Positions 1 to 53,961 of a stretch of 53,961 nucleotides of DNA are shown here, piece by piece; position 1 is the first letter of the stretch, and the number at the start of each line of letters is the position of its first letter. The notes beneath the pieces were generated by a model. That model saw only the letters and a program-made list of their open reading frames with translations, had not been told where the DNA came from and searched no databases. Position numbers and translations under genes: made by a program. Source of the DNA: an uncultured SAR86 cluster bacterium (lineage in GTDB: Bacteria > Pseudomonadota > Gammaproteobacteria > Magnimaribacterales > Magnimaribacteraceae). The DNA is taken from assembly GCA_902594545.1 (NCBI GenBank), contig CACJMO010000006.1, positions 1 to 53,961 of the forward strand. The letters are read 5' to 3'.

Positions 1-257
1 TTGATAATCAAGAAAAACCAAACTTCATCGAAACTCCTGAGGGAGAAGCTACAGTTGAAACATATACGGTCGTGCATTCAAGAAATGGTCCTGATCAAGG
101 TATAGTCATTGGAAGACTTGATGATGGAAAGAGATTTATAGCAAATACTGAAAAAGATCCTAAAATCCTCCAATTAATGAGCCATGAAGAAATGCTCAAC
201 AAAAGAGGTTATGTTTCAAGAGATGGAAAGAGAAATATTTTTAAACCCAACCTATAA
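1..257 (+). CDS. Thiolase-like protein, C-terminal end (partial; TLP1-type additional C-terminal domain)
   Basis: Only the last 84 codons are in the window; the frame is open from base 3 to the TAA at 255-257, and the first ATG (72) is internal. The visible residues carry the pattern TYTVVHSRNGP, then GIVIGRLDDGKRFIANT, which I recognise as the extra C-terminal domain of thiolase-like protein type 1 and SCP-x-like acetyl-CoA acetyltransferases. The full protein would act on acyl-CoA thioesters, but its active-site cysteine region lies outside the window, so the reaction cannot be judged. The mdh gene starts 10 bases downstream and its ribosome binding site overlaps this stop codon, suggesting cotranscription. 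Confidence 0.75.
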   Translation, partial: DNQEKPNFIETPEGEATVETYTVVHSRNGPDQGIVIGRLDDGKRFIANTEKDPKILQLMSHEEMLNKRGYVSRDGKRNIFKPNL

Positions 258-267
258 GGAGAAATAA

Positions 268-1266
268 ATGAAAGAAATTAATGTGGCTGTGACTGGTGGA
301 GCAGGACAGATAGCATATTCCCTATTGCCTCGACTGGTTAGTGGAGAAACTTTCGGAGCTGATACGAGAGTTAACTTAAGATTAATCGAAATTCCACAAG
401 TAGTTGATAAGCTTGAAGGAACGATTATGGAGCTCATTGATTGTGGTTTTAACCAAACTGGTGAATTAACGGCTACTTCTGACATAAGAGAAGGAGTAAA
501 AGATGCTGATTGGGTTCTTTTAGTAGGAAGCATACCAAGAGGGATAGTTATCGATGGGAAAAAAATTGAGGAACGAAGTGATCTTTTAAAGATTAATGGT
601 GGAATTTTTACTGATCAAGGAGCAGCTATAGGTGAACTAGCTAAACCTGATGCAAAAATCCTGGTTGTTGGTAATCCCGCAAATACTAATGCCCTCATAG
701 GAAGACATTCTGCTAAGAATCCTAGTCAACAATGGTTTGCGATGACTGCTCTAGATGCTAATAGAGCTAAAGCACAGTTAGCCGAAAAAGCTGGAGTGGA
801 AATATCCTCAGTTCAAAACATGATTATATGGGGAAATCACAGTCCTACCATGTATCCAGATCCCCATAACGCAACTATTAATAACGAAAGTGCAGCGAAA
901 GTTATTAATGACGATAACTGGATAGAAACAGATTATTTACCTTTGGTTCAACAAAGAGGAAAAGCGGTAATAGATGCCAGAGGAGCTTCTTCCGCTGCCT
1001 CGGCAGCAAATGCTGCAATAGATACTGTAAAAGCTGTTATGAGCCCTACTTCAGAAGGAGATTGTTTTAGTGCCGCTATTCCTAGTGACGGAAGCTATGG
1101 AATTCCTGAAGATTTAATATTTGGTTTTCCTTTAAGAACTAACGTAAATGGCGAAATTGAGATTATTCAGGGTATTGAAATTAACGATTTTGCAAAAGGA
1201 AAGATAGAAAATACCACACAAGAACTTCTTGAAGAAAAGGAAGCTGTGAAAGACTTACTTAGCTAG
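268..1266 (+). CDS. mdh: Malate dehydrogenase
   Basis: Oxidises L-malate to oxaloacetate with NAD in the TCA cycle; cytosolic. At 332 residues it has the length of the Thermus-type family. The N-terminal Rossmann motif TGGAGQIA is at residues 9-16. Catalytic Asp163 and His191 (in WGNHSPTMYPD) and the substrate arginines Arg91, Arg103 and Arg166 are present. The mobile substrate loop between Arg91 and Arg103 holds 11 residues where E. coli and Thermus enzymes hold 5, an insertion of about six residues (GIVIDGKKIEE). AAGGAG lies directly upstream of the ATG. It follows the thiolase-like gene by 10 bases and converges on lysS. Function is very likely; the effect of the loop insertion is unknown. 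Confidence 0.95.
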   Translation: MKEINVAVTGGAGQIAYSLLPRLVSGETFGADTRVNLRLIEIPQVVDKLEGTIMELIDCGFNQTGELTATSDIREGVKDADWVLLVGSIPRGIVIDGKKIEERSDLLKINGGIFTDQGAAIGELAKPDAKILVVGNPANTNALIGRHSAKNPSQQWFAMTALDANRAKAQLAEKAGVEISSVQNMIIWGNHSPTMYPDPHNATINNESAAKVINDDNWIETDYLPLVQQRGKAVIDARGASSAASAANAAIDTVKAVMSPTSEGDCFSAAIPSDGSYGIPEDLIFGFPLRTNVNGEIEIIQGIEINDFAKGKIENTTQELLEEKEAVKDLLS

Positions 1267-1286
1267 AATTAATTTATAACCTAATT

Positions 1287-1307
1287 AAAAAAGTCACAAT
1301 CTTTTTT
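1287..1307. terminator. Weak AT-rich hairpin between mdh and lysS
   Basis: AAAAAAG (1287-1293), a 7-base loop and CTTTTTT (1301-1307) form a short stem between two convergent genes. It has U-run character in both directions, so it could act as a weak bidirectional terminator. The stem contains only one G-C pair, so this is tentative. Confidence 0.3.
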
Positions 1308-1335
1308 GTTATAGCTTGCTGCTACTTAAATTTTG

Positions 1336-2820
1336 TTATTTGGGTTTCATTTGAGGAAACAAAAGTACATCCCTTATTGACTTTGCGCCTGTTAAGAGCA
1401 TGACCAGCCTATCGATACCTATTCCAACACCTGCACACGGAGGAAGTCCGTATTCTAGAGCTTCCACATAGTCTGAGTCGAACTCCATTGCTTCTTCATC
1501 TCCTTTAGATTTTTGTTCTACCTGTTCTCTGAAGCGATCAGCTTGGTCATCAGGATCATTCAATTCTGAGAAACCATTTGCAATTTCTTTACCTCCAATA
1601 AAGAGTTCAAATCTATCAACCACTGAAGGATCGTCATCAGATGATCTAGATAATGGAGATACATCTTTCGGATAACCGGTTACAAAAGTAGGATGCATCA
1701 ATTCTTCCTCAACGAGCTCTTCAAATAGCTCAAAAAGTATTTTTCCATCAGACAGGTCATCCAAGTCTTCTATTTTGTATTTTTTTGCAGTTTCCAAGAG
1801 AAAATCTCTATTATCCAAAGAAGTCGGTTCGGCTGAAAGTTTTTGAGCAACTGAATCTTTTAAACTAATTCTTTCAAATGATTTGGAGAAATCATAGCTA
1901 GTTCCATCTTGCTCTATCTTGCTAGTGCCTAGAACTTTCTCAGAAACTACTTTCAATAGGTCCTCAATGAAAGACATTTGATCATTATAGTCGGCATAAG
2001 CTGTGTAATACTCGAGCATGGTAAACTCTGGATTATGTTTTGTTGATAGTCCCTCATTTCTAAAATTTCTATTTATCTCAAATACTTTTTCTATACCTCC
2101 TACCATAAGTCTTTTCAGATAAAGTTCTGGAGCTATCCTTAAATAAAGGTCCATATCCAGAGCATTGTGATGCGTTGCGAAAGGCTTAGCAGCCGCGCCT
2201 CCCAAAATAGAGTGCATCATGGGTGTCTCAACCTCTTGATATTCGTTATCTATAAAATATTCTCTAATTGCAGTAATGATTTGACTTCTTTTTTTGAAGA
2301 CCTCAAGGCTCTCAGGGTTGGTAATTAGATCCAAATATCTTTTTCTGTATCTTTGTTCTGTATCAACAAGACCAGAATGTTTTTCAGGAAGAGGTCTTAA
2401 GGACTTAGTAAGCATTTCTATAGATTCAGCATTAACTGTTAACTCTCCAGTTTTTGTGAGAAAAAGCTTCCCCTTGATTCCAACAATATCTCCAAGATCC
2501 CAAGTTTTAAAATCATCATATTGACCTTCAGGCAGGTCATTCGATCTAACATATGCCTGTATTTGCCCCTTCATATCCTGCAAAGTTATAAAGCTAGCTT
2601 TCCCCATTATGCGCTGAAGCATAATTCTTCCTGCTACTGATACTGTCATCTCTTTTGCTTCTAAATCCTCTTTAGACAAACCCTCGCACTGATCTTTCAA
2701 ATCCTGAGATAAGAAGTCTCTCCTAAATGAGTTCGGATAGGCATTACCCCGATTTCTAAGTTCTTCTAATTTAGATCTGCGTTGTTTTATGAGATCATTT
2801 TCCGATAGATTTTCTGTCAT
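1336..2820 (-). CDS. lysS: Lysyl-tRNA synthetase, class II
   Basis: Charges tRNA-Lys with lysine in the cytoplasm. The 494 residues (E. coli LysS has 505) show an N-terminal OB-fold anticodon-binding domain (roughly 55-150) and the class II catalytic core. Motif 2 reads FRNEGLSTKHNPEFTMLEYY and motif 3 GIGIDRLVMLLTG near the C-terminus. It is the last gene of the long minus-strand run, 14 bases after prfB, the same prfB-lysS pairing as in E. coli and Pseudomonas. No gene follows on this strand before mdh ends. Confidence 0.97.
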   Translation of the reverse strand: MTENLSENDLIKQRRSKLEELRNRGNAYPNSFRRDFLSQDLKDQCEGLSKEDLEAKEMTVSVAGRIMLQRIMGKASFITLQDMKGQIQAYVRSNDLPEGQYDDFKTWDLGDIVGIKGKLFLTKTGELTVNAESIEMLTKSLRPLPEKHSGLVDTEQRYRKRYLDLITNPESLEVFKKRSQIITAIREYFIDNEYQEVETPMMHSILGGAAAKPFATHHNALDMDLYLRIAPELYLKRLMVGGIEKVFEINRNFRNEGLSTKHNPEFTMLEYYTAYADYNDQMSFIEDLLKVVSEKVLGTSKIEQDGTSYDFSKSFERISLKDSVAQKLSAEPTSLDNRDFLLETAKKYKIEDLDDLSDGKILFELFEELVEEELMHPTFVTGYPKDVSPLSRSSDDDPSVVDRFELFIGGKEIANGFSELNDPDDQADRFREQVEQKSKGDEEAMEFDSDYVEALEYGLPPCAGVGIGIDRLVMLLTGAKSIRDVLLFPQMKPK

Positions 2821-2834
2821 AGTCGTTACTTTAA

Positions 2835-3933
2835 CTAAATATTCTCTTTTAAGCTCGCTTCGATGAAATTATCTAGTGCCCCATCGAGGACCGCAGAACA
2901 ATTTGTTGTCTCAACTCCTGTTCTGAGATCTTTTATTCTTGAAGAATCCAAAACATAAGATCTTATTTGACTCCCCCAGCCTATATCTGCCTTTGATTCC
3001 TCAAGAGACTGTTTTTCTTCATTTAGCTTATTTATCTCTATTTCATAAAGTTTAGCTCTTAACTGAGCCATGGCCTTATCTTTATTTTGATGCTGAGATC
3101 TTTGAGACTGACATTGTGAAACAACTCCAGTGGGAAGATGTGTAATTCTGATGGCAGAATCCGTTTTATTTACATGTTGACCTCCGGCACCACTTGCCCG
3201 ATAGGTATCTATTCTTAAATCAGCAGGATTGATTTCGATCTCTACTGTCTCATCAACCTCAGGAGATATGAATATTGAAGCGAAGGAAGTATGCCTTCTG
3301 CTTCCAGAATCAAACGGAGATTTTCTTACCAACCTATGGACACCTGTTTCAGTTCTTAACCAGCCATATGCGTAATCACCATTGAATTTTATGGCAGCGC
3401 TTTTAATGCCTGCCACCTCTCCGTGAGACACTTCTATAACCTCTGCTTCAAAGCCTTTAGATTCTCCCCATTTTAAATACATTCTCATTAGCATTTCTGC
3501 CCAGTCTTGTGCCTCAGTTCCTCCTGAACCTGATTGAATATCTAAATAAGCATTGTTTGGATCCATTTTATTTGAAAACATTCTTATAAATTCAAGATCA
3601 TGCAATGCAATTTCATTTTTAGATATTTCTTTAGCAATCTCTTCAAGCGCTAAATTGTCATTCTCCTCTATGGCAATTTCAGCAAGTTCAATAGAATCAC
3701 TAATGGATTCAGCTAAGACACTGAACTTATTTAATTCACGTTCGAGATAAACTTTCTGTTTATTTACTTCCTGTGCAGTTTTTGGGTCATCCCAAATAGA
3801 AGGCTCGCTTAACTTCTCGGTAAGTTCTTTAAGTGCAAGTGTTTTATTTTCAACGTCAAAGATACCCCCTAAGATCATCAATCCTCTTTGCATGATCTTT
3901 AAGTTCTTCGTTCAGAGATGTGATTTCTATCAT
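2835..3933 (-). CDS. prfB: Peptide chain release factor 2, made by programmed +1 frameshift
   Basis: Recognises UGA and UAA stop codons and triggers peptide release. The true start is the ATG at 3933-3931, directly after the thrC stop. Twenty-five codons are read to an in-frame UGA at 3858-3856, then the ribosome shifts +1 and continues with GAC at 3857. The product is 365 residues, the same as E. coli RF2. The long downstream frame holds the stop-codon recognition tripeptide SPF (in [15 protein letters not shown]) and the hydrolysis motif GGQ (in [13 protein letters not shown]). A single-frame reading from the ATG at 3893 would lose the first 25 residues. It sits between thrC and lysS. Confidence 0.96.
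3855..3873 (-). promoter_or_regulatory. prfB: prfB autoregulatory frameshift site
   Basis: On the minus strand codons 21-26 read CTT AGG GGG TAT CTT TGA followed by C. The Shine-Dalgarno-like AGGGGG sits just before the slippery CTT, and the UGA stop in the poor UGAC context lets RF2 regulate its own synthesis. As far as I recall this matches the E. coli site base for base, including stop codon position 26. Confidence 0.95.
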
Positions 3934-5325
3934 TTATTTCGTGGCGTTCTGTAGAACAAAGTTCTTGATCTTGGAATAATCTTTCGGAAGAACATTAAAC
4001 ACTTCATCATTATCAAAAGCCTTCTCTACCTTATCAGGTAAAACAAAATTATAGTCTGGAATTGCCTGCTCCATAGCCTCTCTGAATTTAGCAGGATGTG
4101 CTGTTCCCATTGTTATGACTGCTTCATCATCAGAAATTCCTGAAGCAGCAGCAATACCAGTTGCAGTATGAGGATCAGCTAGATAACCTGTCTTAGAATA
4201 GGTCAAGAAAATTTGCTGGACTATCTCTTCGTCATTACTTTTACAACTACTAAAGAATGAGGATAACATTTTTTGTTTTTCTTTAGGGATCTCTATGGGT
4301 TTTTCTGGAAAAGAATTCATTTTTTCAGACAACAATGCAGAATCATTATCATATAAATTGTATAGAAGCCTTTCAAAGTTACTAGCAACTGAAATGTCCA
4401 TGCTAGGAGCCAACGTCTGAACTACATCTGTCTTTGCATAGCGGTTGTTTGAAAGAGCTTCATGCAGCACATCATTTGTATTGGTAGCGATTATTATTCT
4501 TTCTATTGGTAAACCCATTTCCTTAGCAGTCCATCCTGCATATGCATGTCCAAAATTTCCAGATGGTATGGAAAAGGTCAGCCCTTTATTTAACTCATTC
4601 AATTTAAGATATGACCAAAAAAAATAGACTGACTGGGTCATACATCTTGCCCAATTTATTGAATTTGCTGCAATGAACCTTACTTCATCAATCTTAAGAT
4701 CTTGGTCAAGGAACATTTTCTTAACAATATCCTGACAGCCATCAAAGTCTGTTTGAATAGCCAAAGGAAATACATTTTTTGATTGAGTGGTTGTCATCTG
4801 CTTTCTTTGAAACTCAGTAACTTTTCCATGAGGATAAAGAATATATACTTCAACATTGTCATGCCTTGAACATGCTGAAATCGCAGCAGCGCCTGTATCT
4901 CCAGAGGTTGCTCCCAAAACTACAATTTTTTCTCCTCTTTCTTTCGCAAAGTGATTTAATAGAGCGCCTAGTAACTGCATAGCAACATCTTTGAAAGCCA
5001 ATGTAGGTCCATGGAATAATTCCAAAACCCATCTATTGTCTTCTATGGATTCGAGTCGAACGACATCCTTAATATCAAAGCTAGAGTATGCCTCTTCTAC
5101 CAACTCATTAAAAACATGTTCTTCTATCTCTTCATCTACGTAAGGATATAAAACTTTTGAAGCTATTTTTTGGAAACTAAGTTCTGACCAACTATGGATC
5201 TCTTCGAGAGTAAACTTTGGAAATTCTTGTGGCATGTATAAACCACCGTCTGGAGCAAGTCCCCCAAGTAAGACTTCTGAAAAACCTACTTCTGGGCTAT
5301 TTCCTCTTGTACTTTTATAACGCAT
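3934..5325 (-). CDS. thrC: Threonine synthase
   Basis: Converts O-phosphohomoserine to threonine with pyridoxal phosphate. The 463 residues begin with the family pattern MRYKSTRG and have the PLP-binding lysine Lys112 in FHGPTLAFKDVAMQLLG. Later blocks GATSGDTGAAA and IPSGNFGHAYAG bind phosphate and cofactor. The length fits the longer gammaproteobacterial type. The start codon overlaps the end of hom by 11 bases and the stop abuts the prfB ATG, so translation is probably coupled in both directions. Together with hom it supplies the last part of threonine synthesis; homoserine kinase (thrB) is not in the window. Confidence 0.96.
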   Translation of the reverse strand: MRYKSTRGNSPEVGFSEVLLGGLAPDGGLYMPQEFPKFTLEEIHSWSELSFQKIASKVLYPYVDEEIEEHVFNELVEEAYSSFDIKDVVRLESIEDNRWVLELFHGPTLAFKDVAMQLLGALLNHFAKERGEKIVVLGATSGDTGAAAISACSRHDNVEVYILYPHGKVTEFQRKQMTTTQSKNVFPLAIQTDFDGCQDIVKKMFLDQDLKIDEVRFIAANSINWARCMTQSVYFFWSYLKLNELNKGLTFSIPSGNFGHAYAGWTAKEMGLPIERIIIATNTNDVLHEALSNNRYAKTDVVQTLAPSMDISVASNFERLLYNLYDNDSALLSEKMNSFPEKPIEIPKEKQKMLSSFFSSCKSNDEEIVQQIFLTYSKTGYLADPHTATGIAAASGISDDEAVITMGTAHPAKFREAMEQAIPDYNFVLPDKVEKAFDNDEVFNVLPKDYSKIKNFVLQNATK

Positions 5326-6595
5326 TGTGAATTCTGAACTGTTTTACAGGACCTGCTATTTCTGTCATAGCTTCTAAATTTTCTTGTAATCGACCTGCCT
5401 CAGTATCAGTTAAAACACCGGAAATAATAACAACAGGAACAAAATTTTCATTCGGTGAATTATCTTTGATTTCGTTTTGTATCAACGCTTCAATACTTAC
5501 ATTTTCATCAGCAAACAAGGAAGAAACTTTTGCTATCGCCCCTGCTTCATTTTTTACATCTAGCTTAAAATAACGAGAGAATTGTTGTTTGCATTCTTTA
5601 ATTAAAGTGTTCTGATTTTTCTTATTTTCTGATTCAGGCCACCCTCCATTAGAAAGATCAACAAGATCAGCAATTACAGCTGAAGCGGTAGGTTTTGGTC
5701 CGGCACCAGGTCCGTAATAAACTGTAGAGCCTATACTTTCACAGAATATCTCCAAGGCATTCATTTGTTGACCTACTTGAGATAAGAGCTGATCTTTTGG
5801 AACAAATGTTGGGAAGGCGCTTACATTTACTTGTCCGTTATCTAAAGAACCGTAAGCAATATGTTTGATCGAATAGCCAAGCTGATAGGCGTATGCAATG
5901 TCCTCAGGTGAGACTTGATCTATTCCTCCGTAAGACACAAAGCTGAAGTCAAAAGGTGTGTTAAATGCCAATGCTGAAAGAATACTGGCCTTTTGTGCAG
6001 CATCCGTGCCATCTATATCCATTGTAGGATCGGTTTCAGCCAGTCCAAGCTCCTGAGCTTCTTTTAAAGCATCATCGAAAGAAGATTTATCTTCAGACAT
6101 CTTAGAAAGAATAAAATTAGTTGTGCCATTTAAAATGCCAGCAAACCACTTAACCTCATTGGCCACTAAACCTTCCCTGAGTGCTTTAATTACTGGTGTT
6201 CCTCCTGCAACAGAGGCTTCAAAACCTATTTGTACTTTGTGCTCCTTAGCCAATTTAAATAACTCATCTCCATGTGTCGCAATAAGAGCTTTATTTGCCG
6301 TAACAATGTTCTTTCCATTTCCTATCGCGTGCTCTATGAGATCTTTAGCAAGATCACAACCACCTATCAACTCAACAAATACATCTATTGTTGGATTTTT
6401 TGCTACCTCCATTAAATCTGTGACAACATCTAGATCGTAAGGCACTGCAGATTTTCCTTTTCTTGCACCAACCTGCGTAATTTCTATTTGAACGCCACCG
6501 TTGGATACAACAATATCAGGAGTATTAGTTAAATTTTCCAAAACAGCGCCACCAACATTACCAACGCCGCAAACGCCAATTTTTAAAGATTTCAT
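5315..6595 (-). CDS. hom: Homoserine dehydrogenase
   Basis: Reduces aspartate semialdehyde to homoserine, the branch point to threonine and methionine. The 426 residues show a Rossmann motif GVCGVGNVGG (7-16), the catalytic domain with ANKALIATHG and GGTPVIKALREGL, and a C-terminal ACT regulatory domain (about 345-426, starting NEAGAIAKVSSLF) that normally binds threonine for feedback inhibition. It is a monofunctional enzyme with no aspartokinase domain attached. The ATG overlaps the stop of the upstream aminotransferase gene by one base (TAATG), and its end overlaps thrC by 11 bases. Confidence 0.96.
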   Translation of the reverse strand: MKSLKIGVCGVGNVGGAVLENLTNTPDIVVSNGGVQIEITQVGARKGKSAVPYDLDVVTDLMEVAKNPTIDVFVELIGGCDLAKDLIEHAIGNGKNIVTANKALIATHGDELFKLAKEHKVQIGFEASVAGGTPVIKALREGLVANEVKWFAGILNGTTNFILSKMSEDKSSFDDALKEAQELGLAETDPTMDIDGTDAAQKASILSALAFNTPFDFSFVSYGGIDQVSPEDIAYAYQLGYSIKHIAYGSLDNGQVNVSAFPTFVPKDQLLSQVGQQMNALEIFCESIGSTVYYGPGAGPKPTASAVIADLVDLSNGGWPESENKKNQNTLIKECKQQFSRYFKLDVKNEAGAIAKVSSLFADENVSIEALIQNEIKDNSPNENFVPVVIISGVLTDTEAGRLQENLEAMTEIAGPVKQFRIHNAL

Positions 6596-7794
6596 TAATT
6601 TACAGCCTGGATTTTGGTTGAATTAGATAAAAATTTCTTTATATTCCTTATGGCCTGTCTAGATCTATGCTCATTTTCAATTAAAGAAAAGCGCACATAG
6701 CCTTCTCCATAACTTCCAAATCCGACTCCAGGTGAAACTGCTACTTTAGCTTCTTTAAGAAGTTGCTTACTGAATTCCAAGGAACCTAAAGCTTTATGTG
6801 TTGGTGGAATTTTTGCCCAAACAAACATTGTTGCTTTAGGACTTTCTACTTTCCATCCTGCTTGATTTAGTCCCTTAATTAAAACATCTCTACGCGATTG
6901 ATACATGTCTCTTATTTCACCAACATACTTGTCACCTTCATCCAGTGCCTTTATTGCTGCAACTTGGATAGGAGTAAAAAGACCATAGTCAAAATAAGAT
7001 TTTATCCTGGATAAAGCTGCCAATAATTCCGGATTCCCGCAACAAAATCCTACTCTCCATCCAGGCATGTTATAGCTTTTAGATAAGGTAAAAAACTCTA
7101 CAGCAATATCCTTGGCCTCTTCAACTTGTAAAATAGAGGGAGCTACATAATCGTCGAAACAAATATCGGCATAAGCCAAGTCCTGAATTACCCAAATCTT
7201 ATGCTTTTTGGCAAAAGAAACTATTTTTTCAAAGAACTCAAGATCTACACATTGAGTAGAAGGATTACCTGGAAAGTTTAATACCAGCATCTTGGGTTTT
7301 GGAAATGAATTAGTAACGGCAGATTCTAACTCAGCAAAGAAATCTATATCTTCTCCAATAGGAACATGCCTTATATCAGCTCCAGCAATAACAAAGCCAT
7401 AAGGGTGTATAGGATAAGAAGGATTTGGGACAAGCACCGCATCACCCTTGTCCAAGGTTGCTAAGGCTAAATGCCCAAGACCTTCTTTAGATCCCATTGT
7501 TACAACTGCTTCCTTTTCAGGATCAAGGATGACACCATATTTCCGATCATACCAATCGCATATTGATTTTCTGAGTCTAGGTATCCCTTTCGATTGAGAG
7601 TATCTATGAGTTGACCCTTTCAGGGCAGACTCTCTAAGTTTTTCAACAATCTCTTCAGGTGTAGGTTGATCCGGATTTCCCATTCCAAAATCAATTATGT
7701 CTTCTCCTCTTTTCCTAGCTGCAGCCTTGAGGGTTTGAATTTCATCAAACACATAAGGAGGAAGTTTATTAACTCTTGGAAAATTACTATCCAT
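6595..7794 (-). CDS. alaC: AlaC-type alanine (glutamate-pyruvate) aminotransferase
   Basis: Fold-type I PLP aminotransferase that most likely makes alanine from pyruvate and glutamate. The 399 residues closely follow E. coli AlaC (YfdZ): RLPPYVF-like start (KLPPYVF), DFGMGNPDQPTP, VPNPSYPIHPYG, and the PLP lysine Lys239 in FFTLSKSYNMPGWRVGF. The C-terminal block with SPGVGFGSYGEGYVRF is typical. It lies between dsbC and hom and overlaps hom by one base. In Pseudomonas, dsbC and hom are direct neighbours, so the aminotransferase appears inserted here. A role in providing amino donors for the threonine branch is possible but unproven. Confidence 0.88.
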   Translation of the reverse strand: MDSNFPRVNKLPPYVFDEIQTLKAAARKRGEDIIDFGMGNPDQPTPEEIVEKLRESALKGSTHRYSQSKGIPRLRKSICDWYDRKYGVILDPEKEAVVTMGSKEGLGHLALATLDKGDAVLVPNPSYPIHPYGFVIAGADIRHVPIGEDIDFFAELESAVTNSFPKPKMLVLNFPGNPSTQCVDLEFFEKIVSFAKKHKIWVIQDLAYADICFDDYVAPSILQVEEAKDIAVEFFTLSKSYNMPGWRVGFCCGNPELLAALSRIKSYFDYGLFTPIQVAAIKALDEGDKYVGEIRDMYQSRRDVLIKGLNQAGWKVESPKATMFVWAKIPPTHKALGSLEFSKQLLKEAKVAVSPGVGFGSYGEGYVRFSLIENEHRSRQAIRNIKKFLSNSTKIQAVN

Positions 7795-7803
7795 AAAATA
7801 ATT

Positions 7804-8553
7804 TTAGCTGCTAGTTGTAAGAATATTAAGTAAATCTTCTGGGGGCAGATAACCAGGAATCATTTTTCCTTCTTCGGTGACTATGGAAGGAGTGCCTTGC
7901 ACGCCCATAGCTCTGCCTAATTCAAAGTGGCTTTCTACAGGATTATCCTCGCATAACAGCCTATCAATTTCCCTTCCTTGTTTAAGTAAAGTTAAAGAGT
8001 TGTTGGGATCAGTATTGCACCAGGCTGAAGCAATTTTATTGTATGAATCAGACCCTATACCTGCTCTGGGATAGGCTAAGTAGTGAACTTTTATACCTAG
8101 AGAAAGATATGCATCAATTTGATTATGAAACTGCCTACAATAACCACAATCCACATCAGTAAAAACGTAAATACTATGAGCTATTTTTTCTGGTTCAAAG
8201 ATGATTAACTCTTCCTCATCAAGGTTTTGCATCATTACTTTTCTTTGGTAATCTCTTCTAGCCTCTGATTTATTAACCAATCCTTCTTTTGTAATTAGAT
8301 AGATATCACCGGAAACGAGATAATTCCCATCTGAGGAGACATACAAAGGCTCTACTCCCTCAAAATTAACTTCATAGAATCCAGACATATCTGTCTCTTG
8401 TATAGATTCCATAACGATACCCTCGGGTAACATCTCGTTAAGTCTATTTTTTACAACCTCTATTTCATCTTTGGTAGAAGTACTTTCTGAAGAACATCCA
8501 ACAGAAAATAAGAAAAGCAGAGTAAAAATAAAGTATTTTGTATATTTATTCAT
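7804..8553 (-). CDS. dsbC: DsbC-type thiol:disulfide interchange protein, possible lipoprotein
   Basis: Periplasmic disulfide isomerase that rearranges wrong disulfides. I prefer the ATG at 8553 (249 residues) over 8559, because GAGG lies 6 bases upstream of it. The N-terminal dimerisation domain (about 30-100) is followed by a thioredoxin fold with the active site CGYC (136-139), the second conserved pair Cys179 and Cys201, and the cis-proline in GTPS. The signal peptide ends FSVGCSS, which fits the permissive lipobox pattern, so it may be membrane-anchored, unlike soluble E. coli DsbC. It sits just after xerD, as in other gammaproteobacteria. The exported cysteine-containing proteins at 32665-36474 are conceivable clients. 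Confidence 0.9.
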   Translation of the reverse strand: MNKYTKYFIFTLLFLFSVGCSSESTSTKDEIEVVKNRLNEMLPEGIVMESIQETDMSGFYEVNFEGVEPLYVSSDGNYLVSGDIYLITKEGLVNKSEARRDYQRKVMMQNLDEEELIIFEPEKIAHSIYVFTDVDCGYCRQFHNQIDAYLSLGIKVHYLAYPRAGIGSDSYNKIASAWCNTDPNNSLTLLKQGREIDRLLCEDNPVESHFELGRAMGVQGTPSIVTEEGKMIPGYLPPEDLLNILTTSS

Positions 8554-8555
8554 TT

Positions 8556-9473
8556 TCATCCTCGTGGATGATGCTCATTATGTAATTCTTTCATTCTATG
8601 TCTAGCTACTTCTGTATAAATCTGTGTTGTAGATAAACTGGAATGACCCAATAAAAGCTGAACTGTTCTGAGATCAGCTCCGTGATTTATCAAATGTGTT
8701 GCAAAAGCATGTCTCAGTGTGTGTGGAGATAATTCTTTATTTATAGAAGCTAATTGAGCATATTCTTTCAATCGGTACCAGAAGGTTTGCCGCGTCATAG
8801 CTTTTCCTCGTTTACTCAAAAAGACTTCGGTAATTTTATTATCAGCTTTAATAAAATTAGGACGACTTTTGTTGATATATCTTTCAATCCAATGCAGTGC
8901 CTCCTCTCCCATAGGGACAAGCCTTTCCTTCTCTCCTTTTCCTATGACTCTAATTACTCCTTGTCTCAGATTTATGTTCAAAATATCTAAAGATATGAGT
9001 TCAGAAACTCTTAAGCCACAAGCGTAAATAAGCTCGAGCATCGCCCTATCTCTTAAACCAATATCATCATCAACATCTGGAGCTTGAATGAGTCTCTCTA
9101 CTTCTTCTTCAGACAGTGTCTTAGGCAAAGATTTGCCTAATTTAGGACTTTCTACTCTAGAGGTTGGATCTTCTTTTAGATTGTGTCGAACAGTAAGATG
9201 TGAATAAAAGGCCCTTAGGCTGGATAAGGAGCGTGCAGTTGATCTGCTACTGAAACCTTGCTTCAATCGATCAGCTAAATAATCCAGTAGATCAACCCTC
9301 TCAACCTCCAATAAAGAGTTACCCTTATACCAGTTGGAGAAAGTTTGGATATCGTTTCTGTAAGCGGTTAGGGTATTTTTGCTAAGTCCTTTTTCTAGCC
9401 ACAACTCATCAATAAAATTATCGATAAGAATTTCAGAATTAAGGTTAGTTATGCTCACAAATTTAATGAGCAA
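8556..9473 (-). CDS. xerD: Site-specific tyrosine recombinase XerD
   Basis: Works with XerC at dif to resolve chromosome dimers. It has an N-terminal SAM-like DNA-binding domain (about 15-100) and a catalytic domain with the complete set Arg155, Lys179, His251, Arg254, His277 and Tyr286 (HTLRHAFATH, LLGHSSLSTTQIY). The frame opens with TTG at 9473 (305 residues); GTG at 9458 would give 300 residues, closer to the 298 of E. coli XerD. Neither has a clear ribosome binding site, so the start is unsettled. The position before dsbC and the full length argue for a housekeeping XerD and against a mobile-element integrase. Confidence 0.93.
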   Translation of the reverse strand: MLIKFVSITNLNSEILIDNFIDELWLEKGLSKNTLTAYRNDIQTFSNWYKGNSLLEVERVDLLDYLADRLKQGFSSRSTARSLSSLRAFYSHLTVRHNLKEDPTSRVESPKLGKSLPKTLSEEEVERLIQAPDVDDDIGLRDRAMLELIYACGLRVSELISLDILNINLRQGVIRVIGKGEKERLVPMGEEALHWIERYINKSRPNFIKADNKITEVFLSKRGKAMTRQTFWYRLKEYAQLASINKELSPHTLRHAFATHLINHGADLRTVQLLLGHSSLSTTQIYTEVARHRMKELHNEHHPRG

Positions 9474-9480
9474 GAAAGGG

Positions 9481-9834
9481 TTAGCTCAGTTTTTCTTTGA
9501 TCCTTGCAGATCTACCAGTTCTTTCCCTGAGATAAAAAAGCTTAGCCTGTCTTACATCTCCACGTCTTTTAACTTTTATAGAGCTTATTATAGGGCTGTG
9601 AGTTTGGAAAGTTCTTTCTACACCTACCCCATTAGATATTTTTCTTACTATGAAGGAAGAACCTAAGCCTCTTTTCTTGATTGAAAGTACGACACCTTCA
9701 AAGGGCTGAAGCCTTTCTCTAGAGCCTTCTACTACTCTTACATCGACAACAACAGTGTCTCCTGGAGCAAAGCTAGGTAGATCGTCTCTCAATTGAGAAG
9801 ACTCTACTTTCTGTATGTATTTATTTTTATTCAC
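9481..9834 (-). CDS. rplS: 50S ribosomal protein L19
   Basis: Protein of the large subunit at the 30S-50S interface. The body [39 protein letters not shown] and the end block [20 protein letters not shown] are diagnostic. I choose GTG at 9834 (117 residues) because it matches the usual family length and has AAGG nine bases upstream. An ATG at 9861 would add nine residues (MRILRRFIR) that homologues lack. It is the last gene of the conserved rpsP-rimM-trmD-rplS operon, with xerD continuing seven bases after its end. Confidence 0.95.
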
Positions 9835-9881
9835 TCTTATAAACCTTCGTAGGATGCGCATTCTAGCAGATAAATATTCAA

Positions 9882-10604
9882 TTATTCATCTTTAATTTCA
9901 ATAATCAGTTCTTCTTCAAGTTCAGTAAGTATTCTTTTTTCAAGCATATCTGGTCTTCTTAGAAGGGTTGCTCGTAAAGATTCCTTTAATTTCCATCTGG
10001 ATATTTTTTTATGATCACCACTTAAAAGAATTTCTGGAACATCACCAAATTCACTTTTTTCGGGTCTCGTAAACTGAGGATGTTCCAAAAGCCCATTCAT
10101 AAAAGAATCTTCAAGTGAATCTTTGTGTCCAATAAAACCTTCTACTAGCCTTGCAATGCTTTCCACAATTACTAAGGCAGGTAATTCACCCCCATTAAGA
10201 ACATAGTCTCCAACAGAAATTACTTCATCTGCATAATAGTTTTCAAATCGATAATCTATCCCTTCGTATCTTCCACATACAATGGTTATATTGTTCTTAG
10301 ATTGAAGCTCTTTAGCTTTTTCTTGGTTGAAAGGTATGCCATGAGGAGAAACGAGCACTACATGTGTATCACTCTGTTTTTTTATTTCTTCTACTGTATT
10401 GATAATAGGTTCAGCTTGAAAGAGCATTCCCCTGCCGCCACCAAAGGGCTTATCATCTATTCTTCCATTTTTATCCTTACTAAACTCCCTTGGATTCCAA
10501 GTCTTAAGCTGAACAAGATCTTTTTGCAATGCTTTAGAGAAAAGACCATGCTGTATATAGTCAGTTATGATCTCGGGAAATATACTTACGATATTAAAGA
10601 ACAT
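9882..10604 (-). CDS. trmD: tRNA (guanine-N1)-methyltransferase
   Basis: Methylates G37 next to the anticodon using S-adenosylmethionine, which prevents frameshifting. The 240 residues contain the SPOUT trefoil-knot motifs [12 protein letters not shown] and [20 protein letters not shown], and near the N-terminus the substrate block [14 protein letters not shown]. The C-terminal helical domain (about 165-240) binds tRNA. It lies four bases after rimM in the conserved four-gene order. Confidence 0.97.
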
Positions 10605-10608
10605 TGAA

Positions 10609-11127
10609 TTAATAACTTTCTAGCCATTCCACCGTTATGATTTTATTGACTAGGTCGACATCTTTTACCACGTCGGGCTTAACATAGGGCAATAATCTCT
10701 CCTTATCATCAATACTCTCATAAGAACTCTCTACAATAAGAACTTCGTTAGATTTCGTACCAAACATGCCTTTGACTTTGCCCAATACTTGATTTTCTAA
10801 ATTCTTGACGATCATACCTTCCAATTGATAAAGATAAGTCTCTCCATCTTCTAAAGCAGGCAAATCCCCTTCTAGGATGAATAATTCCTTATTTCTAAGG
10901 AATTCAACTGAATCCCTATCATTAAATTCATTAAATTTAATAATTAATCTATCGCCCTTAGTGAACATCTTTTCAATACTTAAAGATTCAGAATTTTTTA
11001 GGGAAAGGGATTCATAGGAATCTAAAACTGAAAGATCATCTCCATAATAATGCAGATAGAGATAGCCTTTTACACCATGAGGCTTTCCTAGCTTACCGAT
11101 TAATATTTTTCGGTCATTGGACCGCAT
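10609..11127 (-). CDS. rimM: 16S rRNA processing protein RimM
   Basis: Assists maturation of the 30S head near S19. The 172 residues show the N-terminal RimM domain beginning ILIGKLGKPHGVKGYLYLH and a C-terminal PRC-barrel with LYQLEGMIVKN and the conserved LLPYVKPDVV block. No clear Shine-Dalgarno precedes the ATG at 11127; the rpsP stop lies 16 bases upstream, so reinitiation is plausible. It is the second gene of the rpsP operon. Confidence 0.94.
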   Translation of the reverse strand: MRSNDRKILIGKLGKPHGVKGYLYLHYYGDDLSVLDSYESLSLKNSESLSIEKMFTKGDRLIIKFNEFNDRDSVEFLRNKELFILEGDLPALEDGETYLYQLEGMIVKNLENQVLGKVKGMFGTKSNEVLIVESSYESIDDKERLLPYVKPDVVKDVDLVNKIITVEWLESY

Positions 11128-11143
11128 AGGAAATTAGATAGAG

Positions 11144-11644
11144 TTAAGAATCTTTCTCTTTTTCTTCTGGAGCTTCCTCTGCTACTTCTTCTGCTGGAGC
11201 TTCCTCTGCTACTGCTTCCTCTGCTACTTCTTCTGCTGGAGCTTCCTTTGCTACTGCTTCCTCTGCTGGAGCTTCTTCTGCTGGGGCTTCTTCAGCTGCT
11301 GCTGCTTCTTCTACAACAGGTTCTTTCTCAGCAAGTTTTTTCGCTAATTTCTTTTGCCTTTTCTGTTCTTTAGCAGCTAATCTTTTCTCCGTCTGCTCTG
11401 GCGTTTCTTTGTTTTGTTTAAGAAGATTTAAAACTCTATCGCTGGGTTGCGCACCTTGTCCAATCCAATAATCCACTCTTTCAAGATCGATTTCCAGTCT
11501 GACTTCTTGACCAGACGCAATAGGATTAAAATAACCAATACGTTCCACAAACCTTCCGTCTCTGGGCATACGAGAGTCTGCTACGCTTATATGATAGAAA
11601 GGTCTTTTTTTAGCTCCCGATCGAGCCAATCTTATTGTTAACAT
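11144..11644 (-). CDS. rpsP: 30S ribosomal protein S16 with long acidic repeat tail
   Basis: The first 80 or so residues are normal S16: [38 protein letters not shown] and the [17 protein letters not shown] block. E. coli S16 has 82 residues; this one has 166. A basic linker (about 85-108, rich in K and R) leads into a tail of about 58 residues made only of Glu, Ala, Pro and Val with a few Lys and a final Asp-Ser, including two near-identical 14-residue units. Such a tail is not needed for the ribosomal fold. It is the first gene of the operon, read from a good promoter at 11683-11710. Confidence 0.95.
11181..11264. repeat. rpsP: 42-bp tandem repeat, two copies, inside rpsP
   Basis: Copies at 11181-11222 and 11223-11264 differ at one base out of 42. 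They encode the 14-residue units of the S16 acidic tail, read on the minus strand. The flanking sequence is also GCT/TCT-rich and looks like older, diverged copies. The near identity points to a recent slippage or duplication, so tail length may vary between strains. Confidence 0.9.
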
Positions 11645-11682
11645 CTACTGAAAAGTGCCTATATTATTTAAAAAAGGTGACC

Positions 11683-11710
11683 ATTCTAGTCCATAAAACC
11701 TTTGTTTCAA
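11683..11710 (-). promoter_or_regulatory. Sigma-70 promoter for the rpsP operon
   Basis: On the minus strand a -35 box TTGAAA (11710-11705) is followed after 16 bases by a -10 box TAGAAT (11688-11683); both match the consensus at five of six positions. The predicted transcript would begin about 30 bases before the rpsP ATG. This is the only strong promoter candidate noticed for the eleven-gene run. Confidence 0.65.
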
Positions 11711-11754
11711 GCAAAATTTAAAATCTTTATTTCTTTTATCTGACGACAAATGGT

Positions 11755-11760
11755 TATAAT
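11755..11760 (+). promoter_or_regulatory. Possible -10 box for the corB-mscS operon
   Basis: A perfect TATAAT lies 75 bases before the corB start in the 190-base divergent region. No good -35 hexamer is seen at the usual distance, so the assignment is tentative. Confidence 0.35.
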
Positions 11761-11834
11761 GGAATCTTTAAAATTGATATTTTATATCTTGAACGAACCT
11801 TACTCATCCTTGATCATTCAGAGGAAACTCTAAA

Positions 11835-13109
11835 TTGAACGAAATACCCCTTTGGATACTTTTTAGCCTGATAGCATTTTTAGTGCTAATGTCAGCTTTC
11901 TTTTCTGGTTCTGAAACAGGGATGATGGCTATTAACCGTTATAGACTGAAACATTTAGTACAAGAAAAAAATAAATCCGCTAAAAGAGTCTCTAAATTAT
12001 TGGAAAGAACAGACAGACTCCTGGGTGTAATTTTAATAGGAAATAATTTTACACACACTCTCGCCACTGCCCTTGCTACCGTCATAGCTATAAGAATATG
12101 GAGTGATAATGCTGTATTGGCAGTTACTGTGTTTATGACAATAGTAATGATCATCTTTGCTGAAGTTATGCCCAAAACTATTGCAGCATTAAAACCAGAA
12201 AGCGTAGCTCTACCTGCCTCTCATCTTCTTAAGCCTCTTTCCAAGGTCTTAAGTCCACTGATAACGCTAGTTAGTTTTGTTTCCAATGGTACAGCCAGGT
12301 TATTTGGTATTGATTTAGACAGTGCCAATAAAGATGAACTTAAACCCGAAGAATTAAGAACTCTCCTTCAGACATCTGGGGTACCTAAAAGACAAGAAGA
12401 AATGCTTATGGGTATTTTTGATATGGATAATCTATCTGTAAATGATGTGATGATACCTAAGAATGAGATTATTGGGATTGACATAAATGATAGTCTGGAC
12501 AGTATTTTAAATAGTTTGCAAGAAATAGACTTTACGTACATACCTTGTTACGAAGATTCCATCGATAATATCCTGGGGTTTCTTTCTTTGAATAAGAAAG
12601 CCGACTTCTTAGTCAAAGGAGATCAATCAAAGGATAGCTTGAAAGAAGAATTACAAGATCCTTTATTTGTTCCAGAAAATACTGCACTGTATAAACAATT
12701 AACGAACTTTCAATCTACCGGAAGAAGAGTGGGTGTGATTGTTGACGAGTACGGAGACATTGAAGGAATAATCACTTTACGGTCTATTCTAGAAGTCATT
12801 GTGGGAGAAATATCGGAATCAATGGAAAAAATGGATATATTGCCTCAAGCAGATGGAACATTTCTAATCGAGGGAGGTATGATGATAAGAGATATAAACC
12901 GCAGACTTAAGTGGGACTTACCGACTGAGGGCCCTAAAACCCTTAGCGGTCTAATTCTTGAAGAGATTCAAACCATCCCAGATACAAATGTTGGACTAAC
13001 GCTTGAGGGATATAGACTTGAGACAGTTCTCATAAAAGAAAATGTAATTAAACTGGCCAAATTAGAAAAGATAGAAGTACAAGAAGATTTAGATGAGGAG
13101 CAAGAATGA
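11835..13109 (+). CDS. corB: CorB/YfjD-type CNNM-CBS membrane protein
   Basis: Inner membrane protein of the CNNM/CorB family, linked to magnesium and cobalt transport. The 424 residues follow E. coli YfjD: an N-terminal DUF21 membrane domain with FSGSETGMMAINRYRLKH and the stretch AEVMPKTIAALKPE, then a CBS pair (about 195-330; VNDVMIPKNEIIGIDIND, VGVIVDEYGDIEGIITL), then a C-terminal CorC/HlyC domain. The start is TTG at 11835 with GAGG upstream. In E. coli this gene is also close to ffh-rpsP, so its divergent position next to rpsP fits. It overlaps the following MscS gene by four bases (ATGA). Confidence 0.88.
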   Translation: MNEIPLWILFSLIAFLVLMSAFFSGSETGMMAINRYRLKHLVQEKNKSAKRVSKLLERTDRLLGVILIGNNFTHTLATALATVIAIRIWSDNAVLAVTVFMTIVMIIFAEVMPKTIAALKPESVALPASHLLKPLSKVLSPLITLVSFVSNGTARLFGIDLDSANKDELKPEELRTLLQTSGVPKRQEEMLMGIFDMDNLSVNDVMIPKNEIIGIDINDSLDSILNSLQEIDFTYIPCYEDSIDNILGFLSLNKKADFLVKGDQSKDSLKEELQDPLFVPENTALYKQLTNFQSTGRRVGVIVDEYGDIEGIITLRSILEVIVGEISESMEKMDILPQADGTFLIEGGMMIRDINRRLKWDLPTEGPKTLSGLILEEIQTIPDTNVGLTLEGYRLETVLIKENVIKLAKLEKIEVQEDLDEEQE

Positions 13110-14194
13110 TTAATGAATTTTGGAGCCTTGTTGTTGAGACTTGGGAACAAGGCATTAGGGGAGTTGGTGTAGATGACATCATAATTTGTCTAGCCATTGT
13201 GATTGCCTCCCTTCTTGCGCGTTCACTCATGAATTCTTACGTACTTGATAAAGTGGCCAAGTTTACTGAAAGGTCAGAAACAACTTTAGATGACGAAATC
13301 ATTGAATCCCTACGAGGACCTTTTGGCCTTATACCAGTAGCTTTTGGTTTGTATCTCATAACTTCTTACTTGCCCTTCACTGGCTCTTTAGACCTAATAG
13401 CAACTAACCTTGTGAAAATGGTAGTCATCTATACTATTTTTAGTGCTTTATCTAATTTGACTCAACCACTCCTTAACCTACTAAGTGATTTTGCATGGCT
13501 AACACCAGCAATGACAACTTGGACTAGCAGGGTTGCTGGCGTGCTTATTTGGATCATAGGTATCACTATGATGCTAGATGTATGGGGAATAGAAATTGGT
13601 CCAATCATAGCTGGATTAGGACTTTTTTCCGTTGCTGTTGCTCTTGGGGCACAAGATATGTTTAAAAACATAATTGCCGGAATCTTTATTCTGAGTGAAA
13701 AAAGATTTCAACCAGGAGATAGGATCAGAATAGGAGATGGTCTCCATGGCATAGTAGAGTCAATTGGTTTTAGATCAACACAAGTTAGATTATTAGACAC
13801 ATCGCCAGTATTCGTACCAAATACTGATCTTTCGGACTCACAAGTTATAAATCATCAAGATATGAACTACAGGCGAATCTTTTGGACGATAAATTTGGTC
13901 TATAGCACGAAGGCAGACCAGCTTGAAGCTATTTGTAAGGAAATTGAGGACTATATAAATTCAAGTGAGAATTTCACAAAAAACCCAGGTCAGGAAAATT
14001 TTGTTAAAGTCACTGAGTTAGGCTCAAGCTCAATAGATCTGACAATTTTGTGTTATATGAATGTAATTTCCTATACGGAATTTTCTCAAGTTAAGCAGGA
14101 ACTAATCTTTAAGATTATGAGCGCTGTGGATACCAATAATTCTGATTTTGCTTTCCCAAGCAGATCAATCTACATTGAAAATCAAGATACATAA
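13106..14194 (+). CDS. MscS-family mechanosensitive channel
   Basis: Small-conductance mechanosensitive channel that releases solutes on osmotic downshock; inner membrane. The 362 residues show about five hydrophobic segments before the pore helix, which reads GLFSVAVALGAQDMFKNIIAG, then the beta domain FQPGDRIRIGDGLHGIVESIG with the VFVPNTDL block and a C-terminal alpha/beta domain. It is longer than E. coli MscS (286) because of extra N-terminal helices, as in the YbdG/YnaI-like branches. It is translationally coupled to corB by an ATGA overlap and is followed by a strong terminator. Confidence 0.9.
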   Translation: MINEFWSLVVETWEQGIRGVGVDDIIICLAIVIASLLARSLMNSYVLDKVAKFTERSETTLDDEIIESLRGPFGLIPVAFGLYLITSYLPFTGSLDLIATNLVKMVVIYTIFSALSNLTQPLLNLLSDFAWLTPAMTTWTSRVAGVLIWIIGITMMLDVWGIEIGPIIAGLGLFSVAVALGAQDMFKNIIAGIFILSEKRFQPGDRIRIGDGLHGIVESIGFRSTQVRLLDTSPVFVPNTDLSDSQVINHQDMNYRRIFWTINLVYSTKADQLEAICKEIEDYINSSENFTKNPGQENFVKVTELGSSSIDLTILCYMNVISYTEFSQVKQELIFKIMSAVDTNNSDFAFPSRSIYIENQDT

Positions 14195-14220
14195 AAAAGG
14201 GAGCTAAAAGCTCCCTTTTT
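14193..14220. terminator. Bidirectional rho-independent terminator
   Basis: A-run, GGGAGC (14199-14204), loop TAAAA, GCTCCC (14210-14215) and a T-run. It lies between the convergent MscS and PuuD-like genes and has a U-run on either strand, so it can stop transcription from both. Confidence 0.9.
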
Positions 14221-14233
14221 AATAAAACTAGTT

Positions 14234-14869
14234 CTATATGTAGTAAACAACACTAGATAAAACTATACAGAGAACAAAACTTGAGACTATAACGCTCCTT
14301 ACGGAAGTTATAGCAGGAAGCATTTTTCCCCATATTGCATTTGCTTCAATTGCAAAAATAATTGCAAGCCCAGCTAATAAAGCGGGCATTTCCAGGTTTG
14401 CACCAAGGACTTGACCTGAAGCTGGATAGTGAGCGGAAGCTACCATGAAGTAAAGCATTCCGACGGATAGAAGTGTATTTGTTCTTGATGCCAATGCAGC
14501 TTTGGGGCCAGCTACTGCAGCATCTCCTTCTTTAATTCCGATAACTATCTTCTGATTTGGCCAAATTATTCCCCAAACATTTAGCATCATCAATGTTCCC
14601 ATTGTTGCGCCTAAAATAATCTCAAGAGTAATCTTGGCTGATATGTAGTGTAATAAAGCAAGACCAGTTAAGAAAGTTAGAAAAGCAGCCCACCTGAACC
14701 ACCACAGGGCTCTTGGAGCTAATTTGGCAAGCGCATCCTTTCTAGCATCATCTTCAGCTTCTTTGAAATACTCTGTTTGCACAAAGTTGAAATAATACAA
14801 CAGACCAATCCAAGCTATACCTACTAGGATATGGCCAAACCTGAATAACATATTGAACAATTCTTCCAT
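14234..14869 (-). CDS. PuuD-like membrane protein (urate hydroxylase N-terminal domain family)
   Basis: Integral membrane protein of 211 residues with about six hydrophobic helices. The patterns FRFGHILVGIAWIGLLYYFNFVQ, LWWFRWAA, LNVWGIIWPNQKIVIG and ASRTNTLLS are those of the membrane domain at the N-terminus of bacterial urate hydroxylase PuuD. The C-terminal cytochrome c domain (CxxCH) of full PuuD is absent. The ATG at 14869 is chosen because AGGGAGG stands just before it; an upstream start at 14899 would add ten residues (MLLLSKKGGF). No other purine gene is nearby, so urate oxidation is only one possibility; stand-alone versions may have another redox role. It lies after groEL, separated by a terminator. 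Confidence 0.7.
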   Translation of the reverse strand: MEELFNMLFRFGHILVGIAWIGLLYYFNFVQTEYFKEAEDDARKDALAKLAPRALWWFRWAAFLTFLTGLALLHYISAKITLEIILGATMGTLMMLNVWGIIWPNQKIVIGIKEGDAAVAGPKAALASRTNTLLSVGMLYFMVASAHYPASGQVLGANLEMPALLAGLAIIFAIEANAIWGKMLPAITSVRSVIVSSFVLCIVLSSVVYYI

Positions 14870-14933
14870 AAACCCTCCCTTTTTTGACAATAATAACAAA
14901 ATAAAGAAACTTATAAATTATTTCTTCAAACAT

Positions 14934-14959
14934 AAAAAAAGCCCCTAAGGGCTTTTTTT
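14934..14959. terminator. Rho-independent terminator after groEL
   Basis: A7, GCCC (14941-14944), loop CTAA, GGGC (14949-14952) and T7, 16 bases beyond the groEL stop on the minus strand. The hairpin reads as a terminator on either strand. Confidence 0.9.
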
Positions 14960-14974
14960 ATTGTTTCGGCTGTA

Positions 14975-16943
<1,969 letters not shown>

Positions 16944-17060
16944 CTGGTTTCTCCAAATATTTAATTAAAACTTAATTCTTTTATAAAAAGGCCGACATTC
17001 TAATCAGTTGAACTTACACGTCAATCCTGAATTAACAATGAATAACCTCTCTAGTAGTTG

Positions 17061-17089
17061 TATTTTGGGACAATTGGTAAATTTTCAAG
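17061..17089 (-). promoter_or_regulatory. Probable sigma-32 heat-shock promoter for groESL
   Basis: On the minus strand CTTGAA (17089-17084) is followed after 13 bases by TCCCAAAATA (17070-17061), close to the RpoH consensus CTTGAAA and CCCCATTTA with the right spacing. It lies just after the fxsA stop and would give a 5' leader of about 110 bases. No CIRCE inverted repeat was seen. Confidence 0.6.
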
Positions 17090-17101
17090 TCCAGACTGAT
17101 T

Positions 17102-17524
17102 TTATTTGTCTTTTTTGTACTCTCCTTCTATCCAGTCATCCTTTTGCTGATAATCTTCTCTACCTCTTCGTACTGGTGTTAATTTACTAAAAATATATCC
17201 AATAATAATAATCCTAGTAGGAGGTAGCAAAATAAGTAAACCCAGAATGTCAGTCAAAAAACCGGGAATGAGAAGAAAGAAGCCTCCAATAGGAGTAAAT
17301 AGATTCTTAAGAATATTATCCGGAGTTGGTTCAAATGCCGTTTCTCTTGAACGAAGCGTTAAAAGGGCTTTTAATCCTTGATTTCTTAACAAGAAGAGTC
17401 CTAAAGCGCCTGTAATAATTATTAAAAGCACGGAATTGAAGGCCCCAATGCTTCCACCAACACTTATTAATGTATAAATCTCTATGAAAGGAAAAAGTAA
17501 AAGTAGTACTGTGAAATATCTCAT
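17102..17524 (-). CDS. fxsA: FxsA-family membrane protein
   Basis: Small inner membrane protein of 140 residues. In E. coli FxsA relieves exclusion of phage T7 by the F plasmid when overproduced; its normal role is unclear. Sequence signs are the N-terminal LLLFPFIEIYTLI, then GALGLFLLRNQGL and the block GGFFLLIPGFLTDILGLLILLPPTR, with a charged cytoplasmic tail after residue 115. As in many gammaproteobacteria it lies directly upstream of groES. It overlaps the VanZ-like gene by four bases. Confidence 0.9.
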   Translation of the reverse strand: MRYFTVLLLLFPFIEIYTLISVGGSIGAFNSVLLIIITGALGLFLLRNQGLKALLTLRSRETAFEPTPDNILKNLFTPIGGFFLLIPGFLTDILGLLILLPPTRIIIIGYIFSKLTPVRRGREDYQQKDDWIEGEYKKDK

Positions 17525-17865
17525 GTTTTGCTCTCTCTTCTTATCTTGGGGGCAAAAATTACATAAACAAGTATGCCAATTAAATCAAAAGCAAAGTCTA
17601 ATAATTCTGCAGACCTAAAAGATAAAAATGATTGAACAACCTCGATAAATCCTGCATAAAAAACTAAAACCAATATCAGATCAGGGCTGGATTTAAAGTT
17701 TCTTTTTGAGGATAGATCTAAAGTGAAACTCAACAATAAAAACGCTACAAGGTGCAATAACTTATCTAGGTGAGGTATAGAGGATGAGCCCTCTGATGGT
17801 GTGAATGCACCATAACTTATAACTAGTATAAAAGAGAAAAAGACTACTCTATAAAGTACTAGCAT
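17521..17865 (-). CDS. VanZ-like family membrane protein
   Basis: A 114-residue protein with about four membrane helices. The block SIPHLDKLLHLVAFLLLSFTL, with the HLDKxxH pattern, and the later EVVQSF and AELLDFAFDLIGILVY segments are typical of short VanZ-like proteins. VanZ itself gives low-level teicoplanin resistance; the function of these housekeeping relatives is not known. It overlaps ampG upstream by 17 bases and fxsA downstream by four, so the three genes are probably cotranscribed. Confidence 0.75.
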   Translation of the reverse strand: MLVLYRVVFFSFILVISYGAFTPSEGSSSIPHLDKLLHLVAFLLLSFTLDLSSKRNFKSSPDLILVLVFYAGFIEVVQSFLSFRSAELLDFAFDLIGILVYVIFAPKIRRESKT

Positions 17866-19093
17866 CTTTATGAGCTTTTCTATAGTAGAGGAGTAGTAAA
17901 AGTGAAGGCACTGTCAGAAAAGATGTTGTGAGGAAAAATAACATCCAACCAGTTTCACTTCCGTATTCAGTTTTAAAACTATTAGCCAATAAACCAGAAA
18001 AACCGCTGAATATTTTACCGGGTAACATCATAAAGGAAGTAAGAAGAGCGTACTGAACGGCCGTATACTTTTTTGAAACCAGGCTTGTAAGGAAAGTAAT
18101 ATTCGCAGTTCCTACAACCCCAGCCGCAAGACTATCCGCCCCTACTATAAAACCTAATAATGAGAGGTCTTTTTCATACAAAGCTACTGCTGAAAAAGAC
18201 AAGTTTGTAAGCATGACCAGGCAAGCTCCCGTAATTAAAGACATCTTTACGCCAAACCTTTTAACCAGCAAACCTCCCAGAAAGAATCCAAAAATAGATG
18301 CCATAACGGCAACAACTTTAACTACGTATCCTATCTCCTTGAGTGAGTAACCTTTTTCAAGATAGAAAGGGCTTGCCATAGGTCCCATTACTATGTCGGT
18401 TAATCTGTAAGTAGCAACTATCATTAAAAGGAAAGAGGCCATGAAAAGACCAAATCTAGAAAAGAAGTCTTTGAGCGGTTCAACTATAGAATTTTCAAAA
18501 TTTAACTTCTTCAAATCAGGATTTTCAACTTCGGGACAAATCAAGACACCTGCAACTCCAATGAGCATTAGTAAAGCCATCAGCTGATAAGTTAGGGTCC
18601 AACCATAGTCAGATGCAAAGATAAGAGCAAATGAACTGGAAACAAGTATTGCGATCCTATAGCCAAATTGGTAGCTAGCAGCCAGATTTCCTTGCTGATC
18701 TAGGCCAGCAAGTTCAATTCTAAAGGCATCGATAGCAATATCCTGTATTGATCCTGAAAATGCTACAAGAAAGGCAATAAATGCAAAAAAATAAAGGCTT
18801 TCGTGGGGACTGGTGATAGACAGCAACAATAAACCAACAGCAATCAATATTTGTGATAACAATATCCAACTCTTTCTTTTACCGAATCGGTTCAATATAG
18901 GTACTGAAAAATTATCGACCGCGGGAGCCCAAAGAAATTTAAGTGAATAAGTTAGGACTATCCAAGCGAAAAAACCAATCAAAGATAGATCTGTTCCTAT
19001 CTCCGCTAGCCAAACGCCAAGAGTTGAAAATATCAATATATAAGGCAGTCCTGAAGAAAAGCCTAAAGTACCTATTGTGATATTTTTTAGCAT
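17849..19093 (-). CDS. ampG: AmpG-type muropeptide MFS transporter
   Basis: Inner membrane permease of the major facilitator superfamily that imports anhydromuropeptides released from the cell wall. The 414 residues have about 12 hydrophobic helices; the N-terminus GFSSGLPYILIFSTLGVWLAE and KFLWAPAVDNFSVPILNRFGKRKSW are characteristic of AmpG, as is DIAIDAFRIE. Together with ampD (22195-22728), which processes imported muropeptides, it points to cell wall recycling. It lies eight bases after yajQ. A more distant solute carrier role cannot be excluded. Confidence 0.85.
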   Translation of the reverse strand: MLKNITIGTLGFSSGLPYILIFSTLGVWLAEIGTDLSLIGFFAWIVLTYSLKFLWAPAVDNFSVPILNRFGKRKSWILLSQILIAVGLLLLSITSPHESLYFFAFIAFLVAFSGSIQDIAIDAFRIELAGLDQQGNLAASYQFGYRIAILVSSSFALIFASDYGWTLTYQLMALLMLIGVAGVLICPEVENPDLKKLNFENSIVEPLKDFFSRFGLFMASFLLMIVATYRLTDIVMGPMASPFYLEKGYSLKEIGYVVKVVAVMASIFGFFLGGLLVKRFGVKMSLITGACLVMLTNLSFSAVALYEKDLSLLGFIVGADSLAAGVVGTANITFLTSLVSKKYTAVQYALLTSFMMLPGKIFSGFSGLLANSFKTEYGSETGWMLFFLTTSFLTVPSLLLLLYYRKAHKDASTL

Positions 19094-19101
19094 TAAACCT
19101 C

Positions 19102-19584
19102 TTAATCTCTAAAATTTACGAATTGCAGCGGTATGTCATAATTTTGATCTTTTAAGAGCTGAATAGTTGCTTGTAAATCGTCTCTTTTTTTTCCATTTAT
19201 TCTGACACTATCTCCTTGGATAGAGGCCTGTACCTTTGTTTTGGACTGTTTAATTAATGTGGTAATTTTTTTTGCTAATTCCTTGTCTATTCCTTCTTGT
19301 AACGTTATTGATTGTTGGGCATTACTTCCTGAGACATCAATATCGCCTGGTTTTAAACATTTAAGATCTACACCTCTTTTAGCAAGAGATTCATTAAGGA
19401 TAGGAGCCATTTGATGGATCTGGAACTCTTCCTTGGCAGTTAAATTTATTTGTTGATCATTCAAGTTAAACTCTGCACCAGTTCCCTTAAAGTCAAATCT
19501 ATTTTGTAAAACTCTATTAGCCTGATCAACAGCATTTGTTACCTCGTGATGATCTAATTCAGATTTAATATCAAAAGAAGCCAT
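19102..19584 (-). CDS. yajQ: YajQ-family nucleotide-binding protein
   Basis: A 160-residue cytosolic protein with the two YajQ domains: MASFDIKSELDHHEVTNAVDQ at the start and the C-terminal KIKTSKTKVQASIQGDSVRI-like stretch (here KLIKQSKTKVQASIQGDSVR in part) ending in LQFVNFRD. Relatives bind GTP/ATP, tRNA or cyclic di-GMP; in Xanthomonas a member is a cyclic di-GMP-responsive regulator. Which applies here cannot be read from sequence. GGAGGG precedes the ATG. It is divergent from the B12 operon. Confidence 0.9.
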   Translation of the reverse strand: MASFDIKSELDHHEVTNAVDQANRVLQNRFDFKGTGAEFNLNDQQINLTAKEEFQIHQMAPILNESLAKRGVDLKCLKPGDIDVSGSNAQQSITLQEGIDKELAKKITTLIKQSKTKVQASIQGDSVRINGKKRDDLQATIQLLKDQNYDIPLQFVNFRD

Positions 19585-19649
19585 TTTGATTTCCCTCCAC
19601 TTTTATCTTCTAGTAAAAGTTCTGATGATAAACAAAAAAAGCTAATTAA

Positions 19650-19655
19650 TATAAT
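19650..19655 (+). promoter_or_regulatory. Possible -10 box upstream of the B12 riboswitch
   Basis: A perfect TATAAT lies about 20 bases before the riboswitch aptamer. No strong -35 hexamer is visible at 17 bases distance. Confidence 0.4.
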
Positions 19656-19669
19656 TTTATATCTGTATG

Positions 19670-19823
19670 ATGCAACGAGGTGCTCTTCTAGAGTTAAACG
19701 GGAAACTGGTGAAAATCCAGTGCTGCCCTCGCAACGGTAAATAGGAGACTTCTAACATATGTCACTGTGAAAATGGGAAGGCGTTAGAAGTTATATAAAT
19801 TCTTTAGCCCGGATACCGGCCTT
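19670..19823 (+). promoter_or_regulatory. Cobalamin (adenosylcobalamin-type) riboswitch
   Basis: The conserved core is readable: GAGGTGCTCTTC near 19677, AAACGGGAAACTGGTG and CCAGTGCTGCCCTCGCAACGG at 19696-19737 (split here by the usual helix loops), the GTCACTGTG box at 19761, and the closing box AGCCCGGATACCGGCC (19806-19821). It ends about 33 bases before the btuB-like ATG, so bound cobalamin probably hides the ribosome binding site. No terminator hairpin follows, which favours translational control. Confidence 0.95.
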
Positions 19824-19855
19824 AAATAATAAAACTTAATTACGAAGGGTGATTT

Positions 19856-21655
19856 ATGTATCGAATAAAACTTGTTGTTTTACTTTTTGCTATTTCCAAT
19901 CTATTTTCTTCGACTGATGATGACTATGAAATCATAAGCGTTGTTTCAAAGATTCCTAAATTAGCAAATACTGTTATAAGTTCCGCGGATAAAATAGATA
20001 AAACATTTCTCAGAAACAGCCAATCAAAAGACTTAACCAGCCTACTGAGAGAAAGTTTAGCTCTAGATACAAGCTCGAATGGAGGAATTGGACAACTATC
20101 TTCCGTATTCTTAAGAGGAACCAACAGCAATCACATGCTGGTAAAAGTTAATGGAGTGAAAATTAATCCTAGTACTGCCGGAGGAGCTTCTATCTATAAC
20201 CTGGATACTGATCTAATAAACTCTGTGGAAATAGGATATGGTCCTCTATCCTCTGTTCATGGCTCAGAAGCCGTTGGTGGTGTAATGAATATCTCCACAA
20301 AACCTATTGAACGTGTGTCTAACTATAAAATTGGGATTCAAGGTGGGCCAGATAATTATCAAAAGGAACTTCTCTCCTTCAATTATGGTTTTTCAGAAAA
20401 TATCTTCACAAGTTTTTCTGGATCAAGAACTAAAACAGATGGCTTTCCAGCGCTTTCAAATTCACAACTCGATAGAGCTTACGATAATTACACAGTAATA
20501 AGCAGCATGGATTTTTCTATGAATGACTTCAATCTTGATTTCTCTTCCTGGAAGGCTGGTGGTGAAATTGAATATTTAGTCTTTGGAGCACCAGTTTCTC
20601 AAGATTACGAAAATTCAGCTTATGGCATGACTCTCTCCCAGAGCTTAGGTAGAGAATCTATAAACAAACTATCCGTTTCGACTTCAGAAGATTTTATTAA
20701 ACAGAATGATCCGAATTTTCTTGGGCTTTTAGATTTAACTAAAACTAAAAGAGATAATCTTGAGCTTAGCCTTATCAGAAACAGAAACTCCAAAGTGTTA
20801 AGGTTTTACAATTTTGGATTGGATTCAGAAAAAGAGGATGTTGACTACTCCAGCTACGGGACAACGTACCAAGAAAAAATCCGTACAAACTCAATATTTG
20901 GCTCATTGGGACTGAAGCTTTTTGGAAATCCATTAAATTTAACCTTCAGAAGATCGGATCATGATACTTATAAAGAGAATTTATCTTGGAATATTGAAGG
21001 AATGTGGAATCTTTCTAACGAATGGAGGATGGGCTTAACGAATGGATCTTCGTTCAGATCCCCTCTTAGCTCTGAACTATATGGTTTTGGTGGTAACATT
21101 AATCTTAAACCAGAGATCAATAAATCAACCGAACTTAATTTTAAAAGGGATACAAAAGCACAAGAAATTAGTATTGCCTTTTTTGATAGCCAGCTGACTA
21201 ATCTCATAGCCTTTGATTACCAAGATTATGTTCTAAAAAATATCACTGAATCTACAAATAAAGGGCTTGATATAAAATATAAGCTAAATGAAGGACGGTG
21301 GAACTTGAGCGTTTTTCTACGGATACAGGATCCCAAGGATTTGGAAGGCAATCAATTACTTCGAAGATCTAAAAAATCTGCCAGTCTGACGCTTACCAGA
21401 GAAACGTATAAAACTGTCAGCTCACTCAATGTATCTTCTTTCGGGAAAAGACTGGATTTTGGTAATATTGATCTACCTTCTTACACTCTCGTGAATTTAT
21501 CGTTTTCTAGGCACCTCAATGATAGAACGACAGTATTGTTAAAATTGGAAAACCTTTTTGATGAAAACTACTATACAGCCGCTACATCTAACGCCTTTTA
21601 TTTAAATCAAGACAGAGCTTTGTGGTTAAAGTTCAACTACGAAACGGGAAGATAA
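19856..21655 (+). CDS. btuB: BtuB-like TonB-dependent vitamin B12 receptor
   Basis: Outer membrane receptor that imports cobalamin with TonB energy. The 599 residues (E. coli BtuB 614 with signal) start with a signal peptide (about 1-20), a TonB box-like EIISVVSK (about 24-31), and a plug domain with SVFLRGTNSNHMLVKVNGV and GPLSSVHGSEAVGGVMNI. The rest is a 22-strand barrel with the end block LENLFDENYYTA. The B12 riboswitch in the leader and the adenosyltransferase gene abutting the stop codon make cobalamin the likely substrate. AAGGGTG precedes the ATG. Unusually, the last residue is Arg instead of an aromatic. Confidence 0.9.
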   Translation: MYRIKLVVLLFAISNLFSSTDDDYEIISVVSKIPKLANTVISSADKIDKTFLRNSQSKDLTSLLRESLALDTSSNGGIGQLSSVFLRGTNSNHMLVKVNGVKINPSTAGGASIYNLDTDLINSVEIGYGPLSSVHGSEAVGGVMNISTKPIERVSNYKIGIQGGPDNYQKELLSFNYGFSENIFTSFSGSRTKTDGFPALSNSQLDRAYDNYTVISSMDFSMNDFNLDFSSWKAGGEIEYLVFGAPVSQDYENSAYGMTLSQSLGRESINKLSVSTSEDFIKQNDPNFLGLLDLTKTKRDNLELSLIRNRNSKVLRFYNFGLDSEKEDVDYSSYGTTYQEKIRTNSIFGSLGLKLFGNPLNLTFRRSDHDTYKENLSWNIEGMWNLSNEWRMGLTNGSSFRSPLSSELYGFGGNINLKPEINKSTELNFKRDTKAQEISIAFFDSQLTNLIAFDYQDYVLKNITESTNKGLDIKYKLNEGRWNLSVFLRIQDPKDLEGNQLLRRSKKSASLTLTRETYKTVSSLNVSSFGKRLDFGNIDLPSYTLVNLSFSRHLNDRTTVLLKLENLFDENYYTAATSNAFYLNQDRALWLKFNYETGR

Positions 21656-22198
21656 ATGAGAAAACGCATAACAAAAGTTACAACAAAAACTGGAGATGAT
21701 GGAACTACAGCAATGGCTGATGGATCTAGAGTAAGTAAATCTGAAGCTCGAATAAATTGTATCGGAGAAGTTGACGAGTTGAACTCCTTAATTGGATACC
21801 TTAGATCCGTGGATAGCTCAGCTAAGTATGATTTATCTTTAATGAGAATACAGAACTGCCTTTTTGACATTGGTGGGTCGTTATCCTTGGGAACAGATCA
21901 ATCAATTTCACAAGAAGAAATTCTCTATCTAGAAAAAGAGATCAACATTCTTAATGGTAGCCTTCCTGAGCTTGAAAACTTTATACTCCCAGGAGGAAGT
22001 CCTGCATCTTCATTGGCTCAATATGCTAGATCTGTATGCAGAAGATGTGAGCGTTCTTTGGTTAAGCTCAAAGAAGAAATAAAAATAGAAGATAATAAGC
22101 TTGTTTATTTAAACCGATTATCGGACTTAATGTTTGTTATTGGCAGATGTCTGAATAGGGATGCAGGAATAGAAGAGAACTTTTGGAATCAATCCTAG
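21656..22198 (+). CDS. Cob(I)alamin adenosyltransferase, PduO/MMAB type
   Basis: Transfers the adenosyl group of ATP to cob(I)alamin, giving coenzyme B12; cytosolic. The 180 residues show the PduO-type ATP site TKTGDDGTTAMADGSRVSK, the helix IGEVDELNSLIGYL, and the C-terminal RSVCRRCERSLVKL and LNRLSDLMFVIGRCLNRD blocks. The ATG directly follows the btuB stop (TAAATG), so both are under the riboswitch. The last four bases overlap the end of the convergent ampD gene. It implies use of adenosylcobalamin, although no B12-dependent enzyme or B12 synthesis gene lies in the window. Confidence 0.92.
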   Translation: MRKRITKVTTKTGDDGTTAMADGSRVSKSEARINCIGEVDELNSLIGYLRSVDSSAKYDLSLMRIQNCLFDIGGSLSLGTDQSISQEEILYLEKEINILNGSLPELENFILPGGSPASSLAQYARSVCRRCERSLVKLKEEIKIEDNKLVYLNRLSDLMFVIGRCLNRDAGIEENFWNQS

Positions 22199-22728
22199 AG
22201 ACGCGAAAGATACAAGTCCCAATCGAAAGTTTCACCCGGATCAGTTTTTCTGCCGGGAGCAATATCACAATGTCCTACAATATTACCTTTGGTGATAAGA
22301 GGGTATGAAACCATAAGTTCTCTAGATACTTCAACCAATGTATCGTATTGTTCTTGAGTGTATTCAAGCTCATCCGTCCCTTCTAACTCAATTCCGATAG
22401 AAAATTCATTACAATTTTCTCTACCATTGAAATTGGAGACTCCTGCATGCCAGGCCTTCTTATCAAAAGGTACAAATTGTGTTACGGAACCGTCCCTTTC
22501 AATGAATAGATGACTAGAGACTTTGAGCTCTTTAATTTCATCAAAATAAGGATGCGCCTGAGGATCAAGAATATTCTGAAAAAATTGTTCGACATATCCT
22601 CCACCAAACTCACCAGGAGGAAGGCTAATGTTATGAATAACTAATAGAGAAATTTCATCCTTTTCTCTGGATGAGCAATTAGGAGATAAACAAATCTTAG
22701 CTTTTTGCAAACACGAAGAATCATTCAT
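22195..22728 (-). CDS. ampD: 1,6-anhydro-N-acetylmuramyl-L-alanine amidase AmpD
   Basis: Zinc amidase of the cytosol that cuts the peptide from anhydromuropeptides during wall recycling. The 177 residues follow the AmpD pattern VIHNISLPPGEFGGGYVEQFF, DPQAHPYF, VSSHLFIERDGSV and FSIGIELEGTD. Zinc ligands His32, His153 and Asp163 and the catalytic Glu114 are all present. There is no signal peptide, as expected for AmpD and unlike AmiD. Its stop codon overlaps the stop of the convergent adenosyltransferase. The EF-hand gene lies 15 bases upstream. Confidence 0.95.
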   Translation of the reverse strand: MNDSSCLQKAKICLSPNCSSREKDEISLLVIHNISLPPGEFGGGYVEQFFQNILDPQAHPYFDEIKELKVSSHLFIERDGSVTQFVPFDKKAWHAGVSNFNGRENCNEFSIGIELEGTDELEYTQEQYDTLVEVSRELMVSYPLITKGNIVGHCDIAPGRKTDPGETFDWDLYLSRL

Positions 22729-22743
22729 TCCTAGGTCAGTCTC

Positions 22744-23097
22744 CTAATGCTTGATAAAAGGTTTAGGTTCTTTTTTTTGTTTATTTTTACGGCCCTTTCG
22801 ATTTTGCTTAAGTGCATTTCTAATTTCTTTTCTTTTTAGAACACCATCAGAGTTTAAATCCATTTTTTCAAATCTATCTTTCGATGGAATAAGAAATTCT
22901 TCCTGAGAAATATTTCCATCGCCATTAGAATCCATTAGCTTAAATCTAGCTATAGAACTAGAGTTAAACTCTTCAAAGGTAATACTTCCACTCTTATCGG
23001 AGTCCATTTTCTTCATTTGCTTCATGATTTTAGGATCAGAGTAAACCTGTGAAATATTTGCTATCAAGCATGCAATTAATAATATCTTTAGTTTCAT
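22744..23097 (-). CDS. Exported EF-hand calcium-binding protein
   Basis: A 117-residue protein with a signal peptide (about 1-20, cleavage near VYS-DP) and three EF-hand loops: DSDKSGSITFEE (about 32-43), DSNGDGNISQEE (56-67) and DLNSDGVLKRKE (80-91). The positions for calcium coordination are filled in all three. The C-terminus is strongly basic (QNRKGRKNKQKKEPK). It is probably periplasmic or surface-associated. Partner and role are unknown. GGGAG precedes the ATG. It lies 49 bases after ispH and before ampD. Confidence 0.85.
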   Translation of the reverse strand: MKLKILLIACLIANISQVYSDPKIMKQMKKMDSDKSGSITFEEFNSSSIARFKLMDSNGDGNISQEEFLIPSKDRFEKMDLNSDGVLKRKEIRNALKQNRKGRKNKQKKEPKPFIKH

Positions 23098-23146
23098 ATT
23101 TTTTCTCCCGTTAACTTTTAGACAACTGAAAAGTGAAAAGTTCTGG

Positions 23147-24082
23147 TTACCTTAACCCTTTTGGAAGTCTAAAGGAAATTCCCTCATCCGTTCTTTTTCT
23201 GTCTCCAGCTAAATTAAAGTTATGATTTAAAGTAAGCACTTCGATGACTTCAGACACTAAATGTTCAGGTGCTGATGCACCTGAAGTAAGGCCAATTTTT
23301 GACTTTCCTTCTAGACAATCTAAAGGTAAATCTTCAATTGTATCAATCAGGTAAGCTTCAACTCCTGACCTTTCAGCAATCTCTCTAAGCCTATTGGAAT
23401 TAGAGCTATTTTCTGATCCGATAACTAAAACAAGATCAGATTCAAGGGCCAATTGTTTTACTGCATCTTGTCTATTTTGTGTTGCATAACAAATATCATC
23501 TTTCTTTGGTCCTTTGATGGCTGGATATTTTTGAATTAAAGAGTCTTTGATTTCTTGTGTATCATCTACTGACAAGGTGGTTTGAGTAACGAAAGCAATG
23601 TTGTCTGAAGCTTTGAAATTCAATTTATTCACATCTTCCAAGTCTTCAATCAACGTTATAGTACCTCCAAAAGAAGTATCAAACTGCCCCATAGTTCCTT
23701 CTACTTCAGGGTGATTTTTGTGACCAATTAACAGACAGTGATATCCAAGCTTTGCATAAGTATTTACTTCAGCATGAACCTTACTCACCAAGGGGCAAGT
23801 TGCATCAAAGACATTTAAATTACGGTTTTGAGATTCGACTTCGACTGCCTTAGAAATACCATGTGCACTGTAAATGACCACCTCTCCTTCAGGTATTTCA
23901 TGAATATCTTCTACAAAAATTGCTCCTAGCTGTTTTAGCTCCTCAACAACAGTCTTATTATGAACAACTTCATGCTTAACGTAGACTGGCGCACCTTGTA
24001 TTTCTAAGACTTTCTTTACAATTTCTATTGCGCGATCAACACCAGCACAAAAACCGCGTGTATTAGCTAGCCTTATTTCCAT
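23147..24082 (-). CDS. ispH: 4-hydroxy-3-methylbut-2-enyl diphosphate reductase
   Basis: Last enzyme of the MEP isoprenoid pathway; an iron-sulfur enzyme making IPP and DMAPP. The 311 residues have the three cluster cysteines: Cys12 (RGFCAGVDRAIEIV), the one in DATCPLVSKVH and the one in DDICYATQNRQ. The histidine block HGISKAVEVE and the SSNSNRLREIA motif are present. The start overlaps the end of lspA by 20 bases. In E. coli fkpB lies between lspA and ispH; it is missing here. Confidence 0.97.
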   Translation of the reverse strand: MEIRLANTRGFCAGVDRAIEIVKKVLEIQGAPVYVKHEVVHNKTVVEELKQLGAIFVEDIHEIPEGEVVIYSAHGISKAVEVESQNRNLNVFDATCPLVSKVHAEVNTYAKLGYHCLLIGHKNHPEVEGTMGQFDTSFGGTITLIEDLEDVNKLNFKASDNIAFVTQTTLSVDDTQEIKDSLIQKYPAIKGPKKDDICYATQNRQDAVKQLALESDLVLVIGSENSSNSNRLREIAERSGVEAYLIDTIEDLPLDCLEGKSKIGLTSGASAPEHLVSEVIEVLTLNHNFNLAGDRKRTDEGISFRLPKGLR

Positions 24083-24539
24083 CAGAATTTAGTTTGACCA
24101 TCAGTAAATCCAATATATAAATCATAACTCCTATTGTTATGAAAGTATCAGCAAAGTTAAAAATATAAAAAGAGTAATTTAAATAATAAAAATGAATGAA
24201 ATCAATTACATGACCCCACAAAGTCCTATCAATTAAATTTCCTATTCCTCCAGATAAGATCATCAATAATGCAACTGACTCGTATTTTCTTAATTTTTCG
24301 GTAAAAAGAATATAAGTTAGATAAACGCATACCAATAAAACCAAAGTTACTAATATCCACCTGCCATAAACGCCCCCATCATCAAAAAAACTAAAAGCTA
24401 TTCCGGTGTTGAGAATCAAATATAAATCCAAAAAAGAAAATATATTAAAGCTCTCCCCGATTGATAAATTTTTAACTATAAAATACTTTGATAATTGATC
24501 AGCTATTACTAAGAAAATTAGGAAAATTACCTTATTCAT
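24063..24539 (-). CDS. lspA: Lipoprotein signal peptidase (signal peptidase II)
   Basis: Inner membrane aspartyl protease that removes signal peptides from prolipoproteins. The 158 residues form four membrane helices. The catalytic aspartates are in GNLIDRTLWGHVIDF and FNFADTFITIG, and the N-terminal ADQLSKYF motif is standard. Predicted lipoproteins in this window, such as BamB and possibly DsbC, would be substrates. It follows ileS by 15 bases and overlaps ispH by 20. Confidence 0.96.
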   Translation of the reverse strand: MNKVIFLIFLVIADQLSKYFIVKNLSIGESFNIFSFLDLYLILNTGIAFSFFDDGGVYGRWILVTLVLLVCVYLTYILFTEKLRKYESVALLMILSGGIGNLIDRTLWGHVIDFIHFYYLNYSFYIFNFADTFITIGVMIYILDLLMVKLNSDGNKAS

Positions 24540-24554
24540 ATGATCAAATTATGC

Positions 24555-27344
24555 TTATGCATAATTTCTTATTTCGCCTTCCCCTTCTACATTCTCATGA
24601 CATCTTTGACATATTGTTTCGTGACCCTCAATTGAACCGACTTCGGGTCTGCTATGCCAACATCTAACACACTTCTGATCAGAGGTCTTAGTTACTTTCA
24701 GGTTTAATCCTGAAATGCTAGTTTCTTTTCCTTGATTTTGTAGTGAATGAACTGTTGCTTCGGAAGTTATAAAAATAAATCTCAACTCATCAGAAAATTT
24801 ATCAAAGAGTGTTTTAAGATCAGTGTCACAGTAAAGATCTAAATTAGATTCTAAAGATGATCCAATAATATTATCATTTCTTGCTTCTTCGATATGTTTA
24901 TTTACTTCAGACCTGACTTCTAAAACCTTTTCCCATTCTTCATCAGAAAAAGCTAGCTCTCCTACATTTTCCCAGTCTTCATACCATTCTAAAGTGTGAA
25001 CAGATTCACTGTTTTCATGCAATGATTGCCAAGCTTCTTCCGCTGTAAATGAAAGTATTGGGCTAACCCATCTTAGTAAAGCTTGCAAAATATTAGACAA
25101 AGCAATTTGGCAAGATGCACGTGCATCGGAATCAGACTTAGCTGTATACAATCTGTCTTTTAAAATATCGAGGTAAAAGCCTCCTAAATCATTGGCACAA
25201 AAATTATGAATCTTCTGAAAAGCATAGTGAAAGTTATAGTTTAAGTAATCTTGTCTTATTTCTTCTTGAAGTTTACGAGTTCTTGTTATCATCCACTTAT
25301 CAAGTTCCGTCAACTTATCAGGAGATAACTTTTTGTCTGAAAAGTCGCTTAGATTCCCAAGTAAGAATCTTATGGTATTTCTAATTCTTCTGTACGAATC
25401 AGAACTGCGTTTCAAAATATCATCTGACAGAACAATTTCCTTTGTATAGTCTGTTGAAGCTATCCAGACTCTTAGTACGTCAGCTCCCATATTTTCCCAA
25501 ACCTTTTGAGGCGAAATTACATTTCCTAAAGACTTAGACATCTTCTTCCCATCTCCATCCACTACAAAACCATGAGTTAATACTGCTTTATAGGGTGCAG
25601 TTTCTTTCATGGCTATACTTGTTAATAATGAAGATTGAAACCATCCTCTGTGTTGGTCAGATCCCTCCAAGTATAAATCTGCTGGGAATTGAAGTTCTTC
25701 ATTAGTATCCAAGACACAGGCATGAGTCACTCCGGAGTCAAACCATACATCTAAACAATCAGTAATTTTGTAGTAATCTTCATAGTCTTCTACCAAATCT
25801 TCTATAGCAACATCATGCCAAGCTTGTATTCCTCCCTTCTCAACCAAATTTGCTACTTTCTCTATAACCAAATCTGTTTTTGGATGTATTTCTCCAGTCT
25901 CGTTATGAACCAATAAAGCAATTGGTACTCCCCAAGACCTTTGCCTTGATATACACCAGTCAGGTCGACTTTCTAGCATAGATTCAATTCTAGCTTGGCC
26001 CCAATCTGGCTCCCATCTCACTGAACCTATTGAATCGATTGATTGATCTAATAAACCATTATTTTCCATAGAAATAAACCACTGAGGGGTCGCCCTAAAC
26101 ATGACAGGAGATTTATGTCTCCAACAGTGAGGATAGCTATGATCATACTCAGATTCCGAGAGCAAAACATTTTTCTCTCTGAGCAGTTGAACGATATTTT
26201 CGTTAGCTTTAAAGACAAATTGTCCAGCAAAATGCTCTACATCATCTTGAAATGTTCCATTAGCCATTACAGGGCTCAAAACCTCAAGTCCATTTTCTAT
26301 TGAGACAGCGTAATCCTCCAGTCCATGCCCTGGTGCAGTGTGTACTATTCCAGTCCCTGCTTCTGTAGTTACGTGGTCTCCGGCAATTATCAATGAATCT
26401 CTATCTAAGTAAGGGTGAGAAGCTTTTAGTCCCAATAATTCACTACCCTTGCAAGTTCCTAAAGCCTTATACTCCTCTACACCTATTCTTTCTAAAGTAG
26501 ATTCAGTTAAATCCTTTGCAAGAATTAAGTTAATCCTTCTATCTTGAAATTGAATCTCAATTAATTCGTAAACAAATTCTGCATTAACTGTTAAAGCTAA
26601 GTTTCCAGGAAGAGTCCAAGGTGTTGTTGTCCAGCTTGCAACATAAGTGTTGTTGTCGGAACTGGAATTAAAGATGCCTTCTACAAGGGTATTTTCAATG
26701 GGAAATATAAAATCAATAGAAGTAGATGTTTTGTCTTGATATTCCACCTCAGCTTCAGCAAGTGCTGATTTACAGTCAAGGCACCAATGAACAGGTTTAT
26801 CACCCCTATTTAAATGTCCTTTTTCAATGATCTTACCAAGTGATCTGATTATATTTGCTTCAAACTTATAATCCATTGTTACGTAAGGATTGTCCCAATC
26901 TCCTACTATTCCAAGTCTTTTGAAATCTCGCTTTTGTAGCTCTATTTGGGAGGCTGCATACTCCCTGCACGCCTGCCTAAACTCGGAGGCAGTTATTTTT
27001 TGACCAACCTTTCCTTTCTTTTTTTCGACATTAAGTTCGATAGGTAAGCCATGACAATCCCAGCCGGGGACAAAAGGGGCATACTTCCCATCAAGGACCT
27101 GAGATTTGACAACCATATCTTTTAAGACTTTTTGAGCCGCATGACCCATATGGATCTCGCCATTAGCATAAGGTGGCCCGTCATGAAGGATAAATTTCTC
27201 CCTTCCTTTTCGTGCTTTCGCAACTTTATCTTGCAAACGTATCTGTTCCCAATATTCAATCATCTTGGGTTCTTTAGAAGGCAAGTTAGCCTTCATAGCA
27301 AAGTCCGTATTAGGAAGATTTAAAGTATCTTTATAGTCAGTCAT
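24555..27344 (-). CDS. ileS: Isoleucyl-tRNA synthetase
   Basis: Class I synthetase charging tRNA-Ile, with an editing domain that removes valine. The 929 residues include the HIGH-type motif GPPYANGEIHMGHA (56-69), the CP1 editing domain with TTPWTLPGN and GTGIVHTAPGHG, and KMSKS in DGKKMSKSLGN near residue 600. The C-terminal zinc site has CVRCW and CQRCH. This is the bacterial type 1 enzyme, expected to be mupirocin-sensitive. It follows ribF by 18 bases in the order ribF-ileS-lspA-ispH. Confidence 0.98.
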   Translation of the reverse strand: MTDYKDTLNLPNTDFAMKANLPSKEPKMIEYWEQIRLQDKVAKARKGREKFILHDGPPYANGEIHMGHAAQKVLKDMVVKSQVLDGKYAPFVPGWDCHGLPIELNVEKKKGKVGQKITASEFRQACREYAASQIELQKRDFKRLGIVGDWDNPYVTMDYKFEANIIRSLGKIIEKGHLNRGDKPVHWCLDCKSALAEAEVEYQDKTSTSIDFIFPIENTLVEGIFNSSSDNNTYVASWTTTPWTLPGNLALTVNAEFVYELIEIQFQDRRINLILAKDLTESTLERIGVEEYKALGTCKGSELLGLKASHPYLDRDSLIIAGDHVTTEAGTGIVHTAPGHGLEDYAVSIENGLEVLSPVMANGTFQDDVEHFAGQFVFKANENIVQLLREKNVLLSESEYDHSYPHCWRHKSPVMFRATPQWFISMENNGLLDQSIDSIGSVRWEPDWGQARIESMLESRPDWCISRQRSWGVPIALLVHNETGEIHPKTDLVIEKVANLVEKGGIQAWHDVAIEDLVEDYEDYYKITDCLDVWFDSGVTHACVLDTNEELQFPADLYLEGSDQHRGWFQSSLLTSIAMKETAPYKAVLTHGFVVDGDGKKMSKSLGNVISPQKVWENMGADVLRVWIASTDYTKEIVLSDDILKRSSDSYRRIRNTIRFLLGNLSDFSDKKLSPDKLTELDKWMITRTRKLQEEIRQDYLNYNFHYAFQKIHNFCANDLGGFYLDILKDRLYTAKSDSDARASCQIALSNILQALLRWVSPILSFTAEEAWQSLHENSESVHTLEWYEDWENVGELAFSDEEWEKVLEVRSEVNKHIEEARNDNIIGSSLESNLDLYCDTDLKTLFDKFSDELRFIFITSEATVHSLQNQGKETSISGLNLKVTKTSDQKCVRCWHSRPEVGSIEGHETICQRCHENVEGEGEIRNYA

Positions 27345-27362
27345 AATAAATTTGGTGGAACT

Positions 27363-28310
27363 TTAACCGAAATATTCTTTTGCGAAAGCAATATCTTTAA
27401 ATATTTGCTCTTTCAATTCATCAAGCCCTTCAAATTTCTTTTCATCGCGAATCTTTTTTAAAAACTCAACTTGTATTTTTTTTCCATATAAATTGTCTGA
27501 AAAATTAAAAATGTGAACCTCTAGGACAGGGTTTTGTCCGTCAACAGTAGGTCGAGTTCCCATGTTAGCAATACCCCCGTAAAGCTTTTTCTCAAACTCA
27601 ACATTTACAATATAGACTCCTGATACTGGCAACTTATTCTTAGGTAGCCAAAGATTAGCAGTAGGCACTCCTAAGGTTCTACCTAATTGCTGCCCATATA
27701 CAACCTTGCCATTGAAGACGTAAGGCCTGCCAAGAAGTTCTTTAGCCTCTTCAAAGTTACCATCTGTTAAGCATCTTCTTATTCTTGTACTGCTCACCCT
27801 TCCACCTTTAAGAGTAAAAGTTGGAGTTTTCTCTACAATTACATCGTTTCTATCTCCCCAATCTTTTAAAAAGTTAAAGTCCCCTTTTCGATTTGCCCCA
27901 AACCTGAAGTCATCTCCTATGACCATTTTTTTGATATTTAATCTCGATAAGACTTCATTTATAAAGTCTTCAGGTTTCATATTTCTGAGCTGGTTATTAA
28001 AATTTAGAAAAAAAGCGAATTCGACACCTAACTCTGTTAGTTTGCTTACCTTTTCTGACCAGGGGAAGATTCTTGGAGGTTTCTCCTCTTCTGTTCCTAG
28101 AGATTCTGCAAAAAATTCCTTTGCATGCGGTTCGGTAAAGATAACAAGCTTTTTCCAATTGTGATCTGTAGCATCTTTCTCCATATTGTTGATTATGTGT
28201 TGATGCCCGAGATGCAAGCCATCGAAATTACCTATAGTTGCTATCAAATCAACCTCGGTATGTCTTTTTAAGAAAAGATCTATGTTCTGTTTGCCTCTTA
28301 TCAAATACAT
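27363..28310 (-). CDS. ribF: Bifunctional riboflavin kinase / FAD synthetase
   Basis: Makes FMN and then FAD from riboflavin. The 315 residues hold an N-terminal nucleotidyltransferase domain with IGNFDGLHLGHQHII (about 26-40) and GDDFRFGANRKGDF, and a C-terminal kinase domain with GRPYVFNGKVVYGQQLGRTLGVPTAN read as two adjoining blocks, including the PTAN motif. Its ATG lies one base after the murJ stop. The FAD enzyme succinate dehydrogenase is also in this window. Confidence 0.96.
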   Translation of the reverse strand: MYLIRGKQNIDLFLKRHTEVDLIATIGNFDGLHLGHQHIINNMEKDATDHNWKKLVIFTEPHAKEFFAESLGTEEEKPPRIFPWSEKVSKLTELGVEFAFFLNFNNQLRNMKPEDFINEVLSRLNIKKMVIGDDFRFGANRKGDFNFLKDWGDRNDVIVEKTPTFTLKGGRVSSTRIRRCLTDGNFEEAKELLGRPYVFNGKVVYGQQLGRTLGVPTANLWLPKNKLPVSGVYIVNVEFEKKLYGGIANMGTRPTVDGQNPVLEVHIFNFSDNLYGKKIQVEFLKKIRDEKKFEGLDELKEQIFKDIAFAKEYFG

Positions 28311-28311
28311 T

Positions 28312-29874
28312 TTAATTTTGAAATTCCTTCACTTTCATTCCAGTAATTCTAAGCGCAACGATATATATCAGCATACCCACAAAGACCATCTTTGCTAAGT
28401 AAGTGGTTTTACCAAAGATAGAGAGCTCTCTTAAATAGAAAATGTCTTGGTCAAAATATACTAACCAAACAATAAGTGCGATCGAAGCTAATAATATTCT
28501 CAACCAAAAAATTAACCACCCGGTGGAGGGCTTGTAGACATCTTCGATTCTAAGAAGAATTAAAAGTGTTAATACAGTGAAGAAGGCTGATATAGAACTA
28601 GCTAAAGCTAACCCTATGTGACCATATCCCAAATAAAAGCCTAATGCCCAAGCCAAAATTCCATTCAAAATCATAGAGATTAGAGCTACTATCATAGGCT
28701 TCTTGGGCTGCTGACGTGCGAAAAAACTAGGAGTAAGGATCTTTATGAGCATAAAGGCCATCAAGCCGATAGCAAGAGCGATTAAGCTATATGAGGCTTG
28801 AAGTGTATCTTCCGAGCTAAATGCCCCCCTTTCGAATAAAACTAAGATTATAGGTTCAGCTAAAAGAATAAGACCCAAAACAGCGGGCATGCCTATTAAA
28901 AAAACTAACTTCATTGACCAATCCAGTGTTTCAGAAAATGAGCGTTGATCATCCGTTACAAATAATTTGGACAATCTGGGGAGAATGACTGTACCAATTG
29001 CTATTGCAAAGATACCTAAAGGCAATTGCATCAATCTATCAGAAACATACAACCAGCTAGGGCTACCTGTTGGTAGTAGGGAAGCAAGAATTGTATCTAT
29101 CAACATATTTAACTGACTGACTCCTCCAGCAATAATCCCTGGCACCATTAAATACATAACTTTTCTTACACCGGGATGAGAGAAATCTAATTTAAACTTA
29201 GGCAATAAGCCTAATCTAATCAAACTTGGGATCTGAATTAGTACTTGGATAATTCCAGCAAAGAAAACACCCCAAGCTATTGCATATATTGGCATTTCTA
29301 ATTTTGGTGCAAACCAAACTGCTGCAACTATTAAACTTAAATTATAAAAAAGAGGTGTTAAGGCTGGTAAAGAAAACCTTTGGTAGGAATTTAGAATAGC
29401 ACCTGAGAAAGCCACTAAAGAAACAAAAAATAGATAGGGAAAAGTAATTTGTAGAATATCAACCGCTAACTGCTTTTTCAAAGGTTCTAGATAGAACCCT
29501 GGAGCAAATAACATTACAAAAAATGGTGCAAATAAAAAGGCAAAAATAGTTACGATAAGTAATGCACTAGATAACACCCCAAGAGTATTGTTTACCAATA
29601 ACTTCACTTCACTGGCATTACCCTCTTTATATTCAGCTAACACTGGAACAAAAGCTTGGTTGAAAGCTCCTTCAGCAAACAGTCTTCGAAAAACACTCGG
29701 TATCTTCATGATGACTACAAAGGTATCAAGCGCTACTCCTGCTCCCAATAAACCAGTTATAACAATGTCACGAACTAATCCAAGAATTCGTGAAACGAAT
29801 GTCCAAAAGGACACCAATCCACTACTAGCCAGAAGCTTTAAAGATTTTTTTTGTGGTGAGACGTCTTGGCTCAG
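28312..29874 (-). CDS. murJ: Lipid II flippase MurJ
   Basis: Moves lipid II across the inner membrane for peptidoglycan synthesis. About 14 membrane helices; the start pattern FVSRILGLVRDIVITGLLGAG and the FRRLFAEGAFNQAFVPVLAEY block are characteristic. The first standard-looking start is TTG at 29817 (501 residues), but this truncates helix 1. The open frame upstream encodes KSLKLLASSGLVSFW, which aligns with the E. coli N-terminus. A CTG at 29874 has GGAG five bases upstream, inside the msrB end, giving 520 residues. I use this start, but it needs direct evidence. It lies between msrB and ribF. Confidence 0.9.
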   Translation of the reverse strand: MSQDVSPQKKSLKLLASSGLVSFWTFVSRILGLVRDIVITGLLGAGVALDTFVVIMKIPSVFRRLFAEGAFNQAFVPVLAEYKEGNASEVKLLVNNTLGVLSSALLIVTIFAFLFAPFFVMLFAPGFYLEPLKKQLAVDILQITFPYLFFVSLVAFSGAILNSYQRFSLPALTPLFYNLSLIVAAVWFAPKLEMPIYAIAWGVFFAGIIQVLIQIPSLIRLGLLPKFKLDFSHPGVRKVMYLMVPGIIAGGVSQLNMLIDTILASLLPTGSPSWLYVSDRLMQLPLGIFAIAIGTVILPRLSKLFVTDDQRSFSETLDWSMKLVFLIGMPAVLGLILLAEPIILVLFERGAFSSEDTLQASYSLIALAIGLMAFMLIKILTPSFFARQQPKKPMIVALISMILNGILAWALGFYLGYGHIGLALASSISAFFTVLTLLILLRIEDVYKPSTGWLIFWLRILLASIALIVWLVYFDQDIFYLRELSIFGKTTYLAKMVFVGMLIYIVALRITGMKVKEFQN

Positions 29875-29876
29875 AC

Positions 29877-30272
29877 TTACTCCTCTTCAGATGGTTTTAA
29901 ATCCAAAGAAACTGAGTTAATGCAATATCTCAAGCCTGTGGGCTGAGGTCCGTCAGGAAACACATGCCCCAAGTGCGCCTGACATTTGCTGCAATGAACC
30001 TCAGTTCTAATCATGCCTGCAGAGTGATCTTCTTGAGTTTCTACGTTCTTTTCTTCTGAAGGTTCCCAAAAGCTTGGCCATCCAGAACCTGAATCATATT
30101 TGGATTCAGAGCTAAAGAGTTCAACATCACAGACTATACAGTGATATGTGCCAGGTGTTTTGACTCCATCATATTTACCACTGAAAGCAGGTTCGGTACC
30201 ATGATTCTGGGTAACATAATACTCCTCGGGAGTAAGCTTATCTTTCAAATCTTTATTTTCACTCATAGTCAT
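29877..30272 (-). CDS. msrB: Peptide-methionine (R)-S-oxide reductase MsrB
   Basis: Repairs the R form of methionine sulfoxide in proteins. The 131 residues carry zinc cysteines Cys45, Cys48, Cys94 and Cys97, the [11 protein letters not shown] motif, and the catalytic Cys117 in [11 protein letters not shown]. No signal peptide is seen, so it is cytosolic. The ATG overlaps the desaturase stop (ATGA); a second ATG at 30266 is possible. Its end carries the probable ribosome binding site of murJ. Confidence 0.96.
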
Positions 30273-31195
30273 GCGCTCACTGCTTTATTTAGTACACTCC
30301 TATAGGAGTTGCTTATACACATCTTATCTTTGAATCCATTTTTTATCATCATCTTATGCGCTTTAGGAAGGTTATACCAAGGGCACATCATAAAAAGATG
30401 ATGCTCTAAGTGATAGTTTACTCTATGCGGTGCCATCAAAAACCTAACAATAGGATTTGTTAATGTAGTTCTCGTATTGTCCAAATCAGTAGACCCCGAG
30501 GTCACACAGTGCTCAGCGATATTTCTAATTCTGATGATGAGACTGTAATAAGTGAAAGCAGGTAACCACCATAGAAGAAAATATAAGGACCAATGAAAAA
30601 AGAATGAAATGGCCAAAAAAATCAAAATATTTGTAATTAAAAAACCATGAATTTTAAACCAAATACCTTTAAGCCTATCGGGTAAATTTTCTCCATCTGT
30701 CTTTAGTATAGATATCAAAGCTTGTGAATATCTTCTAAAACCAGTTATACCTGTTAAATCTCGTAATACTTTACGAAAAAAACTTATTTTTGTTATTGGG
30801 AACGGAGCGCTTAAAGCCAGATCAGGGTCGTCCTCGGTTTCGGTAAACCTATGATGTTTTAGATGATAGGGTCTATAAACTCTATTGTCTTGGAAGATCG
30901 GATAAGCGCAGAACCACTGAGAAAAAAAGTCATTTACTTTTAAGTTAGAAAATAAAAGATTGTGAGCTCCATCATGAACAAGTACAGCAAGTGCAAACTG
31001 CCTCGAGCCTATTAAAATAACTGCACTAATAAAGGTTAAAGCACTTGGATAGTAGTAAAAAATGCTTAATCCAAAAACAATTAATCCCCAATCCAAGCAT
31101 AAAGCAAAAATATTTCTAAAATCATTCTTTTCTCTAATTTGAGAAAGTTGATGCTTGTCAAGAAGATCTAATGGCTTAGTTTTGGTAGCTTCCAT
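30269..31195 (-). CDS. Membrane-bound fatty acid desaturase
   Basis: A diiron membrane enzyme that probably introduces a double bond into acyl chains. The 308 residues show all three histidine boxes: HDGAH (74-78), HLKHH (111-115) and HLEHH (262-266), plus His229 in RNIAEHC. Hydrophobic segments lie near 32-75 and 183-225. The regiospecificity and whether the substrate is acyl-lipid or acyl-CoA cannot be told from sequence; related hydroxylases share the boxes. It overlaps msrB by four bases, so the two are translationally coupled. Confidence 0.85.
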
Positions 31196-31231
31196 CTTTT
31201 AATTATAACTAAGGATTTAGTTGATGAAAAT

Positions 31232-32587
31232 TTAATCGGGAAATGGAACAGATTGACTATCGACCATCCTTGCAGGCGAGAATACTGGTTGAGTATTTCT
31301 TGATGACAATTGTTCTAACCAGATTACTCCATCATAAGGCTGGCTATTACCTCTTGTTCCTATGAAGTCCAAATCTGAATCTCCATCTAAATCATAAGGA
31401 ATCCATTTGTCATACATTCCTCTTTTTCTTCTTAGGATATTATTTTTTTTCCATCCACTTGCAGTGTTTTCAAACCAAACTACACTTCCATAGGATCTAT
31501 TGAGACTATCATTATCATCCTTATCTCTGCTACCTAAGCTGTAAGAACCGGAAAAAATATCAATATCCCCATCTGCATCAATATCAGTCGCTGCAATACT
31601 CACCAGTCTATCGGGTTTTATACTGCCTATCTTAAGAAAGTTCCATTTATTCTCAGGACTATCAGGTTGATAAAGAATATATGCAGAGCTAGGCCAAACT
31701 GAACTGACAATATCTAATCTTCCATCATTATTTAAATCAGCATAGTCCATGTTAAATCCAGTTAACCAAGAGCCACTTTCTAAGTCACCTGAAAGATCTA
31801 TGTTGTGTTCCTTGAACTGCAAATTTCCTAAATTCTCTAACCAAAGAATTCTTGCTTCTCCCCTGCTTCCAACGACAATATCCATGTCTCCATCAGAATC
31901 TAGATCAACTGGTTGAGAATTTATTGGTATTCTAACTTGAGTAATTATTTGTTCTTCCCAAGAGTCGCCATCTAATGGATCTTGAGGTAGTTTAAATATA
32001 GATACATTATTCAGGGGCGCATTCTCAATTTCGGGATTTTCTCCACCTTTATTTGCTGCAACAACTTCTACTTTTCCATCTTCATCAAAATCTGCAAAAA
32101 ATACTCTTATAAATGAGCCTCTGTTGAGAGAAATTTTAGGTATGGTTCTTTCCCAGGTCGTTGAACGATGTTTGGACGCAGGATTTCGAAAATAAATTAA
32201 ATGAGCTAATTCGCAAGCAACAATTATGTCTAGCCATCCATCTCCATCGGCATCAGCTATATCTACATCTTCAGCAGAAGCAGCTTCTTTGCCTGAAGCT
32301 AAGGTCGTGAGTTCCCATTTCTTGGGGTCTGACGTTCCCCATGCAATCCGGACATATCCTCGTGGTACTCCATACTTAGTATCGAGTTCATGAACAGAAA
32401 CAATATCTATATAACCATCCTTGTCTAAATCGGCTATTTCTAGACCATCACTTCCTGCTAAATCAGAAGGTCCTAATTTAACATCATCAATGATATGCTC
32501 TCGCCATCCAATGAGATTATCTGCAAAAACAGAACTGATACTAATGCTCAGAAAAAGAGTCAGTATTAATTTTGAATACAATTCCAT
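31232..32587 (-). CDS. Exported FG-GAP/VCBS repeat beta-propeller protein
   Basis: A 451-residue protein with a signal peptide (1-22, ending SVFA-DN). Seven repeats with Asp-rich calcium loops follow: DLDKDGYIDIV, DADGDGWLDII, DFDEDGKVEVV, DLDSDGDMDIV, DLNNDGRLDIV, DIDADGDIDIF and DLDGDSDLDFI, fitting a seven-bladed propeller. It has no catalytic domain and no C-terminal sorting signal that I recognise. Such propellers bind proteins or sugars at the cell surface. It lies downstream of the secreted cysteine-pair cluster but behind a strong terminator, so it probably has its own promoter in 32588-32620. Confidence 0.85.
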   Translation of the reverse strand: MELYSKLILTLFLSISISSVFADNLIGWREHIIDDVKLGPSDLAGSDGLEIADLDKDGYIDIVSVHELDTKYGVPRGYVRIAWGTSDPKKWELTTLASGKEAASAEDVDIADADGDGWLDIIVACELAHLIYFRNPASKHRSTTWERTIPKISLNRGSFIRVFFADFDEDGKVEVVAANKGGENPEIENAPLNNVSIFKLPQDPLDGDSWEEQIITQVRIPINSQPVDLDSDGDMDIVVGSRGEARILWLENLGNLQFKEHNIDLSGDLESGSWLTGFNMDYADLNNDGRLDIVSSVWPSSAYILYQPDSPENKWNFLKIGSIKPDRLVSIAATDIDADGDIDIFSGSYSLGSRDKDDNDSLNRSYGSVVWFENTASGWKKNNILRRKRGMYDKWIPYDLDGDSDLDFIGTRGNSQPYDGVIWLEQLSSRNTQPVFSPARMVDSQSVPFPD

Positions 32588-32616
32588 GTCTTCAATCCTA
32601 ACAAAGAATAAATAAT

Positions 32617-32650
32617 AAAAAAAACGGCCAATCTAGTGGCCGTTTTTTTA
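32617..32650. terminator. Strong hairpin terminator after the secreted-protein cluster
   Basis: AAAACGGCCA (32621-32630), loop ATCTAG, TGGCCGTTTT (32637-32646), flanked by A- and T-runs. It lies 15 bases beyond the stop of the last cluster gene on the minus strand and can act in both directions. Confidence 0.92.
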
Positions 32651-32664
32651 GTCTATTGAGTTTA

Positions 32665-33411
32665 TTAATTGTTAATAGCTTTAATATTATTAACTGAGTA
32701 AACCCTGGGTGGCAGACAATCAGCGATAGTTTCCGGGTAAGTGCCATCAACTAAGCTTTTTAATCTTGCATCCCTATAATTTCCATATTCTGTCATAGAG
32801 CTAAAGCCCATATTTACATAAAAATCATTGGTTTCTTCTAGAGAAGATCCTCCTGCGGCCCACCATCTCCAAACTCCACCTTTATGATCAAGATTGTCTA
32901 GAAACTTATTCCAAACATTATCATTTTCTCTTATATCAGACGCACCTTTGCCCTGTTTAAAAGAACAGCTGTGCATTGCCCAGATGTTATTGTCACCCTC
33001 TTGATATTCAGTTTGATTAGCACGCACTTCAAAGATGTCCCACTGACTCCAAGACGCACAATCAACTAGACTCTGCCACTTCGCAAAAGTCTTAGTTCCA
33101 TTAACTGAGAACCAATCTAATACTTGGCCCATGGCATTATTATTAGTAGTAAAGCCTACCCAATATAAATCATAGCCTTCATTGTCATCATAAAGTTGAG
33201 GAGTTACTACATTACCTTCATAAGGAGCAGGATATGAATCAGCTAATTCGTACCAATCATTTCTTACAAATTCCAGTACCTTATTGAGATCTCTACCTTT
33301 ATTAAAATTACACTGCAGTACTTCTCCAGTATATGTAACGTAAGCATCCTCATTAGAAAAAACCTGAAAAGAAGATCCTATGAGCGCAATCAATATTAAT
33401 GTTTTTTTCAT
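32665..33411 (-). CDS. Exported two-domain cysteine-pair protein (paralog 1)
   Basis: I do not recognise this family. It has 248 residues with a signal peptide (1-19). Two halves look like a duplication: Cys34 to Cys118 (84 apart) and Cys149 to Cys232 (83 apart). Each half begins with a strand ending in C and N/S-F-x-x-G, then a helix, and contains a W/Y-x-V-G-F-like strand. The second half has GGVWRWW, FSSMTEYGNYRD and the end PPRVYSVNNI shared with its paralogs. The alternating strand-helix pattern suggests two ferredoxin-like (dimeric alpha/beta barrel) domains, an inference. AGGAGAG precedes the ATG. It is the last gene of the five-gene cluster, before a strong terminator. Confidence 0.75.
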   Translation of the reverse strand: MKKTLILIALIGSSFQVFSNEDAYVTYTGEVLQCNFNKGRDLNKVLEFVRNDWYELADSYPAPYEGNVVTPQLYDDNEGYDLYWVGFTTNNNAMGQVLDWFSVNGTKTFAKWQSLVDCASWSQWDIFEVRANQTEYQEGDNNIWAMHSCSFKQGKGASDIRENDNVWNKFLDNLDHKGGVWRWWAAGGSSLEETNDFYVNMGFSSMTEYGNYRDARLKSLVDGTYPETIADCLPPRVYSVNNIKAINN

Positions 33412-33425
33412 CTTTTCTCTCCTAA

Positions 33426-34178
33426 TTATTCTGCAAGATTCAACCTGATATTTGTAGACTCATAAAGTCTAGGAGTATTACATTCATGAACTTCTTCAGG
33501 TCGCGAACCATCCATCATGGCCTTAAGCCTATTGTCTCTGGAGGCTCCATATTCTTCTACAGATGAAAAACTCACAGCTACCAGATAGTCATAATCTGTT
33601 TCAGTAGGCGATCCAGTTTCTGGCCACCATCTCCAATAACCACCTTCAAATCCAGAATCATCTAGGTATTTATTCCAAATTTTGTCATTTGCTTGAAGGT
33701 CATCTACGCTTTTTCCATCCTTAAACGAGCATGATTGAATCATGGTATAACCGGTTGCGCCTTCAACCCATTCAGTTTTAGGAGTCCTTCCCTCTACATT
33801 TAGGTTTAATGACATACCAGAGCAATTGGTTACTCTTTCCCATTTTGCACCTATTCTGTCGCCACCTTTTCTAAATTCATCTTCGGCCTTACCGACACTT
33901 GCAAGAGTTTCAGCAAAACCTAAAAAAACAAAATCAAGATCGAAATCAACTGTAGACATGTAAACAGGTGTCATGATCCATGCACTGAAAGGCTCAGAAA
34001 AATTGTCATCTCCATACTCGTCCCATTCAGCTAGAACTTTCATGACATCATCCATGTCCGCACCATCAGCAATTTGACATTGCATAGCAGCCATACCGCC
34101 AATCTCCACATGATCATCGGCATGAGTAATGCTCAAAAAGGATGCAAAGATAAACATTATTAAGAATTTTATTTTCAT
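33426..34178 (-). CDS. Exported two-domain cysteine-pair protein (paralog 2)
   Basis: Function unknown. The 250 residues start with a signal peptide ending SITHA-DDH (cleavage after residue 20). Cysteines are Cys34, Cys119, Cys150 and Cys233, with spacings 85 and 83. Shared blocks are QSCSFKDGKSVDDLQANDKIWNKYLDD, in two parts, then GGYWRWWPETGSP, FSSVEEYGASRDNRLK, and CNTPRLYESTNIR. It is the closest relative of paralog 1 in the cluster by eye. It lies 14 bases before paralog 1 and 18 bases after paralog 3, with AAAGGA upstream, so all are probably on one transcript. Confidence 0.75.
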   Translation of the reverse strand: MKIKFLIMFIFASFLSITHADDHVEIGGMAAMQCQIADGADMDDVMKVLAEWDEYGDDNFSEPFSAWIMTPVYMSTVDFDLDFVFLGFAETLASVGKAEDEFRKGGDRIGAKWERVTNCSGMSLNLNVEGRTPKTEWVEGATGYTMIQSCSFKDGKSVDDLQANDKIWNKYLDDSGFEGGYWRWWPETGSPTETDYDYLVAVSFSSVEEYGASRDNRLKAMMDGSRPEEVHECNTPRLYESTNIRLNLAE

Positions 34179-34196
34179 TGTTATTCCTTTATTAAT

Positions 34197-34949
34197 TTAA
34201 TTAAAAGGTCTATTTCTGGCATTAAATGCTGAATAGACTCTGGGGTTATCACAACTGATCACACTTTCAGGTTGTTCGGTCACACCCCAAAAAGAATCAT
34301 CTTGTATTGATCCATACTCTTCCCAAGAATTGAAAGAGATATTCATAAAAAAGTCACTATCAGATGAGTTTGAAGTTCCTGCAACAGGTACCCATCTCCA
34401 AACACCACCTGTGTGACCGAGCTTATCCATATACTTATTCCATTCTTTATCACTTGCTAATAGATCTTGTATAGTTTTCCCTTCTTTTAAAGAACAACTT
34501 CTAATAGCCCAGAAAGTATTTTCACCCTCGACGAACTGTACTTTTGGGGTTCTTGCCTCAATGGCCATATAGTATCCTTGAGATGGGCAATCCGTTAAAG
34601 ATTCCCACTTGGCAAATGTTTCTGCTGCATCAGCAGAGAACCATGAATCTTGAACAATTCCCATATCTTTATGATTATTTGTAAAACCAACCCAGGCTAC
34701 ATCAAATGAAGCTTCGTCCCCCGATCTTAAAAAAGGAGTGAGATAGAAACCGCTGTAAGGAACCGGCCAGCTTTTATCCGCATAAGGATTTAAATCATCT
34801 TTCATAAAAGATGTTAAATCATCAAAATTTACACCCTCTTTATAGTTACATTGATAACCTTCCATACCATAAGAAATAACATGATCATCCGCTATAAGAC
34901 TACCCAAAGAAAGTAATGAGCAAACACAAATAATTAAAAACTTTTTCAT
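34197..34949 (-). CDS. Exported two-domain cysteine-pair protein (paralog 3)
   Basis: Function unknown. The ATG at 34949 (250 residues, MKKFLIICVCS) is preferred; the frame also opens with TTG at 34961, inside the preceding gene. The signal peptide ends SLIA-DDH. Conserved cysteines are Cys34, Cys121, Cys152 and Cys233 (spacings 87 and 81). Family blocks: GYQCNYKEG, VAWVGFTNN, TFAKWESLTDC, RSCSLKEGKTIQDLLASD, GGVWRWVP, SWEEYGS and CDNPRVYSAFN. It follows the cysteine-free gene with a five-base gap and precedes paralog 2. Confidence 0.75.
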   Translation of the reverse strand: MKKFLIICVCSLLSLGSLIADDHVISYGMEGYQCNYKEGVNFDDLTSFMKDDLNPYADKSWPVPYSGFYLTPFLRSGDEASFDVAWVGFTNNHKDMGIVQDSWFSADAAETFAKWESLTDCPSQGYYMAIEARTPKVQFVEGENTFWAIRSCSLKEGKTIQDLLASDKEWNKYMDKLGHTGGVWRWVPVAGTSNSSDSDFFMNISFNSWEEYGSIQDDSFWGVTEQPESVISCDNPRVYSAFNARNRPFN

Positions 34950-34953
34950 AATA

Positions 34954-35700
34954 CTATTCAAAATCTTTGGTAACGAATTGTTCTAGATCAGAAGCAGAAT
35001 CGTATATACGGGCATTAAAAAGAAGTTTGCTTCCTTTCCAGTCGACTACCCTATCAGCCATTTTAAAATACTTCTGCAGAGCAGGGTTTGTGGCAACTTG
35101 ATCTTCCCAGCCCTCGAGTTCAGCAATGGAGCTATATCCAACTGTCAATAAATGGGATACATCAGGAGACCCTCCAAACATAACTTGAGAAACTCCAAAT
35201 TGACCGGGAAAAGTATCTTTTGTTTCGTCATCAAGCTTTTGAGTTAACTTAAGAAACTGTTCCATATCAGATGGCTCAGCATAAAACTCATGAATGATCC
35301 AATACACGTCATCATTTGAGGGATTGCCATATGTCTGAATAAAAGTATTAAACCTTTGCGAAATACTTGTGGAGTTATTCCTTAAAACATTGAAAAACTT
35401 TTGACCAGCATCACTCTGTTGAGAAGAAGTAATCCACTCCATGTGCTCAGTAAGACTAGGTTGAAGGACTGCAAAAAAATGAGTGGCTTCGCTTTCACCA
35501 TTAGCTAGATAAGCATTTAAATGCAAAGACCCCTTAAAGTTTTCTTGTGCAAAACTTGATGCCATTAATTCATCTGTGGCTGAAATTATATTTGCAGCTG
35601 CTTGAGGATTTTCGACTTTGATGTCATAGATAGTCCACATAGGATTTGAATAAAGAAATCCCGATATGGCTATAGATAATATTAAAAATAGTTTTTTCAT
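34954..35700 (-). CDS. Exported two-domain protein without cysteines (cluster member 4)
   Basis: Not recognised. The 248 residues have a signal peptide (1-18, ending FLYS-NP) and no cysteine at all. Two halves resemble each other: MWTIYDIKVENPQAAANII against VYWIIHEFYAEPSDMEQFL, and THFFAVLQPSLTEHMEWI against SHLLTVGYSSIAELEGWE. The strand-helix-strand pattern again suggests two ferredoxin-like alpha/beta barrel domains. So it could be a distant relative of its neighbours or a different family of the same fold. It sits between paralogs 3 and 5 in the same operon, 12 bases after the latter. Confidence 0.7.
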   Translation of the reverse strand: MKKLFLILSIAISGFLYSNPMWTIYDIKVENPQAAANIISATDELMASSFAQENFKGSLHLNAYLANGESEATHFFAVLQPSLTEHMEWITSSQQSDAGQKFFNVLRNNSTSISQRFNTFIQTYGNPSNDDVYWIIHEFYAEPSDMEQFLKLTQKLDDETKDTFPGQFGVSQVMFGGSPDVSHLLTVGYSSIAELEGWEDQVATNPALQKYFKMADRVVDWKGSKLLFNARIYDSASDLEQFVTKDFE

Positions 35701-35712
35701 AATTGTTATAAA

Positions 35713-36474
35713 TTAATTGTTTGATCTCACGCCAGTTACGTTATAAACCGCCCTGTTATTGCAGGTCATGAGGTCTCCATAGATAGATTGCATCATCTGA
35801 TTTCCTCCTCCATTTACTGCTTGATCAACGGCCTTACCCCATTCAACATGATTATCTGAATCTTGACTCCATAAAAAGTCAGCATCAAAACGAGAAGGGA
35901 TACCTGACCCAGGGTACCATCTCCCTGCTCCACCTTTCATGTTCATTGAGTCTGCATATTCATTAAATTTCTTATCGGCAGCTAAAACTTGCTCATAAGT
36001 TGTTCCTTCAGTTAAAGAGCACCAAACTATAGAAGAAACACCTTGATTGTCTCCATCTTCAGATTCTAGAACTCTTACACTTTCATAACCCCAATTAGTA
36101 TGATCATTACAAGGTGTTACGCTATTAAATTTAGAATTAATTCTTTGTCCTTTTGGTTCCATCATTAAAGCCTGGGCTTTACCTAGCTCTTCCCAAGTCG
36201 GAGAAGCGCCGATCCAAAAGAAGTCAGCAGTTTCCTCTTCACTGTAAAAATACGTAGAAAAAATCCATGCGCTATACTGAACATCGCTGTCATCTACATA
36301 CTCGTTCCATTCATCAACAACTCTCATTAAGTCGTTCATATCTTTTCCAGGAGCATAATTGCAACCAAATCCTTCAACAGGAATAAAAGTTGGCTGATCA
36401 TCGTCTGCAAGGATTGAGAAAGAAAGCACCAATGAAACAAGAGATGCAAAAATTATCTTGATAAAGTTTGTCAT
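35713..36474 (-). CDS. Exported two-domain cysteine-pair protein (paralog 5, first gene)
   Basis: Function unknown; the most diverged of the four cysteine-pair paralogs. The ATG at 36474 (253 residues) is chosen because GGAGAGG stands just before it and a signal peptide follows at once (ending SILA-DDD); the frame extends upstream to 36510 without support. Conserved cysteines are Cys38, Cys122, Cys152 and Cys238 (spacings 84 and 86). Recognisable blocks are GFGCNYAPGKDMNDLM, FFWIGASPTWEELG, VWCSLTEGTTYEQVLAADKK in part, GGAGRWYPGSG and CNNRAVYNVTGV. It is first in the cluster, and inverted repeats lie in its leader. Confidence 0.75.
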   Translation of the reverse strand: MTNFIKIIFASLVSLVLSFSILADDDQPTFIPVEGFGCNYAPGKDMNDLMRVVDEWNEYVDDSDVQYSAWIFSTYFYSEEETADFFWIGASPTWEELGKAQALMMEPKGQRINSKFNSVTPCNDHTNWGYESVRVLESEDGDNQGVSSIVWCSLTEGTTYEQVLAADKKFNEYADSMNMKGGAGRWYPGSGIPSRFDADFLWSQDSDNHVEWGKAVDQAVNGGGNQMMQSIYGDLMTCNNRAVYNVTGVRSNN

Positions 36475-36491
36475 TAAACCTCTCCAAATAA

Positions 36492-36518
36492 GATTCTTAA
36501 TGACAAGCACTAAGAATC
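36492..36518. repeat. Perfect 8-bp inverted repeat in the leader of the secreted-protein cluster
   Basis: GATTCTTA (36492-36499) and TAAGAATC (36511-36518) are separated by 11 bases, 18 bases before the first cluster ATG. It could be an operator or a leader hairpin affecting translation. No T-run follows on the minus strand, so it is not a usual terminator for the upstream gene. Confidence 0.5.
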
Positions 36519-36616
36519 GTTTTTAAAAAAACCAAAGTAACAATTTCAGAATGCTCCCCAACTCTCTAAAAAGATTACTTAATACTTAGAACAAGACAAT
36601 ATGACGGGTTATGATT

Positions 36617-36657
36617 TCACACAATCGAAACTTTGTGACAATTGTGTGACAAAGTTT
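36617..36657. repeat. Two interleaved inverted repeats between acyltransferase and secreted cluster
   Basis: TCACACAAT (36617-36625) pairs with ATTGTGTGA (36641-36649), and AAACTTTGT (36628-36636) pairs with ACAAAGTTT (36649-36657). The pairs are interleaved, so only one hairpin can form at a time. TGTGACAA also occurs as a direct repeat at 36634 and 36645, 11 bases apart. It could be a protein-binding site or a terminator/antiterminator; it partly covers the acyltransferase stop codon. Confidence 0.5.
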
Positions 36658-37378
36658 AATGTTCTTTATTCCTAAATAACTTACTCTTCATATAATTTAA
36701 ACTCGTATTATTTTTAAGAGTGTAACGATCGATTTGATCGTATAAATGTTCCAAACCTTTGGGATCCTCGAAGAGTCTTATACGAGTCATTCCTTCAACA
36801 TTTGGGTCGAGTTCTTTGATGATTTGGGCAGGATTTCCACCTACAACTACATTTGGTGGAACATCTTTTACAACAACTGAGCCAGCAGCAACAATACTAT
36901 TTTTACCTATAGATACTCCTTTACCAACAACCGCCCTATCACCAATCCAGACATTTTCTTCAAGCAGAATAGGTGATGTCTTTCCTACTGGAATGGCTCT
37001 ATCATAAATACCGTGCCAATCTGCATCTGAAATATAAGCACTATTGGCAAACATACATCCATCTCCAATAGTTATTTTTGATGCTGATGCAATACGCACT
37101 CCTGGCGTTAAAAGGCAAAAATTCCCAATAGAAATTTCACCCTCATGATCCTCTAAGCTCCATGTTGTCAAATGAATATAATTATCTGGAGAGGCAACCA
37201 TCGTTGGGTAATCGCCAATCGAGATGTTCCTTCCATAAATATCAAAGTATTTCGCACCCATGATATTGTGGCCCTTTCCAAAATTTTCAAACTGAGGTGC
37301 TAAAAAGTTATCTACATAGAAATTATTGTATCTAGCAAATAGCTTCTTCAGCCAATATGGTCGGTTGTCTTTTCTGAT
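36656..37378 (-). CDS. Left-handed beta-helix (hexapeptide) acyltransferase, non-standard start
   Basis: An O-acetyltransferase-like enzyme of the WcaF/Maa type. Hexapeptide repeats (EISIGNFCLL, KITIGDGCMF, NVWIGDRAVV, GVSIGKNSIV) and the end VVVGGNPAQIIKEL are clear, with a likely catalytic His in ADWHGIYDR. The first ATG is at 37261 (201 residues), but the frame stays open and coding-like upstream: RKDNRPYWLKKLFARYNNFY and NFLAPQFENFGKGHNI, as in longer homologues. No ATG, GTG or TTG exists there. An ATC at 37378 has AGAGG six bases upstream and would give 240 residues. Acceptor unknown. It is divergent from the MATE gene. Confidence 0.75.
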   Translation of the reverse strand: MRKDNRPYWLKKLFARYNNFYVDNFLAPQFENFGKGHNIMGAKYFDIYGRNISIGDYPTMVASPDNYIHLTTWSLEDHEGEISIGNFCLLTPGVRIASASKITIGDGCMFANSAYISDADWHGIYDRAIPVGKTSPILLEENVWIGDRAVVGKGVSIGKNSIVAAGSVVVKDVPPNVVVGGNPAQIIKELDPNVEGMTRIRLFEDPKGLEHLYDQIDRYTLKNNTSLNYMKSKLFRNKEH

Positions 37379-37396
37379 ATCTTGCCTCTGCGGTAC

Positions 37397-38803
37397 ATGA
37401 TAAAATACACGCCCTCTATGGAACAGCCCTTATCTAGAAAAAACAGTCTTTTTTCCCCAAGAGCCAAAAATGAAGCGACCAGCTTTATGAAATTAGCTGT
37501 TCCGATGTTTCTCACACAGCTTGCTCTGCAACTAATACAGGTTAACTCAGTTATCCAGAGTGGAAATTATTCAACAGATGTACAAGCGGGAATTATGTTG
37601 GCAGGAAATTTGTGGTTCCCCATCATGGTTGGAATTGGAGGTGTTTTGTTCTTTGTAACTCCCATGGTCGCACAATTGTATGGAGCAAAGAATATAAAAG
37701 ATATAGGTCCTTTAGCTAGGCAAGCTGTATGGCTATCCATACCAATCGTTTTATTTGGTATGTTTATCCTATCGCAAGCTTCGTGGATATTGACCATGGC
37801 GAAAGTAGATCCAAATATAATCGTCTATTCAGAAGAATATTTAAGCTATTTTATATTTGCCCTACCCGCAATCCTTTTGAGTCAACCATTACGCTCATTA
37901 TGCGAGGGTGTCACTAAACCTTTACCCATTACGTTACTGAACATTTTAATGTTGCTAATCGCAATCATAGGTAACTACACCTTTATATATGGTAACTTTG
38001 GCTTTCCCGAAATGGGCGCAAGTGGCGCTGGACTATCTGCGGTAATTGGTACTTGGACGACTTTCGTTCTCCTGATAATTTATTTAAGGTTCAAATCTGC
38101 TTACGGGACAGAGCTCTTTAAGAAAATAGAATTGCCTAATATTAAGATATTAAAAGAAATCCTTACAGGTGGAATACCTGTGGGTCTTGGAAATTTTATT
38201 GAATTGAGCATGTTTAGTGGAGCAGGAATTATCTTGGGAAGGTTTGGCAGTGAAGTGATTGCTGCAAATGGCATCGCTTTAACTATAGGTGGTTTATTTT
38301 TCATGATACCTCTTTCAATTGGTAATGCTGCTGCTGTTAGAGTTGGAAATAATGTTGGCGCAAATAATATGAAAGGAGCTAAATATAGCTCTTACTTTTC
38401 TCTCAGGTTGGCTACTGTTTGTGCTCTTATGATGAGTCTTACAATAATCATCAATGCAGAATTCTTAGCCGGCTTATTAAATGATAATACCGAAGTCATA
38501 GCTCTAGCCGTTATCCTTTTAGGCTTTGCTGCTTTCTTTCAAGTGGCAGACGGATTAGCCATGGCAAGTATTGGCAGCATGAGAGGTTATAAAGATACAT
38601 TTGGTCCAATGAAAATCATGGCAATCTCCTATTGGGGTGTAGGTCTGCCTGTTGGAATAATTTTATCTATTACTGATTTAGTCACAGAGCAAATGGGGGC
38701 AGTTGGTATGTGGACTGGAATGGCTTTAGGTCTTCTGGTAGCTGCCGTTCTTATGGTCAGAAGAGTTAGGATGATTTCTACCAAGTTCATTAATGAAAAT
38801 TGA
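37397..38803 (+). CDS. MATE-family multidrug/sodium antiporter (NorM-like)
   Basis: Inner membrane efflux protein with 12 predicted helices in two homologous halves. The first half starts FMKLAVPMFLTQLALQLIQVNSVI and the second GGIPVGLGNFIELSMFSGAG; VTPMVAQLYGAKN and IGNAAAVRVGNNVGA are MatE signatures. The ATG at 37397 gives 468 residues; TTG at 37382 and ATG at 37418 are alternatives, and none has a clear ribosome binding site. Substrate unknown. It overlaps tusA by 11 bases and is divergent from the acyltransferase gene with almost no space for separate promoters. Confidence 0.88.
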   Translation: MIKYTPSMEQPLSRKNSLFSPRAKNEATSFMKLAVPMFLTQLALQLIQVNSVIQSGNYSTDVQAGIMLAGNLWFPIMVGIGGVLFFVTPMVAQLYGAKNIKDIGPLARQAVWLSIPIVLFGMFILSQASWILTMAKVDPNIIVYSEEYLSYFIFALPAILLSQPLRSLCEGVTKPLPITLLNILMLLIAIIGNYTFIYGNFGFPEMGASGAGLSAVIGTWTTFVLLIIYLRFKSAYGTELFKKIELPNIKILKEILTGGIPVGLGNFIELSMFSGAGIILGRFGSEVIAANGIALTIGGLFFMIPLSIGNAAAVRVGNNVGANNMKGAKYSSYFSLRLATVCALMMSLTIIINAEFLAGLLNDNTEVIALAVILLGFAAFFQVADGLAMASIGSMRGYKDTFGPMKIMAISYWGVGLPVGIILSITDLVTEQMGAVGMWTGMALGLLVAAVLMVRRVRMISTKFINEN

Positions 38804-39029
38804 AATAGATGCAACTGGGCTGAAATGTCCTGAACCTATTATGCTTCTTCATAAAGCGATTAGAGAATCCGATGATGGCGACTTCATAGAAATGAACGCA
38901 ACAGATCCTAGCACTGAAAGAGATGTAGATAAATTTTGCGAATTTCTGGGTCATAAACTCTTAGAAAAAAAAATAACAAATGAAAACTTATATTTTGTTG
39001 TTCAAAAAATAGATAAGAATATAATTTAG
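38793..39029 (+). CDS. tusA: TusA/SirA-family sulfur carrier protein
   Basis: Small cytosolic sulfurtransferase of 78 residues. The N-terminal motif LKCPEPIMLLHKAI contains the conserved CPxP with the acceptor cysteine Cys15 or so, and the end has the usual FxxxLGHxLL pattern (FCEFLGHKLL). In E. coli TusA passes sulfur from IscS toward tRNA 2-thiouridine and molybdenum cofactor. Other TusA partners (TusBCD, TusE, MnmA) are not in the window, so the pathway here is not settled. It overlaps the MATE gene by 11 bases and precedes the reductase by 12. Confidence 0.87.
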   Translation: MKIEIDATGLKCPEPIMLLHKAIRESDDGDFIEMNATDPSTERDVDKFCEFLGHKLLEKKITNENLYFVVQKIDKNII

Positions 39030-39041
39030 CAAGGAGAAAAC

Positions 39042-40064
39042 ATGACGTATATAAATAAACAATGGTTACTGGATCAAAGGCCTAAAGGAATGCCCGGAGA
39101 TGAGTGTTGGAAACTGAATGAAGTTGAAGTTCCTCCGCTAAAAAAGGGAGAGGTACTAATAAAAATCTTATACCTTTCAATAGATCCCTATATGAGAGGG
39201 AGAATGAATGATGGAGAATCTTATGCAGAGCCAGCTGCGTTAGGAGAGCCGATGACAGGAGAATCTGTTGGAGTTGTTGTCGAGAGCGAATCAGATATTT
39301 ACATGAAGGGAGACTATTTGTGTGTTCATAAAGGATGGCAAACACATATAGTCGCCAATGATGAAGATCCAGCATTATTCAAAGCAGATCCTTCGGTCGT
39401 TCCTCTTCAAACTTACTTAGGAACAGTTGGAATGCCTGGCAGGACAGCTTATTTTGGCTTGCTAAGAGTTGGACTACCAAAATCAGGTGAAACGATAGTT
39501 GTTTCTGCTGCATCTGGAGCTGTAGGTTCTGTTGTTGGTCAAATGGGAAAAATTCTTGGATGTAGAGTAGTTGGAGTTGCAGGTGGTGAAAAGAAATGTT
39601 CTTACGTAACAGATGAACTGGGTTTTGATGCTTGTATAGATTACAAGGCTGGAAATATTGAAGAAGAACTATCTTCTGCATGTCCTGATGGAATTGATAT
39701 TTATTTTGAAAATACGGGTGGCCCTGTAAGTAAAGCAGTTGCTAAACTTTTAAATGAAGGTTCTAGGGTTCCCATTTGTGGTTTCATCTCAGCCTATAAT
39801 TCAGAAGATATGGCAAATGAGGAAACGCCTTTTCATATTTTTGGAGCCTTAAATCCTGCTCCAGAACATAGATTCTTCGTCGTAACAGAATGGTTTAAGG
39901 AGTGGAGAGAAGCCACCAATGAACTATCACAGTGGATATCTGAAGGCAAAATAAAGTATCAAGAAACAATTACAGAAGGTTTTGAAAATGCCCCTCAAGG
40001 TCTGAGGGATGTTTTGAGCGGTAAGAATTTTGGTAAGCAACTTATTAAGGTTGCTGACGAGTAA
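39042..40064 (+). CDS. curA: CurA-like NADPH-dependent oxidoreductase (zinc-free MDR family)
   Basis: Medium-chain reductase of the leukotriene B4 dehydrogenase / curcumin reductase branch, which reduces the double bond of enones with NADPH. The 340 residues follow E. coli CurA: LSIDPYMRGRMNDGESY, VGVAGGEKKCSYVTDELGFD, and GFENAPQGLRDVLSGKNFGKQLIKVA in two parts. The Rossmann block is AASGAVGSVVGQMGKI. There are no zinc-ligand cysteines. The natural substrate is unknown. AAGGAG precedes the ATG. Its stop codon directly abuts the stop of the convergent crotonase gene. Confidence 0.88.
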   Translation: MTYINKQWLLDQRPKGMPGDECWKLNEVEVPPLKKGEVLIKILYLSIDPYMRGRMNDGESYAEPAALGEPMTGESVGVVVESESDIYMKGDYLCVHKGWQTHIVANDEDPALFKADPSVVPLQTYLGTVGMPGRTAYFGLLRVGLPKSGETIVVSAASGAVGSVVGQMGKILGCRVVGVAGGEKKCSYVTDELGFDACIDYKAGNIEEELSSACPDGIDIYFENTGGPVSKAVAKLLNEGSRVPICGFISAYNSEDMANEETPFHIFGALNPAPEHRFFVVTEWFKEWREATNELSQWISEGKIKYQETITEGFENAPQGLRDVLSGKNFGKQLIKVADE

Positions 40065-40898
40065 TTATTTTCCCTTCCAAGTAAACTTCGAAACATCTTC
40101 GATGTTTTCCTCAGCAGTGAGGAGAGCCCGCATTGCTTGAGCTGCATCTTCTGAATTCATTGTGATATCAAAAGCTTTTTGTTCTAGCAAAAGTCCCTCT
40201 TCCAAGGTCATGTCTAAGCCTTTATGAATTATTTTTTTTACCTGACTCAGAGCTATGGGAGCTCTGTTGGCTAAATCCTGACAATAGTGATTTAAGCCTT
40301 CATGAAAATTTTTATGTGGAATAATTTTATTAATTATTCCAAAGCTTTCAGCTTCATGTGGGGTCAAGAGCCTTGCATGTAAGATTAAATCCAAGGCTCT
40401 TGATGCTCCAATTAATCTGGCTAATCTCTGAGTTCCGCCTCCGCCGGGCAATATTCCTACTGAAGTCTCAGGAAGACCTATTTTATAATCTCCATCAGAC
40501 ATTATTCTTAAGTCACAACCCAGAGAAAACTCGCACCCACCTCCGGCAGTATTCCCATTTATGCCAGCTATAACAATTGCATCTAAATCTCTTAATCTCA
40601 GTAACATCCTATGAAACCCATGAAGTTCTTTCGGGTCGCTATTTACTTGCGTTTTATTAAGATTTTTTTCAGCAGTTTCGGCAAGTTCTCCTACTTCATA
40701 ATGCTTGATAAAAACTTCATCGCCATCTCCAGTAAAAGCAAGAACTCTAAGATCTTTTTTGGCTTCCATAATATCTAGGAATTTATGGATTTCTATAACG
40801 CCTTCAGAAGTTAAAGTATGTGTAGGAGGATTGGAAAGATAACAAGTAACAATTTGTCCCTCATCAACAACTCGAAGATGTTTAAATTTATCTACCAT
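40065..40898 (-). CDS. Enoyl-CoA hydratase/isomerase (crotonase) family protein
   Basis: Crotonase-fold enzyme of 277 residues acting on an acyl-CoA. The oxyanion-hole block [18 protein letters not shown] and the second block [17 protein letters not shown] are intact, and both glutamates used by hydratases (in GGGCE and PETSVG) are present. The N-terminus lacks the usual NALN motif and reads [11 protein letters not shown]. The ATG overlaps the end of sucD by seven bases, so it is cotranscribed with sucCD. A role in beta-oxidation or short-chain acyl-CoA breakdown is plausible; exact substrate unknown. Confidence 0.85.
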
Positions 40899-41764
40899 CC
40901 AGTAACCTCAGCAATTCCTTTTCCAATATCTGCAGGACTTTTTACCGTATATACACCTGCGGATTCCAGTGCTTTGTACTTATCTTCAGCTGTTCCTTTT
41001 CCACCTGCAATGATCGCTCCCGCATGACCCATTCTTTTCCCAGGAGGAGCAGTAACACCTGCAATATATGACACAACTGGCTTTGTAACATTTGACTGAA
41101 TAAACTCAGCAGCTGATTCTTCAGCCGTACCCCCTATTTCACCAACCATAACAATTGCTTCCGTAGATTGATCATCTTGGAAAAGCTCTAATACATCTAT
41201 AAAGCTTGTTCCAGGTATGGGGTCTCCCCCTATGCCCACACAACTTGTCTGACCAAAGCCAAGATCAGAGGTTTGTTTGACCGCTTCATAGGTTAAAGTT
41301 CCTGATCTAGAGATAATGCCTACCTTACCAGGAAGATGAATATCACCAGGCATGATACCCATTTTAGACTCACCAGGTGTGATAATCCCCGGACAGTTTG
41401 GGCCAATTAACCTTACTCCCATTTGATCACAACGTAGTTTAACTTCAAGCATGTCTATAGTTGGAATACCTTCAGTGATACAGACAATTAGTGAAATACC
41501 TGATTCAGCTGCTTCTAAAATCGAAGACTTACAAAATTTCGCAGGCACAAAGATTAGACTGGCAGTGGCACCCGTTGCATCTACGGCTTCTTTAACAGTA
41601 TTGAACACAGGCAAATCTAAATGTTCCTGACCACCTTTTCCCGGAGTCACACCGCCTACCAACTGAGTTCCGTAATCAATACACTGAATACAATGTTGAG
41701 TAGCTTGTCCTCCAGTAAAACCCTGACAAATTACCTTGGTATTTTTATCTAAAAGAATACTCAT
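40892..41764 (-). CDS. sucD: Succinyl-CoA synthetase, alpha subunit
   Basis: With SucC interconverts succinyl-CoA and succinate with phosphorylation of ADP or GDP. The 290 residues begin with the CoA-binding domain ([14 protein letters not shown]) and contain the phosphohistidine in [30 protein letters not shown] and [10 protein letters not shown] are family blocks. Its ATG overlaps the sucC stop by one base. The sucAB genes that often lie upstream are absent here. Confidence 0.97.
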
Positions 41765-42933
41765 TAGCTGACTCCCTTGGAGGCCTTAACTGCCAAACTT
41801 GCAGCTTCCTCCAGATTGGCTGCAGGTATAATATTTAACGCGCATTCATCAAGAATCTTTATTCCTTTATCTGCGCTATTGCCCTCCAATCTAACTACCA
41901 CGGGAACCTCTACACCCATAACAGTTAGGGCCTCAACAATGCCGTCCGCTATAACATCGCAGCGCACTATGCCTCCGAAGATATTGATTAAAACCGTCTT
42001 TACATTCTCATCGGAAAGAATGATTTTAAAAGCTTCAGCTACTCTTTTTGAATCTGCAGTGCCTCCGACATCTAAAAAGTTCGCTGGTTCTCCACCGTGG
42101 AGTTTTATAATGTCCATCGTACCCATAGCCAGTCCTGCACCATTGACCATGCATCCAATATTTCCATCCAGGGCAACATAACTCAAATCCCATTCAGCTG
42201 CCCTTGCCTCTCTGGGATCTTCTTGAGAAGGATCTCTTAAGACCTCCACATCTTCTTGCCTGTAGAGTGCATTGGAGTCCACATTAATTTTTGCGTCCAA
42301 ACAAATTAAATTTCCTTGGTCAGTTATGACTAAAGGATTAACTTCAACTAAAGATAAATCTTTTTCTAAAAATAAATTTACCAGTCCATTAAAAATATTT
42401 AAAAATTGATCAGCTTGTAGTGCATTCAGTCCTAATTCCTCAGATAGAGATCTTGCTTGTGAATCATCTGGTCCGTTAATGGGATCTATCTCTTGCTTAA
42501 AAATTTTCTCAGGTGTCTTTTCGGCAACTTCTTCTATGTTAACTCCACCTTCTGTTGATGCCATAACTACAAGGCGCTGAGAAGCTCTATCGATTACCGC
42601 ACCTAAGTAGAGTTCCTGATCTATATTTGTGCAAGTCTCAATAAGGATTTCATTAACTGGCTGTCCTTTTTCATCAGTTTGGAAAGTTACAAGATTATTC
42701 CCTAACCACTTTTCTGCAAACTCTTTAACTTCTTCTATCGTGCTAACAACCTCAACCCCACCTGCTTTACCTCTTCCGCCAGCATGAACTTGAGCTTTTA
42801 CAACCCATTTGTCGACATTCAATGATAGTGCCATTTCCTCTGCTTCATTGCTAGAAGATGCAGAAAGGCCTTCGGAAACAGCTATACCGTACTCTCTAAA
42901 AAGCTGTTTTGCTTGATATTCGTGAAGATTCAT
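41764..42933 (-). CDS. sucC: Succinyl-CoA synthetase, beta subunit
   Basis: Carries the ATP-grasp domain of the TCA enzyme. The 389 residues (E. coli 388) start [17 protein letters not shown], have [20 protein letters not shown] for nucleotide binding, and [19 protein letters not shown] in the phosphate-binding C-terminal domain. sdhB lies 106 bases upstream on the same strand; this gap has no gene and no obvious hairpin, so transcription from sdhCDAB may continue into sucCD. Confidence 0.97.
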
Positions 42934-43039
42934 TTTTTCTCCCTAAAACACAATCTTGTGAATTGCTAATGCAAATTTTGACACGCATTGTAAGTGATAA
43001 ATGCAAAAGTTAGGAGAAAGAAAATTAAATGAATTTATC

Positions 43040-43786
43040 TTAGGATTTTTCTCTGGTCAGTAATTTATTTCTGATATTAGAAATAGCTTCAGTAGGATTT
43101 AAGCCCTTAGGACATACCGAAACACAATTCATAATGCCATGGCATCTGTAGAGACTAAATGCATCTTCTAGATCATCTAGTCTTTCTTCAGTTGCCTCAT
43201 CTCGACTATCAGCTATAAATCTCCAAGATTGTAACAGAGCAGCAGGGCCGAGGAATTTATCTGGGTTCCACCAAAAGGAGGGGCACGAAGTTGAACAGCA
43301 TCCACACAAGATACACTCATAGAGTCCATCCAGATCTTCTCTATCTTCAGGAGATTGCATTCTCTCTATCTCGGGTGAATCACTTTTAGTTATCAAATAA
43401 GGTTTTACTTTTTCTAGTTGATCAAAAAACTGCTTCATATCAACTATAAGATCTCTTATGACGGGGAGACCTGGCATAGGACGCAAGGTAATCTTGCCTC
43501 TCTTAAGAACTTCGGATAATGGAGTGACGCAAGCCAGTCCGTTTTTGCCGTTAATGTTCATGCCATCAGAACCGCAAACTCCTTCCCTGCAAGATCTTCG
43601 GTAAGAAAGTGAAGGCTCTTGCTCTTTAGCTAAATGCAATGCATCTAAAACCATTATGTCTTTATCGGTGGGTATCTCAACGACTATATCTTGCATATAT
43701 GGTTTTTTATCAACTGTCGGGTCATAACGATAAATACTCATCGTTATGGTTTTGATTTGTTCTACAGGTATTGCTGCGGCACTCAT
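43040..43786 (-). CDS. sdhB: Succinate dehydrogenase iron-sulfur subunit
   Basis: Passes electrons from FADH2 in SdhA to ubiquinone. The 248 residues show the [2Fe-2S] block SCREGVCGSDGMNINGKNGLAC, in which four cysteines are partly given, the [4Fe-4S] block CILCGCCSTSCPSFWWN, and the [3Fe-4S] region MNCVSVCPKGLNPTEA. The N-terminus is about ten residues longer than in E. coli (238). The ATG overlaps the sdhA stop by one base. Confidence 0.97.
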   Translation of the reverse strand: MSAAAIPVEQIKTITMSIYRYDPTVDKKPYMQDIVVEIPTDKDIMVLDALHLAKEQEPSLSYRRSCREGVCGSDGMNINGKNGLACVTPLSEVLKRGKITLRPMPGLPVIRDLIVDMKQFFDQLEKVKPYLITKSDSPEIERMQSPEDREDLDGLYECILCGCCSTSCPSFWWNPDKFLGPAALLQSWRFIADSRDEATEERLDDLEDAFSLYRCHGIMNCVSVCPKGLNPTEAISNIRNKLLTREKS

Positions 43787-45579
43787 TAGTAACTCCTGAC
43801 CATTGGTTGAAATGCTTGAACAGTCTTTGGTCTATAATTCACATCTCTTTTGCTTACCTCTTTAGTCTCAGCAAAATAAATAGAGTGTTTTAACCAATTT
43901 TCATCGTCTCTTTCGGTGTAGTCATCTCTGGCATGCGCACCACGACTTTCCTTCCTTTCGTTAGCAGTAATGGCTGTTGCTTCAGCCACTTCGAATAAGT
44001 TTTGCATTTCTAATGCTTCTATTCTGGCAGTATTGAATGTGGCTGATTTATCTTTCAAATATAAGCTTTCAACTTCTTCACGAGTTTTAGAAAGTTCATC
44101 GATTCCTTTTTCCATTAAATCGCCTCTTCTAAAGACTCCAAAGTTATTTTGCATATTTTGCTGCATTCTTTCTTTTAGAACAGATACTTGTTCACCCTCC
44201 GAAGAAGCATTCAATTTATTTAGCCTTTCTAAAGCCTTATCGATATCATCGGAGGAAGCGTCTTTAAGTTGAACGCCTTGTTTCATTGCATCTTCGATAT
44301 AAAGACCTGCTGCTCTTCCAAAAACAACAAGGTCGAGAAGAGAATTTCCACCCAGTCTATTACCTCCGTGAACGGAAACGCAAGCTACTTCTCCAGCAGC
44401 ATATAGACCATCGATTATTTTATCTTCACCATTTTCAACTGAAATAACTTGGCCATTAATGTTCGTAGGTATTCCACCCATCATGTAGTGACAAGTAGGA
44501 ACTACAGGTATGGGTTGTACTGCAGGATCAACACCAGCAAAGGTTTTAGAAAGCTCTGTAATGCCCGGTAAACGTTTATGAACAACGTCTGGTCCAAGAT
44601 GATCTAAGCGTAAAAAAATATGATCTGCGTTCGGACCACACCCTCTTCCTTCTAAGATTTCTAGAGCCATAGATCTTGCAACTACATCTCTACTGGCTAA
44701 ATCCTTTGCATTTGGAGCATATCTTTCCATAAATCTTTCGCCATCTTTATTGAGCAAATAACCCCCTTCTCCTCTGCAACCTTCTGTAACAAGTGTTCCG
44801 GCACCATGTATACCAGTTGGATGAAACTGCCACATTTCTATGTCTTGAACAGGCATACCTGCCCTAAGAGCCATACCAATCCCATCTCCAGAATTTATTA
44901 ATGCATTTGTTGTTGAGGCGTAGATTCGCCCAGCACCACCAGTTGCGAGGACTGTCGCTTTTGATTTTATGTAATAAATCTCACCTGTTTCTATCTTGAA
45001 TGCGATGACACCTACTACAGCTTTGTCAGCATTCAGAACAAGGTCAACAGCAAACCACTCATTCAAAAAGTTTGTACCAGCTTTTAAGTTTGCTTGATAC
45101 AGAGTATGTAAAAGGCTGTGTCCAGTTCTATCGGCTGCTGCGCAAGTCCTTGTAGCCTGCCCTCCCTTTCCGTAATCTTTTGATTGTCCACCAAAAGGTC
45201 TTTGATAGATTCTGCCTTCTTCTGTGCGAGAAAAAGGCAAGCCCATGTGTTCCAGCTCAAAAACTGCTTTCGGGCCTTCACTGCACATATATTCAATAGC
45301 TTCTTGGTCACCTATGTAATCAGAGCCTTTGACGGTATCGAACATATGCCATCTCCAGTCATCATCAGGATCATCACTTTGAATAGCGCAAGTGATCCCT
45401 CCTTGGGCAGAGACCGTATGTGAACGGGTGGGAAAGACCTTTGAAATTACAGCAGTATTGAGGCCAGATTCGGCAAGTTGCAAAGAAGCCCTCATACCGG
45501 CTCCACCACCGCCAACTATAATTCCATCGAATTCCATTACAGGAAGATCTTTAGCGTTTATGATTTCATTAACTAACAT
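43786..45579 (-). CDS. sdhA: Succinate dehydrogenase flavoprotein subunit
   Basis: Oxidises succinate to fumarate at the cytosolic face of the inner membrane. The 597 residues have the dinucleotide-binding [15 protein letters not shown], the FAD-attachment histidine in [13 protein letters not shown], and the active-site block [20 protein letters not shown]. The C-terminal helical and capping parts end in the conserved [11 protein letters not shown]. It lies four bases after sdhD and overlaps sdhB by one base. Confidence 0.98.
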
Positions 45580-45583
45580 ATTT

Positions 45584-45934
45584 TTACCAGAGTATTACTA
45601 TTGCCCAAGTTAGGACTAAGATTATTATCGCAGCGACTACAGATCTAAAAACAATGTAGAGTTTTCTTCCAAGGCTACCAAATATTCTAGGTGTAAGATA
45701 ATCGCTTGCAACAGCCCAAGTACCTAACCAAGTATGTACACCGAAAGCTAGAAAGAAAATTGAAGAGAGAATTTTATTTATTGTCTGATCGAAAAAAGCT
45801 GACCAATTGTTAAAAGTCATCTGATCTGTAAGCAGCACAAAGCTGCCCAGATAGAGTGTGTAAAGAAGTATTAATATCGCACATGCTCTTATAATTAAGA
45901 ATTCTTTAGTACCGTGTCCTAGATTTGAAAACAT
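45584..45934 (-). CDS. sdhD: Succinate dehydrogenase membrane anchor subunit
   Basis: Three-helix anchor that binds ubiquinone and heme b with SdhC. The ATG at 45934, two bases after the sdhC stop, gives 116 residues (E. coli 115) and matches the family start ([20 protein letters not shown]). The frame is open to 45997 but that part lies inside sdhC. The likely heme or quinone-site residues are in [17 protein letters not shown]. No clear Shine-Dalgarno is seen, so coupling to sdhC is likely. Confidence 0.9.
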
Positions 45935-45936
45935 GA

Positions 45937-46323
45937 TTAAAAGATAATGAAAATAAAGAGAACTGCGAAAATAAAAGTGATTCCAAAGACTAGCCAAGAC
46001 AATACTCTTCCGGACTCTAGTGTCTCACCAACACCAAAAGCATCACTCATTAGTTTCTTGAATCCCGCAAGTAGGTGGTAAGTAAAACCAAGTAAGACTA
46101 AGTAGCCGATTAATTTTAGTAAAACCGACTCCTGATATAGGGAAGAGAGAAACATAAAGCTTTCTTCTGATTTAAGGGAGATACTAAAAAGCCATACAAC
46201 CATTGGAAAGCTAAAAAATACTGCCAATCCAGAAATTCTATGCAGAATAGAAGACATCCCTATTACAGGAAGGCTAATGGTGAGTAAATTTAGATTTACT
46301 GGTCGGTTATCTTTTTCAATCAC
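45937..46323 (-). CDS. sdhC: Succinate dehydrogenase cytochrome b556 subunit
   Basis: Large membrane anchor of complex II. The 128 residues begin DNRPVNLNLLTISLPVIGM; SSILHRISGL carries the conserved Ser and Arg of the quinone site. The heme ligand histidine is in TYHLLAGFKKLMSDAFG; the second histidine of the common RH pair is replaced by KK. The start is GTG at 46323 without a clear ribosome binding site. A TATAAT lies about 46 bases upstream. Confidence 0.93.
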   Translation of the reverse strand: MIEKDNRPVNLNLLTISLPVIGMSSILHRISGLAVFFSFPMVVWLFSISLKSEESFMFLSSLYQESVLLKLIGYLVLLGFTYHLLAGFKKLMSDAFGVGETLESGRVLSWLVFGITFIFAVLFIFIIF

Positions 46324-46368
46324 TTATCTAATTCAGAATTTGCTTTCTGGGCGAATGAAAGCTTGGTC

Positions 46369-46374
46369 ATTATA
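46369..46374 (-). promoter_or_regulatory. -10 box of a likely sdhCDAB promoter
   Basis: On the minus strand TATAAT (46374-46369) lies in the 85-base gap between the MFS gene and sdhC. The -35 position (TGGAAT, spacer 17) is weak, so an activator might be needed. The 5' leader would be about 38 bases. Confidence 0.45.
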
Positions 46375-46408
46375 GTGATTTGGTGCTTTAAATTCCAGAC
46401 ACTTTTTC

Positions 46409-47641
46409 TCAATTTATGAGTTCCAATTTCCTAATTATTATGATCAGTAAGAAGTACAAAGGAAGAATAAAGATAAAAGGTAAATTCATAGATGTGCTGT
46501 ACAAAATGCCACTTAAAAAAGGGCCTACAGCAAACCCTATTCCTGGAGCAACCATTGCAAGCCCTACTGCTGCTCCCTGATTGTCACTATTTGCATTTAA
46601 GGAAGCTGCAGATGTATATCCCGGAGAGGCCAGACCCATACCCAAACCCATAGTTGCCATTCCGAAGAAAAGTAATAAAAAATTAGGAGAAAAAATAATC
46701 ATCAAGCAACTAGTTATGAATAAGGGAATAGAGAATCTTATTAAGTTAAGCGGGCTGCCCTTATATCGTTGAACAATAGTTAGTTGAGAAACTATTGCCA
46801 TGAAAGCCATGGTTCCTAAAAGTATAGCCGTGGTTTGAGCAGTGTTATCTAGGTCATAGTTGAATCTATCTTGTATGTAAAAGGCAGTTATAGACTGGAC
46901 CAAAGCAAATGCAGTGAAGATTATGATTCCGATGGATATTAGGTACTTTAGCCTAGTATCTAACACAATCTTAGACCTAGACTCCCCTGAGCTCAAAATG
47001 GTTTTATTGTTGGGCAAATAAATAAAAACAAAAATAGCTGCCAACGTCATGATCAGTGACATAACGATTAGAGGAGTCAGTAAACCAAATTGAGGTATTT
47101 GTGCTCCAAAAATATTCAATCCGACTAAAGAGCCAACCAATACAGGTCCTAATATTGTACCGATGTTATTTGCAGCACCAAATTTTCCCATACCAGAAGA
47201 TCTTTCTTCTTCTGAAGTGACATCAGCGACATATGCACCTGAAGCAGGTCTGGATGCCGCACCTATAGCTGAGTTTATGATTCGAGAGATCAACAATATC
47301 ATCAATAATGAGAAGCCCGTTACTGCCCCAACAAGTCCAAGTGATGCTGAATAAAGAAAAATTAAGTTTGATAAAACATACCCCGTGAGTCCGATTAACA
47401 GTACGGACTTTCGTCCGATCTTGTCACTTAATCGTCCCCAAAACGGAGTGAAGACAATGAACATAGCTGCCGATATGGAAACCAAGGTATTTATTTCAAT
47501 TTCGGTGAAATTAAATTCGCGACCTATTATTGGCATGGTTTGCCAATAAACGGATTGCCCCATACTCACAAATAAAATGATAAGCATAAGACTCGAAAGA
47601 GTCTTTGAATTGATTCTAGCTTCCGTGCTATCTGTTTCCAT
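46409..47641 (-). CDS. MFS transporter, DHA1-like drug/solute antiporter
   Basis: A 410-residue inner membrane protein with 12 hydrophobic helices. Motif A between helices 2 and 3 reads GRLSDKIGRKSVL, and RPASGAYVADVTSEEERSSGM with AANNIGTILGPVLVGSL is the drug-antiporter pattern around helix 5. The C-terminal half has GMGLASPGYTSAASLNAN. TetA and MdtG are the nearest family types by pattern; substrate unknown. Its ATG overlaps the stop of the prolyl oligopeptidase gene by one base (TAATG), which suggests a joint role such as uptake or export of peptide products. Confidence 0.85.
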   Translation of the reverse strand: METDSTEARINSKTLSSLMLIILFVSMGQSVYWQTMPIIGREFNFTEIEINTLVSISAAMFIVFTPFWGRLSDKIGRKSVLLIGLTGYVLSNLIFLYSASLGLVGAVTGFSLLMILLISRIINSAIGAASRPASGAYVADVTSEEERSSGMGKFGAANNIGTILGPVLVGSLVGLNIFGAQIPQFGLLTPLIVMSLIMTLAAIFVFIYLPNNKTILSSGESRSKIVLDTRLKYLISIGIIIFTAFALVQSITAFYIQDRFNYDLDNTAQTTAILLGTMAFMAIVSQLTIVQRYKGSPLNLIRFSIPLFITSCLMIIFSPNFLLLFFGMATMGLGMGLASPGYTSAASLNANSDNQGAAVGLAMVAPGIGFAVGPFLSGILYSTSMNLPFIFILPLYFLLIIIIRKLELIN

Positions 47642-49770
47642 TAATTTGAGTCAACTTTTAAGAGAAAAGAGTATTCCATGGCAACTTCCTTAAGGCTTTC
47701 AAATCTACCGCTATTGCCACTATGTCCAGCACTCATATTAACTTTCATCAAAACAGGGTTTTCACCTGTGTTGAAATCACGCAGTTTTGCAACATACTTA
47801 GCGGGTTCATAATATTGAACTTGCGAATCCCAGAGGCCAGCTGTTACCAAGATGCTTGGATATTCGTTTTCTTCAATGTTGTCGTAGGGGGAATACTTCA
47901 TCATGTATTCAAATTCTTTTTTGTTTTCCGGATTACCCCATTCATCATACTCTCCAGTGGTGAGGGGTATACTTGGATCTGACATAGTGGTAATGACGTC
48001 TACAAATGGTACATTTGAAATAATACCTTTGTATAGATTGGGCTCCATGTTCACTATTGCACCCATCAAAAGGCCTCCCGCACTGCCTCCACCTGCATAA
48101 ACTCGTTTACTAGAACCATATCCCTGAGCAAGTAAGCCTTTTGTTACGTCAATAAAATCATAAAAGGTATTGAGCTTTTTAAACATTTTGCCATCTTCGT
48201 ACCACGATCGTCCAAGCTCTTGACCTCCCCTTATGTGAGCAATTGCAAAAATAAATCCTCTATCCAACAGAGAAAGTCTTGAGGAACTAAAACCTGCGTC
48301 TATAGAATTCCCATAAGATCCATAACCATAAACAAACAAAGGGTTTTTTCCTTTATTGAATAAAGATCTTTTATAAACGAATGAAACTGGGACTTTGGTA
48401 CTGTCTCTTGCTTCAATCAATTTTCTCTCTACTTTATAATCACTGCTGGAAAAGCTTCCTTTTATCTCTGCTTCTTTCAGGAGCCTTTTCCTTCCAGAAG
48501 ATAGTTTTACTGAAAATAAACTATCAGGAGTTCTCATACTCGAATAACCAAAGTAGAACCTATCTGTATTGTATTCAGGATTTGCAGCCAAATAAGCTGT
48601 GTAACTAGGATCATTAAAGTTTATAGGCTTTGAGGAATTGGAATTTTTATCTAGTATTTTCAATTGCCTAAGTCCGTTCTGTCTTTCCATTACTACTAGG
48701 TGACCTGGAAAAGGAATGACGGCCTGTAATAAAACATCATCCCTATGAGGTATAAGTTCCGTCCATAAATTTTTATCCGGAGAATTTTCTAGGCTTGTTT
48801 CTAATAACCTAAAATTTATGGCATCCCAATTAGATTCTACGATGAAGCGATCATCGGCTGGATCATGGTCAACAGAATAGAGATGATCCTTTTCTCTCTG
48901 AAGAAAAGTTCTGGGTTCATTTAAAGGTTCGTTTGCTTTCAGTAGTCTAACTTCCGAACTGGTAGTTGAGGAAATGTTGATTTCTATGTAATCCATAGAC
49001 CTTGTATTACCTACGGATGTATAAAATGTAGCATCTTTTTCTTCATAAACCACATCATCTTGATCTTGTGACGTCCCAACTTCATGCCTCATTACTTTAT
49101 AGGGGAGTAAAGTTTCTTCATCCCTCAAAACATAAAATAGAAAATTACCATCAGCAGACCAGCCCATAGATCCTGATGTATTTAAAATGGAGTACTCAGA
49201 TGTAGTATTAGTTGATAAATCTTTAAATTTAATAGTGTACTGCCTTCTCCCATTAGTATCTTCTGCATAAGCCATGAGACTTTCATCGGGTGAAATACTC
49301 CAATTGGCAAGTTGGAAGAAGTCCTTGCCTTTAGCTAGTCCATTAACATCTATTAATATAATTTCTTCCGAATTTTTGTCTTTTCTTCGAATGTATATTG
49401 GATGTTCATTACCAGGTTCGTATCTACGAAAATATTCGTAGCTTTTGAGACGGATTGGAACAGAGTCTTCCTTCTTAGGTATACGGTTTGTTATTTCTTC
49501 AAACAGCTCATCTCGATTGTCCTTACCGTCAAGAAACCAGGCCTCTAGGAAGTCATTTTCTGAGTTAAGATGACTGATGACTTCAGGATTTTCCCTAGAA
49601 TCGTCACGCATCCAATAATAATTATCGACTCGCTTTACCCCATGAGCTTCAAAGTTTACTGGAACTTTTTTAGGTGTAGGTTTCAAGTTTTTATAAGATT
49701 CTTTTATTGTTTCGCTGGAGTGTTCCAGAGGTAGATAGAGTAACAGAAAACACAGTACATATTTAATCAT
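47641..49770 (-). CDS. Prolyl oligopeptidase family serine peptidase (oligopeptidase B-like), exported
   Basis: Cuts short peptides. The 709 residues begin with a signal peptide (1-18 or so, ending LPLEHSS), unlike cytosolic E. coli PtrB, so it is probably periplasmic. An N-terminal beta-propeller (about 85-420) gates the active site. The catalytic domain has FVYGYGSYGNSIDAGFSSSR, the nucleophile serine in YAGGGSAGGLLMGA, Asp in VTAGLWDSQVQYYEP, and His in MSAGHSGNSGR. The YYWMRDDSRENPEV block is typical of oligopeptidase B. It lies four bases after der and overlaps the MFS gene. Confidence 0.92.
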   Translation of the reverse strand: MIKYVLCFLLLYLPLEHSSETIKESYKNLKPTPKKVPVNFEAHGVKRVDNYYWMRDDSRENPEVISHLNSENDFLEAWFLDGKDNRDELFEEITNRIPKKEDSVPIRLKSYEYFRRYEPGNEHPIYIRRKDKNSEEIILIDVNGLAKGKDFFQLANWSISPDESLMAYAEDTNGRRQYTIKFKDLSTNTTSEYSILNTSGSMGWSADGNFLFYVLRDEETLLPYKVMRHEVGTSQDQDDVVYEEKDATFYTSVGNTRSMDYIEINISSTTSSEVRLLKANEPLNEPRTFLQREKDHLYSVDHDPADDRFIVESNWDAINFRLLETSLENSPDKNLWTELIPHRDDVLLQAVIPFPGHLVVMERQNGLRQLKILDKNSNSSKPINFNDPSYTAYLAANPEYNTDRFYFGYSSMRTPDSLFSVKLSSGRKRLLKEAEIKGSFSSSDYKVERKLIEARDSTKVPVSFVYKRSLFNKGKNPLFVYGYGSYGNSIDAGFSSSRLSLLDRGFIFAIAHIRGGQELGRSWYEDGKMFKKLNTFYDFIDVTKGLLAQGYGSSKRVYAGGGSAGGLLMGAIVNMEPNLYKGIISNVPFVDVITTMSDPSIPLTTGEYDEWGNPENKKEFEYMMKYSPYDNIEENEYPSILVTAGLWDSQVQYYEPAKYVAKLRDFNTGENPVLMKVNMSAGHSGNSGRFESLKEVAMEYSFLLKVDSN

Positions 49771-49774
49771 AGTT

Positions 49775-51154
49775 CTATTTTTTTCTCCTTTTGATCATTC
49801 TTTTTCTCTTTTTTTTCTGCCTTTCGTTTAAGAGGTTTGGTTTACTTTTGTAGGGGTTAGATTGCTCTTTATAAGTTATCTCAAGAGGGGTTGATCCTAA
49901 ATTCAACTCTCTTCTAAAGAAATTTTCTAAATACCTAGTGTAACTATCTTGTAACTGTTTTAGGTTGTTCCCGTGAATAATAATTCTAGGAGGATTTTTA
50001 CCTCCCGAATGCGCATATCGCAGCTTAGGTCGAAATCTACCGGACATAGCAGGTTGTTGATTGAAAATAGCTGCTTTTAATATTTTATTTAAGATTGAAG
50101 TATCTAAATCCTTCAAAGAATTTTTAATTGTTTTAGATGCTAATGAAATTAGTTTTTTAAGACCTTTTTTTTCTAGCGCTGAGATGTAGTGGAGGTTTAT
50201 ATAACTTGCAAATCTCAATTTTCGGTTAATTTTCTCTTCTAGAGCCTTCTTTTCAGATTGATCTAAAAGGTCCATCTTATTTGCAACTACTATCACCGGT
50301 CTTCCAATGGCTAGTGTAAGTCCCAATAAATGAATATCTTGATCAACTATGTTTTCCGAACCATCCAAAAGAAGAATAACAACATCTGCCCTCTTAATCG
50401 ATTCAACTGATTTAGATACAGAGAATTTTTCGGTTTCTTCTTTTATAGATCGTTTTCTGCGCATCCCCGCAGTGTCTATTAGGATAAATTGATTATCTGC
50501 ATATTGAATTGGCACATCTATTGAATCTCTCGTGGTTCCAGAAGTTGAAGAAACCACTAATCTGTCTTCTCCTAAGAAAGCATTCACAAGAGTAGATTTG
50601 CCTGCATTTGGTCTGCCTATGATAGAGACTTTTAAAATAGAATTATCATAAATGGATTCTTCGCTTAGTTGATTTAGATCGGTATCTAGCAATAAATCCC
50701 TTAACTCAGAGAATCCTTTATTATGCGATGCAGATAAAAATAAACATTTAGTAAATCCCAAGCTAATAAATTCTGCTGAAGATTCTTCTAGGTTTTGATT
50801 GTCGGCTTTATTGATTAAAAGAATTATGTCTTTATTCTGTTTTCTCAGGGACAGTGCGATTTCTTTGTCCATTGGCAGCAGACCGTCGATTGCATCGACT
50901 ACAAACAATAATGCATCCGATTCCTCAATAGCCATTTCGGTTTGTCGTTTAATGGCCTTAGACATGTCATCAGAATCATCATTTAAGCCCCCCGTATCAA
51001 TTAAAGTTACTGAACTATCTTTTACTGAGCCGTACTTTCGATCACGAGTTAATCCAGAATAATCTGCAACAATTGCAGATTTTGACGCTGTAAGAATGTT
51101 AAAAATAGTAGACTTTCCTACATTAGGTCTTCCAATAATAGCTACTATGGACAT
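49775..51154 (-). CDS. der: Ribosome-associated GTPase Der (EngA)
   Basis: Essential GTPase for 50S maturation with two G domains in tandem. First P-loop GRPNVGKST (8-16) with DTGGL and NKAD; second P-loop GRPNAGKST near residue 182 with DTAGM and NKMD. A C-terminal KH-like domain (about 350-440) contains the RYAHSGGKNPPRIIIHGN block, and the tail is highly basic (RQKKKRKRMIKRRKK). The order bamB-der is conserved in gammaproteobacteria. It lies 21 bases after bamB. Confidence 0.97.
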   Translation of the reverse strand: MSIVAIIGRPNVGKSTIFNILTASKSAIVADYSGLTRDRKYGSVKDSSVTLIDTGGLNDDSDDMSKAIKRQTEMAIEESDALLFVVDAIDGLLPMDKEIALSLRKQNKDIILLINKADNQNLEESSAEFISLGFTKCLFLSASHNKGFSELRDLLLDTDLNQLSEESIYDNSILKVSIIGRPNAGKSTLVNAFLGEDRLVVSSTSGTTRDSIDVPIQYADNQFILIDTAGMRRKRSIKEETEKFSVSKSVESIKRADVVILLLDGSENIVDQDIHLLGLTLAIGRPVIVVANKMDLLDQSEKKALEEKINRKLRFASYINLHYISALEKKGLKKLISLASKTIKNSLKDLDTSILNKILKAAIFNQQPAMSGRFRPKLRYAHSGGKNPPRIIIHGNNLKQLQDSYTRYLENFFRRELNLGSTPLEITYKEQSNPYKSKPNLLNERQKKKRKRMIKRRKK

Positions 51155-51175
51155 GACTAAAAGGCAGTTAAAGCC

Positions 51176-52342
51176 CTACCTGACTGTAAACTTCTGTACT
51201 CTTCCTGAGGAATCAACGATCAATAAATAATTTCCTTTTGAAACGATTTCGGTGATCGGATCTCCAGAAATTTTTTCTCTGCCTTCGAAATTACCATTTT
51301 GAGCATTAAGGAGATGTACATAACCTTCAAGGTCTCCCACTACTATGAGATTACTTATTGAAGCAGGAGAGGTTAAATTTCTAAGCTTCAAATCCTCTTG
51401 TTCCCAAATAAGAGCTCCAGTTGCTGTCCCAAAAGCTTTGACGATATCTTTACTATCCACTGCAACGATCCTATTTCCATTCGATGCAAGGTCCTTAAAC
51501 GTAGAAAGCTCCTCTTGCCATGCAGGTCTTCCGTCCCTTAAATTAATAGCGGAAATATTTCCTTGATACGAAGCAGCTACTAGAATGCCGTTTACGATAA
51601 TGGATCTACCGTCAACATCAACTATCCGTTCCAGTTCAGATTTTCCTTCGTTCAATGTTACAGGCAGCTCAAGCCTTACAGCCCCAGAGTCGGGATAAAT
51701 CATTGCTATTTTTCCATTTGCAAAACCTGTGAATACAAAGCCTTGATCTATATAAGGCCAAGAAGTGCCTCTCAGAGTAAGTGTTGGAACAACTGTTTGG
51801 TAAAACCAGTCTTGTTGGCCGGTCTTAGCATTAAAGCCAGTAATTCTTCCATCGATTGTCTGTATGACAATGTGACTTCCAGAATGCACTGGTGGAGAAA
51901 GGCTTTCACTGGAAGTGGGAGATCTCCAAATTTCTTGTCCATTCCGTTGGTCCAATGTTACCAATTGACCATCAAGTGTTCCGTAGGAGATGGTCTTAAA
52001 ATTAACATCTAAGCCTGCAGAGATAACATCTTCGGTACTTTTAGACCAAAGCTTCTTGCCTGATTCAAGGTCTATAGAAAGTAGGTTGCCTGAAGAACTA
52101 ATATGATAAACGTTACCGTCATACACTACAGGTATGAGTCTTCCGGAGACAAGATCATTACCATTTGATATTGACCATTCCCTGTCTAAAGTTCTATTCT
52201 CAAGAATGCTGTAGAGCTCTGCAGGACCCTCTTCTTCTTCATCATCACCCCAAAATTTCAACCAACTCAGTGAAGAACAGCTTGATAGAACAAAAACAGA
52301 AATTAGAACAAAGATCTTTTGAAGACTATTCAATTTCTCCAC
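51176..52342 (-). CDS. bamB: Outer membrane assembly lipoprotein BamB
   Basis: Part of the BAM complex that inserts outer membrane proteins. The 388 residues have a lipoprotein signal peptide ending VFVLSSC-SS (cysteine about 22) and an eight-bladed PQQ-like propeller with repeats such as GKLIWSK-type turns (SGKKLWSKS, NGQEIWRSP, TGQQDWFYQ, DGRPAWQEE, TGALIWEQE). The start is GTG at 52342; a TTG at 52333 is an alternative. It overlaps the upstream TPR gene by 17 bases and sits between it and der as in E. coli. Confidence 0.93.
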   Translation of the reverse strand: MEKLNSLQKIFVLISVFVLSSCSSLSWLKFWGDDEEEEGPAELYSILENRTLDREWSISNGNDLVSGRLIPVVYDGNVYHISSSGNLLSIDLESGKKLWSKSTEDVISAGLDVNFKTISYGTLDGQLVTLDQRNGQEIWRSPTSSESLSPPVHSGSHIVIQTIDGRITGFNAKTGQQDWFYQTVVPTLTLRGTSWPYIDQGFVFTGFANGKIAMIYPDSGAVRLELPVTLNEGKSELERIVDVDGRSIIVNGILVAASYQGNISAINLRDGRPAWQEELSTFKDLASNGNRIVAVDSKDIVKAFGTATGALIWEQEDLKLRNLTSPASISNLIVVGDLEGYVHLLNAQNGNFEGREKISGDPITEIVSKGNYLLIVDSSGRVQKFTVR

Positions 52343-52958
52343 CCTCTAAATCTGAAATTTTCATATTTATTAGGGCTCTCGAAGCTTGATTAGTACTATT
52401 TTGCAAAGCGAGCATATAGTTTGTTCTAGCTTCAGAGTATTTGCCTAAATTGTTTTGTGCGTCTCCTATAAGCTCATACATAGAAGAGGTAAGAATTTGG
52501 TTTTCTCCAAATACAATGATTACTTTTTCGTAATCTTCTTCTTGAAGATAAATCTTAGCCAATCTTGTTTGTGCGGCGGCTCTAATGGGATTAAATTCGG
52601 CTGATGAACTAAGATTATTGGCAATAATAGCTTCCAGCAAATCTATTGCCTGTTCAGTCTCTTGATTATTAAAATTTTTTTTTGCCTCGTTCAACCTTAC
52701 AAAGTCTGAATAAATAGAATCTGGGTAATTCTCTAAAATTTGATTGCCTGAACTTTTATCATCTGTTTCTAAATACTGTTGATAGAGGGAAGCAGAAATA
52801 AAATCGTTTTCATTGGAAGTAGATATAAGCAAATCCCTGCCCACGATGATTAAGGCAATAGAGAGAAATGCACCAATAATGAAAACCTTAAATCTTTGCC
52901 AAAAGGTAAGGAGTATCTCTTGTTGTTCTTCTTGAGAGGCTGAAAAAAAGTTGGCCAT
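52326..52958 (-). CDS. yfgM: YfgM-like ancillary SecYEG/periplasmic chaperone-network protein
   Basis: A 210-residue inner membrane protein with one N-terminal membrane helix (about 27-45, FKVFIIGAFLSIALIIVG) and a periplasmic part with TPR-like helices (DFVRLNEAKKNFNNQ, AQTRLAKIYLQEEDYEKVI, LIGDAQNNLGKYSEARTNY). In E. coli YfgM binds the SecYEG translocon and PpiD. The position between hisS and bamB is the conserved one. It overlaps bamB by 17 bases. Confidence 0.88.
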   Translation of the reverse strand: MANFFSASQEEQQEILLTFWQRFKVFIIGAFLSIALIIVGRDLLISTSNENDFISASLYQQYLETDDKSSGNQILENYPDSIYSDFVRLNEAKKNFNNQETEQAIDLLEAIIANNLSSSAEFNPIRAAAQTRLAKIYLQEEDYEKVIIVFGENQILTSSMYELIGDAQNNLGKYSEARTNYMLALQNSTNQASRALINMKISDLEGGEIE

Positions 52959-52960
52959 AG

Positions 52961-53961
52961 TTAGTTTATAAAAAGTTTACTTATTTTAATTTTTAATTCT
53001 TGAAGTGTAAGAGTTTCTTGTTCTGTATTAGTTCTTAAATCTTTGAAAGTGATCTTGTTGTTTTTAAGCTCTTCTTCTCCCAATATTAGCGTTGCTTTTG
53101 CACCCGATTTATCAGCCTTTTTAAATTGGGAATTAGCACTTTCAATTCCTAAATTAGTCCTAATAGTTAATTGAGGAAATTCATTTCTTAGTTCCTCAGC
53201 GTACATTATAGCCTTCTGTGCTGCTTTTTCAGAGAAAGAAATAAAGAAGATGTTAAGTTCTTCAGAGTCTATTACTTTTTTCTGTTCTTCAAGAAGAAGA
53301 ATGAGTCGTTCCAAACCAAGAGAAAAGCCCACTGCAGGGCAGGACTTGCCTCCTAATTCTTCTACAAGCCTATCGTACCTACCTCCTCCCAAAATAGTAT
53401 CTTGAGACCCAAGAAGGTTAGTTTTCCATTCAAAAACTGTTTGATTGTAATAATCTAAGCCTCTAACCAAAAGAGGATTAACCATATAATCTACTTGCGC
53501 CTCATCTAAGATTTCAAGTAAAGAATTATGATGCTCTTTAGATTGTTCATCTACAAAATCCTCGATTGAGGGAGCTTCTTGCAGCAACTCTTGTATTGTC
53601 TCTGATTTAGAATCGAGAATTCTGAGTGGATTTTCAGTCAGTTTTCTTAAAGTATCCTCATCGAGTATAGATTTTCGATTATTTAAGAAATCAACAAGAG
53701 CTTCAGAATATAGCTGTCTAGATTCTTCATTTCCTAGATTATTTATTTCAAGCCTTACATCTGTCGAGATTCCTAAATTTTTCCATAACTTTGCGGACAT
53801 AAGAATTAGCTCAGCATCAATTTCAGGTGTATCCAGTCCAAAGACTTCGGCACTAAATTGATGAAACTGTCTTGACCTACCTTTTTGAGGTCTTTCATAT
53901 CGAAACATTGGACCTAAATACCAAAGTCGGGGTTTGTCGGTTCGGATTAAATCATTTTCGA
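52961..53961 (-). CDS. hisS: Histidyl-tRNA synthetase (partial, N-terminus outside window)
   Basis: Class II synthetase charging tRNA-His. About 333 C-terminal residues are visible; the frame is open to the window edge, so the ATG at 53908 is internal. Motif 2 reads LWYLGPMFRYERPQKGRSRQF (split at the ATG), the HisA motif is LVRGLDYYNQTVFEW, and motif 3 lies in CPAVGFSLGLERLILLL. The C-terminal anticodon-binding domain covers the last 90 or so residues. It is followed two bases later by yfgM, in the usual hisS-yfgM-bamB-der order. Confidence 0.97.
   Translation of the reverse strand, partial: ENDLIRTDKPRLWYLGPMFRYERPQKGRSRQFHQFSAEVFGLDTPEIDAELILMSAKLWKNLGISTDVRLEINNLGNEESRQLYSEALVDFLNNRKSILDEDTLRKLTENPLRILDSKSETIQELLQEAPSIEDFVDEQSKEHHNSLLEILDEAQVDYMVNPLLVRGLDYYNQTVFEWKTNLLGSQDTILGGGRYDRLVEELGGKSCPAVGFSLGLERLILLLEEQKKVIDSEELNIFFISFSEKAAQKAIMYAEELRNEFPQLTIRTNLGIESANSQFKKADKSGAKATLILGEEELKNNKITFKDLRTNTEQETLTLQELKIKISKLFIN

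Follow-up and report, generated by a model that had tools for sequence, protein, structure and literature searches.

Five consecutive minus-strand open reading frames (32665–36474) in a SAR86 window, which here means the whole stretch of 53,961 nucleotides that was analysed, encode an array of apparently exported proteins, each predicted to be a tandem dimeric alpha-beta barrel (DABB). The best explanation, to which a probability of about 0.5 can be given, is that these five members of one superfamily handle small hydrophobic molecules. The proteins of the ordered, apparently exported tandem-DABB array are unnamed in the libraries checked; the fold itself is already known. SAR86 are very common ocean bacteria. 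A superfamily of which a genome of ~1.3–1.6 Mb carries at least six copies, and which looks exported and is under purifying selection, likely has a bearing on the way these cells deal with dissolved organic matter. The array proteins move from “unknown” to a testable class that is tied to the 2pgc structure, and profiles of a few dozen sequences suffice to annotate the superfamily.

The genes encode proteins of 248–253 amino acids, and the gaps between them, in the order of transcription, are 12, 4, 18 and 14 bases (Table 1). This agrees with a sequence-only reading of the region, which had described five consecutive minus-strand genes with gaps of 18 bases or less. The four cysteine-containing proteins (P1–P4) are designated A-type, and the cysteine-free one is designated B-type. 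P1, P3 and P4 share 32–37% identity with P2, P4 being the farthest (31–32%). The four cysteines are in register across P1–P4, as had been claimed, and B has none. The motifs thought to be common to all four A-type proteins are shared less widely: SC-S-F/L-x-x-G-K and GG-x-W-R-W occur in three of the four, with WCSLTEGT and GGAGRW instead in P4, and EEYG is exact in only two. A fifth A-type gene lies outside the array in the same genome (G000:C15:20539-21270), which holds five A-type genes and one B-type gene in total.

Table 1. Genes of the array and neighbouring features in the window.
Feature	Positions	Strand	Description
Fatty acid desaturase family protein	30269..31195	(-)	Pfam 6.6e-38; marks one side of the slot
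FG-GAP repeat protein	31232..32587	(-)	Exported-looking; Pfam FG-GAP_3 8.7e-29; flank
Intrinsic terminator	32618..32649	(-)	After P1; 13-pair stem, 6-base loop, T run
P1	32665..33411	(-)	248 aa; A-type; last gene of the array
P2	33426..34178	(-)	250 aa; A-type; basis of the structure model
P3	34197..34949	(-)	250 aa; A-type
B	34954..35700	(-)	248 aa; B-type, Cys-free tandem-DABB; exported-looking
P4	35713..36474	(-)	253 aa from ATG at 36474; A-type tandem-DABB; exported-looking; first gene of the array
Hexapeptide acyltransferase	36656..37261	(-)	Pfam 5.3e-12; marks the opposite side of the slot

All five proteins begin like signal peptides, with a basic residue in a short N-terminal stretch followed by a strongly hydrophobic segment. 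The Kyte–Doolittle maximum for 12-mers is 2.2–2.9 within residues 1–30 versus 0.6–1.7 elsewhere in these proteins. Among 119 full-length A-type sequences, a strongly hydrophobic segment is found within the first 60 residues in 114 and beyond them in none. Judging from hydrophobicity, the signal peptides formerly assigned to all five proteins are plausible, and the proteins are predicted to reach the periplasm. The idea of an operon-like row of two-domain proteins with predicted export is supported.

The AlphaFold2 model of P2 (pLDDT 89.4, pTM 0.81) consists of two beta-alpha-beta-beta-alpha-beta units. The two halves of the A-type proteins are homologous (E 5e-22, Prob 99.4), with their cysteine pairs in register, and so are the two halves of B (E 2e-16). 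Each A-type or B-type chain is an internal duplication of one ferredoxin-like domain and consequently corresponds to a covalently fused DABB, in which the two units would pack sheet to sheet as a barrel. The two domains seen in the sequence-only reading are thus real, but they are copies of one ferredoxin-like domain in a predicted DABB fold. That reading had also suggested a Foldseek search after structure prediction; with the P2 model, the best PDB match is 2pgc (TM 0.61/0.72, E 2.4e-9), at 12% identity in the fold alignment.

The two-domain protein 2pgc is an uncharacterised marine metagenome protein and one of five structures from novel ocean-metagenome families (PMC2557142). Its crystal structure was released in 2007, and among the matches seen it still has no function. 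Single-sequence and narrow-profile searches of the PDB gave no credible match. The wide A profile likewise found no credible PDB chain, 2pgc included, so the sequence link between the A-type and 2pgc runs only via B. A B profile of 25 sequences matches 2pgc over both domains (E 8.1e-7), and so does a profile of 19 of them, which omits both NIPSNAP-like sequences and four others (E 2.5e-5). After 2pgc, the next match of the 19-sequence profile stands at 0.074, and that of the 25-sequence profile is interferon gamma at 0.0016, surely by chance, which shows that the larger profile is loose.

The B-type protein had been set apart from the other four. It is indeed cysteine-free and two-domain; however, it belongs with them as a distant member of one superfamily. 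The comparison of A with B gave Prob 95.7 and E 1.1e-8 over 202 columns, and a narrow comparison was weak (Prob 34). The merging of A and B by iterated searches does not count as independent evidence. Two beta-alpha-beta-beta-alpha-beta units are again present in the B model (pLDDT 72.8). Its global superposition on DABB matches is poor (TM about 0.3, rmsd 16–18 Å), and flavin oligosaccharide oxidases, which are not DABB proteins, superpose better (TM 0.39–0.41); for this reason, the packing of the B domains is unproven.

In the A-type, C150 and C233 (P2 numbering) are present in all 77 nonredundant sequences, which were drawn from the 119 at <70% identity; a cysteine shifted by one column was still scored as present. 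The domain-1 pair, C34/C119, is retained or lost as a unit: both residues are present in 62 of these sequences, neither in 13 and one in 2. P2 probably forms the disulfides C34–C119 and C150–C233, and each A-type domain would be stapled from the end of strand 1 to the start of strand 4. No obvious catalytic set emerges from the wide A set, where Cys, Gly, Asp, Pro and aromatic residues account for most of the columns conserved above 60%.

None of the five array proteins reaches a cut-off in Pfam or NCBIfam. The earlier statement that no named family covers them holds for these two libraries and has to be refined in that a relative, 2pgc, has a known structure. In the open literature, screened by title and the start of the abstract, no description of this tandem-DABB family was found, which is weak evidence of absence. 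The array proteins may handle small, mostly hydrophobic molecules in the periplasm, either by binding them or by a chemistry that needs no His-bound haem. The site could be provided by the clefts that separate the helices from the sheet, and each paralog might be devoted to a different ligand. SAR86 bacteria reportedly feed on membrane lipids, steroids and aromatics (PMC11582366), so the handling of hydrophobic ligands would suit the host. A more far-reaching version can be put forward only tentatively: the array might be an ordered mix-and-match periplasmic kit, that is, a new secreted enzyme or binding family of fused, disulfide-stapled DABB proteins with paralog-specific lipids, steroids or aromatics, whose content in each array tracks the diet of the species.

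The antibiotic biosynthesis monooxygenase (ABM) and NIPSNAP families have the DABB fold, and it is conceivable, if doubtful, that the array proteins are periplasmic cofactor-independent oxygenases or isomerases of this kind. Such a role would narrow the best explanation down without contradicting it. The top fold matches of the B model include the putative monooxygenases 3mcs and 3f44, the anthrone oxidase-like 5f9p and PenE, and B-type genes in two genomes (G004, G017) adjoin NIPSNAP-matching proteins, the only two neighbours above the NIPSNAP cut-off (L127:7032, L128:7003). Nevertheless, the five window proteins have no match at the curated ABM and NIPSNAP cut-offs, 37 A3 members gave no Pfam match to ABM, NIPSNAP, chlorite dismutase, HemQ or DyP, and a catalytic set is not conserved. 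The array proteins also differ from these families in looking exported and, for the A-type, in the predicted disulfide staples. DUF6854, a weak match seen with B relatives, was searched for in the array's own genome and gave no match there.

The genomic setting of the array is stable. Among 20 own-family loci, chosen for holding A-type genes, 17 have the same slot with the same neighbours, the hexapeptide flank being a short fragment in L058 and L062. The FG-GAP repeat gene adjoins the array in 9 of the 17 slot loci, some of which end early, and probably lies outside the array proper. A strong A-type match (E <= 1e-50) was found in 11 of 18 same-genus genomes and is lacking in 7, with many assemblies incomplete. 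Absence from close relatives had been named beforehand as an observation that would count against the cluster; it was not borne out, as the 11 genomes with a strong match and the 17 slot loci show. The flanking genes point to no pathway. Each of the four A paralogs has a supported clade of its own, with members from two or three genera: P4 (8 rows, support 100/99), P3 (8 rows, 100/99), P2 (10 rows, 100/99) and P1 (11 rows, 100/100). Arrays contain from one to six genes without any reversal of order.

Gene order and A–B pairing could reflect the defined make-up of a single hetero-oligomeric envelope assembly with the paralogs as its subunits, a reading that we regard as improbable. P1-clade genes close the array in each of their 11 loci, one of which shows just one gene, at a contig end; the P4-clade genes are first or second, and DABB proteins often form higher oligomers. 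A–B neighbours also recur in other SAR86 families, where 19 of 42 B rows have a listed A row at a distance of at most 4 kb, versus 0.46 expected for uniform placement in 1.2 Mb genomes; the count used 150 A rows among the matches listed and 62 of 84 B rows (E <= 1.3e-6), the 19 rows are not independent because the genomes are related, and the A or B label of the small gene is ambiguous in G063 and G096. In contrast to a defined make-up, composition varies widely, from P4, B, P3, P2 and P1 in the window to two A and two B (G001), three A without B (G030) or a single A (G023); B is also absent from the array in G004. In another genus, the genes stand alone in at least two unrelated contexts. Three loci of this genus (L155, L165, L167) show no A gene among the reading frames, of which only the longest of overlapping ones were kept, and the L167 gene was read separately. 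This free loss of members argues against an obligate complex. For some of the A-type and B-type genes of other SAR86 families, the neighbours (cyclase, PDZ protein, hydrolase, FAD-binding protein, malate synthase) are unlike one another and indicate no pathway.

It is very unlikely that the array encodes proteins that bind haem or another porphyrin in the manner of chlorite dismutase, HemQ or DyP peroxidase. Most of the listed P2 fold matches after 2pgc are chains of chlorite dismutase, coproheme decarboxylase and DyP, all of them DABB folds; these chains hold two ferredoxin-like units and align with the whole A model at a TM of about 0.5, and some proteins of the chlorite dismutase, HemQ and DyP type are exported. 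However, these proteins bind haem via histidine, whereas the A-type has no conserved histidine (the best column reaches 43% of 77) and no Pfam match. Among 32 nonredundant B sequences, one column has His in 22 and Met in 8, again without a family match.

Selection weighs on the remaining alternatives. The median dN/dS is 0.15–0.19 across the four A paralog clades, estimated by Nei–Gojobori for these paralogs only, with dS near saturation, from pairs with 0<dS<2 (21/55, 14/45, 10/28 and 12/28). Computation shows a conserved slot and order and purifying selection on the A paralogs. The view that the diverged copies are kept for a real job gains from the cross-genus clades, the constant order and these ratios. 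Alternatively, an arms race could have diversified the proteins as surface decoys or because they are exposed to phage, which would fit presence–absence variation inside a fixed slot; this is most improbable in view of the low dN/dS and of just 10 positions that are fixed within and differ between the four clades (34 rows), scattered over strands, helices and loops. No relative was found in viral contigs with P2 as the query. A chance local expansion without selected function, suggested by variable copy number and content and by the same-genus genomes without a strong match, is already largely refuted by orthology that runs deep, by the constancy of order and slot and by low dN/dS in small genomes.

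The strong terminator formerly noted at the end of the operon was recovered as a stem with a T run. The segment 32600–32664 folds at −17.5 kcal/mol (z −4.7), and none of 200 shuffles was equally stable. The element is nearly symmetric, so it may also be used on the plus strand.

The five-gene array appears to encode a set of fused dimeric alpha-beta barrel (DABB) proteins, four of them cysteine-containing (A-type, P1–P4) and one cysteine-free (B-type, B). This reading is based on the models of P2 and B, their fold matches, the homology of their halves and of A to B, and a sequence match of B to 2pgc, the PDB structure of a marine-metagenome protein. The AlphaFold2 model of P2, built with 36 relatives, displays two beta-alpha-beta-beta-alpha-beta units (pLDDT 89.4, pTM 0.81). 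Its top Foldseek match in the PDB was 2pgc (E 2.4e-9, TM 0.61/0.72, rmsd 4.1 Å, 12% identity). Most of the matches ranked after it are chlorite dismutases, coproheme decarboxylases, and DyP peroxidases, whose folds belong to the DABB superfamily. The B model (7 relatives) repeats this succession of elements with lower confidence (pLDDT 72.8). Its best-scoring structure matches were putative monooxygenases and 2pgc, which superposed poorly overall (TM about 0.3); flavin oligosaccharide oxidases, lower in the list, superposed somewhat better (TM 0.39–0.41). The halves are homologous to one another in A (hhalign E 5.1e-22, Prob 99.4) and in B (E 2.1e-16, Prob 98.7). Additionally, A and B are homologous (E 1.1e-8, Prob 95.7, signal peptides within the alignment); narrow alignments gave a Prob of only 34.

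A 25-sequence B profile matches 2pgc by sequence across both domains (E 8.1e-7); the runner-up, interferon gamma (0.0016), is a chance match. Two of these sequences themselves match NIPSNAP, and when they and four others were removed, the remaining 19 matched 2pgc at 2.5e-5, with the next match at 0.074. The structure was not found with a 27-sequence A profile. 2PGC is one of five structures from novel ocean-metagenome families, according to PMC2557142. NIPSNAP-matching proteins (L127:7032-7760, L128:7003-7773; genomes G004 and G017) directly adjoin a B-type gene. Both were pulled into the wide B alignment, which hints at a distant kinship between B-type proteins and NIPSNAP.

The sequence-only reading had described a five-gene array of exported-looking proteins, and this is borne out by the open reading frames, short gaps (12, 4, 18, and 14 bases from P4 to P1), the terminator, and an N-terminal hydrophobic segment in all five proteins. 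Its remark that no named family is known for them holds for the curated libraries that were searched. The proteins' fold and relatives can now be regarded as known, and their mechanism is an informed guess. The genome (1.34 Mb, 71% complete) holds one B-type gene and, beside the four A-type genes of the array, a fifth, whose product keeps the domain-2 cysteine pair and lacks both domain-1 cysteines. Against the NCBIfam GntB hydroxylase model, a flanking desaturase-family protein scores E 1.8e-40; since its 139 bits are far under the cut-off of 380, it is probably another hydroxylase or desaturase.

Table. Coordinates of the array and associated features (window positions unless a contig or locus is named).
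Feature	Position	Strand	Remark
Five-gene array	32665-36474	minus	Transcription order P4, B, P3, P2, P1
Strong terminator	32618-32649		Folding z -4.7
Flank desaturase-family gene	30269-31195
Fifth A-type gene, own genome	C15:20539-21270 (L066:6531-7271)

C150 and C233 (P2 numbering) are present in all 77 nonredundant A-type proteins. In the same set, C34 and C119 occur together in 62, are both absent in 13, and occur singly in 2 (Fisher p 6e-13, with no correction for kinship). When the halves of A are aligned, C34 pairs with C150 and C119 with C233. The P2 model places C34 and C150 where strand 1 ends, and C119 and C233 where strand 4 begins. Because these strands are antiparallel neighbours in this fold, one predicted disulfide per A-type domain is the natural reading.

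Nineteen positions are identical in every clade at ≥85% (34 rows, four window clades): 6 fall within domain 1 (through residue 131) and 13 within domain 2, the latter including D165, N169, and D173, spaced four residues apart on a single helix, along with R183, W184, and D215. Given this asymmetry, a shared site would more likely lie in domain 2 and the variable one in domain 1. No conserved histidine was found in A-type proteins (best column 43%), unlike the haem-ligating chlorite dismutases and DyP peroxidases, which argues against similar haem ligation. In the B-type consensus (alignments A6 and A8), a short block, N/G-G-x4-T-H, recurs at similar positions in the two halves. Its first-half histidine is replaced mainly by methionine (22 His, 8 Met of 32), and its second-half histidine is no longer the majority in A8.

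Twenty own-family loci were fetched because they hold A-type genes, and 17 occupy the same slot (L063–L065 are situated elsewhere), judged by the presence of one or more of the genes that flank the array in the window (MsrB, desaturase, FG-GAP, hexapeptide transferase, MATE, and genes farther out); both flanks were seen in 9 of the 17. The order of the four A clades shows zero reversals. In a tree of 59 proteins, in which the program flags some long branches as unsure, P1, P2, P3, and P4 form clades of 11, 10, 8, and 8 rows (support 100/100, 100/99, 100/99, and 100/99). P1 and P4 rows come from genera g1, g4, and g5, and P2 and P3 rows from g1 and g4. As all four clades span g1 and g4, the sequences place the duplications before the split of these genera. 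Median dN/dS values across the four A groups range from 0.15 to 0.19 (Nei-Gojobori, pairs with 0<dS<2 only, dS near saturation).

DABB proteins typically bind small hydrophobic molecules. Together with the exported-looking, distinctly kept paralogs and the description of the SAR86 diet as membrane lipids, steroids, and aromatics (PMC11582366), this favours a putative function: the proteins would handle small hydrophobic molecules in the periplasm, with one ligand class per paralog. It is possible that all five instead assemble into one complex, which is hard to reconcile with an array content that varies freely, ranging from a single gene (G023) to six (G003).

The A-type profile (E ≤ 0.001) matched 85/101 genomes, own included, and 35/39 of the nearly complete ones, with strong matches (≤1e-50) in 11/18 same-genus genomes; the B profile matched 45/101. 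A class-wide sample gave 4/369 genomes (own, G266, and two more from the same order as the own genome) and a phylum-wide sample 2/398 (own and G753). Around G266, 25/60 genomes matched (23/37 of its genus, G512, and G514), each having between one and four matches. Among 28 loci fetched there (25 from the G266 genus, plus G512, G514, and G753), 25 show exactly one A-type gene and none shows two; keeping copies next to each other is therefore typical of SAR86. A–B neighbours recur outside the own family, where 19 of 42 B rows have a listed A row no more than 4 kb away vs. 0.46 expected under uniform placement.

Other arrangements were also observed. Different SAR86 families carry their own clusters; in one such family, two same-strand A-type genes enclose four opposite-strand B-type genes (L119:4153-8714) or three (L123:5791-9596, L129:6963-10766). 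An exported-looking single-domain relative from another class (G753, L167:6864-7235; 123 aa, two cysteines, 3.0e-6) is possibly an unfused form. Single-domain A-type proteins of 134–148 aa with two cysteines occur in SAR86 (L079:4996-5400, L082:5265-5669, L113:4160-4600, L115:4300-4746), and in L079 and L082 the gene adjoins a two-domain A-type gene. Divergent A-type proteins of several SAR86 relatives have N-termini that, by eye, resemble lipoprotein signals (L099:3966, L102:4774, L104:3837, L106:4280, L105:3668, L109:3362); in L102, L104, and L106, such a gene adjoins a B-type gene.
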